Below, piece after piece: positions 1-52,627 of a stretch of 52,627 nucleotides of DNA. Origin of the DNA: Natrinema thermotolerans DSM 11552 (lineage in GTDB: Archaea; Halobacteriota; Halobacteria; Halobacteriales; Natrialbaceae). The stretch covers positions 50,856 to 103,482 of the forward strand of contig AOIR01000048.1 in assembly GCA_000337115.1 (NCBI GenBank). The letters are read 5' to 3'. Each line of letters begins with the position of its first letter. The first letter of the stretch is position 1. A program made the translations under genes and the position numbers. The notes below the pieces were generated by a model. That model saw nothing but the letters and a program-made list of their open reading frames with translations. It did not search any database and was not told the origin of the DNA.

Positions 1-610
1 GGATCCCCTCGTTGATCCAGGGCATCAGGATCCGGTTGGTGACGAAGCCGGGCTTGTCGTCGGCCTCCCAGGTCGTCTTCCCGAGGTCCGCGGCGAGGTC
101 GTGGGCCAGTTCGGTCACTGTGTCGGTCGTCTTCTCACCCACGACGACTTCGACGCCCTCCATGATCGGCACCGGGTTCATGAAGTGCAGCCCGATCACG
201 CGCTCCGGGCACTCGAGGTCGCTGGCGATCGAGGTGATCGAGAGCGTACTCGTGTTCGTCGCCAGCACTACGTCGTCGGCACACACCCGCTCTAAGTCGG
301 CGAAGACCTCCCGCTTGACCGCGAGTTCCTCGAGGGCGGCCTCGACGACCAGATCACAGTCGCCGAGATCGTCGAGGAGCGTGGTCCCCTCGATCCGGTC
401 GCGGATCGTCGCCGGCGCTTCCTCGAGGGCACCCCGGCTCTCGAGGCGACTGAGACTGTCGTCGATGGTGTCGAAGCCGTTCTCGACGTACTGCGATTCG
501 ATGTCGCGCATGACGACCTCGTAGCCGTTCGTGGCGGCGACCTGTGCGATGCCGCTGCCCATCGTCCCCGCGCCGACGACGCCGATCCGGTCGAGCTGCT
601 CGCGAACCAT
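1..610 (-). CDS. hbd: 3-hydroxyacyl-CoA dehydrogenase, 3' part missing
   Basis: NAD-dependent oxidation of 3-hydroxyacyl-CoA (3-hydroxybutyryl-CoA type) to 3-ketoacyl-CoA, a cytosolic step of beta-oxidation. The N-terminus MVREQLDRIGVVGAGTMGSG carries the Rossmann GxGxxG. It is followed by the family motifs LATNTSTLSIT, GLHFMNPVPIMEGVEVV and KPGFVTNRILMPWINE. About 203 residues are present. The gene runs off the left edge, so the C-terminal substrate domain lies outside the window. I chose the ATG at 608-610 because the Rossmann strand follows directly. It is divergent from the neighbouring gene at 725. Family assignment is firm; substrate chain length cannot be told. Confidence 0.93.
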   Translation of the reverse strand, partial: MVREQLDRIGVVGAGTMGSGIAQVAATNGYEVVMRDIESQYVENGFDTIDDSLSRLESRGALEEAPATIRDRIEGTTLLDDLGDCDLVVEAALEELAVKREVFADLERVCADDVVLATNTSTLSITSIASDLECPERVIGLHFMNPVPIMEGVEVVVGEKTTDTVTELAHDLAADLGKTTWEADDKPGFVTNRILMPWINEGI

Positions 611-724
611 ACGCTCCCTTCCGTCGTCGCGGCCGTAAGCGTGCTGGTCGGCTGGAGTCGTGTCGGCGCGCGAGGGTAACTTTCAAGACGAGACAGTGTG
701 AGCTACGCACGACCGGTGAATCGC

Positions 725-1483
725 GTGAGCAAGGAAGACGTCGTCAGCGACGCGGAGACGGGAGCCGGCCCGGCGAGCGATGGGGAGGACGGGGACACGA
801 CCGTCGTCGACATCGGGATCACCGTCGACGTCGGCGACGACACCGCCGATGTCGCCGACGACGGTTCCGACCCCGTCGAACTCGCCTTCGACGAGGACGA
901 ACTGCTCGCGGCGACCGACGCCGCGACCGCGGACACCGACGACGAAGCCCCCGCGGGTTCGGAGCGGGACGCGGCGATCGAACCGGCCGAACGCGAGGCG
1001 CTCGCGGCCGCCGACATCGACCCCGAGGCGGTCGTTGACAAGGAGTACTCCTATCGACTGTTGCTCGAGGACGGGGTCGACGAGGACGTCGCGGCCGCCC
1101 TCCGGAGGCGCTTCTCGCTGCCGTGGTCGTTCGAGTCCGACGGCGATCTCCAACGACGCTCGAGCGAGGTCCGCGGGCTGGGCGCGGCCGAACGCGAGTG
1201 GATCGCGGTCAGCGACGACGAGGACTGGCAGGCCTTCGAGTACGACGAGGCGGCCGTCTCGATCGGTCGTGAGCGCCCCTCACAGCGGCCGTATCCGAAG
1301 CCGACGCCGGTGACGGCGGTCACCGGGGTCGGCCCGGACGACGCCGATCGGCTGGCCGAGGCCGGGATCCAGTCGGCCGAGCGGCTGGCGACGATCAGCG
1401 CGATGACCGTCGCCACGGCGCTCGATCTGAACGTCCTGCACGTCCGTACGTGGCGACACAACGCCCGCGAATTACTCGAGTGA
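725..1483 (+). CDS. Acidic protein with C-terminal helix-hairpin-helix domain
   Basis: Function unknown. The first ~90 residues are a low-complexity acidic Ala/Asp/Thr stretch. The C-terminal ~55 residues (VTAVTGVGPDDADRLAEAGI, then SAERLATISA) form a helix-hairpin-helix of the kind that contacts DNA or mediates protein contacts. A middle block (KEYSYRLLLEDGVDEDVAAA) looks globular and is followed by LPWSF. The frame is open from a GTG at 698, but the in-frame GTG at 725 gives a more typical start (MSKEDVVSDAE), so I used that. This is a haloarchaea-restricted family as far as I recall. It sits alone between divergent hbd and the aldolase gene. Confidence 0.75.
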   Translation: MSKEDVVSDAETGAGPASDGEDGDTTVVDIGITVDVGDDTADVADDGSDPVELAFDEDELLAATDAATADTDDEAPAGSERDAAIEPAEREALAAADIDPEAVVDKEYSYRLLLEDGVDEDVAAALRRRFSLPWSFESDGDLQRRSSEVRGLGAAEREWIAVSDDEDWQAFEYDEAAVSIGRERPSQRPYPKPTPVTAVTGVGPDDADRLAEAGIQSAERLATISAMTVATALDLNVLHVRTWRHNARELLE

Positions 1484-1678
1484 CGACGGCGATAGCACGG
1501 TGACGCTGTCGCTAGCACTCGTCGCTCGAGCCGACGCCGCGTTGGCAGTCGGCTCCCGATAGCTGATTTCGATCCCGTTTCGAGTACTCGATGAGTCGGA
1601 TCGCCGTCACGTCGCACGGCTCGAGAGAGTGCGATTACTACACGTATACTCAATTTCGACAATCAGGACCATCAGAGA

Positions 1679-1684
1679 TTTATA
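1679..1684 (+). promoter_or_regulatory. TATA box for the fba-fbp operon
   Basis: TTTATA centred 27 bases before the aldolase ATG, the spacing expected for a leaderless haloarchaeal transcript. The flanking 60 bases are AT-rich relative to the surroundings. Confidence 0.6.
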
Positions 1685-1708
1685 GCGCACTGTTGGACCG
1701 TCTAACAG

Positions 1709-2503
1709 ATGATTCCGATCGACGATTCCCCGATCGTACGCGACGGCAAGTCACTGATTCTGGCGATGGACCACGGCTTAGAACACGGCCCCGTCGACTT
1801 CGAGGAGGTTCCCGAGAAGCTCGACCCGTCGACGGTCTTCGAGACGGCGACCCACGACGCCGTCTCCGCGATGGCGGTCCAGAAGGGGATCGCCGAGGGC
1901 TACTATCCCAGCTACGAGGACGACGTCAACCTGCTGCTGAAGCTAAACGGCACCTCGAACCTCTGGATGGGCGAGCCCGACTCGGCGGTCAACTGCTCGG
2001 TCGACTACGCCGCCGAACTGGGCGCCGACGCCCTCGGATTTACCGTCTACGGCGGCTCGAACCACGAGATCGAGATGGTCGAGGAGTTCCGCGACGCCCA
2101 GGAGAAGGGCCGCGAGTACGACCTCCCCATGGTCATGTGGTCCTACCCGCGCGGCCAGGGGCTGAAAAACGACACCAAGCCCTCGACGATCTCCTACGCG
2201 ACGCGGCTGGCCCTCGAGCTGGGTGCCGACATCGCGAAGGTCAAGTACCCCGGTAGTCCGGAGGCGATGGCCCACGCCGTCGACTGTGCCGGCAATATGA
2301 AGGTCATCATGTCGGGCGGCTCGAAGACCTCCGACTACGAGTTCCTCTCGCAGGTCGAGGCGGTCATCGACGCCGGCGCGAAAGGGCTGGCCGTCGGCCG
2401 CAACGTCTGGCAGCGCGAGGACCCGACGCGGCTGCTGGACGCCCTCGAGAAGGTCATCTACGAGGAGGCGACGGCCGACGCCGCGCTCGAGGCCACTGAA
2501 TAG
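1709..2503 (+). CDS. fba: Class I fructose-bisphosphate aldolase (archaeal DhnA type)
   Basis: Schiff-base aldolase that cleaves or forms fructose 1,6-bisphosphate in cytosolic glycolysis/gluconeogenesis. It has 264 residues, normal for the archaeal class I family. Visible motifs are LILAMDHGLEHGP near the N-terminus, the catalytic lysine block ADIAKVKYPG (Lys177/179), and the phosphate-binding MSGGSKTS and AKGLAVGRNVWQ near the C-terminus. A TATA box sits 27 bases upstream. The stop codon abuts the start of the FBPase gene, so the two are almost certainly one transcript used for gluconeogenesis. The related ADTH synthase of aromatic amino acid synthesis belongs to the same superfamily, but the FBPase neighbour favours fba. 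Confidence 0.9.
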   Translation: MIPIDDSPIVRDGKSLILAMDHGLEHGPVDFEEVPEKLDPSTVFETATHDAVSAMAVQKGIAEGYYPSYEDDVNLLLKLNGTSNLWMGEPDSAVNCSVDYAAELGADALGFTVYGGSNHEIEMVEEFRDAQEKGREYDLPMVMWSYPRGQGLKNDTKPSTISYATRLALELGADIAKVKYPGSPEAMAHAVDCAGNMKVIMSGGSKTSDYEFLSQVEAVIDAGAKGLAVGRNVWQREDPTRLLDALEKVIYEEATADAALEATE

Positions 2504-3373
2504 ATGACGGTCTCGGACCCGGTCGTCGAGGACATCGTCGCGACGATCAGTCGCTCGGCGACCGAGATACGGCAGGGACTGATCGGCCGCCGCGGGACCG
2601 TCGACGAGGAAAACCCAAGCGGCGAGACCCAGGCCGAGGCGGACGTCTGGGCCGACGAGTTGCTCGGCGAGCGCCTCACCGGGATCGACGGCGTCGGTCA
2701 GTACGCCAGCGAGGAACGCGCCAACGTCGTCGACTGCGGTGCGGATCCGGCCGACGGCGACGCCTACGCCGTCGCAGTGGACCCGCTCGACGGCTCCTCG
2801 AACCTCAAGTCCAACAACACCATGGGGACGATCTTCGGCGTCTACGACGCCGCACTGCCCGCCCGCGGTGAGACGCTCGTCGCGGCCGGCTTCGTCCTCT
2901 ACGGCCCGATCACGACGATGGTGATCGCCACCGAGGAGACCGTCGCCGAGTACGAACTCTCCGGGGGCGAGCGGAACGTCGTCGATGACGACGTGACCCT
3001 CCCCGACGAGCCGGTCGTCTACGGCTTCGGCGGCCGTGTCCCCGACTGGCCCGCGGACTTCCGCGAGTACGCCCGCGAGATCGAGGACGAACTCAAACTC
3101 CGCTACGGCGGCGCGTTGATCGGCGACGTCAATCAGGTACTGACATACGGCGGCACCTTCGGCTACCCCGGCCTCGAGTCCCGGCCCGAGGGCAAACTCC
3201 GCCTGCAGTTCGAGGGGAACCCGATCGGCTACGTCGTCGAACGGGCCGGCGGGCGCTCCTCGAACGGGGACCGCTCGCTACTCGCCGTCGAACCCGACGC
3301 CCTCCACGATCGCACGCCGGTCCACGTCGGCAACGACGAGCTGATCGAGCGCCTCGAGGCGGCCCTCGCGTAG
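2504..3373 (+). CDS. fbp: Class 1 fructose-1,6-bisphosphatase
   Basis: Hydrolyses fructose 1,6-bisphosphate to fructose 6-phosphate, the committed gluconeogenic step in the cytosol. It has 289 residues. The metal-binding signature DPLDGSSN lies at residues 93-100 and the upstream acidic pair YASEER at ~68-72. The sugar-phosphate region [20 protein letters not shown] and the C-terminal [18 protein letters not shown] motif are also present. The ATG immediately follows the aldolase TAG with no gap, implying translational coupling. The pair would make F6P from triose phosphates and fits growth on amino acids or organic acids. Confidence 0.93.
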
Positions 3374-3385
3374 CCCGCCGATCCG

Positions 3386-3390
3386 TTTTT
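3386..3390 (+). terminator. T-tract downstream of fbp
   Basis: Five T residues 13 bases after the fbp stop, on the sense strand and before a convergent gene. Oligo-T is a sufficient archaeal termination signal; no strong hairpin precedes it. Confidence 0.4.
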
Positions 3391-3405
3391 CGCTGTTCGG
3401 TATCG

Positions 3406-3630
3406 TCAGTCGATCCAGGCGGCCGTTACGGCGACGTAGACGCCAACACCGACGAGCAACAGCGCGTAGAACGCCCAGCGGGGCCAGCCGGTCGCGAGGA
3501 ACGCCAGGGTGAGAAACAGGACCCACAGGGAGATGGCGATCAGATCCCCGACGACGCGGCCGATCGTCCGGACGGCCGTTCTAACAGGTCCGGTCGCGCC
3601 CTCCTCGGACCGACTGGTATCGTTACGCAT
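3406..3630 (-). CDS. Small two-helix membrane protein
   Basis: A 74-residue protein starting MRNDTSRSEEGAT. It has a polar N-terminus and two hydrophobic helices, LIAISLWVLFLTLAFLATG and WAFYALLLVGVGVYVAVTAA. No function can be assigned. The frame stays open further upstream, but that stretch is the translated 31-bp tandem repeat (3636-3728), so I placed the start at the ATG just inside it. It is convergent with fbp. Confidence 0.7.
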   Translation of the reverse strand: MRNDTSRSEEGATGPVRTAVRTIGRVVGDLIAISLWVLFLTLAFLATGWPRWAFYALLLVGVGVYVAVTAAWID

Positions 3631-3635
3631 CGCGG

Positions 3636-3728
3636 TTCGGTCCTCGTGGCTCCGGTCGATCGTCGGTTCGATCCTTGTGGCCCCCGTCGGTCGTCGATTC
3701 GATCCTCGTGGCCCCCGTCGGTCGTCGC
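3636..3728. repeat. Three tandem copies of a 31-bp unit
   Basis: Direct repeats with period 31. Units start at 3636, 3667 and 3698, each opening TTCG(A/G)TCCT(C/T)GTGG. The last two copies differ at only two positions; the first is more diverged. The array fills the gap between the small membrane-protein start and the 3' end of the trypsin-like gene, so it could form part of the 5' region of the former. Confidence 0.85.
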
Positions 3729-4901
3729 TCAGAAGTGATAGCCATGTGTTTCGGTCAGTCGATAGGCCCCCACGCCCCAGACGTAGCTCTGGCCGGGCCA
3801 CCAGGTCCGGGCGTTGTTGAAGCCGGCGATGAGGACGTCGTCGGCCTCGCCCTCGGGATCGCGGTGGTAGCTCACGGAGCCGCTATCGCCGTCCGTGAGG
3901 TCCATCTCGCCGCCCCAGCGGAGTTGGCCGCGCCGGCAGAAGTCGTCCGTGAAACAGGTCACGGCGTCGATTCCCTGTATCTTTCCCACCGTGTGACCGG
4001 TCATCGCACCGACCTTCTCGAGTTCGGCGTCGCGTGCGACGAGCGTCGCGAGGCCGAACTTGGTGAACTGGCCCCGCACCCGCGGGCTCGAGGGGGCGTC
4101 GATCCTGTTCGTCGGTTCGATGCCGCCGGTCGGTTCGACGGTCGCGACGTCGGCGACCGGGTGGTGTCGTGCAACGGTCCCCAGTTCGGCCGCGTCGTCG
4201 CCCCCGATGGGCAGCGAGAGGGATTCCTCGGTCGACCCCTCGATCCCGTCGAAGGCATGATCGGCCGTCACGAAGAACCGCCGTTCCCCGTCGGGATGAT
4301 ACAGCGCCGGGCCGAGCGTCGCCAGACTCGTCGGCGTCTCGCAGGCGACGCCGCTGGGGACGCGACCGTCCGTACCGGGGTAGCCAAGCCGGGGTTCGCT
4401 CGCCTCGGAGTCGTCCCCGATGTCGTCGACATCGATGAACGTCTCCACGTCGATCTCGACGCCCTCGGCGAGTTCGCCGAGCAGTTCGTTCACGGAATGC
4501 CCCTCGCTCGAGACGCCGACGGAGACGGTTGCGGTCCCGCTCTCGAAGTCACCGGGGACGACGGCACTCCCGAGGTAGCCGGTGAACCCGACCCGGGACA
4601 GGAGATCATTGATTTCGAGCGCCTTCTCGACGGCGGCGTACCACGCTGCAGGGACGCGTTCCGTTCGCTCCCGGATCGACCACGGGTCGGCCGGATCGTC
4701 CCTGACGAGGGCAGTGACGACGGGGACCTCGTCGTCGCCGGCGGCGAGGAAGTCGTCGACGCCGATCCAGTGGGCCATCCCGAGGGCGTAGCCACCGCCG
4801 GCGACCGTCCGCAGGAACTCGCGTCGGTCCAGTCCCCGCCCGATCCGGTCGCGAAGCGTCGCTCTCCGTTGTCCCGAACGTTCGGTGTGTACCTCCGACA
4901 T
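3729..4901 (-). CDS. Tat-exported trypsin-like (S1) serine protease-like protein
   Basis: The 390-residue product begins with a twin-arginine signal (GLDRREFLRTVAGGGYALG, residues 23-41), so it should be exported folded. The C-terminal half shows a possible S1 triad. His215 lies in FFVTADHAFDG, Asp251 in HPVADVATVEP, and Ser340 in LTDGDSGSVSY, where GDSG is the classic nucleophile motif. Cys316 and Cys322 could form a disulfide. I preferred the ATG at 4899-4901 over a GTG at 4925 because it is the stronger start codon and keeps the signal peptide intact. Triad assignment is by motif only; a non-catalytic chymotrypsin-fold protein remains possible. No obvious operon partner. Confidence 0.7.
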   Translation of the reverse strand: MSEVHTERSGQRRATLRDRIGRGLDRREFLRTVAGGGYALGMAHWIGVDDFLAAGDDEVPVVTALVRDDPADPWSIRERTERVPAAWYAAVEKALEINDLLSRVGFTGYLGSAVVPGDFESGTATVSVGVSSEGHSVNELLGELAEGVEIDVETFIDVDDIGDDSEASEPRLGYPGTDGRVPSGVACETPTSLATLGPALYHPDGERRFFVTADHAFDGIEGSTEESLSLPIGGDDAAELGTVARHHPVADVATVEPTGGIEPTNRIDAPSSPRVRGQFTKFGLATLVARDAELEKVGAMTGHTVGKIQGIDAVTCFTDDFCRRGQLRWGGEMDLTDGDSGSVSYHRDPEGEADDVLIAGFNNARTWWPGQSYVWGVGAYRLTETHGYHF

Positions 4902-5156
4902 ATCGCTATCTACCCCGCTCCACACTATTGGAACGGATCGCTAACCGTCGAAACGAACGGCGATTCGACGGAAAGCCGTGCTGCCTGCAATTGCCGTCGA
5001 ACGTCTTTCTCGCGGCCGGATCGTCGGTCGGCAGCGGCCGTGGTGCTGCCCGTCAGTCGATCGCGGCCTCTCGGACACCCATATAACGCGGACTCCCACG
5101 TAACGCGTGGACTACTGAACGCGAGCGTTCGTATCATCGGACCCGACAGTGTATGG

Positions 5157-5184
5157 TGTCTCCGTGCTGGTGACCACGGAGACA
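5157..5184. repeat. 10-bp perfect inverted repeat in a long gene-free stretch
   Basis: TGTCTCCGTG and CACGGAGACA are separated by 8 bases. It lies within the 720-base region 4902-5621, in which I see no convincing gene. An open frame on the minus strand (4925-5332) has no recognisable features. This hairpin may be an operator or a terminator element. Confidence 0.6.
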
Positions 5185-5451
5185 GAACGCACTCTCGAGC
5201 GGGTCGCGCCACAGTCGATCCGTCTCCCCTCGCGACGACCGCCACACGATCAGTGGCGATCCGTCGGCGCGACCCCTCTCCCCCTCTACTGTCCCATCCA
5301 GTCCGTGATCGGTTCGTGTGACCGTCCGACACGGAGACGACGGTAACGACAGTATTCGGCCGGCAGGAGATCCAGTATCATGTGGTTTCGACGCATAGTT
5401 GACCCTGCCTTCGAAGTACGACCCGGTTACAACCCCGAAATCGTCGCGGCT

Positions 5452-5503
5452 GCCGCCCGAACCGTTTGCCGTCTCACGGCCGCCGCCCGAACCGTTTGCC
5501 GTC
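5452..5503. repeat. 22-bp direct repeat, spacing 30
   Basis: GCCGCCCGAACCGTTTGCCG followed by TC occurs at 5452-5473 and again at 5482-5503, identical in both copies. It lies about 120 bases before the DUF5658 gene. Confidence 0.85.
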
Positions 5504-5595
5504 GATTGTAAGCGATTACCAGCGACGGCGATCCCCCTACGCCTGCCATAACAATACCCCGCGTACTGGTACGGGTTCTTGCTCCCGATGGCAGT

Positions 5596-5620
5596 GCCGG
5601 TTCGATTCCGGCGGGGAGGG
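5596..5620 (+). other. tRNA T-arm-like sequence (possible tRNA remnant)
   Basis: GCCGG-TTCGATT-CCGGC matches the T-arm consensus exactly (5-bp stem, 7-base loop, GTTCRANYC). It is followed by GGGGAGG in the position of an acceptor strand. No matching 5' acceptor half or anticodon arm is seen upstream, so it is not an intact tRNA. It could be an integration scar or chance. Confidence 0.3.
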
Positions 5621-5621
5621 T

Positions 5622-5972
5622 ATGAGTTCCGAGCGCGCGACCCCAGGCCAGTGGCTGCCGGGCGATGTGACGCCCGTCGACCTCGAGCGGCTGCTCTGGG
5701 GGCTGGTCGCGCTCTCGCTGGTCGCCGACATCGTCACGACCTTCGTCGGGCTCAACCTCGGGTTGGCCGAGTCCAACCCTGCGGCCCGCGGCGCGATCGA
5801 GAGCTACGGCGTCGTCGGCATGCTCGGACTGAAGGCGTTCGCGGTCGGCGTCGCGCTGGCCTGCCGGCCCCTCCTCGAGCGGGCGTATCGGCCGATCGTG
5901 CCCGCGGGGCTCGCGGTGCCGTGGCTGGCCGCTGCAGTTCTCAACGTCTATACGATCTCGACGGTCGTGTGA
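5622..5972 (+). CDS. DUF5658-like small membrane protein
   Basis: A 116-residue membrane protein starting MSSERATPGQWLPGDVTPVD. It has about three hydrophobic helices: LLWGLVALSLVADIVTTFVG, VVGMLGLKAFAVGVALA and LAVPWLAAAVLNVYTIS. The DIVTTFVGLNLGLAESNPAARG segment is typical of the DUF5658 family, for which I know no function. The frame is open further upstream through the T-arm-like element. I chose the ATG at 5622 because the protein is conserved-looking from there. Confidence 0.75.
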   Translation: MSSERATPGQWLPGDVTPVDLERLLWGLVALSLVADIVTTFVGLNLGLAESNPAARGAIESYGVVGMLGLKAFAVGVALACRPLLERAYRPIVPAGLAVPWLAAAVLNVYTISTVV

Positions 5973-6112
5973 GCGGCCGAAGACGGGCGGAACCGACGAC
6001 GAACCAGTTTCGTCGTCGACCTCAAGACGGGAGAACGGGACAGTCGGTCGGTTTCAGATTCTGCAATTCCCCCCATTTCCTAAACGGCGTTTCACCGTAC
6101 CAACGGGCTCGA

Positions 6113-6832
6113 ATGAAGCGGAGACAAGTCGTACGATTGGTTGCACTGAGCGGCGTCGCAGTTCCGCTTGCCGGCTGTTCGAACGAGGCGGCCGAGGGCG
6201 ATGACGAGAACGACGATACGGATGGCGACACTGACGACCAAGACGGTTCCGCCGACGAATCGGACGAACGGGAGTTCTCCGGGACCGGATCGGAGGCGCT
6301 CGAGGACGTCAGTGTCGAGGGCGGGCTCACCGTCGTCGACGCTACCCACGAGGGCGACGGCGAGTTCCAAGTTCGGTTGATTCCCGAGGAAGACGACGGT
6401 AGTGAGGACGACACGGAAGACACAAGCGAGACGGAGTCAACTGGGACGCTGTTCGCCGATTCGTCGGGCGAGTACGACGGACAGACCGCGTGGCATATGG
6501 AGGGCGGGACCTATCAACTCAGCGTCGTCGCCGGCGGCGATTGGACGGTGACCGTCCGCGAGCCGCGTGAGACCTCCGGGGATTCCATGCCCGTGTCCCT
6601 CGAGGGAACCGGAAACGAAGTCCACGGTCCGTTCGAGTTCGACGGATCGCACCAGCCCTCCGGCGACTACGACGGAACGGAGATCAACGTCACCATCCTC
6701 TCGACGACGCGGGAGTCCACCCAGTTCGTGTTTCACGAGGACAGTATCGAGAACCCGACCGAGTTCGAGTTCGACGGCGTCGGCTACGTCGAAATCAAGT
6801 CCGACGGCGAGTGGTCGGTCGACATCGAGTGA
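6113..6832 (+). CDS. Tat-type lipoprotein of unknown function
   Basis: A 239-residue secreted protein with MKRRQVVRLVALSGVAVPLAGC at the N-terminus: a twin-arginine start with a lipobox LAGC, giving a lipid anchor on Cys22. It is followed by an acidic linker (residues ~24-60, rich in Asp/Glu) typical of haloarchaeal surface lipoproteins. The remainder looks all-beta, with repeating GGTYQLSVVAGGDWTVTVRE and GVGYVEIKSDGEWSVDIE elements. These suggest two similar beta-sandwich halves, each ending in a GxW(S/T)V strand. CCTAAAC near 6079 may serve as its TATA box. No specific function. Confidence 0.75.
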   Translation: MKRRQVVRLVALSGVAVPLAGCSNEAAEGDDENDDTDGDTDDQDGSADESDEREFSGTGSEALEDVSVEGGLTVVDATHEGDGEFQVRLIPEEDDGSEDDTEDTSETESTGTLFADSSGEYDGQTAWHMEGGTYQLSVVAGGDWTVTVREPRETSGDSMPVSLEGTGNEVHGPFEFDGSHQPSGDYDGTEINVTILSTTRESTQFVFHEDSIENPTEFEFDGVGYVEIKSDGEWSVDIE

Positions 6833-6846
6833 CCGGCAGCGGCCGA

Positions 6847-8247
6847 TCACTCGACCCTATCGGCCTCGTCGCCGGCGTCCTGCTGGATCCAGATCGTCTT
6901 CGTGTTGACGAACTCCGTGATCCCGTGTTCGGCGAGTTCCCGGCCGTAGCCCGAGTCCTTCACGCCGCCGAAGGGCAATCGAGGATCGGATTTGACGAGT
7001 TCGTTGACGAAGGCGAGCCCGGACTCGAACTGCCGGGCGACCCGCTCGCCGCGCTCGAGATCCTCGGTCCAGACGCTCGCACCGAGACCGAAGCGGGTGT
7101 CGTTTGCCTTTTCGATGGCGGCGTCCTCGTCGGGGACCCGGAACACGGAAGCGACGGGGCCGAACAGTTCCTCCCGGTCGGCGGGGGTGTTCTCGGGGAC
7201 GTCCGTGATTACCGTCGGCGGGTAGTACGCGCCGTCGCGGTCCATCGGCTCGCCGCCCAACTCGAGTTCGCCGCCTTGCTCGACCGTCTCCGCGACCTGC
7301 TCGTGGAGTTCCTCCATGAGGTCCGGGCGGGCCTGCGGCCCGAGGTCGGTGGCCTCGTCCATCGGATCGCCGACCGTCTGGGCCGCCATCTCGTCGATAC
7401 AGCGGTCGACGAACTCGTCGTAGACGTCGTCGACCACGACGAACCGCTTGGCCGCGATACAGGACTGGCCGTTGTTGATGAGCCGCGCCTGGACCGCCGT
7501 CTCGACCGTCTCGTCCATGGGGGCGTCCTCGAGGACGACGAAGGGGTCGCTCCCGCCCAATTCGAGGACCGACTTCTTGAGCTGGCTGCCGGCGGTTTCG
7601 GCGACCGCCCGACCCGCGGCGTCGCTGCCGGTGATGGTGACGGCTCGGATCCGGTCGTCCTCGATGACCGCGTCGATCTCGCTCGAGTCGATCAGCAGCG
7701 ACGTGAAGGCGCCGTCGGGAAACCCCGCTTGGTCGAAGACGTCCTCGATGGCCCGGGCGCAGCCGGGGACGTTCGAGGCGTGTTTCAGCAGGCCGACGTT
7801 GCCCGCTGCGAGGTTCGGCGCGGCAAAGCGAAAGACCTGCCAGAAGGGGAAGTTCCAGGGCATGATCGCCAGTACCGGCCCCAGCGGCTGGTAGGCAACG
7901 ACGGTGCGGGCGCTCTCGTCGCCGGCGATCACCTCGTCCTGGAGGTGTTGTGCCGCGTTCTGGGCGTAGTAGTCACAGACCCACGCGCATTTCGCGACCT
8001 CGTCGCGGGCCTGCCCGATCGGCTTCCCCATCTCTTCGGTCATCAGTTCGGCGTACTCGTCGGTGTTCTTCCGAAGGACGTCGGCCGCCCGCGCGAGCAG
8101 CCGCTGTCGGGTCTCGATCGGCGTCTCTGACCACTCCGCGAAGGTCTCGGTCGCGCGCTCGAGTCGGGCCTCGCGTTCCTCGTCGGAGGTCGTCTCGAAG
8201 CTGTCGACCACGTCGCCCGTCGCCGGGTTCGTACTTTCGATTGACAT
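6847..8247 (-). CDS. NAD(P)-dependent aldehyde dehydrogenase (succinate-semialdehyde DH-like)
   Basis: Oxidises an aldehyde to the acid in the cytosol. It has 466 residues, slightly short of the usual 480-500 and matching the short GabD-like group. Motifs seen are PWNFPFWQVFRFAAPNLAAG, the general base Glu229 in LELGGSDPF, and the nucleophile Cys263 in NNGQSCIAAKRF. The C-terminal LPFGGVKDSGYGRELAEHGI is also present. The frame is open for 29 codons upstream, but MSIESTNPATG is the normal family start. No linked aminotransferase is present, so succinate semialdehyde is only the most likely substrate. Confidence 0.88.
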   Translation of the reverse strand: MSIESTNPATGDVVDSFETTSDEEREARLERATETFAEWSETPIETRQRLLARAADVLRKNTDEYAELMTEEMGKPIGQARDEVAKCAWVCDYYAQNAAQHLQDEVIAGDESARTVVAYQPLGPVLAIMPWNFPFWQVFRFAAPNLAAGNVGLLKHASNVPGCARAIEDVFDQAGFPDGAFTSLLIDSSEIDAVIEDDRIRAVTITGSDAAGRAVAETAGSQLKKSVLELGGSDPFVVLEDAPMDETVETAVQARLINNGQSCIAAKRFVVVDDVYDEFVDRCIDEMAAQTVGDPMDEATDLGPQARPDLMEELHEQVAETVEQGGELELGGEPMDRDGAYYPPTVITDVPENTPADREELFGPVASVFRVPDEDAAIEKANDTRFGLGASVWTEDLERGERVARQFESGLAFVNELVKSDPRLPFGGVKDSGYGRELAEHGITEFVNTKTIWIQQDAGDEADRVE

Positions 8248-8366
8248 GCCGTGATCGACCACGACGAATCGCTTAGTACGCGGGGCTGCCAACCAATGGT
8301 GAGTCGATCCGTCACGGTCGTTCGTGCCACACAACCCCTATGTCAGTCGAATCCCTACGAGCGACC

Positions 8367-8579
8367 ATGTCAACCGACACGTCCCACGACGATTTCGAAC
8401 CGCCACCCGAAGCGCGGAAGACCGTTCTCTTCTGTCCGGACTGTGGCCACGAGAGTCCGGTTACCGGCGACTGGGAGACCGTGACAGCCGGCGACGAGCG
8501 ACTGCTCGTCTGTGTCGACTGTGGCTGCGTCGTCGATCGGCGATCGCGACGCCGGCGCGAGACCGTGAAAGCGGTCTAG
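8367..8579 (+). CDS. Small zinc-ribbon protein
   Basis: A 70-residue protein with two CPDCGH / CVDCGC knuckles (FCPDCGHESPV and VCVDCGCVVDRR) forming a one-zinc ribbon. The C-terminus is basic (RRSRRRRETVKAV), which could bind nucleic acid. An ATG at 8340 is in frame, but a start at 8367 places CCTATG near -27, so I used 8367. It lies beside the ORB and orc1, but in the opposite orientation. No established function. Confidence 0.75.
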   Translation: MSTDTSHDDFEPPPEARKTVLFCPDCGHESPVTGDWETVTAGDERLLVCVDCGCVVDRRSRRRRETVKAV

Positions 8580-8600
8580 CGCGGGACCGGGGGGTGGTCC

Positions 8601-8623
8601 CACACCCCTCGTTCAGAGTGAAA
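8601..8623 (-). other. Origin recognition box downstream of orc1
   Basis: On the minus strand this reads TTTCACTCTGAAC then GAGGGGTGTG, identical over all 23 bases to the copies at 10472 and 10563 inside the origin. It sits between the zinc-ribbon gene and the 3' end of orc1, about 1.5 kb from the nearest other ORB. Confidence 0.85.
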
Positions 8624-8654
8624 CGCGTGTTCGAGGTGGTGGCAGTTCGACGGA

Positions 8655-9941
8655 TCAGGAAAAGGACTCGAGGTCGGCGTCGCGGTTCCCGGTCGACGGC
8701 CCCGTCTCCCGAAGTCGGTCGTACGTCGGCAGGTCCTCGAGCGAGGCGTCGCGACGGACCGCCTTGACGATGTGTTTCGGATCGGTCACGAGCCGGTGCA
8801 GGAGGTAACTCCCCTGTGACCGACCGCCACCGGTCTTCTCGGATTCGATGACGCCGAGAAACGCCTGCTCTTTGAGTTGGCGATAGAGGCCGTTCTCGGT
8901 GATCGGGTCGGTCGCGACCAGCTCACAGATGCCGACGTAGCGCTCGTACACCTCCCGGGTCTTGTACGTCTCCCGATCGCCCGTGATGATACAACTGGCG
9001 AGCGCATAGAGGGCGAGTTTCGCGTGAACGGTCGCGCCGCTCGTGAGTTCCTCGATGCGGTTGATCTCGGCGACCTCCTGAGCCTGCTGAATGTGGGTCT
9101 CCGAAACCGTCTCGCTGTCGGTGCGGCGGGCGAGTTCCCCGGCTTCCTTGAGGATCTCGATCGCTTTTCGTGCGTCGCCGTGTTTCTTCGCCGCGAGGGC
9201 GGCACAGAGTTCGATCGTTCCGTCCTCGAGGACGTCGGGCTGGAAGGCGTCCTCGCGATTGCGCATGATCTCGCGGAGCTGGGAGGCGTCGTACGGATGG
9301 AAGAACAGCTCCCGGTGGCCGAAGCTGCTGTCGATCCGCTCGTCGAGGGTCTCCCGGTACTGGACCTTGTTGCTGATCCCGATCACGCCGATGTAGGCGT
9401 CGGTCTTTCGGGCTTCCCGAGCGCGCGAGAGCTGCATCAGAATGTTGCTGTTGTCCAGTTTGTCGATCTCGTCCAAGATGACGATGACGGCGTCGAAACA
9501 GTCCTCGAGAATCCCCCAGATGTGCTGGTAGTACTCCATCGTTCCGACGCCGCGAAGCGGGATGTTCTGCTGGTAGTCGGTCTGGTCTTTCAGACTAAGC
9601 GCCAGCTGTCGGGTCGCACGGGTCTCGGTGTTCGCTTCGGAGCAGTCGACGTAGAGAACGGCACAATCGATGTCGTTGCCGCGGGCGGCGTCCTGGGCCC
9701 GCGTCGAGACGTGTCGTGAGATCAGACTCTTTCCGGTCCCCGTTTTGCCGTATATCATCACGTTGTTCGGCGGATCACCGCGCGTGATCGCACCGACTTC
9801 GGCGGCGACGGACTGGATCTCGTCGTCGCGCCCGACGATGCGGTCCTCGTCGGGAACGTGACCGACGTGGAGGAGTTCCTTCCGATCGAAGATGGGATCA
9901 TGAGATTCGAAGAGCGGGTCCCCACCGGTCTGCTCGGCCAT
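8655..9941 (-). CDS. orc1: Cdc6/Orc1 replication initiator
   Basis: AAA+ initiator that binds origin recognition boxes and loads MCM. It has 428 residues, the normal size. Walker A GKTGTGKS is at residues 65-72, Walker B VIVILDEIDKL at ~152-162, and sensor-1 GVIGISNKVQYRE near 185. The C-terminal part (from ~300) is the winged-helix DNA-binding domain. The start is supported by a TATA box 27 bases upstream. The gene points away from an adjacent array of ORB repeats, the standard layout of a haloarchaeal oriC with its cognate initiator. Haloarchaea have many orc paralogues. Linkage and ORB sharing make this one a strong candidate for an active main-chromosome initiator, though chromosome identity cannot be proved here. 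Confidence 0.96.
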   Translation of the reverse strand: MAEQTGGDPLFESHDPIFDRKELLHVGHVPDEDRIVGRDDEIQSVAAEVGAITRGDPPNNVMIYGKTGTGKSLISRHVSTRAQDAARGNDIDCAVLYVDCSEANTETRATRQLALSLKDQTDYQQNIPLRGVGTMEYYQHIWGILEDCFDAVIVILDEIDKLDNSNILMQLSRAREARKTDAYIGVIGISNKVQYRETLDERIDSSFGHRELFFHPYDASQLREIMRNREDAFQPDVLEDGTIELCAALAAKKHGDARKAIEILKEAGELARRTDSETVSETHIQQAQEVAEINRIEELTSGATVHAKLALYALASCIITGDRETYKTREVYERYVGICELVATDPITENGLYRQLKEQAFLGVIESEKTGGGRSQGSYLLHRLVTDPKHIVKAVRRDASLEDLPTYDRLRETGPSTGNRDADLESFS

Positions 9942-9962
9942 AGTTCAGATCTGGAGACGGAC

Positions 9963-9970
9963 ATTATAAA
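9963..9970 (-). promoter_or_regulatory. TATA box for orc1
   Basis: Plus-strand ATTATAAA, reading TTTATAAT toward orc1, is centred about 27 bases before its ATG. The first ORB-like half site (near 9980-9995) lies immediately upstream, so initiator binding could autoregulate the gene. Confidence 0.6.
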
Positions 9971-10100
9971 CCTGTGGAAGCCCGTTCAGACTGATAGTGA
10001 ACAGAGATAGAACTGTTACTGTCTATTGAAGGCCGTTTCGGAGTATCCGTACTCGCTGCCGGGTGCAGACTGAACTGTGAACGCCCGTCGGGAACAGGCC

Positions 10101-10121
10101 CACACCCCGTTCAGACTGAAA
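10101..10121 (-). other. ORB, left side of the unwinding region
   Basis: On the minus strand TTTCAGTCTGAACGGGGTGT then G. It is two bases shorter than the consensus between the AAC and the GGGGTGTG block, with one substitution in the CACTCT core. Confidence 0.75.
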
Positions 10122-10209
10122 GCGGTCAATAAGCCGTAGTCGCCAACCGGAGTGTACACCGAGATCGCGTGGAACGTCGAGAGTGCGACGGATGCAGTTT
10201 TCCGGAACG

Positions 10210-10300
10210 TCTCCTCTCCCTCTCCTCCATCTAGAAATAGTATTATATATTACGGTAGCAGAAGATATTGCAACATCTTACAGTACCAAATCGTAACAAT
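10210..10300. other. Duplex-unwinding element with pyrimidine tract
   Basis: A pure pyrimidine run of 19 bases at 10210-10228 abuts the most AT-rich stretch of the window (10231-10254, containing TATTATATATTA), which continues AT-rich to about 10300. ORBs flank it. This is the expected place for initial strand opening. Confidence 0.75.
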
Positions 10301-10357
10301 CGCTTGTGTCCCCCGCAGGTCAATTCCGTCGGTCACAACCGGGTACCGCCCACCGGT

Positions 10358-10380
10358 ATTCACTCTGAATGGGGGGTGTG
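10358..10380 (+). other. ORB, right side, slightly degenerate
   Basis: ATTCACTCTGAAT followed by GGGGGGTGTG. It keeps the core and G-rich tail with a few changes from the consensus. Confidence 0.8.
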
Positions 10381-10425
10381 GGTCCGGTACTACGAATCGC
10401 AAACCGTCCGATCGCGTTCGATCGG

Positions 10426-10448
10426 ATCCCCCGCCGTTCAGAGTGAAT
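10426..10448 (-). other. ORB, degenerate, inverted
   Basis: On the minus strand ATTCACTCTGAAC followed by GGCGGGGGAT. The core is intact but the GTGTG end is lost. It is the only right-side copy in this orientation. Confidence 0.6.
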
Positions 10449-10471
10449 CCGGTCATCCCCTCACGATCCCG

Positions 10472-10494
10472 TTTCACTCTGAACGAGGGGTGTG
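10472..10494 (+). other. ORB, consensus copy
   Basis: TTTCACTCTGAAC followed by GAGGGGTGTG, identical to the copies at 10563 and 8601 (inverted). Confidence 0.9.
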
Positions 10495-10562
10495 ACTACC
10501 CCATCGATCGTGATCCGTCGATCGCCGGGATGATTCCGAACGCCCGGCGACACCGCCCGGCT

Positions 10563-10585
10563 TTTCACTCTGAACGAGGGGTGTG
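10563..10585 (+). other. ORB, consensus copy
   Basis: TTTCACTCTGAAC followed by GAGGGGTGTG; the outermost right-hand ORB, 15 bases before the long inverted repeat. Confidence 0.9.
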
Positions 10586-10599
10586 CCACCGGGTTATCG

Positions 10600-10672
10600 G
10601 CCCGCACTCGAGACCGGGCCCCGAAACGGGCGGTAGAGAACTGACCGGTCGCCCATCCGCTCGAGTGCGGGC
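10600..10672. repeat. 13-bp perfect inverted repeat at the origin edge
   Basis: GCCCGCACTCGAG at 10600-10612 and CTCGAGTGCGGGC at 10660-10672, with a 47-base spacer. It lies between the last ORB and the gdh promoter. Confidence 0.8.
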
Positions 10673-10873
10673 GCGATCGTGTTCGACCTCGAGGGCGCGC
10701 GGTTGCCCCCAACGGGACCCGCGTCGACGGCGTCGTGACCCGGCCGGAGCAACCGGCGAAACCGACTGAACGGTCAATATATAGGGTACTTAGGTCAGCC
10801 TTGGAGAACGTGCATCTCTTTCCATGATAGATATTCGCTACGCTTATCCCTTGGTCTCCGAAACCCCCCGCGT

Positions 10874-12130
10874 ATGAGCGAAGAGACCAACCCGTTCGAA
10901 AGCCTGCAATCACAGATCGACGACGCGGCGGCGTATCTCGACGTCGGCGACGACGTGATCGAGCGACTCAAACACCCCGAGCGCGTCCTCGAGACGAACC
11001 TCACGATCGAACGCGACGACGGCGATCTGGAGCGATTCAAGGCCTTCCGCTCGCAGTTCAACGGTGACCGTGGGCCCTACAAGGGCGGCATCCGCTACCA
11101 CCCGGGCGTCTCCCGCGACGAGGTCAAGGCCCTCTCGGGCTGGATGACCTACAAGACCGCGATCGTCGACATTCCCCTCGGCGGCGGGAAGGGCGGCATC
11201 ATCATCGATCCGGCCGACTACTCCGAGAGCGAACTCGAGCGGCTCACCCGCTCGTTCGCGAAGGAACTCCGACCCATGGTCGGCGAGGACCGCGACGTGC
11301 CCGCGCCCGACGTGAACACGGGCCAGCGGGAGATGAACTGGATCAAAGACACCTACGAGACCCTCGAGAACACGTCGGAGCCGGGCGTCGTGACCGGGAA
11401 GGCGCTGGATTCGGGCGGCAGTGAGGGCCGCGTCGACGCGACCGGCCGCTCGACGGTCATCGCCGCCCGCGAGGCCTTCGACTACCTCGACAAGGACCTC
11501 GAGGGCGCGACCGTGGCCGTCCAGGGCTACGGGAACGCCGGCTGGATCGCCGCCCGACTGATCGACGAGATGGGCGCGACCGTCGTCGCCGCCAGCGACT
11601 CGAGCGGCGGGATCTACAACCCCGACGGCTTCGATCCGGTTGCAGCCAAGGACCACAAGAACGAGACGGGCAGCGTCGTCGGCTTCGAGGGAAGCGAGGA
11701 GGAGATCACCAACGAGGACGTCCTCACCCTCGATGTCGACCTGCTGATCCCCGCGGCACTGGAAAACGCGGTCGACGCCGACCTCGCGGAAGACGTCGAG
11801 GCCGACGTCATCTCGGAAGCCGCAAACGGGCCGCTGACGCCCGCGGCCGACGAGGTCCTCGAAGAGAAAGACGTCTTCGTGATTCCGGACATCCTCGCGA
11901 ACGCGGGCGGGGTCACCGTCTCCTACTTCGAGTGGGTACAAAACCGCCAGCGCTTCTACTGGTCCGAGCAGCGGGTCAACGAGGAACTCGAGGGCGTCAT
12001 CGTCGACGCCTTCGACGCCTTGATCGAGGCCTACGAGGAACACGACCTCGAGAACCCCCGGACCGCGGCCTACGTCGTCGCGATCCAGCGGGTCGCAGAC
12101 GCCTTCGAGGAAGCCGGCAGCTGGCCCTGA
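10874..12130 (+). CDS. gdh: Glutamate dehydrogenase (Glu/Leu/Phe/Val dehydrogenase family)
   Basis: Reversible oxidative deamination of glutamate to 2-oxoglutarate and ammonia in the cytosol. It has 418 residues, normal for hexameric GDH. The N-terminal substrate domain shows [12 protein letters not shown] and Lys94 (MTYKTA). It also has the catalytic Lys106 in LGGGKGGI and Asp146 in VPAPDVNTG. The Rossmann motif GYGNAG (218-223) and the C-terminal [17 protein letters not shown] follow. CGCTTATCC centred ~27 bases upstream is a plausible TATA. It is transcribed away from the origin. NAD versus NADP preference cannot be read with confidence; haloarchaea carry several paralogues. Confidence 0.93.
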
Positions 12131-12240
12131 CCGACGGTCGCTTGCCCAACCCGGACCGATTCGAACGGACCTCCTTTTCGAGTGACACACTGTCAGGATT
12201 TCAGTAAACACTTACCACCTGGACCGCCATTTGCAGGGAA

Positions 12241-12990
12241 ATGAATCGACGAACCGTTATCGCAGGACTCGGTGCGGCGGGACTGGCCGGCCTGTCGGGC
12301 TGTCTGGGACTGCTCGGTATGGACGAACACGAATCGTCGCCCGCGGGCGTCGAATCCGAGGCCCGCGCGGAGACCGGCTACGAGCAGACGGCCATCGACC
12401 CGCTCGAGATCGAGCGCGACGTCGGCCCCACGAACGAGACCGTCACGGTCACGAACTACATGACCAAACACGAGAAGCAGGTCGGAATCGATGGACTCGG
12501 CGAGCGCCGCGCTGCGGTCTTCAACGTGTTGACCACGCCGCAGGTCAACATCCTCGGGCGGGAACTCAACCCCGTCGGGGAGATGTCGACCGAGGAACTC
12601 ATCGACCTCGTCCGGGAGAACTACGACGGCATCTCCAACGTCTCGCACGACCGAGACACCGAGGTCACGATCCTCGAAGAGTCGACCACGAAAGCGCAGT
12701 ACACCGCCGACGCGACCTTCGACGGCCGCGACGTCGAGGTCGACGTCCACATCACCGAGGCCGTCGAGGCCGGCGACGACTTGCTCGTGACCATCGGTGT
12801 CTATCCCGAGCGCCTCCAGAGCCAGGAACGGCCGAACATCACGGCGCTCGCCGAGGCGGTGACCACCGACGTCGACGAGGGTGCCTCGAGCGGCGACTCC
12901 GGCGGCAACGAATCCGATTCCGACGACGGGTCACAGAGCGACGGCAACGAGAGCAGCGACAACGAGAGCGACGACGGCATCCTCGGCTGA
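12241..12990 (+). CDS. DUF6517-like Tat lipoprotein
   Basis: A 249-residue secreted protein. MNRRTVIAGLGAAGLAGLSG then Cys gives a twin-arginine/lipobox signal. The body contains TVTVTNYMTKHEKQVGI, AAVFNVLTTPQVNILGRELN and a segment (VLTTPQ to EMSTEELI) that I associate with the haloarchaeal DUF6517 family. The last ~35 residues are an acidic Ser/Asp/Gly/Asn tail. No known biochemical function. It follows gdh by 110 bases and has its own possible promoter (AACACTTACC near 12210). Confidence 0.8.
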   Translation: MNRRTVIAGLGAAGLAGLSGCLGLLGMDEHESSPAGVESEARAETGYEQTAIDPLEIERDVGPTNETVTVTNYMTKHEKQVGIDGLGERRAAVFNVLTTPQVNILGRELNPVGEMSTEELIDLVRENYDGISNVSHDRDTEVTILEESTTKAQYTADATFDGRDVEVDVHITEAVEAGDDLLVTIGVYPERLQSQERPNITALAEAVTTDVDEGASSGDSGGNESDSDDGSQSDGNESSDNESDDGILG

Positions 12991-13068
12991 TTGGCCGCAA
13001 AGCAGCCGGGCCGGTCCGACGACGAACGGCTCGAACTGCGGGTCCGAGGCGAAGACCTCGCGGCGGCG

Positions 13069-14211
13069 TTACAGTCCGAGTTCGCGACCGATCACTAAGT
13101 GCTGGATCTCGCTTGTTCCCTCGCCGATCTCCATCAGCTTCGCGTCGCGGTAGAACCGCTGGGGTGCGAAGTCGGTCGTGTAGCCGTAGCCGCCCAGGAC
13201 CTGGACGGCGTCCTCGGCGACCTCGCGGGCGGCCTCGCTGGCCTCGAGTTTCGCGAGGGCCGACTCCCTGGTGACGGGGTCGCCCCGGTCGTCGGTGCGG
13301 GCGGCTTGCCGCGTCAGGAGCCGCGCCCGCTCGGTCTTGCGGTGCATATCGACGATCGTGTCCCGAATCGCGTCGAACTCGCAGATCGGCTGGCCGAACT
13401 GCTCGCGCTCCTGGCTGTAGGTCTTCGCGTGTTCGTAGGCCCCCTGTGCGAGCCCGGTCGAGAGCGCGGCGATCGAGATGCGGCCGCCGTCTAGGGTCTT
13501 CTTGGTCTGCTCCCAGCCGTCGCCCACCTCGCCGAGCAGGCGGTCCTCGGGGAGGCGAACGTCGTCGAACGCGATCTCACAGGTCGGCGAGGCGTTGAGC
13601 CCCATCTTCTCCCAAACGGTCGTCACCTCGAAGCCGTCGTCCGCGTCGGGGGCGACGATGAACGTCGAGATGCCGTCGTAGCCCGCGTCGGGATCGGTGA
13701 CGGCTTTGACGAGGATCGATCCGGCCTCGGAGGCGTTCGTGATGAACTGCTTGGTCCCGTTCAGTACCCACTCGTCGCCCTCTTTCCGGGCCCGGGTGTT
13801 CATGTCCGAGGCATCCGAGCCGCTCTCGGGTTCGGTCAGCGCCCAGCCGCCGATGGTCTCGCCCTCGGCCAGCGGCCGCAGCCAACGCTCCTTCTGGGCC
13901 TCGGTCCCGAACCGTTCGATGGGTTTCGAGGCCAGCGACGTGTGTGCGACGTAGGAGAGGCCGACGGCCCCGGAGACCCGGCCCAGTTCCTCCGCGACCA
14001 GCGTATACATCAGGGTATCGCCGCCGAGTCCACCGTAGTCCTCGTCGATCGGCACCCCCATCATATCGAGGGCGGCCAACTGGTCGAAGACCTCGGCCGG
14101 GAACCGATGGTCGTCCTCGATCTCCTGAGCGATCGGCTCGATCTCGGCCTCGCAGAAGTCCCTGACGGTCTCCCGAATCATCCGGTGTTCGTCGGGCAGA
14201 TCGGCGGCCAT
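13069..14211 (-). CDS. Acyl-CoA dehydrogenase
   Basis: FAD enzyme that introduces the 2,3 double bond into acyl-CoA, feeding electrons to ETF. It has 380 residues, the standard length. Motifs are WALTEPESGSDASDMNTRA (FAD/substrate), FITNASEAG, REQFGQPICEFDAIRDTI and YRDAKLMEIGEGTSEIQ, where the Glu of GEGT is the usual catalytic base. The frame is open upstream to 14277 but MAADLPDEHRMIRETVRDF is the family start. Chain-length class (butyryl, isovaleryl, glutaryl) is undecided. The window's hbd would act two steps later in the same pathway but is 13 kb away. Confidence 0.92.
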   Translation of the reverse strand: MAADLPDEHRMIRETVRDFCEAEIEPIAQEIEDDHRFPAEVFDQLAALDMMGVPIDEDYGGLGGDTLMYTLVAEELGRVSGAVGLSYVAHTSLASKPIERFGTEAQKERWLRPLAEGETIGGWALTEPESGSDASDMNTRARKEGDEWVLNGTKQFITNASEAGSILVKAVTDPDAGYDGISTFIVAPDADDGFEVTTVWEKMGLNASPTCEIAFDDVRLPEDRLLGEVGDGWEQTKKTLDGGRISIAALSTGLAQGAYEHAKTYSQEREQFGQPICEFDAIRDTIVDMHRKTERARLLTRQAARTDDRGDPVTRESALAKLEASEAAREVAEDAVQVLGGYGYTTDFAPQRFYRDAKLMEIGEGTSEIQHLVIGRELGL

Positions 14212-14279
14212 ACGCAATACTTGCCGAGGGCGGGAATAAACGCACCGCCGCCCGCAGGGGGCGGCCGAGAGAGGCACTC

Positions 14280-15497
14280 CTACCAGCCGCTTCGATCGTC
14301 CCGATCGTCGTCATCATCGTCCGACCCGCTCGAGTCGCCCCAGCCGTCGCCGTCATCGTCGGAGTCGCCTCCGCCGACCCCGCTGTCCGACTCGTCGCGG
14401 TCCCCCCAGCCGCTCGAGTCGTCGGAATCCGGTTCGTTCCAGCGGCTGTCGAACGATTCCGAGTCGTCGCCCCACATGTCGTCGGTCCCGAGGTCGTCGC
14501 GGTCGTCCCGGCGATCGTCCTCGGCTCGAGAGTCGGGCGTCTCCCAGGAGCCGCCGGCACCCGGGCCGCCACCGCGAACCGCGTCCCGTCGGTCAGGGAT
14601 CAGATCGAGGTCCGCGTCGGTATCACCGAGCAAGAGCAGGGCGTAGTAGCGCAGGTAGACGACGACCGGTACCTGGACCAACAGAACGAGTACCACGAGC
14701 AGCGGAATCGCGACCAGCAGGACGAGCAGGTTCAGAATCGGAATGAACAGGAGAACGAACAGGACGATCACGATCGGAATCGCCAGGATGAACAGCGCGA
14801 TACCGATCGCAAAGGCGAAGACCAGCTGCAGGAGCCAGACCAGCAGGAGGTAGACGATATACTCCGCCCAGTTGCCCGACAGCGTCGGCCAGAACCGCTT
14901 CCAGGCGGCAACGACGCCGAGATCCTCCCGCAACATCGTCGGCGCGACAAAGACCGTCGTGAACCGGCTGATGATCGCGTAGGCCAGCACCACGGGGATC
15001 GCGACGAGGATCACGATGCCGATCATCGCCAGCGAGACGGCGTCCGACCCCGAGAGGAAAACTGCGGCCACCGGGAGCCCGATCACTGCGAGCGCGATCA
15101 GCCCGAGGACGACCCGAAACCCGAACAGTTGAACGCCGTGTCCGACGTTGCGCTTCGTGTACCGACGGACGTGTACCTCGCCGGAGCGCAGCGACTCGAG
15201 GAACGTGAACTCGAATATCGATCCGACCAGCAGGAACGCGAGTCCAACGAGGAGGACGGCGACGGTGACGACGACGAGTATCGGGAGTAACTCGCCGACG
15301 TCGACGGTGCCCGGATCAACCGTCGCTCCCTCATCGCTAACTCCCCCACCGCCGCCTGAAAAGACCGGGTTGCCGAACCCGACGCCGCCGATGAAAAAGA
15401 GCAGCAAGGCGAGTTTGAGCCACATCCAGGGACGGATCGGTGTCAGAAACTCGCGGGTGACATCGATCGCGTCGCTGAGGTCGTCGAGCGCATACAT
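14280..15497 (-). CDS. DUF7544-like integral membrane protein with acidic tail
   Basis: A 405-residue protein. Residues 1-290 hold about six hydrophobic segments, for example WMWLKLALLLFFIGGVGFG, ILVVVTVAVLLVGLAFLLVG and the very long IALFILAIPIVIVLFVLLFI to VAIPLLVVLVLLVQVPVVVY. The last ~105 residues are a cytosolic-looking low-complexity tail of Asp, Ser, Gly and Trp with repeated WGD motifs. A conserved-looking FLESLRSGEVHVRRYTKRNVGHG loop lies between helices. No function known. Convergent-tandem with the acyl-CoA dehydrogenase, 68 bases apart. Confidence 0.75.
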   Translation of the reverse strand: MYALDDLSDAIDVTREFLTPIRPWMWLKLALLLFFIGGVGFGNPVFSGGGGGVSDEGATVDPGTVDVGELLPILVVVTVAVLLVGLAFLLVGSIFEFTFLESLRSGEVHVRRYTKRNVGHGVQLFGFRVVLGLIALAVIGLPVAAVFLSGSDAVSLAMIGIVILVAIPVVLAYAIISRFTTVFVAPTMLREDLGVVAAWKRFWPTLSGNWAEYIVYLLLVWLLQLVFAFAIGIALFILAIPIVIVLFVLLFIPILNLLVLLVAIPLLVVLVLLVQVPVVVYLRYYALLLLGDTDADLDLIPDRRDAVRGGGPGAGGSWETPDSRAEDDRRDDRDDLGTDDMWGDDSESFDSRWNEPDSDDSSGWGDRDESDSGVGGGDSDDDGDGWGDSSGSDDDDDDRDDRSGW

Positions 15498-15623
15498 TGG
15501 CTACGAGTAGAACGTCCCGACTCATAGTGTTAGCGTTCCAACCCCTGGTCCCCCGCCGTCAGCGACACCTTCCACCGATAACACTTCGGGACGCATTTAA
15601 CGCCGCCGCTCCTGACTGGCGGT

Positions 15624-16433
15624 ATGGACATCCGCCGGCTCGCACGAGGGACCGTCGAGTGGAGCCGCATCGAGCGTGTCGTCCGCACGCTGGCGGATCG
15701 CTACGACCGCGAGGAGGTCCGCGTCGAGTTCCTCGAGGCGGACAACTGGCTCTCGACGCCCTGCGTCATCGACGACGAGTGGTTCGTCAAGATCGTCTCC
15801 CGGCAGAACGCGCTGGTGCATGCGGTGTTGACGACCGGTCGGAACGTCGGCGCGTTCTCCTCGGGAACCGAGGGCTTTTTCGATCGGTTCGACACCCCTC
15901 GGGAGATGGTCGAACACGAGTACGAGGCCACCCTCCGGATGCGTGAGATCGGTATCAACGCCCCCCAGCCGATCGACGCCTTCGAGGTCAACGGGCTGGG
16001 CGTCCTCGTCCTCGAGTACCTCCCGGAGTTCCGGTCGCTCGACGACGTGGCCGACGACGCCGTCGCCGAACGCGCGCCGGAGCTGTTCGCCATGCTCGCG
16101 ATGCTGCACGACCACGGGCTTGCCCACGGCGACCTGCGGGCCGAGAACATCCTGCTGTGTGACGACGAGTTCTACTTCATCGACGCGACCAGCGTCCACG
16201 ACGACCGCGTCGACGAGACGACCGCCTACGATCTAGCCTGTGCGCTCGCGGTCCTCGAACCCCGAATCGGGCCTCGAGCGGCCGTCGACGCCGCTGCGAC
16301 GGCCTACGGACCCGACACCTTACTCGCCGCACGGGAGTTCCTCGATTTCGTGCGGCTCCGGCCCGACCACGAGTTCGACTCAACGACGCTGCGCAGCGAA
16401 CTCGAGAAGGCAGCCGAGTTAGGCGGGGCATGA
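15624..16433 (+). CDS. RIO-type serine/threonine protein kinase
   Basis: A 269-residue atypical protein kinase. Visible motifs are the ATP-anchoring Lys56 (EWFVKIVSR), the catalytic loop LAHGDLRAENILL with Asp170 and Asn175, and the metal-binding FIDATS with Asp187 in place of DFG. The absence of a long eukaryotic-type activation segment is characteristic of RIO and Bud32-like kinases. The N-terminal RIERVVRTLADRYDREEVRVEFLE is family-specific to haloarchaeal proteins. It lacks the winged helix of Rio2. Substrate unknown. The start is supported by its position 12 bases after AT-rich GCATTTAACGCC. Confidence 0.85.
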   Translation: MDIRRLARGTVEWSRIERVVRTLADRYDREEVRVEFLEADNWLSTPCVIDDEWFVKIVSRQNALVHAVLTTGRNVGAFSSGTEGFFDRFDTPREMVEHEYEATLRMREIGINAPQPIDAFEVNGLGVLVLEYLPEFRSLDDVADDAVAERAPELFAMLAMLHDHGLAHGDLRAENILLCDDEFYFIDATSVHDDRVDETTAYDLACALAVLEPRIGPRAAVDAAATAYGPDTLLAAREFLDFVRLRPDHEFDSTTLRSELEKAAELGGA

Positions 16434-16483
16434 CGGCGGGCAACGGGTCTCGCCCGACCACAGGCGGCTGCAGGCACTACGGG

Positions 16484-16488
16484 TTTTT
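16484..16488 (+). terminator. T-tract after the kinase gene
   Basis: Five T residues about 50 bases past the kinase stop, before the next gene in the same direction. They could equally be part of the upstream region of the 16512 gene. Confidence 0.3.
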
Positions 16489-16511
16489 CGGGAGTCGCGC
16501 TAGGGCCGTCC

Positions 16512-17033
16512 ATGGGGCAAACGTTTACCGACGACGACGTCGGCAAGCGGGTCGAAACGGCTGGCGGCGATGTCCTCGGAACCGTCACGCTGACCGAACC
16601 CGAGACGGCCTACGTCGACGTGAACGACGACGCCCGGGAGACGCTCCGGGCGATCCTCGAGTGGGAGTCCGAGGAGGACATCGTCCCGCTAGACGCGAGC
16701 GCGGTGACCGAAATTACCGGGACCGTGATCCGACTCGAGGCCGGCCAGTCGTTGGCGGCCGAGCCGTCGACGGGCAGGACGGATCCGGTCATCGAGCGCG
16801 ACGAACGCACCGCCGGGCGGGGCGACAGCGACGAACAGCGGACCATGGGGCCGCCGTCCGGAACGCCCGACGAGCCGGCCGCGAGCGAGGAGGGTCGGAC
16901 CGGTGAGGGCCTCGAGCCCTCGGCCGAGGGGATGACGGAGGCCGGTGCGGAGCGCCACCCGGACATGGCGGACGCGCCGCCGGAGGGGGAGCGGACCGTC
17001 ACCGAGGAGCGCGGCGAGAAAGAGGACCGATAG
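16512..17033 (+). CDS. PRC-barrel-like protein with long acidic tail
   Basis: A 173-residue protein. The first ~75 residues, MGQTFTDDDVGKRVETAGGD followed by VLGTVTLTEPETAYV, resemble the PRC-barrel beta fold by the DVGK(x)V..GG..LG pattern. The remaining ~100 residues are low-complexity, rich in Glu, Gly, Pro and Arg, and probably disordered. Role unknown; PRC-barrels elsewhere are small scaffolding or RNA-associated domains. It starts 78 bases downstream of the kinase and may be co-transcribed. Confidence 0.65.
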   Translation: MGQTFTDDDVGKRVETAGGDVLGTVTLTEPETAYVDVNDDARETLRAILEWESEEDIVPLDASAVTEITGTVIRLEAGQSLAAEPSTGRTDPVIERDERTAGRGDSDEQRTMGPPSGTPDEPAASEEGRTGEGLEPSAEGMTEAGAERHPDMADAPPEGERTVTEERGEKEDR

Positions 17034-17081
17034 ACGACGCCGTCTTCGAGTGCCGTACTCGAGTCGGCGGACCGGAACGAG

Positions 17082-17169
17082 GCGTTCTGCTATCGTGGCA
17101 CCACGGGATGACCACGCCCTCCCCAACCGATTCACTCGCGCCTCGCGGCGCTCGTTCATCCCTCGCACG
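17082..17169 (+). repeat. Dispersed intergenic element, copy 1
   Basis: Begins GCGTTCTGCTATCGTGGC, contains CCACGCCCTCCCCAACCGAT, and ends TCATCCCTCGCACGA. The reverse complement of 21222-21311 follows the same order of blocks with scattered changes. It sits in the 410-base gap 17034-17443, where I see no gene. Confidence 0.7.
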
Positions 17170-17443
17170 ATGTTGCCAACTGGCCTCGCTGTACTCACGG
17201 TTCCCTCCGGTCACCGTTCGTTTTCGAAACGCTCGCTCGGCCAGTAGCCAGCGCGCGCCACCGCATGCCGGATGATCAGGGAGGACATCCGCGGTTCGCC
17301 TGTCTCGAGCAGTCGACTGTCCGTCGACCGAGACCGTCTCGAGTCGACCAATTACCTCCCTTTCGGATACGAAATCCCCACGACCGACTCGTCACATGTG
17401 AACGACCAGCAGGATTTTGACCGCGTCGGTCGTAGGCAGTGGT

Positions 17444-18976
17444 ATGAGCCAGCAAGCCACTGAACAGGTATACGGCCACTACATCGGCGGCAAGTGGACC
17501 GAGGGCTCGGGCGATACCTTCGCGAGCGAAAACCCCGCAACCGGCGAGACGCTGGCGACGTTCCGGCGAGGCACGGCGGCCGAGGTCGATCGGGCGCTCG
17601 CAGCGGCCGACGAGGCCTTCGAGGAGTGGCGCGCGCTGTCCTACATCGACCGGGCGGAGTACCTCTGGGACATCTACCACGAGCTGCGCGAACGCCATCA
17701 GGAACTCGGGGAGATCGTCACCAAGGAGTGTGGCAAGGAGATTTCCGAAGGAAAGGCGGACGTCACCGAGGCCTGGCACATGGTCGAGTGGGCGGCGGGC
17801 AACGCCCGCCACCCCCACGGCGACGTCGTGCCGTCGGAGGTCGCGGGCAAGGACTCCTACATGCGCCGCAAACCGCGGGGCGTCGTCGGCTGTATCACCC
17901 CGTGGAACTTCCCGGTCGCGATCCCGTTCTGGCACATGGCCATCGCGCTGGTCGAGGGCAACACCGTCGTCTGGAAGCCCGCCGAGCAGACCCCGTGGTG
18001 TGGCCAGATCATCGCCGAGATGTTCGAGGATGCGGGGATCCCCGACGGCGTCTTCAACATGGTCCAGGGCTTCGGCGACGCCGGCGCGGCGATCACCGAC
18101 GACGAGCGCGTCGACACCGTCCTCTTTACCGGCTCGGCCGAAGTCGGCCACGGGATCGCCGACAAAGTCGGGGGCGAACCCGGCAAGCTCGCGGCCTGCG
18201 AGATGGGCGGCAAGAACGGGATCGTCGTCACGGAGAACGCGGATATGGACACCGCGGTCCACTCCGCGGTCATGTCCAGCTTCAAGACGACCGGCCAGCG
18301 CTGTGTCTCGAGCGAGCGCCTGATCGTCCACGAGGACGTCTACGACGAGTTCAAGGAACGCTTCGTCGACATCGCCCAGGACATCGCGGTCGGTGACCCG
18401 CTCGAGGAGTCGACGTTCATGGGGCCGGCGATCGAGGCCGACCACGTCGAGAAGATCCGCCGGCACAACGAGTTGGCCCGCGAAGAGGGCGCGAACGTCC
18501 TGGTCGATCGATTCGAACTCGAGGACAGTGAGATCCCCGACGACCACGAAGACGGCCACTGGGTCGGCCCGTTCGTCTACGAGATCGACTACGAGTCCGA
18601 TCTGCGCTGTCTCAACGAGGAGTGTTTCGGCCCCCACGTCGCCCTCCTCGAGTACTCGGGGACGATCGAGGAGGCCGTCGAGATCCACAACGATACGCCC
18701 TACGGGCTGGCGGGGGCGATCATCTCGGAGGATTACCGGCAGCTCAACTACTTCCGCGACCACGCCGATATCGGACTCGCGTACGCGAACCTGCCGTGTA
18801 TCGGCGCGGAGGTCCAGTTGCCCTTCGGCGGCGTCAAGAAGTCCGGCAACGGCTACCCGAGTGCCCGCGAGGCCATCGAGGCCGTGACCGAACGCACCGC
18901 CTGGACGCTAAACAACGCCGACGAGATCGAGATGGCACAGGGGTTGTCGGCCGATATCACGACCTCCGAGGACTGA
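17444..18976 (+). CDS. Aldehyde dehydrogenase family protein
   Basis: NAD(P)-dependent aldehyde oxidation in the cytosol. It has 510 residues. Motifs are the GCITPWNFPVAIPFWHMAIAL segment, FTGSAEVGH, the general base Glu253 in CEMGGKNGIVV, and the nucleophile Cys287 in FKTTGQRCVSSERL. Near the C-terminus are NEECFGPHVALLEY and LPFGGVKKSGNG. The start MSQQATEQVYGHYIGGKW is nine codons inside the frame and has TTTTGA at -27. The EMGGKN signature instead of ELGGK(N/S) and the length recall the 2,5-dioxovalerate / aminoadipate-semialdehyde groups, but I cannot assign a substrate. Only distantly similar to the aldehyde dehydrogenase at 6847. Confidence 0.88.
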   Translation: MSQQATEQVYGHYIGGKWTEGSGDTFASENPATGETLATFRRGTAAEVDRALAAADEAFEEWRALSYIDRAEYLWDIYHELRERHQELGEIVTKECGKEISEGKADVTEAWHMVEWAAGNARHPHGDVVPSEVAGKDSYMRRKPRGVVGCITPWNFPVAIPFWHMAIALVEGNTVVWKPAEQTPWCGQIIAEMFEDAGIPDGVFNMVQGFGDAGAAITDDERVDTVLFTGSAEVGHGIADKVGGEPGKLAACEMGGKNGIVVTENADMDTAVHSAVMSSFKTTGQRCVSSERLIVHEDVYDEFKERFVDIAQDIAVGDPLEESTFMGPAIEADHVEKIRRHNELAREEGANVLVDRFELEDSEIPDDHEDGHWVGPFVYEIDYESDLRCLNEECFGPHVALLEYSGTIEEAVEIHNDTPYGLAGAIISEDYRQLNYFRDHADIGLAYANLPCIGAEVQLPFGGVKKSGNGYPSAREAIEAVTERTAWTLNNADEIEMAQGLSADITTSED

Positions 18977-19070
18977 GCCCGTTTCGCCCCACCCTATCAA
19001 CGACCGGCTTGCGTTTCAGATCCTACTCGGAAACGAATCGCTTATCCGGGGATTCGTGGAAGGGCCGGAC

Positions 19071-20261
19071 ATGAAAGCAGTCGTTCTCGCGGCGGGCCAA
19101 GGAACCCGAATGCGACCGCTGTCGGAATCGGTGCCGAAGCCGATGCTGCCGGTCGCTGACCGTCCGCTCGCGGCGCACACAGTCGACGCGGCGATCGAGG
19201 CCGGAGCCGACGAGATCGTCCTCGTGATCGGCTACGAGGCCGAGACGGTCCGTGACTACTTCGGCCCCGAGTACCGCGGGGTCCCCGTCTCCTACGCCGT
19301 TCAGGAGCGACAGGCCGGGACCGCCGACGCCGTCAACGCCGCTCGTGACCACCTCGAGGGCCCCTTCGCCGTCCTCAACGGCGACAACCTCTACGATCCG
19401 GCGGCGATCGACCGGCTGTTCGACGCCTGTCCCGCGATCTGTGCCATCGAAGTCGCGGCGCCGTCCAACTACGGCGTCCTGAGTACCGAGCCCGGCCACG
19501 ACGGCCGCGTCACCGAGGTCGTCGAGAAGCCCGCCGAGCCGCCGACGAACCTCGCCAACGCCGGGGCCTACGCCTTCCCCGCCGAAGCGCGCGAGTGGCT
19601 CGAGGTCCCCGCCAGCGAACGGGGCGAACACGAGATCACCGACGTCGTCGCGCGGGTGATCGAGGCGTTCGACGTGACGCCGGTCACCTTGGAGCGGTGG
19701 CTCGACGTCGGCCGCCCGTGGGAGCTGCTCGAAGCGAACGAGTGGAAGCTCGCCGCCCTCGAGCGCCGGATCGACGGCGACGTGAGCGACGACGCCACCC
19801 TCGAGGGATCGGTCGTCGTCGAGGACGGCGCGACCGTCGAACCCGGCGTCGTGATCGAGGGGCCGGCACTGATCCGCGAGGGTGCCGAAGTGGGACCCAA
19901 CGCCTACGTCCGCGGCGCGACGCTGATCGGCCGGGACGCGGAGATCGGCCACGCGGTCGAAGTGAAAAACAGCGTCGTCTCGCGCGGGACCTCGGTCAGT
20001 CACCTCTCCTACGTCGGCGACAGCGTCCTCGGGCGAAACGTCAACGTCGGCGCGGGGACGAACGTCGCCAACCTGCGCCACGACGACGCGGACATTCGGT
20101 TCACCGTCAAGGGCGAGCGCGTCTCGACCGGCCGCCGGAAGTTCGGCGTCGTCGCCGGCGACGGCGTCAAGACCGGCATCAACACGAGTCTGACCCCCGG
20201 ACTGCGACTCGAGGGCGGCGCGACCACGCGGCCCGGCGAAACCGTCGAGCGCGATCGGTAG
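19071..20261 (+). CDS. glmU: Bifunctional sugar-1-phosphate nucleotidyltransferase with left-handed beta-helix (GlmU-like)
   Basis: Likely makes an NDP-sugar (UDP-GlcNAc or dTDP/UDP-glucose) for surface glycans. It has 396 residues. The nucleotidyltransferase signature LAAGQGTRMRPL(S)ESVPKPML lies at residues 6-26. Substrate-pocket motifs are AVLNGDNLYD and VVEKPAEPPTNLANAGAYAF. Residues ~225-390 show hexapeptide repeats (TLEGSVVVEDGATVEPGVVI, AEVGPNAYVRGATLIGRDAE), i.e. a left-handed beta-helix acetyltransferase domain. This is the domain order of archaeal GlmU such as Sulfolobus ST0452. The start MKAVVLAAG is six codons inside the frame, with CTTATC centred 27 bases upstream. Confidence 0.88.
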   Translation: MKAVVLAAGQGTRMRPLSESVPKPMLPVADRPLAAHTVDAAIEAGADEIVLVIGYEAETVRDYFGPEYRGVPVSYAVQERQAGTADAVNAARDHLEGPFAVLNGDNLYDPAAIDRLFDACPAICAIEVAAPSNYGVLSTEPGHDGRVTEVVEKPAEPPTNLANAGAYAFPAEAREWLEVPASERGEHEITDVVARVIEAFDVTPVTLERWLDVGRPWELLEANEWKLAALERRIDGDVSDDATLEGSVVVEDGATVEPGVVIEGPALIREGAEVGPNAYVRGATLIGRDAEIGHAVEVKNSVVSRGTSVSHLSYVGDSVLGRNVNVGAGTNVANLRHDDADIRFTVKGERVSTGRRKFGVVAGDGVKTGINTSLTPGLRLEGGATTRPGETVERDR

Positions 20262-20333
20262 TCCGGCGGCGCGCTCGAGTCGCGCGTCGACGCGCCGGTC
20301 GCCCTTTCGGACAGCGTTGCGTCGGCAACATCG

Positions 20334-20339
20334 TTTATG
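20334..20339 (+). promoter_or_regulatory. TATA box for the 20364 gene
   Basis: TTTATG centred 27 bases before the ATG, consistent with a leaderless transcript. Confidence 0.5.
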
Positions 20340-20363
20340 GGGGATTAGTGACTTCTCCCGCAC

Positions 20364-21122
20364 ATGTCGACGGCGACGGTTCGCGGAACGATCAGGGGGA
20401 TGGGGCAGCGAGCGAATCCGGCCTTCGCGGTCGCGGTGATACTGATTCCGCTGGCCGCGCTGGGCTATGCGGTGACGGTCGCGACGGTCCAGCAACACAC
20501 CTACGTTCACGTGATGGCGGGAGTTCTCTGGACGGGGATCGACGTCTTCATGGGTGCCGTCCTCGGCCCGGTCATCGGCGGCTTGGACGACGAGGAGAGT
20601 TCGGCGGTGTTCCAGCGGCTCACGCCGAAGACGGCGTTTCTGCTCCCGTCGCTGGCCTTTGTCACCATCGCGGGCGGGATCACGCTGGCCCAGCGGATCG
20701 GACTCTTTCCCCACGCCGACGCGTGGCTGGCGCTGTTTACCGCGGTGAACGTGATCCCGATCCTGCTCCTGCTGGGCTGGCGACTGGACGCCTGGGACGA
20801 CCGCCGCTGGCAGATTCCGTTCGCCGTCGCGACGGTCGGCTCGCTGGCCTGGGTCGCCCTGACGATCGACGGGTTCGCGATGACCGAACCGACCGTCGCG
20901 GTGGCGCTTGTCCTCGTCACGGTCCTCTCGGTACAGGGCTTTGGCTTCCTGTTGCCCGGCGAGATCCGGATGTATCGCGAGATGCGCTCGGCCGAACCCG
21001 ATCCGTCGATCATCGCCGGGATCGGCAAGCAAAACGCGATGCTCGGCGGCGTCCAGGGCGTGTTTCAGTTACTCCTCATCCTCGATATGGTGTACCTGCG
21101 CTACGGCGGCTTCCCGTTCTGA
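20364..21122 (+). CDS. Seven-helix integral membrane protein (CopD/DUF2269-like)
   Basis: A 252-residue polytopic membrane protein with about seven helices. These include FAVAVILIPLAALGYAVTV, THVMAG-type YVHVMAGVLWTGIDVFMGAV, FLLPSLAFVTIAGGITL and ALVLVTVLSVQGFGFLLPG. The HVMAGVLWTG(I/A)D motif, with one His in helix 2, resembles CopD or DUF2269 membrane proteins, which often hold haem or metal. Function not assignable. Followed by the structured intergenic region. Confidence 0.7.
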   Translation: MSTATVRGTIRGMGQRANPAFAVAVILIPLAALGYAVTVATVQQHTYVHVMAGVLWTGIDVFMGAVLGPVIGGLDDEESSAVFQRLTPKTAFLLPSLAFVTIAGGITLAQRIGLFPHADAWLALFTAVNVIPILLLLGWRLDAWDDRRWQIPFAVATVGSLAWVALTIDGFAMTEPTVAVALVLVTVLSVQGFGFLLPGEIRMYREMRSAEPDPSIIAGIGKQNAMLGGVQGVFQLLLILDMVYLRYGGFPF

Positions 21123-21221
21123 CTCGACCGGGTCGCAGCCGCTCGTTCCGAACCGACCGTTCGCCCGCGGTGGCGCGCGCTGTTTATCCGTCCGAACGAC
21201 AGTGAGGGCGGATCGACGACG

Positions 21222-21311
21222 CTGCGCGAGGGATGAGTGAGTGACCGGAGGGAACGAACGAATCGGCTGGGGAGGGCGTGGCTACTCACTGCAGCCACGG
21301 TAGCAGGACGC
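21222..21311 (-). repeat. Dispersed intergenic element, copy 2 (inverted)
   Basis: On the minus strand it begins GCGTCCTGCTACCGTGGC, then CCACGCCCTCCCCAGCCGAT, and ends TCATCCCTCGCGCAG. This parallels the plus-strand copy at 17082-17169 over about 88 bases. The middle is the most diverged part. Confidence 0.7.
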
Positions 21312-21394
21312 TCCGTTCCGCTCGGGCGATTCAACTCCGATAATTCACGGCCCTCTCGCGAGTACGATATTTGACCTCGAGACGTTGCTTCAAG

Positions 21395-21560
21395 CGATCG
21401 GGCTGAAAGCGAGAGGCGAAAGGGTGGACGAGGAGGCGGGCGCGGTGTAACGCTCGGGCCCCGGGACCCGAGCGCGCGACGGGCCGGAGCGACGCGCAAT
21501 GCCGGGTAGACGTGAAAAGCGTCTGTGCCGGCAGCCAAACAAATGGCGTGGGAAAGTAAA
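21395..21560. ncRNA. Candidate structured RNA: three consecutive hairpins
   Basis: In the gene-free stretch 21123-21642 three stems follow one another. The first is an 8-bp GC stem 21451-21458/21467-21474 with an 8-base loop. The second is a two-part stem 21500-21505/21528-21533 enclosing 21508-21512/21520-21524. The third is a 4-bp stem 21534-21537/21544-21547. On the plus strand GATATTTG at 21365-21372 could be a TATA box about 25 bases before 21395. Strand is undecided, since the minus strand also has a T-run. No match to RNase P, SRP or tRNA features was found by eye. Confidence 0.35.
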
Positions 21561-21642
21561 AAGTCAGCGGTCGGCGAACCCGTGTCCGGCCCGCGGTCAC
21601 GGCCGTCCGTCCGGTCCCGTTACAGCCGCTGGTCCAGCCCCG

Positions 21643-22497
21643 TCACAGCCGTCGGTCCCGCAACGCGGGGAACTCCTCGCGGACCTCGGCGATCGTCGCC
21701 GGATCGATCTCGGCCGTGACCAGCGCCGGCTCGTCCCCGCTCGAGGAAAGCGCGACGCCCCAGGGATCGTAGACGCTCGAGCGGCCCAGCAGGGTCGCGT
21801 CGTCGAACTCGCCGGCCCCGTTGATCGTCGCGACGTAGGCCTGATTCTCGATGGCGCGGGCCCGCGAGAGCGTCTGCCAGTGTTCGATGCGGGGGTAGGG
21901 CCACGCGCTGGGGACCAACAGGAGTTCGACGCCGTCGTCGACCAGCCGTCGGTAGAGTTCGGGGAACCGCAGGTCGTAACAGGTCGTCACGCCGACGGTC
22001 AGGCCGCCGATCGTCGCCGTCTCGAGGCGCTGGCCGGGAACCAGCAGCTCGGACTCCGCGGACTCGTAGCCGAAGAGGTGGTGTTTCCGGTAGACCAGTT
22101 GCAGGTCGCCGTCGGCATCGAACAGAGCGGCGGTGTTCGCCAGCCCGTCGTCGGCCGGGGTCGGGACGCTCTCGGTCGCGGCGAGATCCTCGACGATCGT
22201 CCCCGCGAGGACGGCGACGTCGTGGTCGGCCGCGGCCGCGCGGAGCCGCCCGAACGTCTCGCCCGCGAACGGCTCCGCCTTGCGCGCGTAGAGATCGAAC
22301 GCGAAGTAGCCCACGTTGAACAGCTCCGGCAGGGCCACGAGGTCCGCGCCGCGGTCGGCGGCGCGAGCGATCGCCGCCAGCGCGCGGTCGACGTTGGCCT
22401 CGACCTCGCCGGCCTCGACGCGAATCTGTGCGAGCGCGATCGATAGCGAGTCCCCGGACTCACCGCCGTCGCGGTCGGCGTCCGTCTCGATGCTCAT
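21643..22497 (-). CDS. Carbon-nitrogen hydrolase (nitrilase superfamily, Nit2/omega-amidase-like)
   Basis: Hydrolyses a non-peptide C-N bond in the cytosol. It has 284 residues. The Glu-Lys-Cys triad is visible: Glu58 in LVALPELFNVGYF, Lys138 in YRKHHLFGYE, and Cys173 in VTTCYDLRFPELYR. The second glutamate region and RSSVYDPWGVALSS near the C-terminus also match. The YRKxHLF and CYDLRFPE motifs are closest to Nit/omega-amidase branches that repair deaminated glutathione or hydrolyse 2-oxoglutaramate; substrate not proven. It starts at the ATG with a short acidic N-terminal extension. Confidence 0.88.
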   Translation of the reverse strand: MSIETDADRDGGESGDSLSIALAQIRVEAGEVEANVDRALAAIARAADRGADLVALPELFNVGYFAFDLYARKAEPFAGETFGRLRAAAADHDVAVLAGTIVEDLAATESVPTPADDGLANTAALFDADGDLQLVYRKHHLFGYESAESELLVPGQRLETATIGGLTVGVTTCYDLRFPELYRRLVDDGVELLLVPSAWPYPRIEHWQTLSRARAIENQAYVATINGAGEFDDATLLGRSSVYDPWGVALSSSGDEPALVTAEIDPATIAEVREEFPALRDRRL

Positions 22498-22524
22498 ACC
22501 TCGAGCGTGGCGGCCCCACCACCG

Positions 22525-22959
22525 TTACTGTGTCGTCTGCAGGTCCCGCTCGAGGGCCCGCTGGAGGTTCCGCAGTTCGGAATCGAGGTTGCGCTTGAAG
22601 AACTTCTCGACGCCGGGGAGCTTGCCGTCGACGACGAAGTGGTTCTCGAGGCGCGTCCCGTCGTCGGTCTCGACGATCTCGTGTTCCCCGGTGACGTCCA
22701 TCACTTTCGACTTGCCGACGAATTTGACGTACTCGGGCGGTCGCCGGGTGACGTCTTCGGTGTTGACCGTCACCGTCTTGCGAACCAGCGGGATGGGCAG
22801 CGCCACCTGCCAGGTCACGCGTCGGCCGTCCGCGTCGTCGACGGCGTACTCCTCGACGACGCTGATCGCCCGGGCGCGGTTCGACGGGTCGGCGATGAAC
22901 TCCCAGACCCGCTCGGGCGACGCGGGCACGTCGAACGACCGGTCGACACGTACAGTCAT
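22525..22959 (-). CDS. SRPBCC / polyketide-cyclase-like lipid-binding fold protein
   Basis: A 144-residue START-like helix-grip protein. It has the typical opening MTVRVDRSFDVPASPERVWE followed by FIADPSNRA, a mid-domain DVTRRPPEYVKFVGKSKVMDV strand set and the long C-terminal helix VEKFFKRNLDSELRNLQRAL. Such proteins hold a hydrophobic ligand in a cavity; none can be named. The frame continues upstream of 22959 but the family start is clear. It lies 27 bases downstream of the nitrilase gene's start side, in the same orientation, so co-transcription is likely. Confidence 0.8.
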   Translation of the reverse strand: MTVRVDRSFDVPASPERVWEFIADPSNRARAISVVEEYAVDDADGRRVTWQVALPIPLVRKTVTVNTEDVTRRPPEYVKFVGKSKVMDVTGEHEIVETDDGTRLENHFVVDGKLPGVEKFFKRNLDSELRNLQRALERDLQTTQ

Positions 22960-23054
22960 GCCCGTACCTCTGCGATTGTTGGATAAAAAGGCCGTGGACC
23001 CATCGGCGGCGTCGACTCGAGTCGGGCCCGGCCGTCGCGGTCCGGCGTGGCCGG

Positions 23055-23279
23055 TCAACTGGTGGTGACTCGCCAGGTCGTCGACCGGGCACGACCCCAC
23101 TTCTCGATGTCGACCTCGTCGGCTTTCTCCGCGAGATGCGGGAGCCGAGCGCCGACCTGTTTCGACGAGAGTCCGATCGCGTCCGCGATGTTCTTCGCCC
23201 GGAAGTACTGTTCGCCGCGGGCCGCGCTCTCGCGGAGATACGAGAGGATCCGTTGCTCTTCGTCGGAGTAGTCCGTCAT
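23055..23279 (-). CDS. Small winged-helix protein (DUF7123-like)
   Basis: A 74-residue protein starting MTDYSDEEQRILSYLRESAA. The HTH core is YFRAKNIADAIGLSSKQVGARL and the wing is EVDIEKWGRARSTTWRVTTS. A stand-alone winged helix of this size could bind DNA as a dimer. Its sequence is typical of a conserved haloarchaeal family whose targets I do not know. It is separate from its neighbours by ~95-110 bases. Confidence 0.8.
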   Translation of the reverse strand: MTDYSDEEQRILSYLRESAARGEQYFRAKNIADAIGLSSKQVGARLPHLAEKADEVDIEKWGRARSTTWRVTTS

Positions 23280-23390
23280 CGTCCGTACGTCCCGCTAGGG
23301 GAGCAGCGCTCTTAACTGTTAACGGCAACGGCCCGCGATACCCAGCGAGCGGTCGAAACCGGAGGCATGTGGCCGGGGCTGCCGACGGCC

Positions 23391-23576
23391 TCAGTAGGAG
23401 AAGAGGTGGATCCCGACGACCGCCAGCGAGCTAAAGAGAACGGCCGCGGCGAATCCCCAGGCCGCCGTTATCTCCGGTGCGCCGACGAGCATCAGCAACG
23501 CGCCGATCACCGCGAGCGCACCCAGTGCGAGCGCCAGTCCAACGCCTTTGTCCGTCGTTTCGGATTCCGTAGCCAT
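23391..23576 (-). CDS. Small two-helix membrane protein (DUF7525-like)
   Basis: A 61-residue protein, MATESETTDKGVGLALALGA on, with two helices (GLALALGALAVIGALLMLVG and WGFAAAVLFSSLAVVGIHLF). The frame opens 13 codons earlier but the ATG at 23574-23576 gives the natural start. No function known. It lies between two regulatory-type genes in the same orientation. Confidence 0.7.
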   Translation of the reverse strand: MATESETTDKGVGLALALGALAVIGALLMLVGAPEITAAWGFAAAVLFSSLAVVGIHLFSY

Positions 23577-23720
23577 GCTCGGGGGTTGCGTGTGGGGTCC
23601 CTTAACTTCACCCATTCCTGACGGATCGGTGCGTCGAACGACACCGGTCGCTCAGCGACCGATGCGCGGAAAACCGACCGAACGGCTTCGCGTCGGGACG
23701 TCGCCGGCGCGACGACGGCG

Positions 23721-24752
23721 TCACTTGATCGTCGTGTGTTCGGACTCCTCGTTGAGCGCGAGGTTGGCCGCGATCTCCCCGTTTCGGGCCGCGTACTGGG
23801 CGGTCTGCTCGAGGCTGACCAGCACCTCCCGCACCCGAAGCAGATCCTCGTTGTCCATCTCCGGCAGCCCCGTGAGGATCTCGTCCTCGCGGGCGGAGAT
23901 CTCGTGGAAGAGCCCGCGGACCTCGTTGGACTTGTCGTAGTCGCGCTCGACGGCCGCCTCGACCGACTTGGTCGTGATCTCGTCGACCAGCTCGTTCAGT
24001 TCTCGGATCTCGCGCATCACGGCGCTCTCGACGTTCAACGTGTGGCCCTCCGTCTCGATGACGATGTCGGCGATGTCCTCGCCGTTGTCGGCAGTCAGCT
24101 CGAGGTTCTTCGCGATCGAGCGGTAGCCGATCAGCGGGAAGCCGGTGTTCAGGCCGACCGCCCGCGCGAGGTTGGGGTTCTGGTAGGCCGTAAAGATCAG
24201 CCGCAGGAGGAGGACGAAGATCTTGTTGGCCTGGCGCTCCCGGTTGAGCGCGCGCTGGGCCAGATCAGTGTTGCCGTGGGCAAGCGCCTTGATCCCCTCG
24301 CCGCGCATCGTCTGTCCCGTTCGCTCTAAGCGCTCGAGGAGGTTGTCGAGCGTGAAGTCCTCGGGGTCGACCGAACAGCGGATCGAGATACTCTCGGGGG
24401 TTTCCTCGATGACGCCCAGCCCCATCAGCTGGGTCTCGGCCTGGTAGACCGCGTTGATGTGATCCGACTCGAGCGCGCCGTCCTCGCGTTCGATGCGAAT
24501 GATCCGGCGGCCGAGGACGTACTGTGCGACGATCGCACGCTCGACGGCGTCGGCGTCGAGATCGTCGGTGTGGATGATCGCCTCCGTCTCCTCCGAACTC
24601 GCGGACTCGGGCATCACGGTCAGCGTGCCCTTACCGCTGGTTCGCAGTGAGACCTCGTCGCCCTTCTCGACGCCGTGTTCGGACGCCCACTCGGCCGGGA
24701 GCGTCATCGCGAGCGTCGACGGACCGAGTCGTTGGACTTTCCGCGTTTCCAT
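23721..24752 (-). CDS. PhoU-domain regulator with N-terminal AbrB/SpoVT domain
   Basis: A 343-residue cytosolic regulator. Residues 1-48 (METRKVQRLGPSTLAMTLPA to SLRTSGKGTLTVMPE) form a swapped-hairpin AbrB DNA-binding domain. Residues ~90-335 are two PhoU three-helix repeats, recognisable by LNRERQANKIFVLLLRLIFT and DIVIETEGHTLNVESAVMRE segments and DNEDLLRVREVLVSLEQTAQ. In archaea this fusion is thought to link phosphate status to transcription. No pst transporter genes are adjacent here. The start at METRK is chosen because the AbrB fold begins there. An AT-rich palindrome lies just upstream. Confidence 0.85.
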   Translation of the reverse strand: METRKVQRLGPSTLAMTLPAEWASEHGVEKGDEVSLRTSGKGTLTVMPESASSEETEAIIHTDDLDADAVERAIVAQYVLGRRIIRIEREDGALESDHINAVYQAETQLMGLGVIEETPESISIRCSVDPEDFTLDNLLERLERTGQTMRGEGIKALAHGNTDLAQRALNRERQANKIFVLLLRLIFTAYQNPNLARAVGLNTGFPLIGYRSIAKNLELTADNGEDIADIVIETEGHTLNVESAVMREIRELNELVDEITTKSVEAAVERDYDKSNEVRGLFHEISAREDEILTGLPEMDNEDLLRVREVLVSLEQTAQYAARNGEIAANLALNEESEHTTIK

Positions 24753-24787
24753 ACGGGCCCCTAGGCGGGACTTGACCTTAATCTTGA

Positions 24788-24806
24788 CTATATGGTCATT
24801 ATATAG
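24788..24806. promoter_or_regulatory. AT-rich palindrome in the AbrB-PhoU promoter
   Basis: CTATAT and ATATAG separated by GGTCATT, 36-54 bases before the AbrB-PhoU start. A TATATGG motif recurs at 24817-24825. This can serve as TATA element and operator at once, suggesting autoregulation. Confidence 0.45.
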
Positions 24807-24882
24807 CGCCGCATGGTTATATGGTTGATTTCCGTGGCCGTTTCGCACAACCCCTTATACGCTTCGAGCGTGACGGGGCCGG

Positions 24883-26025
24883 CTACACGACGTTGATCAG
24901 TCGCGTCGTGAACCGGCCGGTCCGGACCTGTACCCACCCACGGAGTCGCTCGTCGATCTCCTCGTCGTCAGTGTCGACGCGCAGCGAGTCGAGATCGTCG
25001 AGTTTCTCGTCGGACGCGACGATCTCGACCTCCTCGGCCCGTCGGATCACGGCCGGCGAGATCTGGTGGTTACCGCGGCCGAAAACAAAGCCCTGGCCGC
25101 CGATCGGCGAGACAACGATCGTGGCCGGCGACTCGAGTACCGAGAGGATCTCCGATTCGCCGGCGTCGCGGGCCAGCAACTCGCCTCCTGACTCCCCGTC
25201 TTCGGTCCCAGCACGCCAGACGTCGACGCCCAGCGGTGAGGGATCGATCCCCAACTCCGTCTCGATCGCGCCGACAGTGCTGCCGGGGCCGAAGACGTAG
25301 GTCCGGCCGGGCTCGACCTCGCGAGCGAACCCCGCTGCCAGCGAGTCGACGCTCCCGCTCGAGACCTGTTTGCCCGACTGGACCGCCGGCGCGACGGGGA
25401 CCGGGACGATCGCTTTGAGTTCCGTCCGGACCGCCCCCTCGCGGTAGGCGTCCTCGTCGATGTCGTTGACCTCGCGGCGCTCGACGCGGTCGAACTCGGC
25501 GGCGATCCGACCGGCGTCGGCCGGCGTCACGCCGAAGACCGACGAGTAGATCTTGACCCCGGCCGGCACGCCCAGCATCGGCGTCTCCCCGTCGGCTTCC
25601 ACGAGCGTCTCGGCGACGTCGACGGCGGTGCCGTCGCCGCCGACAAAAAAGACGAGATCGACGTCGGCCGCGAGCAACGCTCGGACGGCCGCGCGCGTGT
25701 CGTCGGCCGACGTCTCGGCCGTCTCGGGATCGGCAACCCGCGCCGGGCCGTCGGTCGCGTCGGCGGCGTCGGCCGGGTCGTAGACGATCTCGGGTTCGTA
25801 GCCGGCGTCCCGGACCGCGCGTTCGCCCATGACGCCCGCGGCCGTGGAGACCGCGAGGTCGGGGGCGCGGCGATGGAGCGACCGCAACGCCTCGCGGGCC
25901 CGGTCCGGGGCACGCGGCTCGGCACCGCGGCGGCGTGCCTCCTCGAGTTTCCCGTCGGTCCCCTTCAGCCCGACCCGACCGCCCATCCCCGCGATCGGGT
26001 TGACGACGACGCCGATGGACTCCAT
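24883..26025 (-). CDS. ATP-NAD kinase family protein
   Basis: A 380-residue protein of the NAD kinase / diacylglycerol kinase superfamily. MESIGVVVNPIAGMGGRVGL at the N-terminus and the nucleotide motif FFVGGDGTAVDVAETL (GGDGT at 129-133) are clear. Downstream PAGVKIYSSVFGVTPADAG and GKQVSSGS follow the archaeal ATP-NAD-kinase-like subfamily. The C-terminal TIVVSPIGGQGFVFGRGNHQ motif also fits it. It is longer than canonical PpnK (~290), so the substrate may not be NAD; some relatives act on other sugars or polyols. Its C-terminus is convergent with the AbrB-PhoU promoter region. Confidence 0.8.
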   Translation of the reverse strand: MESIGVVVNPIAGMGGRVGLKGTDGKLEEARRRGAEPRAPDRAREALRSLHRRAPDLAVSTAAGVMGERAVRDAGYEPEIVYDPADAADATDGPARVADPETAETSADDTRAAVRALLAADVDLVFFVGGDGTAVDVAETLVEADGETPMLGVPAGVKIYSSVFGVTPADAGRIAAEFDRVERREVNDIDEDAYREGAVRTELKAIVPVPVAPAVQSGKQVSSGSVDSLAAGFAREVEPGRTYVFGPGSTVGAIETELGIDPSPLGVDVWRAGTEDGESGGELLARDAGESEILSVLESPATIVVSPIGGQGFVFGRGNHQISPAVIRRAEEVEIVASDEKLDDLDSLRVDTDDEEIDERLRGWVQVRTGRFTTRLINVV

Positions 26026-26215
26026 ACCGGTCTCTGGGGAAGCCAGTCGGAAAGCCGTGTCGTGTCCTGCGGGCGGTGTTTGGCGGGTAGGCGATCGAAT
26101 CCTTCACTGGCGGCAGCGCGCGATCGAGGTCGAGCGGGACCCCCCGGGGTCGGGCGGCGTAGCCGACCCGCTCGCTTTCTGAACAATTAAGGGGGACGGG
26201 TACCGATCGCCGACT

Positions 26216-26350
26216 ATGTCAACACTGATCGAGGCCGCTGTTCTCGCGTCGGAAACGGAACCGGAACTGCCGATGCAACTCGTCGGCTGGGGCGCGCTCG
26301 CGCTCGGCCTCCTGGTGACGATCGCCTGGGCGGTCTCGCTCTACCGGTAA
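26216..26350 (+). CDS. Tiny single-helix membrane protein
   Basis: A 44-residue open frame starting MSTLIEAAVLASETEPELPM with one transmembrane helix (LVGWGALALGLLVTIAWAVS) and ending LYR. It has an ATG start, a clean stop and a natural hydrophobic profile. GAACAATTAAGG at 26181-26192 gives an AT-rich promoter 25-35 bases upstream. It ends two bases before the convergent CinA-like stop. Too short for family recognition. Confidence 0.6.
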   Translation: MSTLIEAAVLASETEPELPMQLVGWGALALGLLVTIAWAVSLYR

Positions 26351-26352
26351 GA

Positions 26353-27036
26353 TCACGGCGAGTCGACTCGCTCGCGGAGCCAATCGGCAGCGTCGGCGAC
26401 CGTCGCCTCGTCGGTGCCGGTCAGTTCGATCCTGACCGACTCGCCGGGATAGCTGCCAACCGACACGTCGAACCGCTCGCGGACGTCGGCGATCCGATCG
26501 AGCAGGGCGCTCTCGGCCTCGCCGGCGACGACCGTCTCGCGGTATGTCGGGGTCCCCGCGAACTCGTCGGCGATCGACTCGAACATCGCCTTCATCTCCG
26601 CCGGGACGCCCGGAAGGACGTAGACCCCCTCGAGGGCCGCGCCGGGGGCGACGCCCGCGTCGTTGTGCAGGGCCCGCGCGCCGGCGGGTAAATCGGCCGT
26701 GCCGGCCGCGAGGTCGTCCCGCGTGTACCCGTCCTCCTCGAGCCAGGCCAGTGCAGCGTCGTGTTCTTCGACCTCGCGGCCGAGGGCCGCCGCGACCCCG
26801 TCCATGGTGAGATCGTCGTGGGTCGGGCCCAGCCCCCCGGTGACGATGACGGCGTCGTATTCGGCGCGGTACTCGTTGACCACGCGGGCGATGTCGGCCA
26901 CGCGATCGGGAACCGTGGTCACCCGGCCGACGGTGACGCCGCGGTCGTCGAGTTCCGAACAGAGCCACGTGGCGTTCGTGTCCGTCGTTCGTCCGGCGAG
27001 CAGTTCGTCCCCGACCGTTACGACCGCGACGTTCAT
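26353..27036 (-). CDS. CinA-like molybdopterin-binding domain protein
   Basis: A 227-residue protein matching the N-terminal (MoCF-like) domain of CinA: MNVAVVTVGDELLAGRTTDT, IVTGGLGPTHDDLTMDGVAA and VYVLPGVPAEMKAMFESIA. The C-terminal nicotinamide-mononucleotide deamidase domain of full CinA is absent, as in many archaeal relatives. These domains resemble MoaB/MogA and hydrolyse nucleotide sugars such as ADP-ribose in some members. The frame is open upstream to 27315, but that part is not protein-like. Confidence 0.85.
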   Translation of the reverse strand: MNVAVVTVGDELLAGRTTDTNATWLCSELDDRGVTVGRVTTVPDRVADIARVVNEYRAEYDAVIVTGGLGPTHDDLTMDGVAAALGREVEEHDAALAWLEEDGYTRDDLAAGTADLPAGARALHNDAGVAPGAALEGVYVLPGVPAEMKAMFESIADEFAGTPTYRETVVAGEAESALLDRIADVRERFDVSVGSYPGESVRIELTGTDEATVADAADWLRERVDSP

Positions 27037-27169
27037 ACCCCGTCGTTCGGGCCGGACCCCCAAATGCGTCTCGCCCTCGGCGGATCGCCGCCGGCTCGTG
27101 GGCCTCGCCGCGACCTGTCTGATAAAGTAGTACTCACGGTAACCACAAGATTCAATCCAGATAATTAGT

Positions 27170-27176
27170 AAGGAGG
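27170..27176 (+). promoter_or_regulatory. Strong Shine-Dalgarno of the 27182 regulator
   Basis: AAGGAGG five bases before the ATG. This is unusual in a window where most genes appear leaderless, so the transcript has a 5' leader. Confidence 0.6.
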
Positions 27177-27181
27177 GTACT

Positions 27182-27538
27182 ATGTCTCGGAGTCGGACGG
27201 AACGAACGGAGGCGGACTCGGCCACAGTGCTATCCGCGCTAGGGAACAAATACAGCGCGGAGATCCTCTGTGCGGCGGGAACGCCGAAATCAGCGCAGGC
27301 GCTCAGCGAGGACATCGAGATCCCGATCGCGACCTGTTACCGCCGGATCGAGGAACTCGTCGACGCCGGACTGTTGACCTGCGAAGGGCGACAGCTCTCC
27401 GACGAGGGGCGACGGACCAACATCTACCGACGGACGCTTGACGAGATCGAGATCGACTTCTCGAACGACACCCCCGAGTTCTCCCGCAAGCGCCGGACCG
27501 AGGCGAAAAACAGGCTCCAGGACAAACTCGAGGATTAA
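27182..27538 (+). CDS. Winged-helix transcriptional regulator (ArsR-like)
   Basis: A 118-residue protein. VLSALGNKYSAEILCAAGTP then KSAQALSEDIEIPIATCYRRIEELVDAGLL is a classic winged helix. The wing is EGRQLSDEGRRTNIYRRTLDEIEI and the C-terminal helix is basic. It lies 126 bases upstream of queD in the same direction, and a 15-bp palindrome occupies the queD start region. This regulator is therefore a candidate controller of preQ0 synthesis (inference). A strong Shine-Dalgarno sets its start. Confidence 0.85.
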   Translation: MSRSRTERTEADSATVLSALGNKYSAEILCAAGTPKSAQALSEDIEIPIATCYRRIEELVDAGLLTCEGRQLSDEGRRTNIYRRTLDEIEIDFSNDTPEFSRKRRTEAKNRLQDKLED

Positions 27539-27647
27539 CGCCTCGAGCCGGCAGTTCCCGCCGGGAGGCGGGACGGTCCGCGTTCCGTTCTCGAAGCGAC
27601 GACTCCGATCCCAGCGTAGCGGCCGTTCGGCCATCCTTAAGTATTCC

Positions 27648-27662
27648 CACGAGAATCTCGTG
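27648..27662. promoter_or_regulatory. 15-bp perfect palindrome at the queD start
   Basis: CACGAGAATCTCGTG, seven-base arms around a central A, ending two bases before the queD ATG. The likely TATA box (CCTTAAGTA, 27634-27642) is just upstream. A bound dimer would cover the transcription start, the classical repressor position. Confidence 0.65.
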
Positions 27663-27664
27663 AT

Positions 27665-28144
27665 ATGACCGATACCGCCGACCCCCGCGAACGCGGCTCC
27701 GACGCGACGACCGACGATGCGATCGTCGGCGCACGTCGCACCCTCCACGTCGGCCACGACCGGCCGATCAGGATCAGCACCGGCCACCGGATACGACACC
27801 ACGACGGCAAGTGTGCCCGCCCGCACGGCCACAACTACGAGATCGCCGTCACCGTCACCGGCCGGCTCACCGACGAGGGATGGATCGCCGATAAGGGTGA
27901 TATTACCGACGTGATATCCGAGTGGGACCACCGGTTCCTGCTCGAGGCCGGCGACCCGCTGATCGAGGCCTTCGAAGCGGCCGGCGACGGGGACGGCGTC
28001 GTCGTCCTCGAGAACCCGCCGACCGCGGAGGTGATGAGCGTCGTCTTGGAGCGAAAGCTCGCGGCGGCACTGCCCGAGACGGTCACCGACGTCGCCGTGC
28101 GGGTCAGCGAGACGAGCGAACTCTGCGGGGGCAGCGGGTTCTGA
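27665..28144 (+). CDS. queD: 6-carboxy-5,6,7,8-tetrahydropterin synthase
   Basis: Converts dihydroneopterin triphosphate to 6-carboxytetrahydropterin, the second step to preQ0, which archaea insert in tRNA position 15 to make archaeosine. It has 159 residues. Zinc ligands are His41, His54 and His56 (ISTGHRIRHH and KCARPHGHNYEI) with the catalytic Cys50. WIADKGDITDVISEWDHRFL and PPTAEVMSVVLERKL complete the family signature. It is the first gene of queD-queE-queC; queE starts two bases after its stop. TATA and palindrome upstream suggest regulated transcription. Confidence 0.92.
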   Translation: MTDTADPRERGSDATTDDAIVGARRTLHVGHDRPIRISTGHRIRHHDGKCARPHGHNYEIAVTVTGRLTDEGWIADKGDITDVISEWDHRFLLEAGDPLIEAFEAAGDGDGVVVLENPPTAEVMSVVLERKLAAALPETVTDVAVRVSETSELCGGSGF

Positions 28145-28145
28145 G

Positions 28146-28934
28146 ATGCCGGTTTCCGACTCCATCGACCTCGAGTCCGGTACGGAAGGCGGCGACGAGG
28201 AGACGCCGGACGGACTGCCGATCAACGAACTGTTTCACTCCCTGCAGGGGGAGGGCACCCTCGCCGGCGTTCCGTCGACGTTCGTCCGCACGAGCGGCTG
28301 TAACCTCCGGTGTTGGTTCTGTGACTCCTATCACACCTCCTGGGAGCCCACCCACGCGTGGCTCGGCCGTGAGGAGATCCTCGCCGAGATCGAGGCCCGC
28401 GACGCCGACTACGTCGTCCTGACCGGCGGCGAACCGCTGCTCCACGACGAGAGCGTCGGCCTGCTCGAGGCCCTCGACGAGCGGGGGTATCACACCACCG
28501 TCGAGACCAACGGGACGATCTACCGGGACGCGCCGATCGATCTCGCCTCGATCAGCCCGAAACTCGAGAGCAGCACGCCGACGCCGGAACGCGCACCGGA
28601 GGACGCCCCCGCCGGCGAGTGGGAGGAACGTCACGAGCGCGATCGAATCGACATGGACGCGCTCGTCCGACTGGTCGAGGCCTACGATGTCCAGTTGAAG
28701 TTCGTCGTAACCGACGCCGACGACATGCCGGAGATCCTCGAACTACTCGGCGACCTCCGCGACGCCGCCGCGGTCCCGATCCCCGACGATGACGTCCTCC
28801 TGATGCCCGAGGGCGCGACCCGCGAGCGCCTCGCGGAGACCCGAACCCGGGTCGCCGACCTCGCGATGGAGTACGGCTTCCGGTACACGCCCCGACTCCA
28901 CGTCGACCTCTGGAACGACGCCCCCGAGACGTAA
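28146..28934 (+). CDS. queE: 7-carboxy-7-deazaguanine synthase (radical SAM)
   Basis: Radical SAM enzyme that rearranges carboxytetrahydropterin to 7-carboxy-7-deazaguanine. It has 262 residues. The cluster motif is Cys52-x3-Cys56-x2-Cys59 (TSGCNLRCWFCDSYHTSW), the standard CxxxCxxC. INELFHSLQGEGTLAGVPST upstream is the QueE substrate/SAM entry region and VVLTGGEPLLHDES the GGEP motif. Overlap-free coupling to queD (2-base gap) and 29 bases to queC indicate one operon. A ~35-residue insertion around 150-180 (STPTPERAPEDAPAGEWEER) is acidic. Confidence 0.93.
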   Translation: MPVSDSIDLESGTEGGDEETPDGLPINELFHSLQGEGTLAGVPSTFVRTSGCNLRCWFCDSYHTSWEPTHAWLGREEILAEIEARDADYVVLTGGEPLLHDESVGLLEALDERGYHTTVETNGTIYRDAPIDLASISPKLESSTPTPERAPEDAPAGEWEERHERDRIDMDALVRLVEAYDVQLKFVVTDADDMPEILELLGDLRDAAAVPIPDDDVLLMPEGATRERLAETRTRVADLAMEYGFRYTPRLHVDLWNDAPET

Positions 28935-28963
28935 CGCCGACCGATCGACCGTTCGAGACACGC

Positions 28964-29692
28964 ATGACTGACGATACCCACACCACGACCGACGAACCGT
29001 CAGAAAAACGCGCCGTCGTCCTCCTCTCGGGGGGCATGGACAGCGCTACCGCCGCCGCCGTCGCCCGCGATCGGGGCTACGAGATCTACGCCCTGCATAC
29101 CTCCTACGGCCAGCGCACTGAAGATCGGGAACTCGAGTGTGCCCGCCGGCTGGCCGACGAGTTCGATGCGGCCGACTTCCTGCGCCTCGAGACCGACCAT
29201 CTCGCGGCGATCGGGGCCTCGAGCCTGACCGACGAGGAGATGGCCGTCGAAGACGCGGACATGGAGAGTGACGAGATACCCACCTCTTACGTCCCGTTCC
29301 GGAACGCCAACCTGCTCGCGATGGCCGTCTCCTACGCCGAGGCCAACGACTGCGGCGCGGTCTTCATCGGGGCCCACAGCGAGGACTTCTCCGGGTATCC
29401 GGACTGCCGGCCCGCGTTCTTCGAGGCCTTCGAGGACGTGGTCGACGTCGGCACCAAACCCGAGACCGAGATTTCGATCGAGGCACCGTTCGTCGAGTGG
29501 TCCAAGACCGACATCGCCGAACGGGGCGTCGAACTCGAGGTCCCCTACGAACACACCTGGAGCTGTTACCGGGAGAACGAACCCGCCTGCGGCACCTGCG
29601 ACGCCTGCGCGTTCCGGCTGCAGGCGTTCCAGAACATCGGCGTCCGAGATCCGATCGCGTACGCCGAGCGGCCGTCCTACGCTGACGAGTAG
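28964..29692 (+). CDS. queC: 7-cyano-7-deazaguanine (preQ0) synthase
   Basis: ATP-dependent conversion of 7-carboxy-7-deazaguanine to preQ0 using ammonia. It has 242 residues. The PP-loop SGGMDS is at residues 22-27. The C-terminal zinc site is Cys201, Cys209, Cys212 and Cys215 (WSCYRENEPACGTCDACAFRL). VPFRNANLLAMAVSYAEAND and IGAHSEDFSGYPDCRPAFFE are family motifs. It is the last of the three-gene preQ0 operon. The later archaeosine steps (TgtA, ArcS) and GTP cyclohydrolase are not in the window. Confidence 0.94.
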   Translation: MTDDTHTTTDEPSEKRAVVLLSGGMDSATAAAVARDRGYEIYALHTSYGQRTEDRELECARRLADEFDAADFLRLETDHLAAIGASSLTDEEMAVEDADMESDEIPTSYVPFRNANLLAMAVSYAEANDCGAVFIGAHSEDFSGYPDCRPAFFEAFEDVVDVGTKPETEISIEAPFVEWSKTDIAERGVELEVPYEHTWSCYRENEPACGTCDACAFRLQAFQNIGVRDPIAYAERPSYADE

Positions 29693-29717
29693 TGATTCCG
29701 ACGGCTCGGCGCGTCGC

Positions 29718-30002
29718 TCACCCTTCGCGAACGCGGAGATACGTCGTATAGACCGTCGTCAACAGGCCTGTTCGCTCGCTCTCGATGCCGAGCAGTTCGT
29801 GGGGGGTCTGTGCCGCCAGTTTCGGATATTCCTGTTTCGCTCGCTTGTCGGTACTCCGGATCTCGAGGACGGCCCCGTCGGGCAGATCCTCGAGGGCTCG
29901 CTGGACGGCGGCGATGCCGTTGGCACAGCCCCGGCCGCGGTTGTCGACGGTCCGATCGGGGTCGACGTCGGGCAGCTCCGTCGGGACGGCCGCGTCAGTC
30001 AT
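29718..30002 (-). CDS. TusA-like sulfurtransferase-family protein
   Basis: A 94-residue protein related to the TusA/SirA family: TVDNRGRGCANGIAAVQRAL corresponds to the TusA Cys loop, and DGAVLEIRSTDKRAKQEYPK is the following strand. The key Cys26 is kept, but the normal CPxP is replaced by CANG, as in a divergent branch. Overlap of 8 bases with the upstream membrane-protein gene implies coupled translation. It may act as a sulfur or redox carrier for that protein (inference). Confidence 0.75.
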   Translation of the reverse strand: MTDAAVPTELPDVDPDRTVDNRGRGCANGIAAVQRALEDLPDGAVLEIRSTDKRAKQEYPKLAAQTPHELLGIESERTGLLTTVYTTYLRVREG

Positions 30003-31002
30003 CGCTCGTCACCTCCGTCGGCTCGGGGCCGGCGGCGTCGGTCGTCGGTCCGTCGCGCTGGCCGCCCATCTCCTCGAGGTCACAGACCCCGTCGATGGGC
30101 GAACAGGCCCGCCACATCGGGCAGAGTTTGAAGATGACGACGAGGACGCCGATCGAACCCAGTTTCGCCGCGACTGCGAGTCCGAGGGTCGTTCCCAGAT
30201 AGGGCCCGATCGTCGTGCCGAGGGCGTCGACGGCCTGATACAGCCCCGTCGCGATCAGGGTCGGAATGATGAAGCGGACGGCCCACCGGAACCGCTCGAG
30301 CTGCTGGCCGGCGGCGCGGATCACGGGCGTCGTCGGGTACTCCTGGCCGGTCGGGACGGCGACGAAGATGTTCCAGACGGCCCCGCCGACCCACACCGCG
30401 AACGCCAGCAGGTGGAGGACGCGGACGCCGACCGCGAGGCCGTCGCCGGCCCGGAGTCCGACCTCGAGCGCGGCCGTCAGGACGACGGCGGCCAGTGCCA
30501 GCGCCAGCGCCGCGAGCCCGAGCGGGCCGCGGAACTGGGCGTCGACCGACGCGGAGCGCAGCGACTGCGTCCCGCCGATCGCGACGAGTCCGAGGACCGC
30601 CGTCCCGAGCGCGAGGACGGGAAGCGGCCGCGAGACGGCCGCGGCGTACCGGTCGATCGCGACGGCAGCCCCGGGGACGAGAACGACGAGCGCCCCGATC
30701 GCGATCCGGTGGAACCGGTCGTACATCCGCGCGCAGTAGGCGTCGGCCCCGGTCTCGAGATCGCCCGGGCGGACGAAGCCGTGTTTCCAGAGTAGTCCGC
30801 CGGCAAGCACGCCGAGGGCGACGAAGTAGCCCCACTTGGCGACCGCCACCGCGAGGTCCCCGCCACCGGCGAGTCGGCCGGTCACCACCGTGCCGAGGAA
30901 AGACGCGGCCAGAATGATCGTCAGCGCGATTTTCGGGAGCGTGTACTTGTCGAAGAGGTCGTCCGCCGTCGTCTCGACGGACTGCCTCGTGGAGCCGGCC
31001 AT
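29995..31002 (-). CDS. CopD-like eight-helix membrane protein
   Basis: A 335-residue polytopic membrane protein. About eight hydrophobic segments run from IALTIILAASFLGTVVTGRL to LGLAVAAKLGSIGVLVVIFK. VLHLLAFAVWVGGAVWNIFV resembles the CopD core motif (HxxAxxxWxGG) that can carry haem or copper. The cytosolic C-terminus has three cysteines (KLCPMWRACSPIDGVCDLEE) which may be a metal or sulfur site. It precedes and overlaps the TusA-like gene, so the two probably form a membrane-plus-carrier pair. Function unproven. Confidence 0.75.
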   Translation of the reverse strand: MAGSTRQSVETTADDLFDKYTLPKIALTIILAASFLGTVVTGRLAGGGDLAVAVAKWGYFVALGVLAGGLLWKHGFVRPGDLETGADAYCARMYDRFHRIAIGALVVLVPGAAVAIDRYAAAVSRPLPVLALGTAVLGLVAIGGTQSLRSASVDAQFRGPLGLAALALALAAVVLTAALEVGLRAGDGLAVGVRVLHLLAFAVWVGGAVWNIFVAVPTGQEYPTTPVIRAAGQQLERFRWAVRFIIPTLIATGLYQAVDALGTTIGPYLGTTLGLAVAAKLGSIGVLVVIFKLCPMWRACSPIDGVCDLEEMGGQRDGPTTDAAGPEPTEVTSDD

Positions 31003-31213
31003 ACTGTGGGGTCACCCGCCTCGTCGTTGGGTCGGTCGCCACTAAGGGCTGGTCGCGGACATATTCGCTCGCGCGGTTTCAGCGGGTCGAACCGGTTCGG
31101 CGTCGCGACGGCCAAGCGACGTTGTCCCCCACCGGCCGAACGGTCCGGAACCAGGGACGAATCGGTTCGGGTCCGGACCTTAGCGTCTCGACGCCCTAGC
31201 GCCGCCCAACGCC

Positions 31214-32122
31214 ATGCCCGGCACCGACGCTCGAGAGTCGACGACGCCGATTTCGTGGACGAGGGGGAGCCAGGATCGGCCCGCACCCCTCGTTGAACGG
31301 GTGCCGTACGTCGAACTCCGTCTCGAGCATCCGTCGCTCGAGGCCGACCGGTTCGGCGACGCGTTCTTTCCGGACGCGATCCCCTACGAGTTCCGGGGCG
31401 AACGGCGCGTGTTCTACTGGCGCTCGGTGCTTCCCCCCGACGGGCCGGCACCCGCCGACTGGACCGGCGTCTGCGCGACGACACACGGCCTCCGTACGCT
31501 CACCGCCGACGGGACGCGGTCGCCGCCGCTGTGGCGGGAGGGGGCCACCGACGACGGGGCTGCCTCCGGTACCGATGCTGTCCACGAGATCATCGTCGAC
31601 GGGACCGTCGCGGGCGACTCGACGGTCGCCGCCGTCCGCGAGTACTCGCCGCCCGCAATCGCCGTTCGATCCGCCGACGCCGACGCGGTCTCCCTCGAGA
31701 CGCGGGCCGGTCCGCTCTCCGTACCGGCCGGCGAGCGGACGACGGTCGAACTGTCGTCCCGGTCCGTCCGCTCGGCGACGGGCGACGAGACACGGACCGT
31801 GACGCCGCAGCTCCGCGTCCGCTACCCCGGTCTGCGGACGCTGTATCACCCTGCTCGCGGCACCGCCGCAGCCGTCTTTCCCTCGTTCGGGCTCGACCTC
31901 AAGGCCCTGCCGAACCCCGTCCCCGTGCCGACCGCGGCCGGCGAACTGGACGATCGCGGACTGGCGGCCGCGCTCGGTATCGATCTCTCCGAACGGCCGT
32001 ATCCCGAGCGCGTCCTCTGGCAGGCCGTCGCGTACGGCGCGTTCGATCCCCATCGGGAGACGGAACCGCGGCTGTCACAGCCGAGAGACGACCTGCTCCG
32101 ACTCGAGAATCCGACGACGTGA
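31214..32122 (+). CDS. Conserved-looking protein of unknown function
   Basis: A 302-residue protein that I do not recognise. It is soluble and beta-rich by sequence, with no signal or membrane segment. Blocks such as RVPYVELRLEHPSLEADRFG, AFFPDAIPYEFRGERRVFYW, LRVRYPGLRTLYHPARGTAA and RPYPERVLWQAVAYGAFDPH look conserved because they are rich in aromatic and Gly/Pro residues. Codon bias matches the neighbours. It precedes the DUF2249 gene by 113 bases in the same direction and may share its transcript. Confidence 0.7.
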   Translation: MPGTDARESTTPISWTRGSQDRPAPLVERVPYVELRLEHPSLEADRFGDAFFPDAIPYEFRGERRVFYWRSVLPPDGPAPADWTGVCATTHGLRTLTADGTRSPPLWREGATDDGAASGTDAVHEIIVDGTVAGDSTVAAVREYSPPAIAVRSADADAVSLETRAGPLSVPAGERTTVELSSRSVRSATGDETRTVTPQLRVRYPGLRTLYHPARGTAAAVFPSFGLDLKALPNPVPVPTAAGELDDRGLAAALGIDLSERPYPERVLWQAVAYGAFDPHRETEPRLSQPRDDLLRLENPTT

Positions 32123-32235
32123 TATCGCCGCCGGCGATCACCGTCGTGACCGCCCGTCGATCCCCACAGGTGTTATGACGTGGCGAATACGTTCGGGAGA
32201 GTCCCTATTCGAATCCGGTTCATCGATTCGTCCCG

Positions 32236-33297
32236 ATGGAAGACCCTCTCGATGTCCGTGACGAGCCTCGAGCCGAGCGACGGGACAGCGTGTTCGGCCG
32301 TCTCGATCGGGTCGAACCCGGCGAGACGGTGGCGATCACCGCCGACACCGACGTTCGCCCGAGCATCGCCCAGTACCGCATCGAACGGGAGACGGCCCTG
32401 GGGTGGACGGTCGAGACGGACGGCCCCGACGCGTGGGAGGTCCACGTGACGAAACGGGGTGAATCGACGGCTGACTCTCCCGATTTCGATGTCCGAGAGA
32501 TCCCGCCCAAGCGCCGCCACGAGGTCCTGACCGACACGTTCGACCGTCTCGAGCCGGGCCAGGGGTTCGTGCTGGTCAACGACCACGATCCGGAGCCGCT
32601 GTATCACGAACTGCGATCGACTCACGGCGACGTCGTCGGCTGGGAGTACGCGAGCCGCGACGCCGGCGAGTGGCGCGTCGAAATCGCGAAGACCGACGAG
32701 AGCGACGCCGCAACCGACGACGGCGTGGCCGCGACCTTCGACGTTCGCGAGATCCCGAAGCCGGAGCGCCATCCGACGATTCACCATCGGTACGGCAACC
32801 TCGAGGCTGGCGACGCGATGGAGATCGTCGCCCCCCACGAACCCAAACCGCTCCACCAAGAGTTCCAACAGCAGTACGGTGACGCCTTCGAGTGGGCGGT
32901 GATGGATCGATCACCCGGCGAGGTTCGGGTCCGGATCACCAAGGGGTCGGGCGGGGCCGACGGGGCCGACGAAGCCGGAGACGACCTCGCGGTGACGACC
33001 GAACTGGACGTCCGTGACCGGCCGCCCGCCGAGCGTCACGAGCTGATCTTCGAGTCCTACGCCGACCTCGAGGCCGGCGAGGGGTTCGTACTGGTCAACG
33101 ACCACGACCCGAAGCCGCTGTACCACCAGTTCGAGGCCGAGGCCGGCCCCGAGTTCCACTGGGAGTATCGGTTGAAAGACCCCGGCGAGTTCCGCGTACT
33201 GATCGGGAAGACCGACGCCGGCAGCGGGCCGGCATCGACGGCGACGGCAACCCATTCTGACGCCGCGGCGGACGACGGTCCACAGGCCCCGTTCTGA
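32236..33297 (+). CDS. Four tandem DUF2249 domains
   Basis: A 353-residue protein built of four copies of the DUF2249 fold at roughly residues 3-73, 84-152, 168-236 and 256-325. Each opens (L/F)DVR(E/D), has (P/A)(K/E)RRHE or RHP, and a central GETV or GQGFVLVNDHDPxPLYHE. Each closes with GxWRVEI or GEFRVLI before a Lys. Copies 2 and 4 keep NDHDP(E/K)PLYH; copy 3 has APHEPKPLHQ and copy 1 is degenerate (ADTDVRPSIA). DUF2249 proteins in haloarchaea are often near denitrification or NO-related genes, with SirA-like folds. A TusA-like gene is 2 kb away. Confidence 0.85.
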   Translation: MEDPLDVRDEPRAERRDSVFGRLDRVEPGETVAITADTDVRPSIAQYRIERETALGWTVETDGPDAWEVHVTKRGESTADSPDFDVREIPPKRRHEVLTDTFDRLEPGQGFVLVNDHDPEPLYHELRSTHGDVVGWEYASRDAGEWRVEIAKTDESDAATDDGVAATFDVREIPKPERHPTIHHRYGNLEAGDAMEIVAPHEPKPLHQEFQQQYGDAFEWAVMDRSPGEVRVRITKGSGGADGADEAGDDLAVTTELDVRDRPPAERHELIFESYADLEAGEGFVLVNDHDPKPLYHQFEAEAGPEFHWEYRLKDPGEFRVLIGKTDAGSGPASTATATHSDAAADDGPQAPF

Positions 33298-33358
33298 CCG
33301 CGATCGAAACGACAACTGATAGAAACGTTCTTACTCGCTCGCCGTGACGGTCCCGGCG

Positions 33359-33841
33359 ATGGAACGGCGGGAACCGATCCGCGAGTGGTTCCGGGACGAC
33401 GACGGGGACTGGCGGTTTCCCGAGGGCCGTCGCGGCGAGTTCGTGGTGTTGGTCGTCGGGCTGCCGCTGTACGCTTGGGTCGCTGACGTCTATGTTGGAC
33501 TGCCCGCCGTCGTCGACTACTGGCCCGCGGTGTTGCTCGGTGCGTGCTGCGGGTTCTCTTACACGACCCGTTATCGAGACCGCATCGTCGACCGGCTGCC
33601 CGACTGGGCCCCCGCCAGTCAACTCCTCTCGCTACTGGTCGGTGGGATCGGGCTCGATCTCCTCGAGATCGTCCAACTAGCCGACCCGTTCGTTACCCTG
33701 CTCCTCACTGCGGGATGTACGGCCATGCTGATCTCCCTCATCAGGCTCGCCTCACCGTTCCATCGCGGTCTCGAGCCGCCGCGCCGCGGCGTCGAACCGC
33801 CGACGGCCGTCGGAGAGCCGCGGACCGGCACCGACCGCTGA
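33359..33841 (+). CDS. Membrane protein of unknown function
   Basis: A 160-residue protein, MERREPIREWFRDDDGDWRF on. It has about four hydrophobic segments (VVLVVGLPLYAWVADVYVG, AVLLGACCGFSYTTR, LLSLLVGGIGLDLLEI and FVTLLLTAGCTAMLISLIR) and a charged Pro-rich C-terminus. TTCTTA at ~33329 sits 27 bases before this ATG and supports it over a GTG at 33344. Unrecognised. It is separated from the DUF2249 gene by 61 bases. Confidence 0.65.
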   Translation: MERREPIREWFRDDDGDWRFPEGRRGEFVVLVVGLPLYAWVADVYVGLPAVVDYWPAVLLGACCGFSYTTRYRDRIVDRLPDWAPASQLLSLLVGGIGLDLLEIVQLADPFVTLLLTAGCTAMLISLIRLASPFHRGLEPPRRGVEPPTAVGEPRTGTDR

Positions 33842-33848
33842 AACCCCT

Positions 33849-35075
33849 CTACCACGCCGCCTCGAGGATTCCCTCGATTTCCGCGACGGTCGGCTCGAGC
33901 CCCGGCGGCACGTTGGCCATGAACGGGTCCGCGAGAACGGCTTCGGCGACCGTCGTGAACTCCTCGGGGTCGGGGCCGTCGACGTCCCGGAGCCGCGCGG
34001 GGAGACCGAGCGCGTCCCGGATCTCCGTGACCGCCTCGACGACCGCGGCCCCGTGGTCGGCCGCGTCGTCGACGCCGAGCGCGGTCGCGAGCATGCCGGC
34101 GCGTGCGTCGACCCCGTCCTGCTCGAAGCAGTACGCGAGGACGTGCGGGACGACGATGCCGTGGGCCGCGCCCTGCTGGACGGTGTTCGTCCGCGTGAGA
34201 GCGTGGCCGAAGGCGTGGACGATCGAGGCCGTCGTCTCGCCGGGCCGGGAGATGCCGTACTGCACGAGGACGATCCCCTCGAGGATCGTCTCGACTGTCT
34301 CGATCCCGCGGTCGCCGTCGCCGAACGCCCGGAGGCCGTCCGCGAGCGTCTCGAGGCCGGATCTCGCCGTCGCGTCGGTGACCGGTGTGGCGTTGCTCGC
34401 GTAGAGGGTCTCGATCCCCTTGTCGAAGCCGTTCATCGCCGAGCCGGCCAGGATCGCGTCCGGCGTGGTCGCGACCAGTTCCGGGTCGTAGACCGCGGCC
34501 GCAGGCATCAGGTCGGGATCGGAGATCCCGCCGGCGATCTCCTCGTCGACCGGGCTCGAGTCGGGCGCGGCGGTGACGCCCGCGACCATCGAGAGGTCGG
34601 CCCCGGCCAGCGTCGTCGGGACCGTGACGATCGGCACCAGCCCTTCGTCGGGGACGGCGATCGTCCCCGTCTCGGCGAACTCGGCCGCGACCTCTTCGTG
34701 GGTGCGATCGCCCGCCGCGAGGACGCTGATCACCGTCGCGACGTCGAGACTGCTGCCGCCACCGAGTGCGACGAGCGCGTCAGCGTCCGCCGCACGCAGG
34801 CGTTCCCGACCTTCGACGGCCGTCGCGAGCCGCTTTTGCGGTGTCGTCTCGTCGAAGACGCCGGCCAGCCGATCGCCGAGTCCCTCCCTGACGGGATCGA
34901 TAACGTCGGGCGTACTCCCGACGGTCGAGCCACAGACGACCAGCGCCCGTTCGAGATCCTGTGCCTCGAGTTCGGCCGCGAGGTCGTCGGCGCAGCCGGA
35001 CCCGAACCGGATCGTCGGGGGCTGGTAGTCGAATCGGAACGCGGAGTCGCGGCCGTTCGCGTCGGACAGTGTCAT
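33849..35075 (-). CDS. Iron-containing alcohol dehydrogenase
   Basis: NAD(P)-linked group III alcohol dehydrogenase. It has 408 residues. The nucleotide motif VALGGGSSLDVATVIS is at ~103-117. Metal-ligand positions Asp218 (MNGFDKGIE), His287 and His291 (IVHAFGHALT) and His305 (AAHGIVVPHVL) are all present. The substrate cannot be called. I used the ATG at 35073-35075; a GTG two codons earlier is in frame. Its start lies back to back with a fragment of a BKACE gene, as if a catabolic cluster had decayed. Confidence 0.88.
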   Translation of the reverse strand: MTLSDANGRDSAFRFDYQPPTIRFGSGCADDLAAELEAQDLERALVVCGSTVGSTPDVIDPVREGLGDRLAGVFDETTPQKRLATAVEGRERLRAADADALVALGGGSSLDVATVISVLAAGDRTHEEVAAEFAETGTIAVPDEGLVPIVTVPTTLAGADLSMVAGVTAAPDSSPVDEEIAGGISDPDLMPAAAVYDPELVATTPDAILAGSAMNGFDKGIETLYASNATPVTDATARSGLETLADGLRAFGDGDRGIETVETILEGIVLVQYGISRPGETTASIVHAFGHALTRTNTVQQGAAHGIVVPHVLAYCFEQDGVDARAGMLATALGVDDAADHGAAVVEAVTEIRDALGLPARLRDVDGPDPEEFTTVAEAVLADPFMANVPPGLEPTVAEIEGILEAAW

Positions 35076-35136
35076 GGACACCTATACGGAACGGGCGGTG
35101 TTAAAAGCGCGAGCAGCGGCGGTCCGGTCTCAGTCC

Positions 35137-35313
35137 CCCGTCGCCGGCGTTCAGCCGTCGCTCGAGGTGTTCAACGACGGCCACACTAACGAGACCTGCG
35201 GTCTGTTAGAGCGCCGGAACCTCGCCGAGCCGGTCTACGCGACGCTGATCTTCGGCCGCCACCAGCTGCCGTTCGCGACGCCGGCACAGGCGCGGGAGAT
35301 ACTGGGGCTGTGA
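35137..35313 (+). pseudogene. BKACE (beta-keto acid cleavage enzyme) fragment
   Basis: About 58 residues that match the middle of BKACE enzymes (beta-keto acid + acetyl-CoA cleavage, ~270-300 residues). PSLEVFNDGHTNETCGLLER is followed by LAEPVYATLIFGRHQLPFAT, the conserved zinc/substrate region around residue 150-200 of the family. The frame ends at a TGA at 35311, and no N-terminal zinc HxH motif precedes it. The remnant is 5'-truncated and 3'-truncated. Assignment by motif memory; alignment is needed. Confidence 0.55.
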
Positions 35314-35359
35314 AGCGCGGCGTCCCAACTACTTAGCGAGTGCCGATGATAGCTGGGAT

Positions 35360-36109
35360 ATGGACCCCCTCGAGGCGCTCCGGGCCGAGTCCGGCCTCGT
35401 CGCGGTCGTGGGCGCGGGCGGGAAGAAGACGACGCTGTACGCGCTGGCGGCCCGGGCCGCCCACGATCGGTCGCTCCGGGCGGCCGTGACCGCGACGGTC
35501 CGGATCCCCATCTTCGACCGCCGCGTCGAGCGCGTCGTCGTCACGGACGACCCAGCGGCGACGCTCGAGCGCGCCGAATCGTGGCCGATCGGGGTCGTCC
35601 CCGAACGTGAGGGCGAGGACCGGTACGTGGGCTACGATCCCGCGGTCGTCGACGGCCTCGCGGCAACCGACGCCGCCGATCTCGTCCTCGTCAAGGCCGA
35701 CGGCGCGCGGACCCGGGAGTTCAAGGCCCCGAACGACCGCGAGCCACAACTCCCCGCGAGCGTCGATACCGTGGTCCCGATCGCGAGCGTCCGGGCGGTC
35801 GGGGAGCCGCTCGCGGCCGCGACGGTCCACCGGCCCGAGCGGGTGGCCGCGATCACCGGCCTCGATCGCGGCGACGCGATCCGACCCGTCGACGTGGCCC
35901 GGGTCCTCGCGAGCGACCGCGGCGGACTGCGAGGCGTCCCCGAGGGCGCGACGGTCGTCCCGCTGCTCAACAAGGTCGACGGGCCGGAACTGCGGGCTAC
36001 CGCCACGGCGATCGGCCGGGAGCTGCTCGAGCGAGCGCCGGCCGTCTCCCGGGTCGTGCTGGCCCGGATGATCGACGACGAACCGATCGTCGACGTTCTC
36101 GAGCGGTAG
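35360..36109 (+). CDS. yqeC: YqeC-family protein (selenium/molybdenum-cofactor accessory)
   Basis: A 249-residue P-loop protein. VAVVGAGGKKTTLYALAARA is the YqeC nucleotide motif near residue 15, TATVRIPIF follows, and LVLVKADGARTREFKAPNDR and VVPLLNKVDG are family signatures. In bacteria YqeC accompanies selenium-dependent molybdenum hydroxylases and is annotated a selenium-cofactor factor. Here it sits beside mobA and a formate-dehydrogenase-like gene, so a molybdenum-enzyme role is more plausible. ACTTAGC near 35331 is a TATA candidate at -27. Its stop abuts that of mobA (convergent). Confidence 0.85.
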   Translation: MDPLEALRAESGLVAVVGAGGKKTTLYALAARAAHDRSLRAAVTATVRIPIFDRRVERVVVTDDPAATLERAESWPIGVVPEREGEDRYVGYDPAVVDGLAATDAADLVLVKADGARTREFKAPNDREPQLPASVDTVVPIASVRAVGEPLAAATVHRPERVAAITGLDRGDAIRPVDVARVLASDRGGLRGVPEGATVVPLLNKVDGPELRATATAIGRELLERAPAVSRVVLARMIDDEPIVDVLER

Positions 36110-36742
36110 TCACGAGTCGGCCGCGAGCCGCTCGGCCGCCGCCTCGAACTCCTCGCGGGTATTGAGGTTCTCGAAGGTCTCGAGCGGCGCGTACTCGCGG
36201 ATCTCGTCGTCCTCGACGACGACGTAGTCGAGGTCCGACAGCGGTTCGACGACTCGGCGGTCGCCCCGCTCCAAGGCACGCTCGCAGGCGGCGGTCATCG
36301 GATCGGCCCGGTAGACGGCTTGCGTGGTCTGGAACCACTGGTCGTCGACGCGAGGTACTGCGGCCTCGCGGCCGGCGGCCCGCTCGAAGAGGTGGGCGAT
36401 CAGCGCCGGGTCGACGAAGGGCATATCGCAGGCGACGACGGCGGCGTACTCCCCAGTCGTCGCTCGGAGGCCGGTCATGATGCCCGCCATCGGCCCGCGG
36501 TCCGGCACCGGGTCGACGGCGAACGAGGGGTCGGGACCGCCAGCGAGCGCGTCCTCGAGCGCCGGCACCTGCTCCTCGCGGCAGTTGACGACGACCTCGC
36601 CGACGACCGGCTCGAGGCGATCGACGACCCGGCGGACCATCGGCGTCCCGGCGAGGTCGGCGACGGCCTTGTCCGCGTCGCCGAAGCGGGTCGAGCCCCC
36701 GCCCGCGAGGACGACGGCCGACCGGTCGGACTCGAGGGACAT
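36110..36742 (-). CDS. mobA: Molybdenum cofactor guanylyltransferase
   Basis: Attaches GMP to molybdopterin to give MGD for DMSO-reductase-family enzymes. It has 210 residues. AVVLAGGGSTRFGDADKAVA is the GTP-binding motif (LAGGxSxRFGxDK; here the loop is LAGGGSTRFGDADKA). PMAGIMTGLRATTGEY and VVACDMPFVDPALIAHLF are the metal and base sites. Convergent and contiguous with yqeC. It supports the FDH-like bis-MGD enzyme at 38111. Confidence 0.9.
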   Translation of the reverse strand: MSLESDRSAVVLAGGGSTRFGDADKAVADLAGTPMVRRVVDRLEPVVGEVVVNCREEQVPALEDALAGGPDPSFAVDPVPDRGPMAGIMTGLRATTGEYAAVVACDMPFVDPALIAHLFERAAGREAAVPRVDDQWFQTTQAVYRADPMTAACERALERGDRRVVEPLSDLDYVVVEDDEIREYAPLETFENLNTREEFEAAAERLAADS

Positions 36743-36843
36743 AGCCGAGCGTTCGTCCAGCGATGGCAAAAGTGCCCCGCCGACGGGAACGACCCCGGTG
36801 ACGGCGGCCGGGGCGGGGCAGGGCGGTCGAGCGGAGTCGGTAC

Positions 36844-37398
36844 TCAGTCGGAGAGCCGCCAGAGCGCCCGGTACAGCGTCCAGAGACCGCAATCGAACCG
36901 GTCGGCGAGGGTCCGACAGCGTTCGAGGTAGCGTTCGTAGTCGGCCACCGACGGCGGATCGGGGTAGGGCCGATCGAGTTCGCCCGCGTCGCGGAGCGTC
37001 GCCCACTCGCGGGGGCCGACGACGACGTACACGTCCGGCTCGAGAAACATGCAAAACGCCGAGGCGACGGGAACGTCGACGGCCTCGAGGGTGGTCAGCG
37101 CGTCGACTGCCTCCGTGGCGTCGTCCGCCACGACGGCGTCGGCGATGGCGTCGCGGACGGCCTCGAAGTCGTTGTCCCGGAAGCGGTCCTCGGCCGCGCG
37201 GCGGTCAGCGTCGGGGTAGTCGCCGAGGAAGCGCCGGTAGTACCACCGGACGACCCAGACCGCGTCCCGACGGCCGTACTCGCCGGCCGCGAAGGCCGCC
37301 GGCAGCGTCTCGAGCTGTTCGGCCTCGACGGCGTACAGCGGCTCCCGCTCGCGGTACTCGCGGGCCGTCGCGGCGACGAGCGAGTCGGTGAGTTCCAT
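36844..37398 (-). CDS. DUF7091-like helical protein
   Basis: A 184-residue mostly helical soluble protein, MELTDSLVAATAREYREREP on, with WVVRWYYRRFLGDYPDADRR and FCMFLEPDVYVVVGPREWAT segments. I recall it only as a conserved haloarchaeal family. I set the start at the ATG 37396-37398 rather than six codons upstream. It lies between mobA and the HTH gene, divergent from the latter. No role can be inferred. Confidence 0.75.
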   Translation of the reverse strand: MELTDSLVAATAREYREREPLYAVEAEQLETLPAAFAAGEYGRRDAVWVVRWYYRRFLGDYPDADRRAAEDRFRDNDFEAVRDAIADAVVADDATEAVDALTTLEAVDVPVASAFCMFLEPDVYVVVGPREWATLRDAGELDRPYPDPPSVADYERYLERCRTLADRFDCGLWTLYRALWRLSD

Positions 37399-37613
37399 CG
37401 TGAAACCGTTTGACACGGTGGCCCGTAGGCGTTGTCCCGGCGGTCTCGAGAGGAGGCTGTCGCTCGGTCACGGTCCGGTGTGCGGCGGTTCCGTCACAGC
37501 AGTAGTTCGGCAGCCGGTACTGCAACGAATGTCTATTTACTCAGTTAATCAAAACTCTCCCCGGAGTGAAAACCTCGAGTACCTAAACGGACAGAAGGCC
37601 TACGTAGAGTGTA

Positions 37614-37928
37614 ATGGCTCAAAAAGCCGACAAGGTATTTGATGCGTTAGCAGACACTCACCGGAGACGGGTGTTGTTCGCCCTCCTGGAGACGCCCATA
37701 CAGACCGATTCACCGATGAATCTCGACTCTCCGCCCGACGGAGAGACCGCCGACGAAACGAACAGAATCGCCTATCGACACAAACATCTCCCCAAGTTAG
37801 ACGAGTACGGCTACATCAACTGGCTGCCGAGTGTCAACTCCATCGAACGGGGCCCTTGCTTTGACGAAATCAAACCGGTATTAGAACTGCTGGCTGCTCA
37901 CCAGACGAAACTCGCCAAGATAGAGTAA
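37614..37928 (+). CDS. HTH transcriptional regulator (DUF7344-like)
   Basis: A 104-residue protein. DKVFDALADTHRRRVLFALL is the start of a winged helix of the haloarchaeal DUF7344 type, and YRHKHLPKLDEYGYINWLPS is the recognition helix/wing. Its DNA is clearly less GC-rich than the neighbours (AAAAAGCCGACAAGG, TTAGCAGACAC), suggesting recent transfer. The region up to the 38111 gene is also AT-rich and holds short inverted repeats. It may regulate the FDH-like gene next to it (inference). Confidence 0.8.
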   Translation: MAQKADKVFDALADTHRRRVLFALLETPIQTDSPMNLDSPPDGETADETNRIAYRHKHLPKLDEYGYINWLPSVNSIERGPCFDEIKPVLELLAAHQTKLAKIE

Positions 37929-37929
37929 C

Positions 37930-37942
37930 CCACTAACAGTGG
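37930..37942. terminator. Small hairpin just after the HTH gene
   Basis: CCACT-AAC-AGTGG directly follows the TAA stop at 37926-37928. Short stem without a T-run. Confidence 0.35.
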
Positions 37943-38082
37943 TATCACAAGCGGAACTATCGGACTGGTATACCCTTCATCGATACTGAGTACGGATTTC
38001 ACGGATAGTTTCGAGAAACCGTACCACTACCGACGGTCACATGCCAGTTTCATGGTAGAAAGTATCATGCACACGGAGGTGG

Positions 38083-38101
38083 ACCCGTTCGACTAACGGG
38101 T
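38083..38101. promoter_or_regulatory. 7-bp inverted repeat before the formate-dehydrogenase gene
   Basis: ACCCGTT-CGACT-AACGGGT, ending 9 bases before the ATG, in a 180-base AT-rich leader. It could be an operator or an RNA hairpin that controls translation. Confidence 0.4.
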
Positions 38102-38110
38102 GTACCCACG

Positions 38111-40249
38111 ATGTCCAGCGATCAACAGGAGCCAGTCAAGACGATCTGTCCGTACTGCGGGGTCGGCTGCGGGATCAAAGTACAGCCTGGCGAAGAGCCC
38201 GGCGACGTTCGGTTCATGCCCTGGGGCGAGGCCCCGGTCAACGAGGGCCGGATCTGCATCAAGGGCGGCGCGGCGACGGAGGTAGTCGACCACGAGGACC
38301 GGCTCATCGAGCCACGGATCAAGGAAAACGGCGAGTTCCGCGAGGCCTCCTGGGAGGAGGCCTACGAGTACGTCGTCGACGAACTCGAGCGGATCCGTGA
38401 GGCGTACGGCCCGGACGCGATGGGCTTTTTCGGCTCCTCGAAGGTGATGAACGAGGAGAACTACCTGCTCCAGAAGCTGGCCCGCCGGTACGGCACCAAC
38501 AACGTCGACAACTGCACGCGGATGTGCCACGCCTCGACGGTCTGGGCGCTGCGAACCAGTCTGGGCGCGGGGGCGATGACCAACAGCATGCGCGACCTCC
38601 GCGAAGAAGCCGACGTGTTCTGGATTCAGGGCGCGAACCCGGGCGAGCAACACCCCATCGCCAACAGCCAGTACTTCCGGCAGGCGGTACTGGAGGGCGC
38701 GACGGTCATTCAGGTCGACCCCCACGCGAACAAGACGACGCGGTCGTTTCAGATCGGCGACACGGAACGCCACCAGCACCTGCAGTTGAACCCCGGGACC
38801 GACATCCCGCTGCTGAATATCGTCCTGAAGACGATCCTCGAGCATCACGAGGAAAACCCCGAGGACGGCTGGATCGACGAGGAGTTCGTCGCGGAGCGGA
38901 CCGAGGGATTCGACCACCTCAAAGCGACGCTCGAGGACTTCGACAAGCAAGCGGCGGCCGAGGAGTGCGGCGTCTCGCTCGAGGACATCGAACTGGCCGC
39001 GAAGAAGTACGCCGAGGCCGACAACGCGGCCATCTTCACCGGGATGGGGATGAGCCAGCACGCCTGTGGCGTCGACAACGTCCAAAACGAGATCAACCTG
39101 GCGCTGATCACGGGCAACCTCGGCCGGCCCGGCACCGGCGTCAACCCGCTGCGGGGCCAGAACAACGTTCAGGGGACCTGTGACGTCGGCGCGATGCCGA
39201 ACGTCCTCCCGGGCTATCAGCTGGTCGACGACGACGAGGCCCGCGAATCGGTCGAAGACGTCTGGGGGTTCGAAATCCCCGACGAGCCCGGGCTGACGAA
39301 CGTCGAGATTTCCTACGAGGCGGGCGACTCGATCAAGGGCCTCTACGTCATGGGCGAGAACCCGGTGATGAGCGAACCCGACGCCAACGCCGTCGCCGAG
39401 CGACTCGCCGACCTCGAGTTCACCGTCGTCCAAGACATCTTCCACACCGAAACGGCGGACTACGCCGACGTGATCCTCCCGGCGACGACGTGGGCCGAAC
39501 GCGGCGGGACCGTCACCAACACCGACCGACGCGTCCAGCGGATGCGCGGCGTCGGGAAAGTCCACGAGAACACGAGACACGACCGGGAGATCCTGACCGA
39601 GATCGGGACGCGGCTGTTCGATGCGGGTTTTGACTTCGACGATCCCGAGGAGATCTTTGAGGAACTCCGGCAGGTCTGTCCCAGCTACCACGGGATGACC
39701 TACGACCTGCTCGGCGAGGAGGGGCTGCACTGGCCCTGCTACGAGCCCGGCGACGAGGGCGATCCGTTCCTCTACGAGGACGAGTTCGAGACCGAGAGCG
39801 GGCTGGGCCACATCGAGGGGGTCGAACACACCCCGCCCGCGGAGACCCCCGACGACGAGTACCCGCTGATACTCACGACCGCGCGCCTCGAGGAACACTA
39901 CAACACCGGGACGATGAGTACCCGCTCGCCGACGCTGAACAAGCAAACCCCGGAGAACTTCGTCGACGTGCATCCCGCGGACGCCGAGCGCTACGGCATC
40001 GAGGACGGCGAGTACGTCCGGTTACACTCGCGGCGGGGCGAGATCACGCTCGAGGCCCGCGTTACCGACGACACCAAGGAGGGGGTCGTCTGGACGACGC
40101 CGCATTTCGCCGCCGCGTCGGCGAACAAGCTGACGAACCACGTCCTCGACGAGCGCGCGAAGATCCCCGAGTACAAGGCCGCCGCCGCGGAGATCGACGT
40201 CGAGGTCGAACCGCTCGGCGAGACCGCGGATCCGACGGCCGAGGACTGA
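38111..40249 (+). CDS. Formate dehydrogenase-like molybdopterin oxidoreductase
   Basis: A 712-residue bis-MGD enzyme of the formate dehydrogenase group. Cys13, Cys16, Cys20 and Cys49 bind a [4Fe-4S] cluster (CPYCGVGCG and GRICIKGG). The Mo ligand is Cys139 (NCTRMCHASTVWALRTSLGAG), with the adjacent His140 characteristic of FdhF-type enzymes. No Tat signal is present, so it is cytosolic. There is no linked diaphorase, electron-transfer subunit or FdhD, hence the electron partner is unknown. mobA and yqeC nearby can supply the cofactor. Other Mo enzymes of the family (e.g. assimilatory nitrate reductase) have Cys but lack the CHxxTV motif. Confidence 0.85.
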   Translation: MSSDQQEPVKTICPYCGVGCGIKVQPGEEPGDVRFMPWGEAPVNEGRICIKGGAATEVVDHEDRLIEPRIKENGEFREASWEEAYEYVVDELERIREAYGPDAMGFFGSSKVMNEENYLLQKLARRYGTNNVDNCTRMCHASTVWALRTSLGAGAMTNSMRDLREEADVFWIQGANPGEQHPIANSQYFRQAVLEGATVIQVDPHANKTTRSFQIGDTERHQHLQLNPGTDIPLLNIVLKTILEHHEENPEDGWIDEEFVAERTEGFDHLKATLEDFDKQAAAEECGVSLEDIELAAKKYAEADNAAIFTGMGMSQHACGVDNVQNEINLALITGNLGRPGTGVNPLRGQNNVQGTCDVGAMPNVLPGYQLVDDDEARESVEDVWGFEIPDEPGLTNVEISYEAGDSIKGLYVMGENPVMSEPDANAVAERLADLEFTVVQDIFHTETADYADVILPATTWAERGGTVTNTDRRVQRMRGVGKVHENTRHDREILTEIGTRLFDAGFDFDDPEEIFEELRQVCPSYHGMTYDLLGEEGLHWPCYEPGDEGDPFLYEDEFETESGLGHIEGVEHTPPAETPDDEYPLILTTARLEEHYNTGTMSTRSPTLNKQTPENFVDVHPADAERYGIEDGEYVRLHSRRGEITLEARVTDDTKEGVVWTTPHFAAASANKLTNHVLDERAKIPEYKAAAAEIDVEVEPLGETADPTAED

Positions 40250-40254
40250 CCCGC

Positions 40255-41112
40255 TCAGGGTTCGGACGGCGACTCGTCCGCGAGGGCGAGGCCGGCAACC
40301 TCGAGCCACGGGTCGGCCGCCGATTCGGCGACGGCGAGTTCGACGAGCGGCCGGTCGCAGTCCTCGCAGACGGCCCGAATCGCGACGCGGGGCCGCCGAC
40401 AGCAGTGATCGCGACGGTCGGCGGCGGTCGTCACCGCTCCGCCACAGATCGGACAGCGATCCCGGAGCAGCCGGACCCCTCGAAGGAGGTCGCGGCGCTC
40501 GTCGGTTTCGAGGTCGTCCCAGCCCTCGAGGCGGGCGCGAAGCAGCGGGGCCGCAGCGACGTCGGCCCGCAGCGCCGCGGGCGATTCCCAGCGGACGCGT
40601 TTGCGGCCGTCGACGACGAACGCGGCGTCGTCGATCCGTTCGATGTCGTCCGCACCCAGGATCGACGCGACGGCGGCGGCGCTCGGTTCGGCCGGCCCGT
40701 CGCTCGAGGAGTCGTCGACCCACCGCTTCCGGGCGGTCGCAGTCGGTCGGAGGTCACCCGCCCGGTCGGTCGCGATCCCGGTAGCGAGCAGGACGTCCGT
40801 CACCTCCGTGGGCGACGCGGTCTCGATCGTCGCCTGCGGCGACGGCGTCTTGCCGAACAGCGCGAGAACGCGATCGGGGAGATACCGCCGGGTAAGCGTC
40901 GGCGTCCCGGGGAGCAGGTAGCCGCGGTAGCGGACGACGACGAGACAGCCGGCGAGTACGAGCGCGCCGACGGACGGGGCGACGGCGATCCCTGCCGCGA
41001 TCCCGGCGGCGACCGCGATCACGATGTTGACGGCCGTACACGGCCAACACCGGTTCTCACCGACGTACGCCGGCTGCTCGAGGCGCGTCCGGAGGTCGCG
41101 GAGATCGATCAC
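40255..41112 (-). CDS. Membrane-anchored protein with C-terminal zinc ribbon
   Basis: A 285-residue protein with an early CWPC motif in VGENRCWPCTAVN, two hydrophobic helices (IVIAVAAGIAAGIAVAPSVG, ALVLAGCLVVVRYRG), then a cytosolic part. The C-terminal part carries CPICGG (residues ~215) and CCRRPR with CEDCDRPL, a zinc-ribbon-like Cys set. Function unknown. It converges on the FDH-like gene and is separated from the PQQ operon by a 260-base palindrome-bearing gap. Confidence 0.65.
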   Translation of the reverse strand: MIDLRDLRTRLEQPAYVGENRCWPCTAVNIVIAVAAGIAAGIAVAPSVGALVLAGCLVVVRYRGYLLPGTPTLTRRYLPDRVLALFGKTPSPQATIETASPTEVTDVLLATGIATDRAGDLRPTATARKRWVDDSSSDGPAEPSAAAVASILGADDIERIDDAAFVVDGRKRVRWESPAALRADVAAAPLLRARLEGWDDLETDERRDLLRGVRLLRDRCPICGGAVTTAADRRDHCCRRPRVAIRAVCEDCDRPLVELAVAESAADPWLEVAGLALADESPSEP

Positions 41113-41319
41113 CGGCTCTCACCCACGGAACGTACGGTCGCGAGGATCAAAAACGGGTGTCGTCCCGTACGGTCCGGCTACGGGACGACCTGCCTTACCG
41201 GCCGGCACCACGGTCGCCCGGTAAGTCGTCCGTACAGTCTGTGAGAACCACCACAGCAGCAACACGTTCTCTCCGCTCGGCCGTACACTCGTTTAGGTGG
41301 ACCCTATCGCGCCGGAATT

Positions 41320-41340
41320 CTTTGATAAGCATTATCAAAG
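41320..41340. promoter_or_regulatory. Perfect palindrome 1 upstream of the PQQ operon
   Basis: CTTTGATAA and TTATCAAAG separated by GCA, a 21-base palindrome with 9-bp arms. It is the AT-rich block where a TATA box for a short-leader transcript would lie. Confidence 0.65.
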
Positions 41341-41355
41341 CACGTGATGGCGTTC

Positions 41356-41381
41356 TTTGTGCCGTGGTATCATGGCACAAA
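41356..41381. promoter_or_regulatory. Palindrome 2 overlapping the first start codon
   Basis: TTTGTGCC (41356-41363) and GGCACAAA (41374-41381), perfect 8-bp arms with further partial pairing inside. The ATG of the first gene lies in the right half (41372). Centres of the two palindromes are 38-39 bases apart, so they may bind one regulator on two faces. Confidence 0.6.
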
Positions 41382-42274
41382 TATCCACTGCGGCGAACAT
41401 GACAGCCGCGGAACAACGCGATCTGGCAGCGGTCCTCGGCGTCGACGATCCGTCGGACGGCGCGGTAACGTGGGCGGGGCTCGCGGGACAGATCGAACCG
41501 CGGTCCGACTCGTCCTTTGCCTCCCGTGGCGAAGCGATTCGGGCCGACCTCGATGGGCGACTCGAGCGGGACCGACTCGAGCGGGAACGGGAAAACATCG
41601 CGGCGGCGATCGGTCGCGTACCGGCGGTTCGCGACGGCGGCGTCCCCGACGGGACGGACGGCCCGTATACCGCGCTGGCGGCACCGGGCTGGCGACTGTA
41701 CGACCACCTGCTCGAGGCGGGCTTCTTCGAGAGTCTCGACGAGAACCTGCCGCGGTTTACCGCGGGACACATCGAGACGACGGTCCGCGAACTGGTACTG
41801 GCGGACCCGCTGTCGTCGGCGCTCGACGGCGTCGGGTTCGACGAGGCCGAGAAGACGGCACTGTTGACCGATGTCGCGAACAACAGCGAGCGGCTCGCGC
41901 GGTGGGTCCCGTCGAATGGGATCCCGGCGGGCGTCGAGTTCGAAACCGAGACCGTCCCACCGCTGCATCAGCGGGCGATGGGCGGGGCTTTGCTGTGGAT
42001 CCGCGGGCTCGACAGGCACCTCAGCCAGTACGAGGTTCTCGTCACCGACGAGATCCTCGACGACGCGGCCCAGTACACGAAGGCGATGCTGGGCGGGCTG
42101 TTCGTGACGGCGACGGCTGCCTGCGACCTCGTCGGGGACCGACGGCTCACCGACGAACAGTTGACCGCCGCGTTCACCGCGGGGTCGGCCGTCGGGATCG
42201 TCGCCCAAGAGGAACTGTGTCACTCCGTGTTCTACATCACGGACGAGATGCGCGCCCCGAGCGAACTGCGGTGA
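41372..42274 (+). CDS. Unrecognised helical protein, first gene of the PQQ operon
   Basis: A 300-residue protein with no domain I recognise. It is almost entirely helical by pattern: MTAAEQRDLAAVLGVDDPSD, LERDRLERERENIAAAIGRV, HIETTVRELVLADPLSSALD, AMGGALLWIRGLDRHLSQYE. The end is HSVFYITDEMRAPSELR, after QEELC. No signal peptide or membrane helix. A second ATG at 41399 is in frame; 41372 fits the palindromic promoter. It ends four bases before the PQQ gene, so it is probably an accessory, chaperone or PQQ-handling factor (inference). Confidence 0.7.
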   Translation: MAQISTAANMTAAEQRDLAAVLGVDDPSDGAVTWAGLAGQIEPRSDSSFASRGEAIRADLDGRLERDRLERERENIAAAIGRVPAVRDGGVPDGTDGPYTALAAPGWRLYDHLLEAGFFESLDENLPRFTAGHIETTVRELVLADPLSSALDGVGFDEAEKTALLTDVANNSERLARWVPSNGIPAGVEFETETVPPLHQRAMGGALLWIRGLDRHLSQYEVLVTDEILDDAAQYTKAMLGGLFVTATAACDLVGDRRLTDEQLTAAFTAGSAVGIVAQEELCHSVFYITDEMRAPSELR

Positions 42275-42278
42275 TACG

Positions 42279-43988
42279 ATGGCACTACGCAACGACAGGG
42301 CCGTTCAGGCCGCACGCGAGATCGAATTGAAAGAGATCGAGGACGGCTATACGCTCGTCGGGGGTCCCGATGAGGCAGTCACCGAACAACACGACACCGA
42401 CCGGATTCCCGAGGTCGACGTCGACCAGGAGATGCTGAGCGACACGGGCGAGGACCCCGAGTCCTGGCTCATGTACGGCGGCAGCTACGAACAACACCGC
42501 GCGACGCCGGCCGAGGTCATCACACCGGAGAACGTCGCCGACCTCGAGTTGGAGTACGAACTCTCGGTCGGGACGGGCTCGAGCATGGAGGGGACGCCGA
42601 TCGTCGTCCCGGGCGATCCGCCGGTGATGTACCAGACCAACGGGCCGAACCACATGAAGGCGATCGACCCCCGCGAGGGCGAGATCCTGTGGAGCTACAC
42701 CTACGCAGTCCCGATGGGCGTCGAGTTATGCTGTGACGACAACAACCGCGGGGCCGCCGTCCACGGCGACACGGTCTATATGACGACGCTCGACTCGGGC
42801 GTCGTCGCGCTGGACCGCTACACCGGTGAGGAGCGCTGGTACACGAGTACCGCCGACCACGAGGAGGGGTACTCGGCGACGTGGGCACCGGTCGTCCACG
42901 ACGGGACGATCTACACCGGTAGCGCCGGCGGCGAGTACGGCGTTCTCGGATTCATCGCCGCAATCGACGCCGAGAGCGGCGAGATACAGTGGCAAACCGA
43001 CACGCTGCTCGAGGACGAGTGGGTCGGTGCGAGCCGGGAACACGGCTGTGGGACGAGCTGGATGACGCCGACGATCGACGAGGAGGCGGGCGTCCTCTAC
43101 ACGGCGGTCGCCAACCCCGGCCCCGACTTCGATGGCACGGTACGGCCGGGGCCGAACTTCCCCACTTGTGGAACGATCTCGCTCGACCTCGAGAGCGGCG
43201 AGTTCCAGTGGGGGTTCCAGAGCAGTCCCCACGACGTCTGGGACTACGACGCGGTCGCGCCGCGCGTGCTGGTTCGGGACGTCGAGACCGACGACGGGTC
43301 GATGGACATGGTCGTCGGCTCGGACAAGACCGGCTGGGTGTACATGATGGACGCCGAGTCGGGCGACCTCCACGAGCGCAGCGAAGAGATCTGCCAGCAC
43401 ATCAATATGTGGGAGATGATCCCCCACATCAGCGAGGACGAGCGCGTCCCGTTCGTCCCCGGCGCGCCCGGCGGCAACGACTGGCAGCCGCCGTCGTACA
43501 ACCCCGAGACGGGACTGGTGTACGTGATCCACCAGAACTACCCGCAGGACCTCTACTGGCGCTACGAGGAGTTCAGCGAGGGCAACCCCTACTGGGGCGG
43601 CGGGTTGGCCGATCCGGCCAGCGAGTTCCCCGACGAGTGGAACGGCGCGATCACGGCCTTCGCGGCCGTCGATCCGACGACCGGCGAGCGCGTCTGGCGC
43701 GAATGGATCGAGAGCGAGGACGACCACTACATGTGGGGCGGCTCGCTGTCGACCGCCACCGGACTCGTCTTCAACGGCACCCAGAACGGCACCTTCGTCG
43801 CCTACGACGGCGAGACCGGCGACCGCCTCTGGGAGTACGAGTTCGACGTGCCGATCAGTGCCTCGCCGATGAGCTGGTACGACCCCGACGAGGGGAAGCA
43901 GTACGTCGCCGTGCAGGTCGGGGGCAGCGGCTGGCTCCGGCAGGGACCGCGCGGGGACACGCTCGCCGTGTTCTCGATGGAGGACTGA
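42279..43988 (+). CDS. PQQ-dependent alcohol dehydrogenase-type beta-propeller
   Basis: A 569-residue quinoprotein, eight-bladed propeller of the methanol/alcohol dehydrogenase family. The vicinal disulfide pair is Cys151-Cys152 in VELCCDDNNRGAAV. Likely metal/PQQ ligands are Glu219 (SAGGEYGVLG), Asn279 (VANPGPDF) and catalytic Asp322 (SSPHDVWDYDAV), with Asp324 at the position of the lanthanide-binding Asp of XoxF. Repeating W-docking motifs (GEILWSYTY, GERVWREWI, GDRLWEYEF) support the propeller. No signal peptide or Tat motif is seen, unlike bacterial periplasmic relatives. The substrate is unknown. Confidence 0.8.
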   Translation: MALRNDRAVQAAREIELKEIEDGYTLVGGPDEAVTEQHDTDRIPEVDVDQEMLSDTGEDPESWLMYGGSYEQHRATPAEVITPENVADLELEYELSVGTGSSMEGTPIVVPGDPPVMYQTNGPNHMKAIDPREGEILWSYTYAVPMGVELCCDDNNRGAAVHGDTVYMTTLDSGVVALDRYTGEERWYTSTADHEEGYSATWAPVVHDGTIYTGSAGGEYGVLGFIAAIDAESGEIQWQTDTLLEDEWVGASREHGCGTSWMTPTIDEEAGVLYTAVANPGPDFDGTVRPGPNFPTCGTISLDLESGEFQWGFQSSPHDVWDYDAVAPRVLVRDVETDDGSMDMVVGSDKTGWVYMMDAESGDLHERSEEICQHINMWEMIPHISEDERVPFVPGAPGGNDWQPPSYNPETGLVYVIHQNYPQDLYWRYEEFSEGNPYWGGGLADPASEFPDEWNGAITAFAAVDPTTGERVWREWIESEDDHYMWGGSLSTATGLVFNGTQNGTFVAYDGETGDRLWEYEFDVPISASPMSWYDPDEGKQYVAVQVGGSGWLRQGPRGDTLAVFSMED

Positions 43989-44015
43989 CCGACGACCGAT
44001 CACCACCACACAACA

Positions 44016-45134
44016 ATGTCGAACGAACAACGTTCACGCGACGACGTGTCCCGCCGCGGCGTGCTGCGAGGCACCGCGGCGATCGCCGGAACGGCCGCGG
44101 CCGGCACGGCGGGCGCGTACCGCGACGAGATCGACTTCCGACTGCCGGCCACGCAAAACGACGGCGCGGGCCGGACCCTCTCGCTGCTCGGTATCGTCGG
44201 CGGTTGGGTCGGCGTCGCCCCCGCCGAGATCGACGGCCGCTCGAACCCGCCGCTGCGACTGATCGAGGGCGAAGACCACGAGATCGTCTGGACGAACGGC
44301 GACGGCTCGCGGCACAACTTCACCCTCGAGGACGAGGACGGCAACGTGATCGAGGCGACCGACTTCGTCGAGGAGCAGGGCGAATCGACCTCGCTGACGG
44401 TCACCGCCGAGGAGGGGATGGCGGGCTACTACTGCGTTCCCCATCCCGTCCAGATGCGCGGCCCGATCGAACTGATCGACGTCGACGAGGTCCACGAGTT
44501 GCGGGTACGGGTCGAAGACGAGAACGGCGACCCACTCGGCGCGGAGGTGTTCGTCGGCGATCACCACTCCTTCTCCGACGTCGCCGCCAAACCGGGCCAA
44601 CAGGAGGAGGAAGCACCGCCCGCGGTCGCTCGCTTCGATATGCTCGAGGACGGGGAGTACGATGTCGAGGTCTGGACCTACGGCCACGAGCGACTGACCG
44701 ACACGGTGACGATCGACGGCGACGACGCCGCGTTCACCGCCACCCTGTCGGCGACCGAACCCGGCGACCCGGCCGAGACCTACTCGATGCGACTCGAGGA
44801 GGGGCGCTGGGTCGGGGTCGGCCCCGACGCCATCGCCGACGAGGAGAACCCGACGCTCGAACTCGAGGCCGGCGAGACCTACGCCCTCGAGTGGGAGAAC
44901 ACGATCGGACAACACCAGCCGGAAGCGGACAACCGGACCTACGAACCGCTGCCCGGCCACAACTTCGTGATCGCCAGCGGCGGCGACACGAACGAGTGGA
45001 ACACCTACGTCCGTTCGGACTTTCTCGACGAGGCCGGCGCGACCCAGACCGTCGAGTTCGTTGCGACCGAGGAGATGGCCGTCTACCTCGACCAGTCACA
45101 GCTCGACGCGGTCGGCGAGATCGACGTCCAGTAG
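44016..45134 (+). CDS. Tat-exported protein with two cupredoxin-like domains
   Basis: A 372-residue protein. SRRGVLRGTAAIAGTAAAGT (residues 12-31) is a twin-arginine signal, and no lipobox is obvious. Residues ~60-155 form a type 1 copper domain with His100 (GDGSRHNFTLEDE), Cys140, His143 and Met147 (GYYCVPHPVQMRG). Residues ~156-245 look like a small beta domain. Residues ~260-372 repeat the domain pattern (RWVGVGPDAI, then GHNFVIASGGD) but have lost the Cys/His/Met loop, so copper is not expected there. It is a likely electron acceptor for the PQQ enzyme and is exported; 27 bases separate the genes. Confidence 0.85.
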   Translation: MSNEQRSRDDVSRRGVLRGTAAIAGTAAAGTAGAYRDEIDFRLPATQNDGAGRTLSLLGIVGGWVGVAPAEIDGRSNPPLRLIEGEDHEIVWTNGDGSRHNFTLEDEDGNVIEATDFVEEQGESTSLTVTAEEGMAGYYCVPHPVQMRGPIELIDVDEVHELRVRVEDENGDPLGAEVFVGDHHSFSDVAAKPGQQEEEAPPAVARFDMLEDGEYDVEVWTYGHERLTDTVTIDGDDAAFTATLSATEPGDPAETYSMRLEEGRWVGVGPDAIADEENPTLELEAGETYALEWENTIGQHQPEADNRTYEPLPGHNFVIASGGDTNEWNTYVRSDFLDEAGATQTVEFVATEEMAVYLDQSQLDAVGEIDVQ

Positions 45135-45154
45135 CCCGCTGCCGGGCTCTTTTT
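45133..45154 (+). terminator. Hairpin plus T-tract after the PQQ operon
   Basis: AGCCCG-CTGC-CGGGCT followed by C and five T residues. It overlaps the last base or two of the stop codon region and resembles a bacterial intrinsic terminator. Confidence 0.6.
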
Positions 45155-45178
45155 CCGTCGACGACTCCGCCACGGCCG

Positions 45179-46087
45179 TCAGTCCGTCGTGTCGACGCGC
45201 CGGTCCCGCTCGAGCGTCGTCACCGCGACGCCGGCGATCACGACGAGGCCGCCGCCGACCGTAACCGGGCCCGGCACTTCCCCGAGCAGGACGAGCGCGA
45301 GCAGCGTCGCGCCGACCGGCTCGCCGAGCCAGGCGACGCTGACGACGACCGACTCGAGGTGGGCCAGCGCCCAGTTGCTCACCGTGTGCCCGAGGAGGCC
45401 GGGGCCGACGGCCAGCGCGAGAAAGAGCGCCCATTCGCGGGGCGGGTAGCCGACGTAGGCGTGACCCTGCACGCCCACGAGGACGAAAAGCGCGACCGCA
45501 CAGACCCCGTAGACGACGGTCACGTAGGGAAAGAGCGGGACCCGCTGGCGGATCGAGCGGCCCGCGAGCATGTAGCCTGCGACGGTCACCGCGCCGAGTA
45601 CCGCGAGGGCGTTGCCGTACGTTGTCGTCCCGGTAAGGGCCGAGCCACCGGCGTCGCCGAGCGACATCGCCGTCGCCCCCGCGAGCGCGACGGCGATCCC
45701 GGCGGCCGTCGCGCGCGTGAGTCGCTCGCCGAGGACCAGCCACGCGCCCAGCGCGACGAAGACCGGCTGGCTCTGGACGAGCGTGACGCTGGCGGCGACG
45801 CTGGTGTACGCGAGACTCTCGAACCACGCGGCGAAGTGGATCGCCAGGGCGACGCCGGCGACGGCCGCGCCCGCGAGGTCCCGGCCGGAGAGCCGTGCGA
45901 AGGCCCCGCGGTGACGGGTCGCGGCGACGGGTGCGACCAAGACGGCCGTGAAGAGGACGCGATAGAGCGCCGCGACCGAACTCGGTGCCACGCTCCAGCG
46001 AACGAAGATGGCGCTGGTACTCGTCGCAACTACCGCAATCGCGAGGGCGGCCACCGGCGGCAGATCGCGATCGGCGCGCACGTCCAT
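45179..46087 (-). CDS. DMT (EamA) family transporter
   Basis: A 302-residue integral membrane protein with about ten helices in two EamA halves. The first half has IFVRWSVAPSSVAALYRVLF and VALGAWLVLGERLTRATAAG; the second has PGLLGHTVSNWALAHLESVV and LLALVLLGEVPGPVTVGGGL. LGERLT and LGEVPG are the paired motifs at the ends of helices 4 and 9. Transports a small metabolite, unspecified. The start MDVRADRDLPPV is chosen over a weaker upstream in-frame start. Confidence 0.88.
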   Translation of the reverse strand: MDVRADRDLPPVAALAIAVVATSTSAIFVRWSVAPSSVAALYRVLFTAVLVAPVAATRHRGAFARLSGRDLAGAAVAGVALAIHFAAWFESLAYTSVAASVTLVQSQPVFVALGAWLVLGERLTRATAAGIAVALAGATAMSLGDAGGSALTGTTTYGNALAVLGAVTVAGYMLAGRSIRQRVPLFPYVTVVYGVCAVALFVLVGVQGHAYVGYPPREWALFLALAVGPGLLGHTVSNWALAHLESVVVSVAWLGEPVGATLLALVLLGEVPGPVTVGGGLVVIAGVAVTTLERDRRVDTTD

Positions 46088-46143
46088 CGCTCCCGCGCGA
46101 CCCCACAAACGGCTTCCGGAAACCGGTCGCGTGCAAACCCGGG

Positions 46144-46728
46144 CTACTCGTTTGGCACCTTATACGGGCGGTAGATCGCCGCGATCTCGAGGTCGACCGG
46201 CTCGAGCCCGGTGATGATGTCGTCCTCGGGAGAGAGGTCCTCGGCCTCCCACGCCTCGAGGTAGCTCAGGGCGTCCGCGCGGTCGGCGAACGCTTTGGGA
46301 TCGATTCCCATCGGATCGTCGACCGCCCGCTCGTCGGTGATGAGGACGTAGTGTGCCTCGGTCGCGTCGATCTGCTCGCCGGTTTCGCGATCGACCGTCC
46401 ACGCGCCGTCGATCGGCGAGTCCGGCGTCGACGAGACCACGTACGTGAACAGACACCCCGGCGACTCGAACACGGCTGCCTGCCCGTTCTCGTGACGGAG
46501 TTGGCTCGATTCGGGAAAGTCCGCGGCGGTCATCCCACAGACCGCACAGGACATCCCCTCGGGGTACTCGAACGGTCCCTCCTCGATGCCCTCGAGCGTC
46601 GGTTCGTACACCTGTGCGGGGGGGCCGTCATCGGACTCGCTCTCGCCGAGACAGCCGGCGATACCCACGCCCGTCCCCGCCGCGAGCGCACCGATGAATC
46701 GTCGCCGGTCGACCCCGTCGTCAGTCAT
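46144..46728 (-). CDS. NosL-family Tat lipoprotein
   Basis: A 194-residue lipoprotein. DRRRFIGALAAGTGVGIAGC is a twin-arginine signal with lipobox at Cys26. The copper-binding NosL motif is Met59-x-Cys61-x2-Cys64-x-Met66 (GMSCAVCGMTAADF). Downstream CLFTYVV and TEAHYVLITDERAVDDPMG are NosL-like. In denitrifiers NosL delivers Cu(I) to nitrous oxide reductase; no nosZ or nosDFY genes are in this window. A general copper carrier, perhaps for the cupredoxin of the nearby PQQ operon, is possible (inference). Confidence 0.88.
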   Translation of the reverse strand: MTDDGVDRRRFIGALAAGTGVGIAGCLGESESDDGPPAQVYEPTLEGIEEGPFEYPEGMSCAVCGMTAADFPESSQLRHENGQAAVFESPGCLFTYVVSSTPDSPIDGAWTVDRETGEQIDATEAHYVLITDERAVDDPMGIDPKAFADRADALSYLEAWEAEDLSPEDDIITGLEPVDLEIAAIYRPYKVPNE

Positions 46729-46817
46729 ACATCCCGGTAGGCCGGCAACGGGCAAAACGGGACTGGTTCGGGTGTCGAATCGCCCGATTGGGCTGCCGAC
46801 ACGTCACCGCGGCTCGG

Positions 46818-47297
46818 TCACTCGAGCTGGGCCTTCGCCAGCCGGTGGCGTGCCCGAAACATGGCCTCGAACCCGAGGTTCGAGAGCGGCGCGATCGCGT
46901 CCCCGAGCCCGCCGAGCGGGAGTTCGTAGGTGACTCGGTCCCGGATCCGGGTCCGCCGCCCGTCGGCGTAGAACGAGTGGGTGTGCTCCCAGCGGTCGAA
47001 GGGGCCGTGGACCATTTCGTCCCGGAAGTATGCCGATCCGTCCTCGCGCTCGCGGTCCGTGATCACCGACGTCCAGTGCTGGCGCGGCCCGACGCCGAAG
47101 GGACGCATCGAGAGCGCGATCTCCGAGCCGGGTTCGAGGACGTTCGGATCCGGCTCCCCGTCGGGTCCGATCACGCGCTCGACGCGCAGGTTCATCCAGT
47201 CGGGCGTCAGCCCCTCGAGGCCGGAGATCTGTGAGTGGAAGGCCCAGACGTCCTCGAAGGGCGATCGAACGGTCGTCTCGCGTTCGTAGGTAGGCAT
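46818..47297 (-). CDS. SRPBCC family protein (ligand-binding START-like)
   Basis: A 159-residue helix-grip protein. MPTYERETTVRSPFEDVWAF starts the fold. QHWTSVITDREREDGSAYFR, DEMVHGPFDRWEHTHSFYAD and GRRTRIRDRVTYELPLGGLG are typical of the cell-division-inhibitor-like haloarchaeal SRPBCC group. It ends in the amphipathic helix NLGFEAMFRARHRLAKAQLE. Only distantly related to the SRPBCC protein at 22525. No ligand can be named. Confidence 0.85.
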   Translation of the reverse strand: MPTYERETTVRSPFEDVWAFHSQISGLEGLTPDWMNLRVERVIGPDGEPDPNVLEPGSEIALSMRPFGVGPRQHWTSVITDREREDGSAYFRDEMVHGPFDRWEHTHSFYADGRRTRIRDRVTYELPLGGLGDAIAPLSNLGFEAMFRARHRLAKAQLE

Positions 47298-47369
47298 CGC
47301 TCGGTGATGGCTACGGCGGCCACGGGGAAAACGTCGGTCCCAACGACCGGCGACGAACGGCGACGCGCG

Positions 47370-47798
47370 TTACTTGAGACGCTCCTGGAGGAACGAGGGA
47401 TGGGCCGCAGTCACGCCGTCGATCTCGAGGAGATCCTCGGAGATGATCTCGCCCAAGGCGTCGCCGTCCTCGGCGCGCACCTCGGCCATCAGCATGTGGT
47501 CGCCGCTGGAACTGTACAGGGCCTCGACCGCTTCGAGGTCCTTGATCGCCTTCGTCGCCTCGACGTAGCGTTCGCTGGCCACGTCGAGCCCGACCATCGC
47601 GATCGTCTGGCTCGAGAGCTTCTTCGGATCGATGTCGGCCGAATAGCCGACGATCACCCCCTCCTCTTCGAGCTGGTTGATGTACTTTCGTACCGTGGGC
47701 TTCGAGACGTTCGCCCGATCAGCGATCTCCGCATAGGACGCCTGGGCGTCCTCCTCGAGGACCTCGAGGATACGATCTTCCGTCGCCTGCGTACTCAT
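47370..47798 (-). CDS. Lrp/AsnC-family transcriptional regulator
   Basis: A 142-residue feast/famine regulator. The HTH is DRILEVLEEDAQASYAEIAD through ANVSKPTVRKYINQLEEEGV. The C-terminal RAM ligand domain (IAMVGLDVASERYVEATKAI, YSSSGDHMLMAEVRAEDGDA) follows. I used the ATG at 47796-47798 instead of the longer in-frame extension, which lacks protein character. Upstream AAATATCTTTTGTATCC gives an AT-rich promoter. It lies between unrelated genes, so its target set cannot be inferred. Confidence 0.9.
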   Translation of the reverse strand: MSTQATEDRILEVLEEDAQASYAEIADRANVSKPTVRKYINQLEEEGVIVGYSADIDPKKLSSQTIAMVGLDVASERYVEATKAIKDLEAVEALYSSSGDHMLMAEVRAEDGDALGEIISEDLLEIDGVTAAHPSFLQERLK

Positions 47799-47906
47799 GA
47801 GCGTACGTTTTGCTCCGGCGGAAAAATATCTTTTGTATCCGAAAACGACGTATATCCGAACGGAAGACACGGGGAGACGGCTGGCTCGAGGCCCGAAATC
47901 GCGCGG

Positions 47907-47912
47907 TTTATT
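47907..47912 (+). promoter_or_regulatory. TATA box for the 47939 gene
   Basis: TTTATT centred 29 bases before the GTG start. It is what decides the start in a frame that is otherwise open from 47810. Confidence 0.5.
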
Positions 47913-47938
47913 CCCGTGGTAGACCCAGGGCGACCATC

Positions 47939-48259
47939 GTGGTCGCTCCGACTCTCATCAGCGGCGTCGTCTGGATCGGCTGTGGACTCGCGATCCTCGG
48001 ACTGGCGTGGCTCATCGCCGTTCGCGGGCGGGCGGACCTCCACGCCAACTACGACGAATCGGTCGATCCCGCATACGCCTCGCGGTGGGCCGGCGGAACG
48101 GCACTGCTAATGGGACTGTTGGTCGTCGCCTACGGCGTCCGCGAGGCGCTGTACGGGTTCGATCCGCGCCTGCTCGCCGGGCTCGTCCTCGCCCTCCTGA
48201 TTCTGAGCTACGTCTCGAAGCTGTTCGCCAAAGGGGTCGGCGCGGACGGACGCGACTGA
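47939..48259 (+). CDS. DUF3784-like small membrane protein
   Basis: A 106-residue membrane protein starting from GTG as MVAPTLISGVVWIGCGLAIL. About three helices are visible: the N-terminal one through GLAWLIAVRG, then AGGTALLMGLLVVAYGV and LLAGLVLALLILSYVSKLFA. The intervening RADLHANYDESVDPAYASRW pattern is typical of DUF3784 proteins. No function known. Confidence 0.7.
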   Translation: MVAPTLISGVVWIGCGLAILGLAWLIAVRGRADLHANYDESVDPAYASRWAGGTALLMGLLVVAYGVREALYGFDPRLLAGLVLALLILSYVSKLFAKGVGADGRD

Positions 48260-48340
48260 GTTCGATCTAACCAGTCACGTCAACGGCTCCCCGAAGCGGT
48301 GAAACGGGACCGACCGATTCGGTGTCGTTCGCGACCGTCC

Positions 48341-49276
48341 TCAGGTGTGGCGCTCGAGGAGGTCGTAGCTGCGTTCCCACTCGGCGTCGTCGTCGAAGTA
48401 CCGCTCGGCCAGTGGCTGGTCGGGCAGCTCGCCGACGGCCGCCTTCTCCTCGGTGTAGGACGGTCGGTCTTCGTCGACGTAGTACCGGCCCGTGAGGACG
48501 GTCCCCTCGTTGAGGACGTCCTCGGTCTCGCGCATCATCTCGGCGGCTTCCGCGCGGTCGGTGACGTCGAACTCGTAGTCGTCGGACTCCTGGACGTCGA
48601 TGTAGGGGACGTACTGGCGGGCGTCCTTGTTCCAGGTCGGACACTGGGTCAGGAAGTCGACGTGAGCGAACCCGTCGTGTTCGATGGCCTCCTTGATGAT
48701 CTCTTTCGCCTGGTTAGGGTTGACCGCGGCGGTGCGAGCGATGTAGCTCGCGCCGGCGGTCAGCGACTGCGAGAGCGGCCGGATCGGCGTCTTCGCGCTA
48801 CCCGACGGCTGGGTCTTGGACTTGTGGCCCTTCGGACTCGTCGGCGACGTCTGGCCCTTCGTCAGCCCGAAGATCTCGTTGTTGAACACGATGTACGTCA
48901 TGTCGTGGTTCTCCCGGGCCGTGTGGATGAAGTGGTTGCCGCCGATCCCGTAGCCGTCGCCGTCCCCACCCGCAGCGATGACCTCGAGTTCGGGGTTGGC
49001 GAGTTTGGCCGCGCGGGCGACCGGCAGCGAGCGACCGTGGATCGTGTGGAAGCCGTAGGTATCGAGGTAGCTGTTCAGCTTGCCCGAACAGCCGATCCCG
49101 GTGACGGTCAGCACTTCCTCGGGGGTCTTGCCGACCTCCGGAAGCGCCTGTTTCAGGGACTTCAGGACGCCGAAGTCGCCACAGCCCGGACACCACGTCG
49201 GCTGCGGTTCGACGCCGGGGGTAAACTCGTCCCGGTCGATCTCTCGCTCCTCACCGATTGCGTTGAATGCGCTCAT
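48341..49276 (-). CDS. 2-oxoacid:ferredoxin oxidoreductase, beta subunit
   Basis: Thiamine diphosphate- and [4Fe-4S]-binding subunit of an oxygen-tolerant haloarchaeal 2-oxoacid:ferredoxin oxidoreductase. It has 311 residues. Cys29 and Cys32 (TWCPGCGDFGVL), Cys63 (GIGCSGKLNSY) and a later Cys (FLTQCPTWN) are the expected cluster ligands. The TPP motif is GGDGDGYGIGGNHFIHTARE with NNEIFGLTKGQTSPTS. The length fits the pyruvate type (PorB) better than the shorter 2-oxoglutarate type as I remember the haloarchaeal sequences, but this is not proof. It starts two bases after the alpha subunit's stop. Confidence 0.9.
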   Translation of the reverse strand: MSAFNAIGEEREIDRDEFTPGVEPQPTWCPGCGDFGVLKSLKQALPEVGKTPEEVLTVTGIGCSGKLNSYLDTYGFHTIHGRSLPVARAAKLANPELEVIAAGGDGDGYGIGGNHFIHTARENHDMTYIVFNNEIFGLTKGQTSPTSPKGHKSKTQPSGSAKTPIRPLSQSLTAGASYIARTAAVNPNQAKEIIKEAIEHDGFAHVDFLTQCPTWNKDARQYVPYIDVQESDDYEFDVTDRAEAAEMMRETEDVLNEGTVLTGRYYVDEDRPSYTEEKAAVGELPDQPLAERYFDDDAEWERSYDLLERHT

Positions 49277-49278
49277 TG

Positions 49279-51183
49279 TCAGTCACCTGCAGCGGGTTCG
49301 ATTCGTACCTGTGCGGTCGGTTCGCGGTCCTCCTCGGCGAGGTTGACCTCGTAGCCCTCGACGATTTCGGCGGGCTCGAAGGGGTTACCGTTGTACTTCA
49401 GCAGGCTCGTAAGCTTCTCGCCGAACCGACCAAGCTCCTTCTGGAGCAGGCCGCGGAACTGCGCCGTGGCGTTCATCTCGACGACCATCGCCTCGTCGAC
49501 GCTCTCGAGGAATTCGGTCACCTCCCGCTCGGGGAACGGCATCATATCGGAGACGCTGAGCCCCTTTACCGAGTGGCCGTTCTCGTTGAGCCGTCCGATG
49601 GCCTCCTCGACCGCGCCCTGGCTCGAGCCCCACGTGATGATGCCGTAGTCGGCCGTCTCGTCGCCGAAGTAGGTCTGGGTGGACTCACGCTCTTCGTCGA
49701 GTTCAGCGCGGATGGACTCGAGTTTCTCGAGGCGGCGGTCCATCTGGGCGACGCGGTTGTCGGGGTCCTCGCTGATGTGGCCGACCGGGCTGTGTTCGTT
49801 CCCGGTGGCGAGGAAGCGCCCGCCCTTCTGGCCGGGGATCGACCGCGACGCGACGCCGTTCTCGGCGGTCTCGTAGTTGAACCGCTTGAACTTCCCGGAG
49901 TTGTCGTGGGCGGCCTCGCGGAGTTCGTCCTCGGTCAGCGTCGAGCCAAGATCCGGCGAGACCTCGCGGTCGAAAAAGTCGACATCGACGTTGGTGTTCT
50001 CGCCGGAGAGCTTCTGGTCGTAGATGACGATCGCCGGGATCTGGTAGTCCCAGGCGATGTCGAAGGCCAACCGGGTCTGTTCGTAGGCCTCCTCGATGGT
50101 ACCGGGCGCGAAGACGACCCGCTGGGAGTCGCCCTGGCTCGTGTAGAGGACGTGTTCGAGGTCGGCCTGTTCGGGTTTGGTCGGCATCCCGGTCGAGGGG
50201 CCGGCCCGCATCGACTCGACGAGGACGACCGGCGTCTCGGTCATCTCGGCGAGCCCGAGCGGTTCGGACATCAGCGCGAAACCGCCGCCGGAGGAGCCGG
50301 ACATGGCCTTGACGCCGGCGTGGCTCGCGCCGACGGCCAGCGCGGCCGCGGCGATCTCGTCCTCGACCTGCTCGGAGACCCCGCCCATGTCGGGGAAGTT
50401 CTGCGCGAGGATGGTGAACACGTCCGTCCACGGCGTCATCGGGTAGCCGGCGATGAACCGACAGCCGGCGTCGATCGCGCCGTAGGCGATCGCGTTCGAA
50501 CCCGACAGCAGCGCCTGCTCGGCGTCGTGAGTGCCTTCGGGGGCCCGCAGGTCGTGTTCGAACTCGTACTCCTCCCGCGTCGTCTCGTAGGCCTCGTGGA
50601 GGATCTCGAGGTTCGCCTCGAGAACGTCCCCGCCCATCGCGTCGGACATCAGGTCCTCGATGTGCTCGAGTTCCATGTCCAGCAGCGCCGCGGTGACGCC
50701 GACGCCGGCGGTGTTGCGCATGACCTCGCGACCGTGTTCGCGTGCGAGTCCGCGCAGGTCCATCGGGAAGACGTGCCAATCGTTTTCCTCGGCACGCTCG
50801 TGGAGATCGATCGCGTCGACGTCTTCCTCGCTGATGAGACCCTCGTCGTAGACGATGATCCCGCCCTCGCGAAGTTCGTCCAAGTTCTCCGAGAGGGGCT
50901 TGATCTCCTCGTTGCCGTAGTAGGCTTCCTCCTGCGGGTTGCGGGCGAAGGAGTCACCCAGCGAGAGCAGGAAGTTGTAGCCGTCGCCGCGTGACTGTAC
51001 CTCATGGTCCGCGGCTCGGATCTCGACGTAGGTGTGGCCGCCGCGGATCCGCGACGGATAGTGGCGGTGGGTAAATACGTCGAGCCCCGAGCGCATCAGC
51101 GCCTTGGCGAAATTCTGGCTCGTCGAGTCGATCCCGTCGCCGGAACCGCCCGCGATTCGCCAGATGAGTTCATCGTCGCTCAT
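49279..51183 (-). CDS. 2-oxoacid:ferredoxin oxidoreductase, alpha subunit
   Basis: Fused gamma-alpha subunit, 634 residues. The N-terminal ~190 residues are the gamma domain (RIAGGSGDGIDSTSQNFAKA, then RHYPSRIRGGHTYVEIR). From ~200 the alpha domain carries SGSNAIAYGAIDAGCRFIAG then YPMTPWTDVF and KAMSGSSGGGFALMSEPLGL. The C-terminal transketolase-C-like domain includes YGIITWGSSQGAVEEAIGRL. The enzyme decarboxylates 2-oxoacids to acyl-CoA and reduces ferredoxin. It is translationally coupled to the beta subunit, with alpha first. Length suggests PorA rather than KorA (recollection only). Confidence 0.92.
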   Translation of the reverse strand: MSDDELIWRIAGGSGDGIDSTSQNFAKALMRSGLDVFTHRHYPSRIRGGHTYVEIRAADHEVQSRGDGYNFLLSLGDSFARNPQEEAYYGNEEIKPLSENLDELREGGIIVYDEGLISEEDVDAIDLHERAEENDWHVFPMDLRGLAREHGREVMRNTAGVGVTAALLDMELEHIEDLMSDAMGGDVLEANLEILHEAYETTREEYEFEHDLRAPEGTHDAEQALLSGSNAIAYGAIDAGCRFIAGYPMTPWTDVFTILAQNFPDMGGVSEQVEDEIAAAALAVGASHAGVKAMSGSSGGGFALMSEPLGLAEMTETPVVLVESMRAGPSTGMPTKPEQADLEHVLYTSQGDSQRVVFAPGTIEEAYEQTRLAFDIAWDYQIPAIVIYDQKLSGENTNVDVDFFDREVSPDLGSTLTEDELREAAHDNSGKFKRFNYETAENGVASRSIPGQKGGRFLATGNEHSPVGHISEDPDNRVAQMDRRLEKLESIRAELDEERESTQTYFGDETADYGIITWGSSQGAVEEAIGRLNENGHSVKGLSVSDMMPFPEREVTEFLESVDEAMVVEMNATAQFRGLLQKELGRFGEKLTSLLKYNGNPFEPAEIVEGYEVNLAEEDREPTAQVRIEPAAGD

Positions 51184-51409
51184 AGTGGATCAGTGGCCGA
51201 TGATCGACCGTATCCTCGAGTTTGCTCCACGCGACCTAAAGACTTTGCTATAGATTACCAAGGATCTTTCGTGAAGAATGGACGTACATTGAAGAATATG
51301 TATGAACGATCATTACGATAGCCGGGAACCCGTTGCTGTTCGTCACATTCGATCGGGAACGAGTGTATCGTTTCTCAGCGTTGAAGCAGACGTGACGGCT
51401 CCCGTCGAT

Positions 51410-52195
51410 TCACGCGTCGGTCCCGAGCCCGTCCGGGTCGACTGCCTCGAGACCCCATTCGTCGAGGAAGTCCTCGAGGAAGGCAGCTCGATCGGGGAGT
51501 TCGTCGGGGTGATGGGAGTCGGTGCCGACGGTGACGGCCACGTCGTGGTCGCGGAGAACGGTGAGGAACCGCTCGGCGGGATGGACGACCCCGGCGTCGG
51601 AAAGCGCCCGCCCGGCGTTTACCTCCGGCACCGTTCGCGAGTCGGCAAGTGCCCGCGCCACGCGCCGGTAGTGGGCCTCGGTCGCCCGCCCCCGGAGCGG
51701 CGGCGTCCGCTCGAGCAGGTCGACGTGGGCCGCGATATCGAACAGTTCCGACTCGACGAGCGCGACCAGCCGGTCGAAGTACTCGTCGACGACCGCGTCG
51801 CGTTCGGCGTCGGACATCGCCGCGAAGTGGGACGCGACCTGGACGTTGTTGCCGTCGACGGCGTGGACGCTGCCGATCGCGTACTCGAAGCCCGCCTCCG
51901 AGAGGAAAGCGTCGATGGCCGCCTCGTCGCGCGGATCGTAGTCCATCTCGACGGCGTCGTAGATCTCGAGGTCGAACGCCTCGCGCAGTCGCTCGATCCC
52001 CCGACGGCGGCGCTCGTAGGTGAGATCGAGGTTGAAGCCGTAGACCCCCCGCATCGACTCGGGCCGCTCGCGCGAGGCCACGTTGCAGTGGTCGGCGAAC
52101 CCGATGCCGTCGAGACCGGCCGCCTCGGCCGTCCGAACCATCGATCGAAGGAAGTCTCCGTCCGAGTAGTTCGAGTGAACGTGAAAGTCCCGCAT
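51410..52195 (-). CDS. PHP-domain hydrolase (histidinol-phosphatase-like)
   Basis: A 261-residue metal-dependent phosphoesterase. The N-terminal MRDFHVHSNYSDGD gives HxH, and GIGFADHCNV, AVEMDYDP, YAIGSVHAVDG and VGTDSHHPDEL supply the other PHP metal ligands in order. It could be a histidinol phosphatase (HisK) or a related nucleotide/sugar phosphatase; there are no his genes nearby. The start codon is the family start, and the gap to the LUD gene carries its promoter. Confidence 0.88.
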   Translation of the reverse strand: MRDFHVHSNYSDGDFLRSMVRTAEAAGLDGIGFADHCNVASRERPESMRGVYGFNLDLTYERRRRGIERLREAFDLEIYDAVEMDYDPRDEAAIDAFLSEAGFEYAIGSVHAVDGNNVQVASHFAAMSDAERDAVVDEYFDRLVALVESELFDIAAHVDLLERTPPLRGRATEAHYRRVARALADSRTVPEVNAGRALSDAGVVHPAERFLTVLRDHDVAVTVGTDSHHPDELPDRAAFLEDFLDEWGLEAVDPDGLGTDA

Positions 52196-52320
52196 ACGTC
52201 GCCGACCACGGGTGACGTGTTAGTCGTTTTGCTTATTGGCGGTATTCGACCCGGTAATTCGTGATTGGGCCCAGCGTGTGGCACTCGTGGACGGCAGTGC
52301 GGGGCGACCGAACGACGAAG

Positions 52321-52349
52321 TAACACCGGTGTAATCAGCTAACACCGGT
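52321..52349. promoter_or_regulatory. Repeated TAACACCGGT element upstream of the LUD gene
   Basis: TAACACCGGT occurs at 52321-52330 and 52340-52349 (spacing 19). The first copy extends into the perfect palindrome ACACCGGTGT (52323-52332). This lies 55-83 bases before the LUD start, between it and the divergent PHP gene. Confidence 0.5.
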
Positions 52350-52403
52350 ATCCGCGAACACTTACGGTGATCTCGGCCCCAGACGAACGTACGGCAACGA
52401 CAC

Positions 52404-52627
52404 ATGTCACAACGAAAACCGGACTACGTAGACGACGCCGAGATCGACGCGACGCTCGACGAACTGCCGACCGACGAGGCCATCGAGGCGACCGTCGACA
52501 ACCTCGAGGCGAACGGCTTCGACGTCGTCGTGGCCGACTCAACCGAAGAGGCCCTCGAAGCGGTCCAATCACGGATCCCTGCCGGTGCGTCGGTGATGAA
52601 CGGCCACTCCACGACGCTCGAGGAGAT
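52404..52627 (+). CDS. LUD-domain protein, 5' part only
   Basis: The first 74 codons of a gene that leaves the window: MSQRKPDYVDDAEIDATLDE, then NLEANGFDVVVADSTEEALE and IPAGASVMNGHSTTLEE. These match the N-terminal half of LutC/YkgG-like LUD proteins, which are linked to lactate utilisation complexes. The SVMNGHSTTLEEI segment is the diagnostic substrate loop. Rest of the gene and neighbours lie to the right. The repeat upstream suggests regulated expression. Confidence 0.8.
   Translation, partial: MSQRKPDYVDDAEIDATLDELPTDEAIEATVDNLEANGFDVVVADSTEEALEAVQSRIPAGASVMNGHSTTLEE

Follow-up and report, generated by a model that had tools for sequence, protein, structure and literature searches.

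Lanthanide-dependent quinoprotein dehydrogenases such as PedH/ExaF and XoxF carry a D-x-D motif, which marks lanthanide coordination in the known enzymes, together with a vicinal cysteine pair and a set of PQQ and metal ligands (PMC11996626, PMC11845868). The motif has also been reported in the membrane glucose dehydrogenase (mGDH) of Escherichia coli (PMC11996626). Among archaea, PQQ dehydrogenases have been described in heterotrophic marine Thaumarchaeota, some with a DYD motif; 15 of 21 carry signal peptides, PQQ synthase was reported in the genomes and blue copper proteins were proposed as possible acceptors (PMC7300363), while the cysteine pair is absent from these enzymes (PMC7300363, PMC11845868). 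In the FAD glucose dehydrogenase, a small all-helical gamma subunit with a Tat signal exports the signal-less catalytic alpha subunit (PMC6719666).

Here, we analyse a locus of Natrinema thermotolerans DSM 11552, found within a haloarchaeal stretch of 52,627 nucleotides (the window) whose nearest relatives are in Natrinema, Natrialba and Haloterrigena. Its three genes encode a helical protein, a PQQ alcohol-dehydrogenase-type propeller (P0002) and a cupredoxin (P0003). The propeller shares the D-x-D motif, the cysteine pair and the PQQ and metal ligands with PedH and XoxF, and its best PDB matches are structures of PedH (6zcv/6zcw, 1.8e-66), with XoxF (4mae) among the top ones. Unlike PedH/ExaF and XoxF, it is archaeal, has no signal, has an obligate helical partner and a cupredoxin in its operon, scores below the TIGR03075 cut-off and belongs to a genome in which no PqqC was found. 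The Thaumarchaeota enzymes and the propeller are both archaeal quinoproteins, and only the latter has the cysteine pair. As its model gives no significant fold match, the helical protein can be likened to known hitchhiker subunits in its proposed function alone. The enzyme class differs from that of the FAD glucose dehydrogenase, the protein matches no Pfam family or PDB chain and, unlike the gamma subunit, it has lost its signal in the clade of the window. Finally, P0003 resembles haloarchaeal halocyanin-type cupredoxins in having a Tat signal and one type-1 copper domain; unlike them, it falls below the halocyanin cut-off (26.7 versus 93.8), has no lipobox cysteine and contains an extra, copper-less repeat. 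Searches of openly available papers turned up no account of such a module in haloarchaea.

The three open reading frames lie head to tail on the + strand: the helical protein (41372-42274, 300 aa from its ATG), the propeller (42279-43988, 569 aa) and the cupredoxin (44016-45134, 372 aa), separated by gaps of 4 and 27 nt. This order is kept in all 10 orthologous loci found in databases, and in a separate survey of Halobacteria the cupredoxin is the third gene in 15 of 15 loci of the window clade, including the window's twin (L001). The three genes form a conserved operon, and a discrete one as the original prediction had proposed, which probably encodes a quinoprotein alcohol-dehydrogenase module.

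That prediction had also described paired palindromes and a terminator around the operon, of which the first palindrome and the hairpin stand, while the second repeat is only partly conserved. The first is a perfect 9-bp inverted repeat (CTTTGATAA-GCA-TTATCAAAG, exact, 41320-41340) that occurs once in the window and in none of 100 shuffles, and 12 operons of the window clade share its core in their upstream regions. Some 25 bases before it stands a conserved TTTAG element, which would put the palindrome close to the start of transcription. It is likely an operator, and a regulator would probably bind it. The pattern was not found upstream of the propeller operons of other clades, and we therefore rejected it as a general site of the whole family. 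The start codon of the first gene falls within the second inverted repeat (TTTGTGCCGTG/CATGGCACAAA, 41356-41381), and the terminator-like hairpin (AGCCCGCTGCCGGGCT-CTTTTT, + strand, fold z -2.7), which comes after the third gene, occupies 45133-45154.

The propeller matches PF01011 well above the gathering cut-off (2.7e-52; 178.7 versus 26.7 bits), and its score against TIGR03075, the PQQ methanol/ethanol dehydrogenase model, is 365 bits over residues 47-550, below the curated cut-off of 480; it is therefore homologous to that family but outside the curated subfamily. Comparison with the PedH and XoxF structures shows that the vicinal cysteines, Glu, Thr, Trp, Asn, the catalytic Asp and Lys are kept, the cysteine pair being C151-C152 and the PQQ and metal ligand positions R157, E219, T259, W261, N279, D322 and K350; the pair and the ligand positions are conserved throughout the window clade. 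In PedH and XoxF the D-x-D falls at the position of D322-Y-D324, where the calcium-type enzyme 1flg reads D-F-S. Across the 54 homologues that we examined in detail (one further listed propeller, G291, was left out), D-x-D is universal, and outside the window clade the cysteine pair occurs only in clades A and C (defined below) and in one small group. The active site thus resembles that of lanthanide enzymes. The enzyme may use a lanthanide, and its substrate may be an alcohol; D-x-D is no proof of the former, because the E. coli mGDH is reported to have it too.

A propeller homologue is present in 49 of 292 Halobacteria genomes. The enzyme was originally described as lacking a signal peptide, and this description holds. 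Its N-terminus (MALRNDRAVQAAR) is near-invariant across the 10 orthologous loci, in the same or a closely variant form, and in most of these an in-frame stop precedes the ATG by one or two codons, while the open 5' extensions of the others encode no signal. Given the stops in most orthologues and the conserved start, we rejected a hidden upstream start with a signal. Furthermore, none of the 54 propellers has a twin-arginine motif followed by a hydrophobic stretch, the rule on which our Tat calls are mainly based. By contrast, the nearest bacterial relative to emerge from plasmids (36%) bears a hydrophobic signal at its own N-terminus, and a c-type cytochrome gene adjoins it.

What accompanies the propeller everywhere is the helical protein. 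Its gene lies directly upstream of all 54 propellers. Of its 75 copies in 284 Halobacteria genomes, 72 adjoin a listed propeller, and beside each of the remaining three there is a propeller that is either divergent or broken by an assembly gap. In a sample of 345 genomes from the phylum the family occurs in five, all Halobacteria and each time beside a propeller, and among plasmid records it occurs only in haloarchaea. Within this sample, it is an obligate partner of the propeller. The family has no relatives that we could recognise: neither the window protein nor a profile of its family has a match worth the name in Pfam, NCBIfam or the PDB sequences, and a search with its all-alpha AlphaFold model (pLDDT 82.8) returned no significant fold (best Foldseek E 0.53). 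Membership of PF12318, seen in one family member at E 0.08, was rejected as not significant, and the best Z of the fold search (8.4), to a designed helical repeat, is uninformative for a helical protein.

A Tat signal is present on this partner in 25 of the 54 pairs (for example, DRREFLKALGVGGAVAAGG), and the Pfam TAT_signal model matches 8 of 18 members tested. In a maximum-likelihood phylogeny that includes two bacterial outgroups, whose long branches make the root less certain than the inner groups, parsimony places the signal as ancestral and its loss on the branch to 26 sequences (support 99/96), with a second loss in a distant group. Because the signal is found in so many pairs and is ancestral on the tree, the helical protein is likely the export escort of the propeller. 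The 26 signal-less sequences comprise the window clade (clade B, 12) and clade C (14). In the window clade, the escort reads AEQRDLAAVLGVDDPSDG at the signal positions, its RR motif and hydrophobic stretch having decayed, and the cupredoxin is therefore left as the only tagged gene of the operon.

The cupredoxin had been predicted to be double and to be exported on a Tat signal, and that signal is confirmed: the protein, which matches Copper-bind (1.7e-8), contains SRRGVLRG and an uncharged stretch. It consists of a copper domain, a middle beta domain and a C-terminal cupredoxin-like repeat, so that there are indeed two cupredoxin-like repeats, but not two copper sites. The type-1 ligand set (His...Cys..His...Met) is complete in domain 1 only, where H100, C140, H143 and M147 are invariant in 11 sequences, while the C-terminal repeat keeps H315 and has lost Cys, His and Met. 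The model of P0003 is of low confidence (pLDDT 66.8), so that the fold of the second domain is deduced from the sequence repeat within the protein and from homology with the cupredoxin-like proteins of clade A.

Taken together, these observations suggest the following mechanism. The propeller and the helical protein would fold together in the cytoplasm as a stable complex, which would cross the membrane by Tat on a partner's signal, since the propeller never has one of its own; co-transport with a signal-bearing partner had been raised in the original prediction, and we uphold it as the likeliest export route. Ancestrally, the signal would have been on the escort; with its decay in the window clade, the tagged cupredoxin would be the only remaining linked carrier, and we infer that it now serves there as both carrier and electron acceptor. 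Outside the membrane, the enzyme, probably holding PQQ and a lanthanide or Ca2+, would oxidise an alcohol and pass electrons through the copper domain of the cupredoxin to the respiratory chain; its PQQ would be taken into the cell or acquired outside it. We would give this whole explanation, from escort complex and Tat co-transport to cupredoxin carrier/acceptor and scavenged PQQ, a probability of roughly 0.6.

The relatives of the window clade bear on this explanation in both directions. Clade A, sister to B and C together, has a Tat-bearing escort, a propeller and, about 120 nt downstream, a same-strand gene for a Tat cupredoxin-like protein. Two genomes (L062 and L105) have a Tat-bearing escort and, behind it, a signal-less propeller with a cupredoxin domain fused to its N-terminus; these fusions link the cupredoxin and the propeller functionally and imply that the escort exports the fused protein. 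Against the explanation, clade C (14 propellers; L075-L090, L097) keeps the escort-propeller pair without an escort signal and without a cupredoxin, so the pair can persist when no Tat partner is linked to it. The helical gene is thus constant (54/54 and 75/75), and the cupredoxin is not. The original prediction would have been refuted by propeller homologues consistently found without the other two genes, and this applies by half: propeller homologues do occur without the cupredoxin, never in our sample without the helical gene. The cupredoxin depends on lineage and is not the general carrier.

The main rival to export on a partner's signal is a cytoplasmic enzyme. According to this idea, the propeller and the helical protein of the window clade would stay in the cytoplasm, as may be the case in clade C, and pass electrons to a soluble acceptor such as ferredoxin; the cupredoxin, though exported, would be co-regulated and not a direct partner. 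Loss of the escort signal predates the split between clades B and C, and among 13 clade C loci there is no cupredoxin, while a 2Fe-2S ferredoxin is nearby in 10, CDC48 in 12 and an aldehyde:ferredoxin oxidoreductase in three; a public Halomarina plasmid carries the same set, oxidoreductase included. The formate dehydrogenase and formaldehyde-dehydrogenase-like enzymes encoded near window-clade operons are also of cytoplasmic type. However, the 12 clade B loci look different, with a Tat cupredoxin in all, NosL in seven, formate dehydrogenase in five and a 2Fe-2S ferredoxin in none. Moreover, the vicinal cysteine pair is conserved, bacterial enzymes of this kind are extracytoplasmic, and the fusions tie cupredoxin to propeller in relatives. 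These contrasts in partners rest on few evolutionary events and are suggestive, not statistical proof. A cytoplasmic location is thus plausible for clade C, whose propeller is possibly a cytoplasmic PQQ enzyme; for the window clade it is possible, though we consider it rather unlikely. It is tempting to speculate that both outcomes arose from one loss, in that a rare-earth-dependent, PQQ-scavenging haloarchaeal alcohol dehydrogenase was exported by a new Tat escort family until the escort's signal disappeared; in one lineage the cupredoxin, the electron acceptor, would then have taken over export, and in its sister the enzyme would have become cytoplasmic and ferredoxin-linked, a scenario that we put forward tentatively.

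Alternatively, the helical protein of the window clade could have become a cytoplasmic assembly chaperone with a TorD-like role, with export depending on a Tat partner encoded elsewhere. A candidate exists in the same genome, where contig 59 encodes a second escort, Tat-bearing and 41% identical to that of the window, next to a propeller without the cysteine pair; in addition, the window-clade escort has no signal, and its model matches the fold of no exported hitchhiker subunit. We find this improbable, as in other clades the family is exported by its own signal, and several clade B genomes (for example G143, G163 and G180, one match each) show no second copy in the survey. Contig 59 also encodes a fusion of a Tat cupredoxin with a GSDH-type sugar dehydrogenase (L025:9365-11461), and this fusion lies beside a cysteine-pair-less propeller and a Tat escort in all eight loci of that copy's clade.

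The supply of the cofactor deserves separate comment. The window had been noted to contain no PQQ synthesis genes, and for PqqC the absence extends much further: no PqqC scored above the cut-off in 284 Halobacteria, while the same search finds PqqC in a Sinorhizobium plasmid. Matches to PqqE were discarded as evidence of synthesis, being generic radical-SAM matches present in all control genomes as well. Therefore, PQQ is probably scavenged, by import or uptake outside the cell, or else formed by an unrecognised pathway. Bacteria that do not synthesise PQQ are known to scavenge it, as with the mGDH of E. coli. NMT1-type substrate-binding proteins are encoded near many propeller loci, and we would guess at PQQ as a candidate ligand and at these proteins as its carriers. 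The absence of PqqC, the score below the curated subfamily cut-off and a match to the TIGR04528 'acido-empty-quinoprotein' model (270 bits, below its cut-off of 650) could suggest an empty or non-enzymatic homologue, but this is very improbable given that every PQQ and metal ligand position is conserved in the window clade, as is the cysteine pair, that the active family TIGR03075 scores better (365 bits) and that bacteria without synthesis scavenge PQQ.

The genes around the operon hint at one-carbon or alcohol oxidation. Upstream lies a formate dehydrogenase alpha subunit (FdhF, 38111-40249, + strand; TIGR01591, 737 bits, cut-off 666), also found near 5 of 12 clade B and 5 of 5 clade A loci, and downstream a member of the NosL copper chaperone family (46144-46755, - strand; PF05573, 3.1e-8), found near 7 of 12 clade B loci. 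Beside the formate dehydrogenase, on the opposite strand, a conserved gene (40255-41112) without a Pfam or NCBIfam match has homologues near 9 of 12 clade B loci. The neighbourhoods that give this hint (the window, L008, L012 and L014) between them also encode a CobW GTPase, an HbpS-like protein and an enzyme resembling glutathione-independent formaldehyde dehydrogenase (TIGR02819, 347 bits, below cut-off). Also recurrent beside the operons are regulators whose ligand-binding domain is of the NMT1 type and groups of three NMT1-type binding proteins accompanied by a cupin (L009:3472-4752, L097:1-2846, L078-L094). Pairs of sodium:calcium-type antiporters, possibly linked to calcium or lanthanide handling, are encoded near several PQQ loci (L009:8983-11275, L014:9399-11766, L025:11577-13846, L097:12786-14936).

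Our analysis proposes a function for a haloarchaeal family that public records list as 'hypothetical protein', and it places complete lanthanide-type quinoprotein active sites, cysteine pair included, in archaea. It also raises the question of where PQQ comes from in organisms without a recognised PQQ pathway. Finally, the clades form a natural export series, with the tag on the escort, the tag on the acceptor, the acceptor fused to the enzyme, or no tag, so that haloarchaea allow a direct test of Tat co-transport and of how it switched during evolution.
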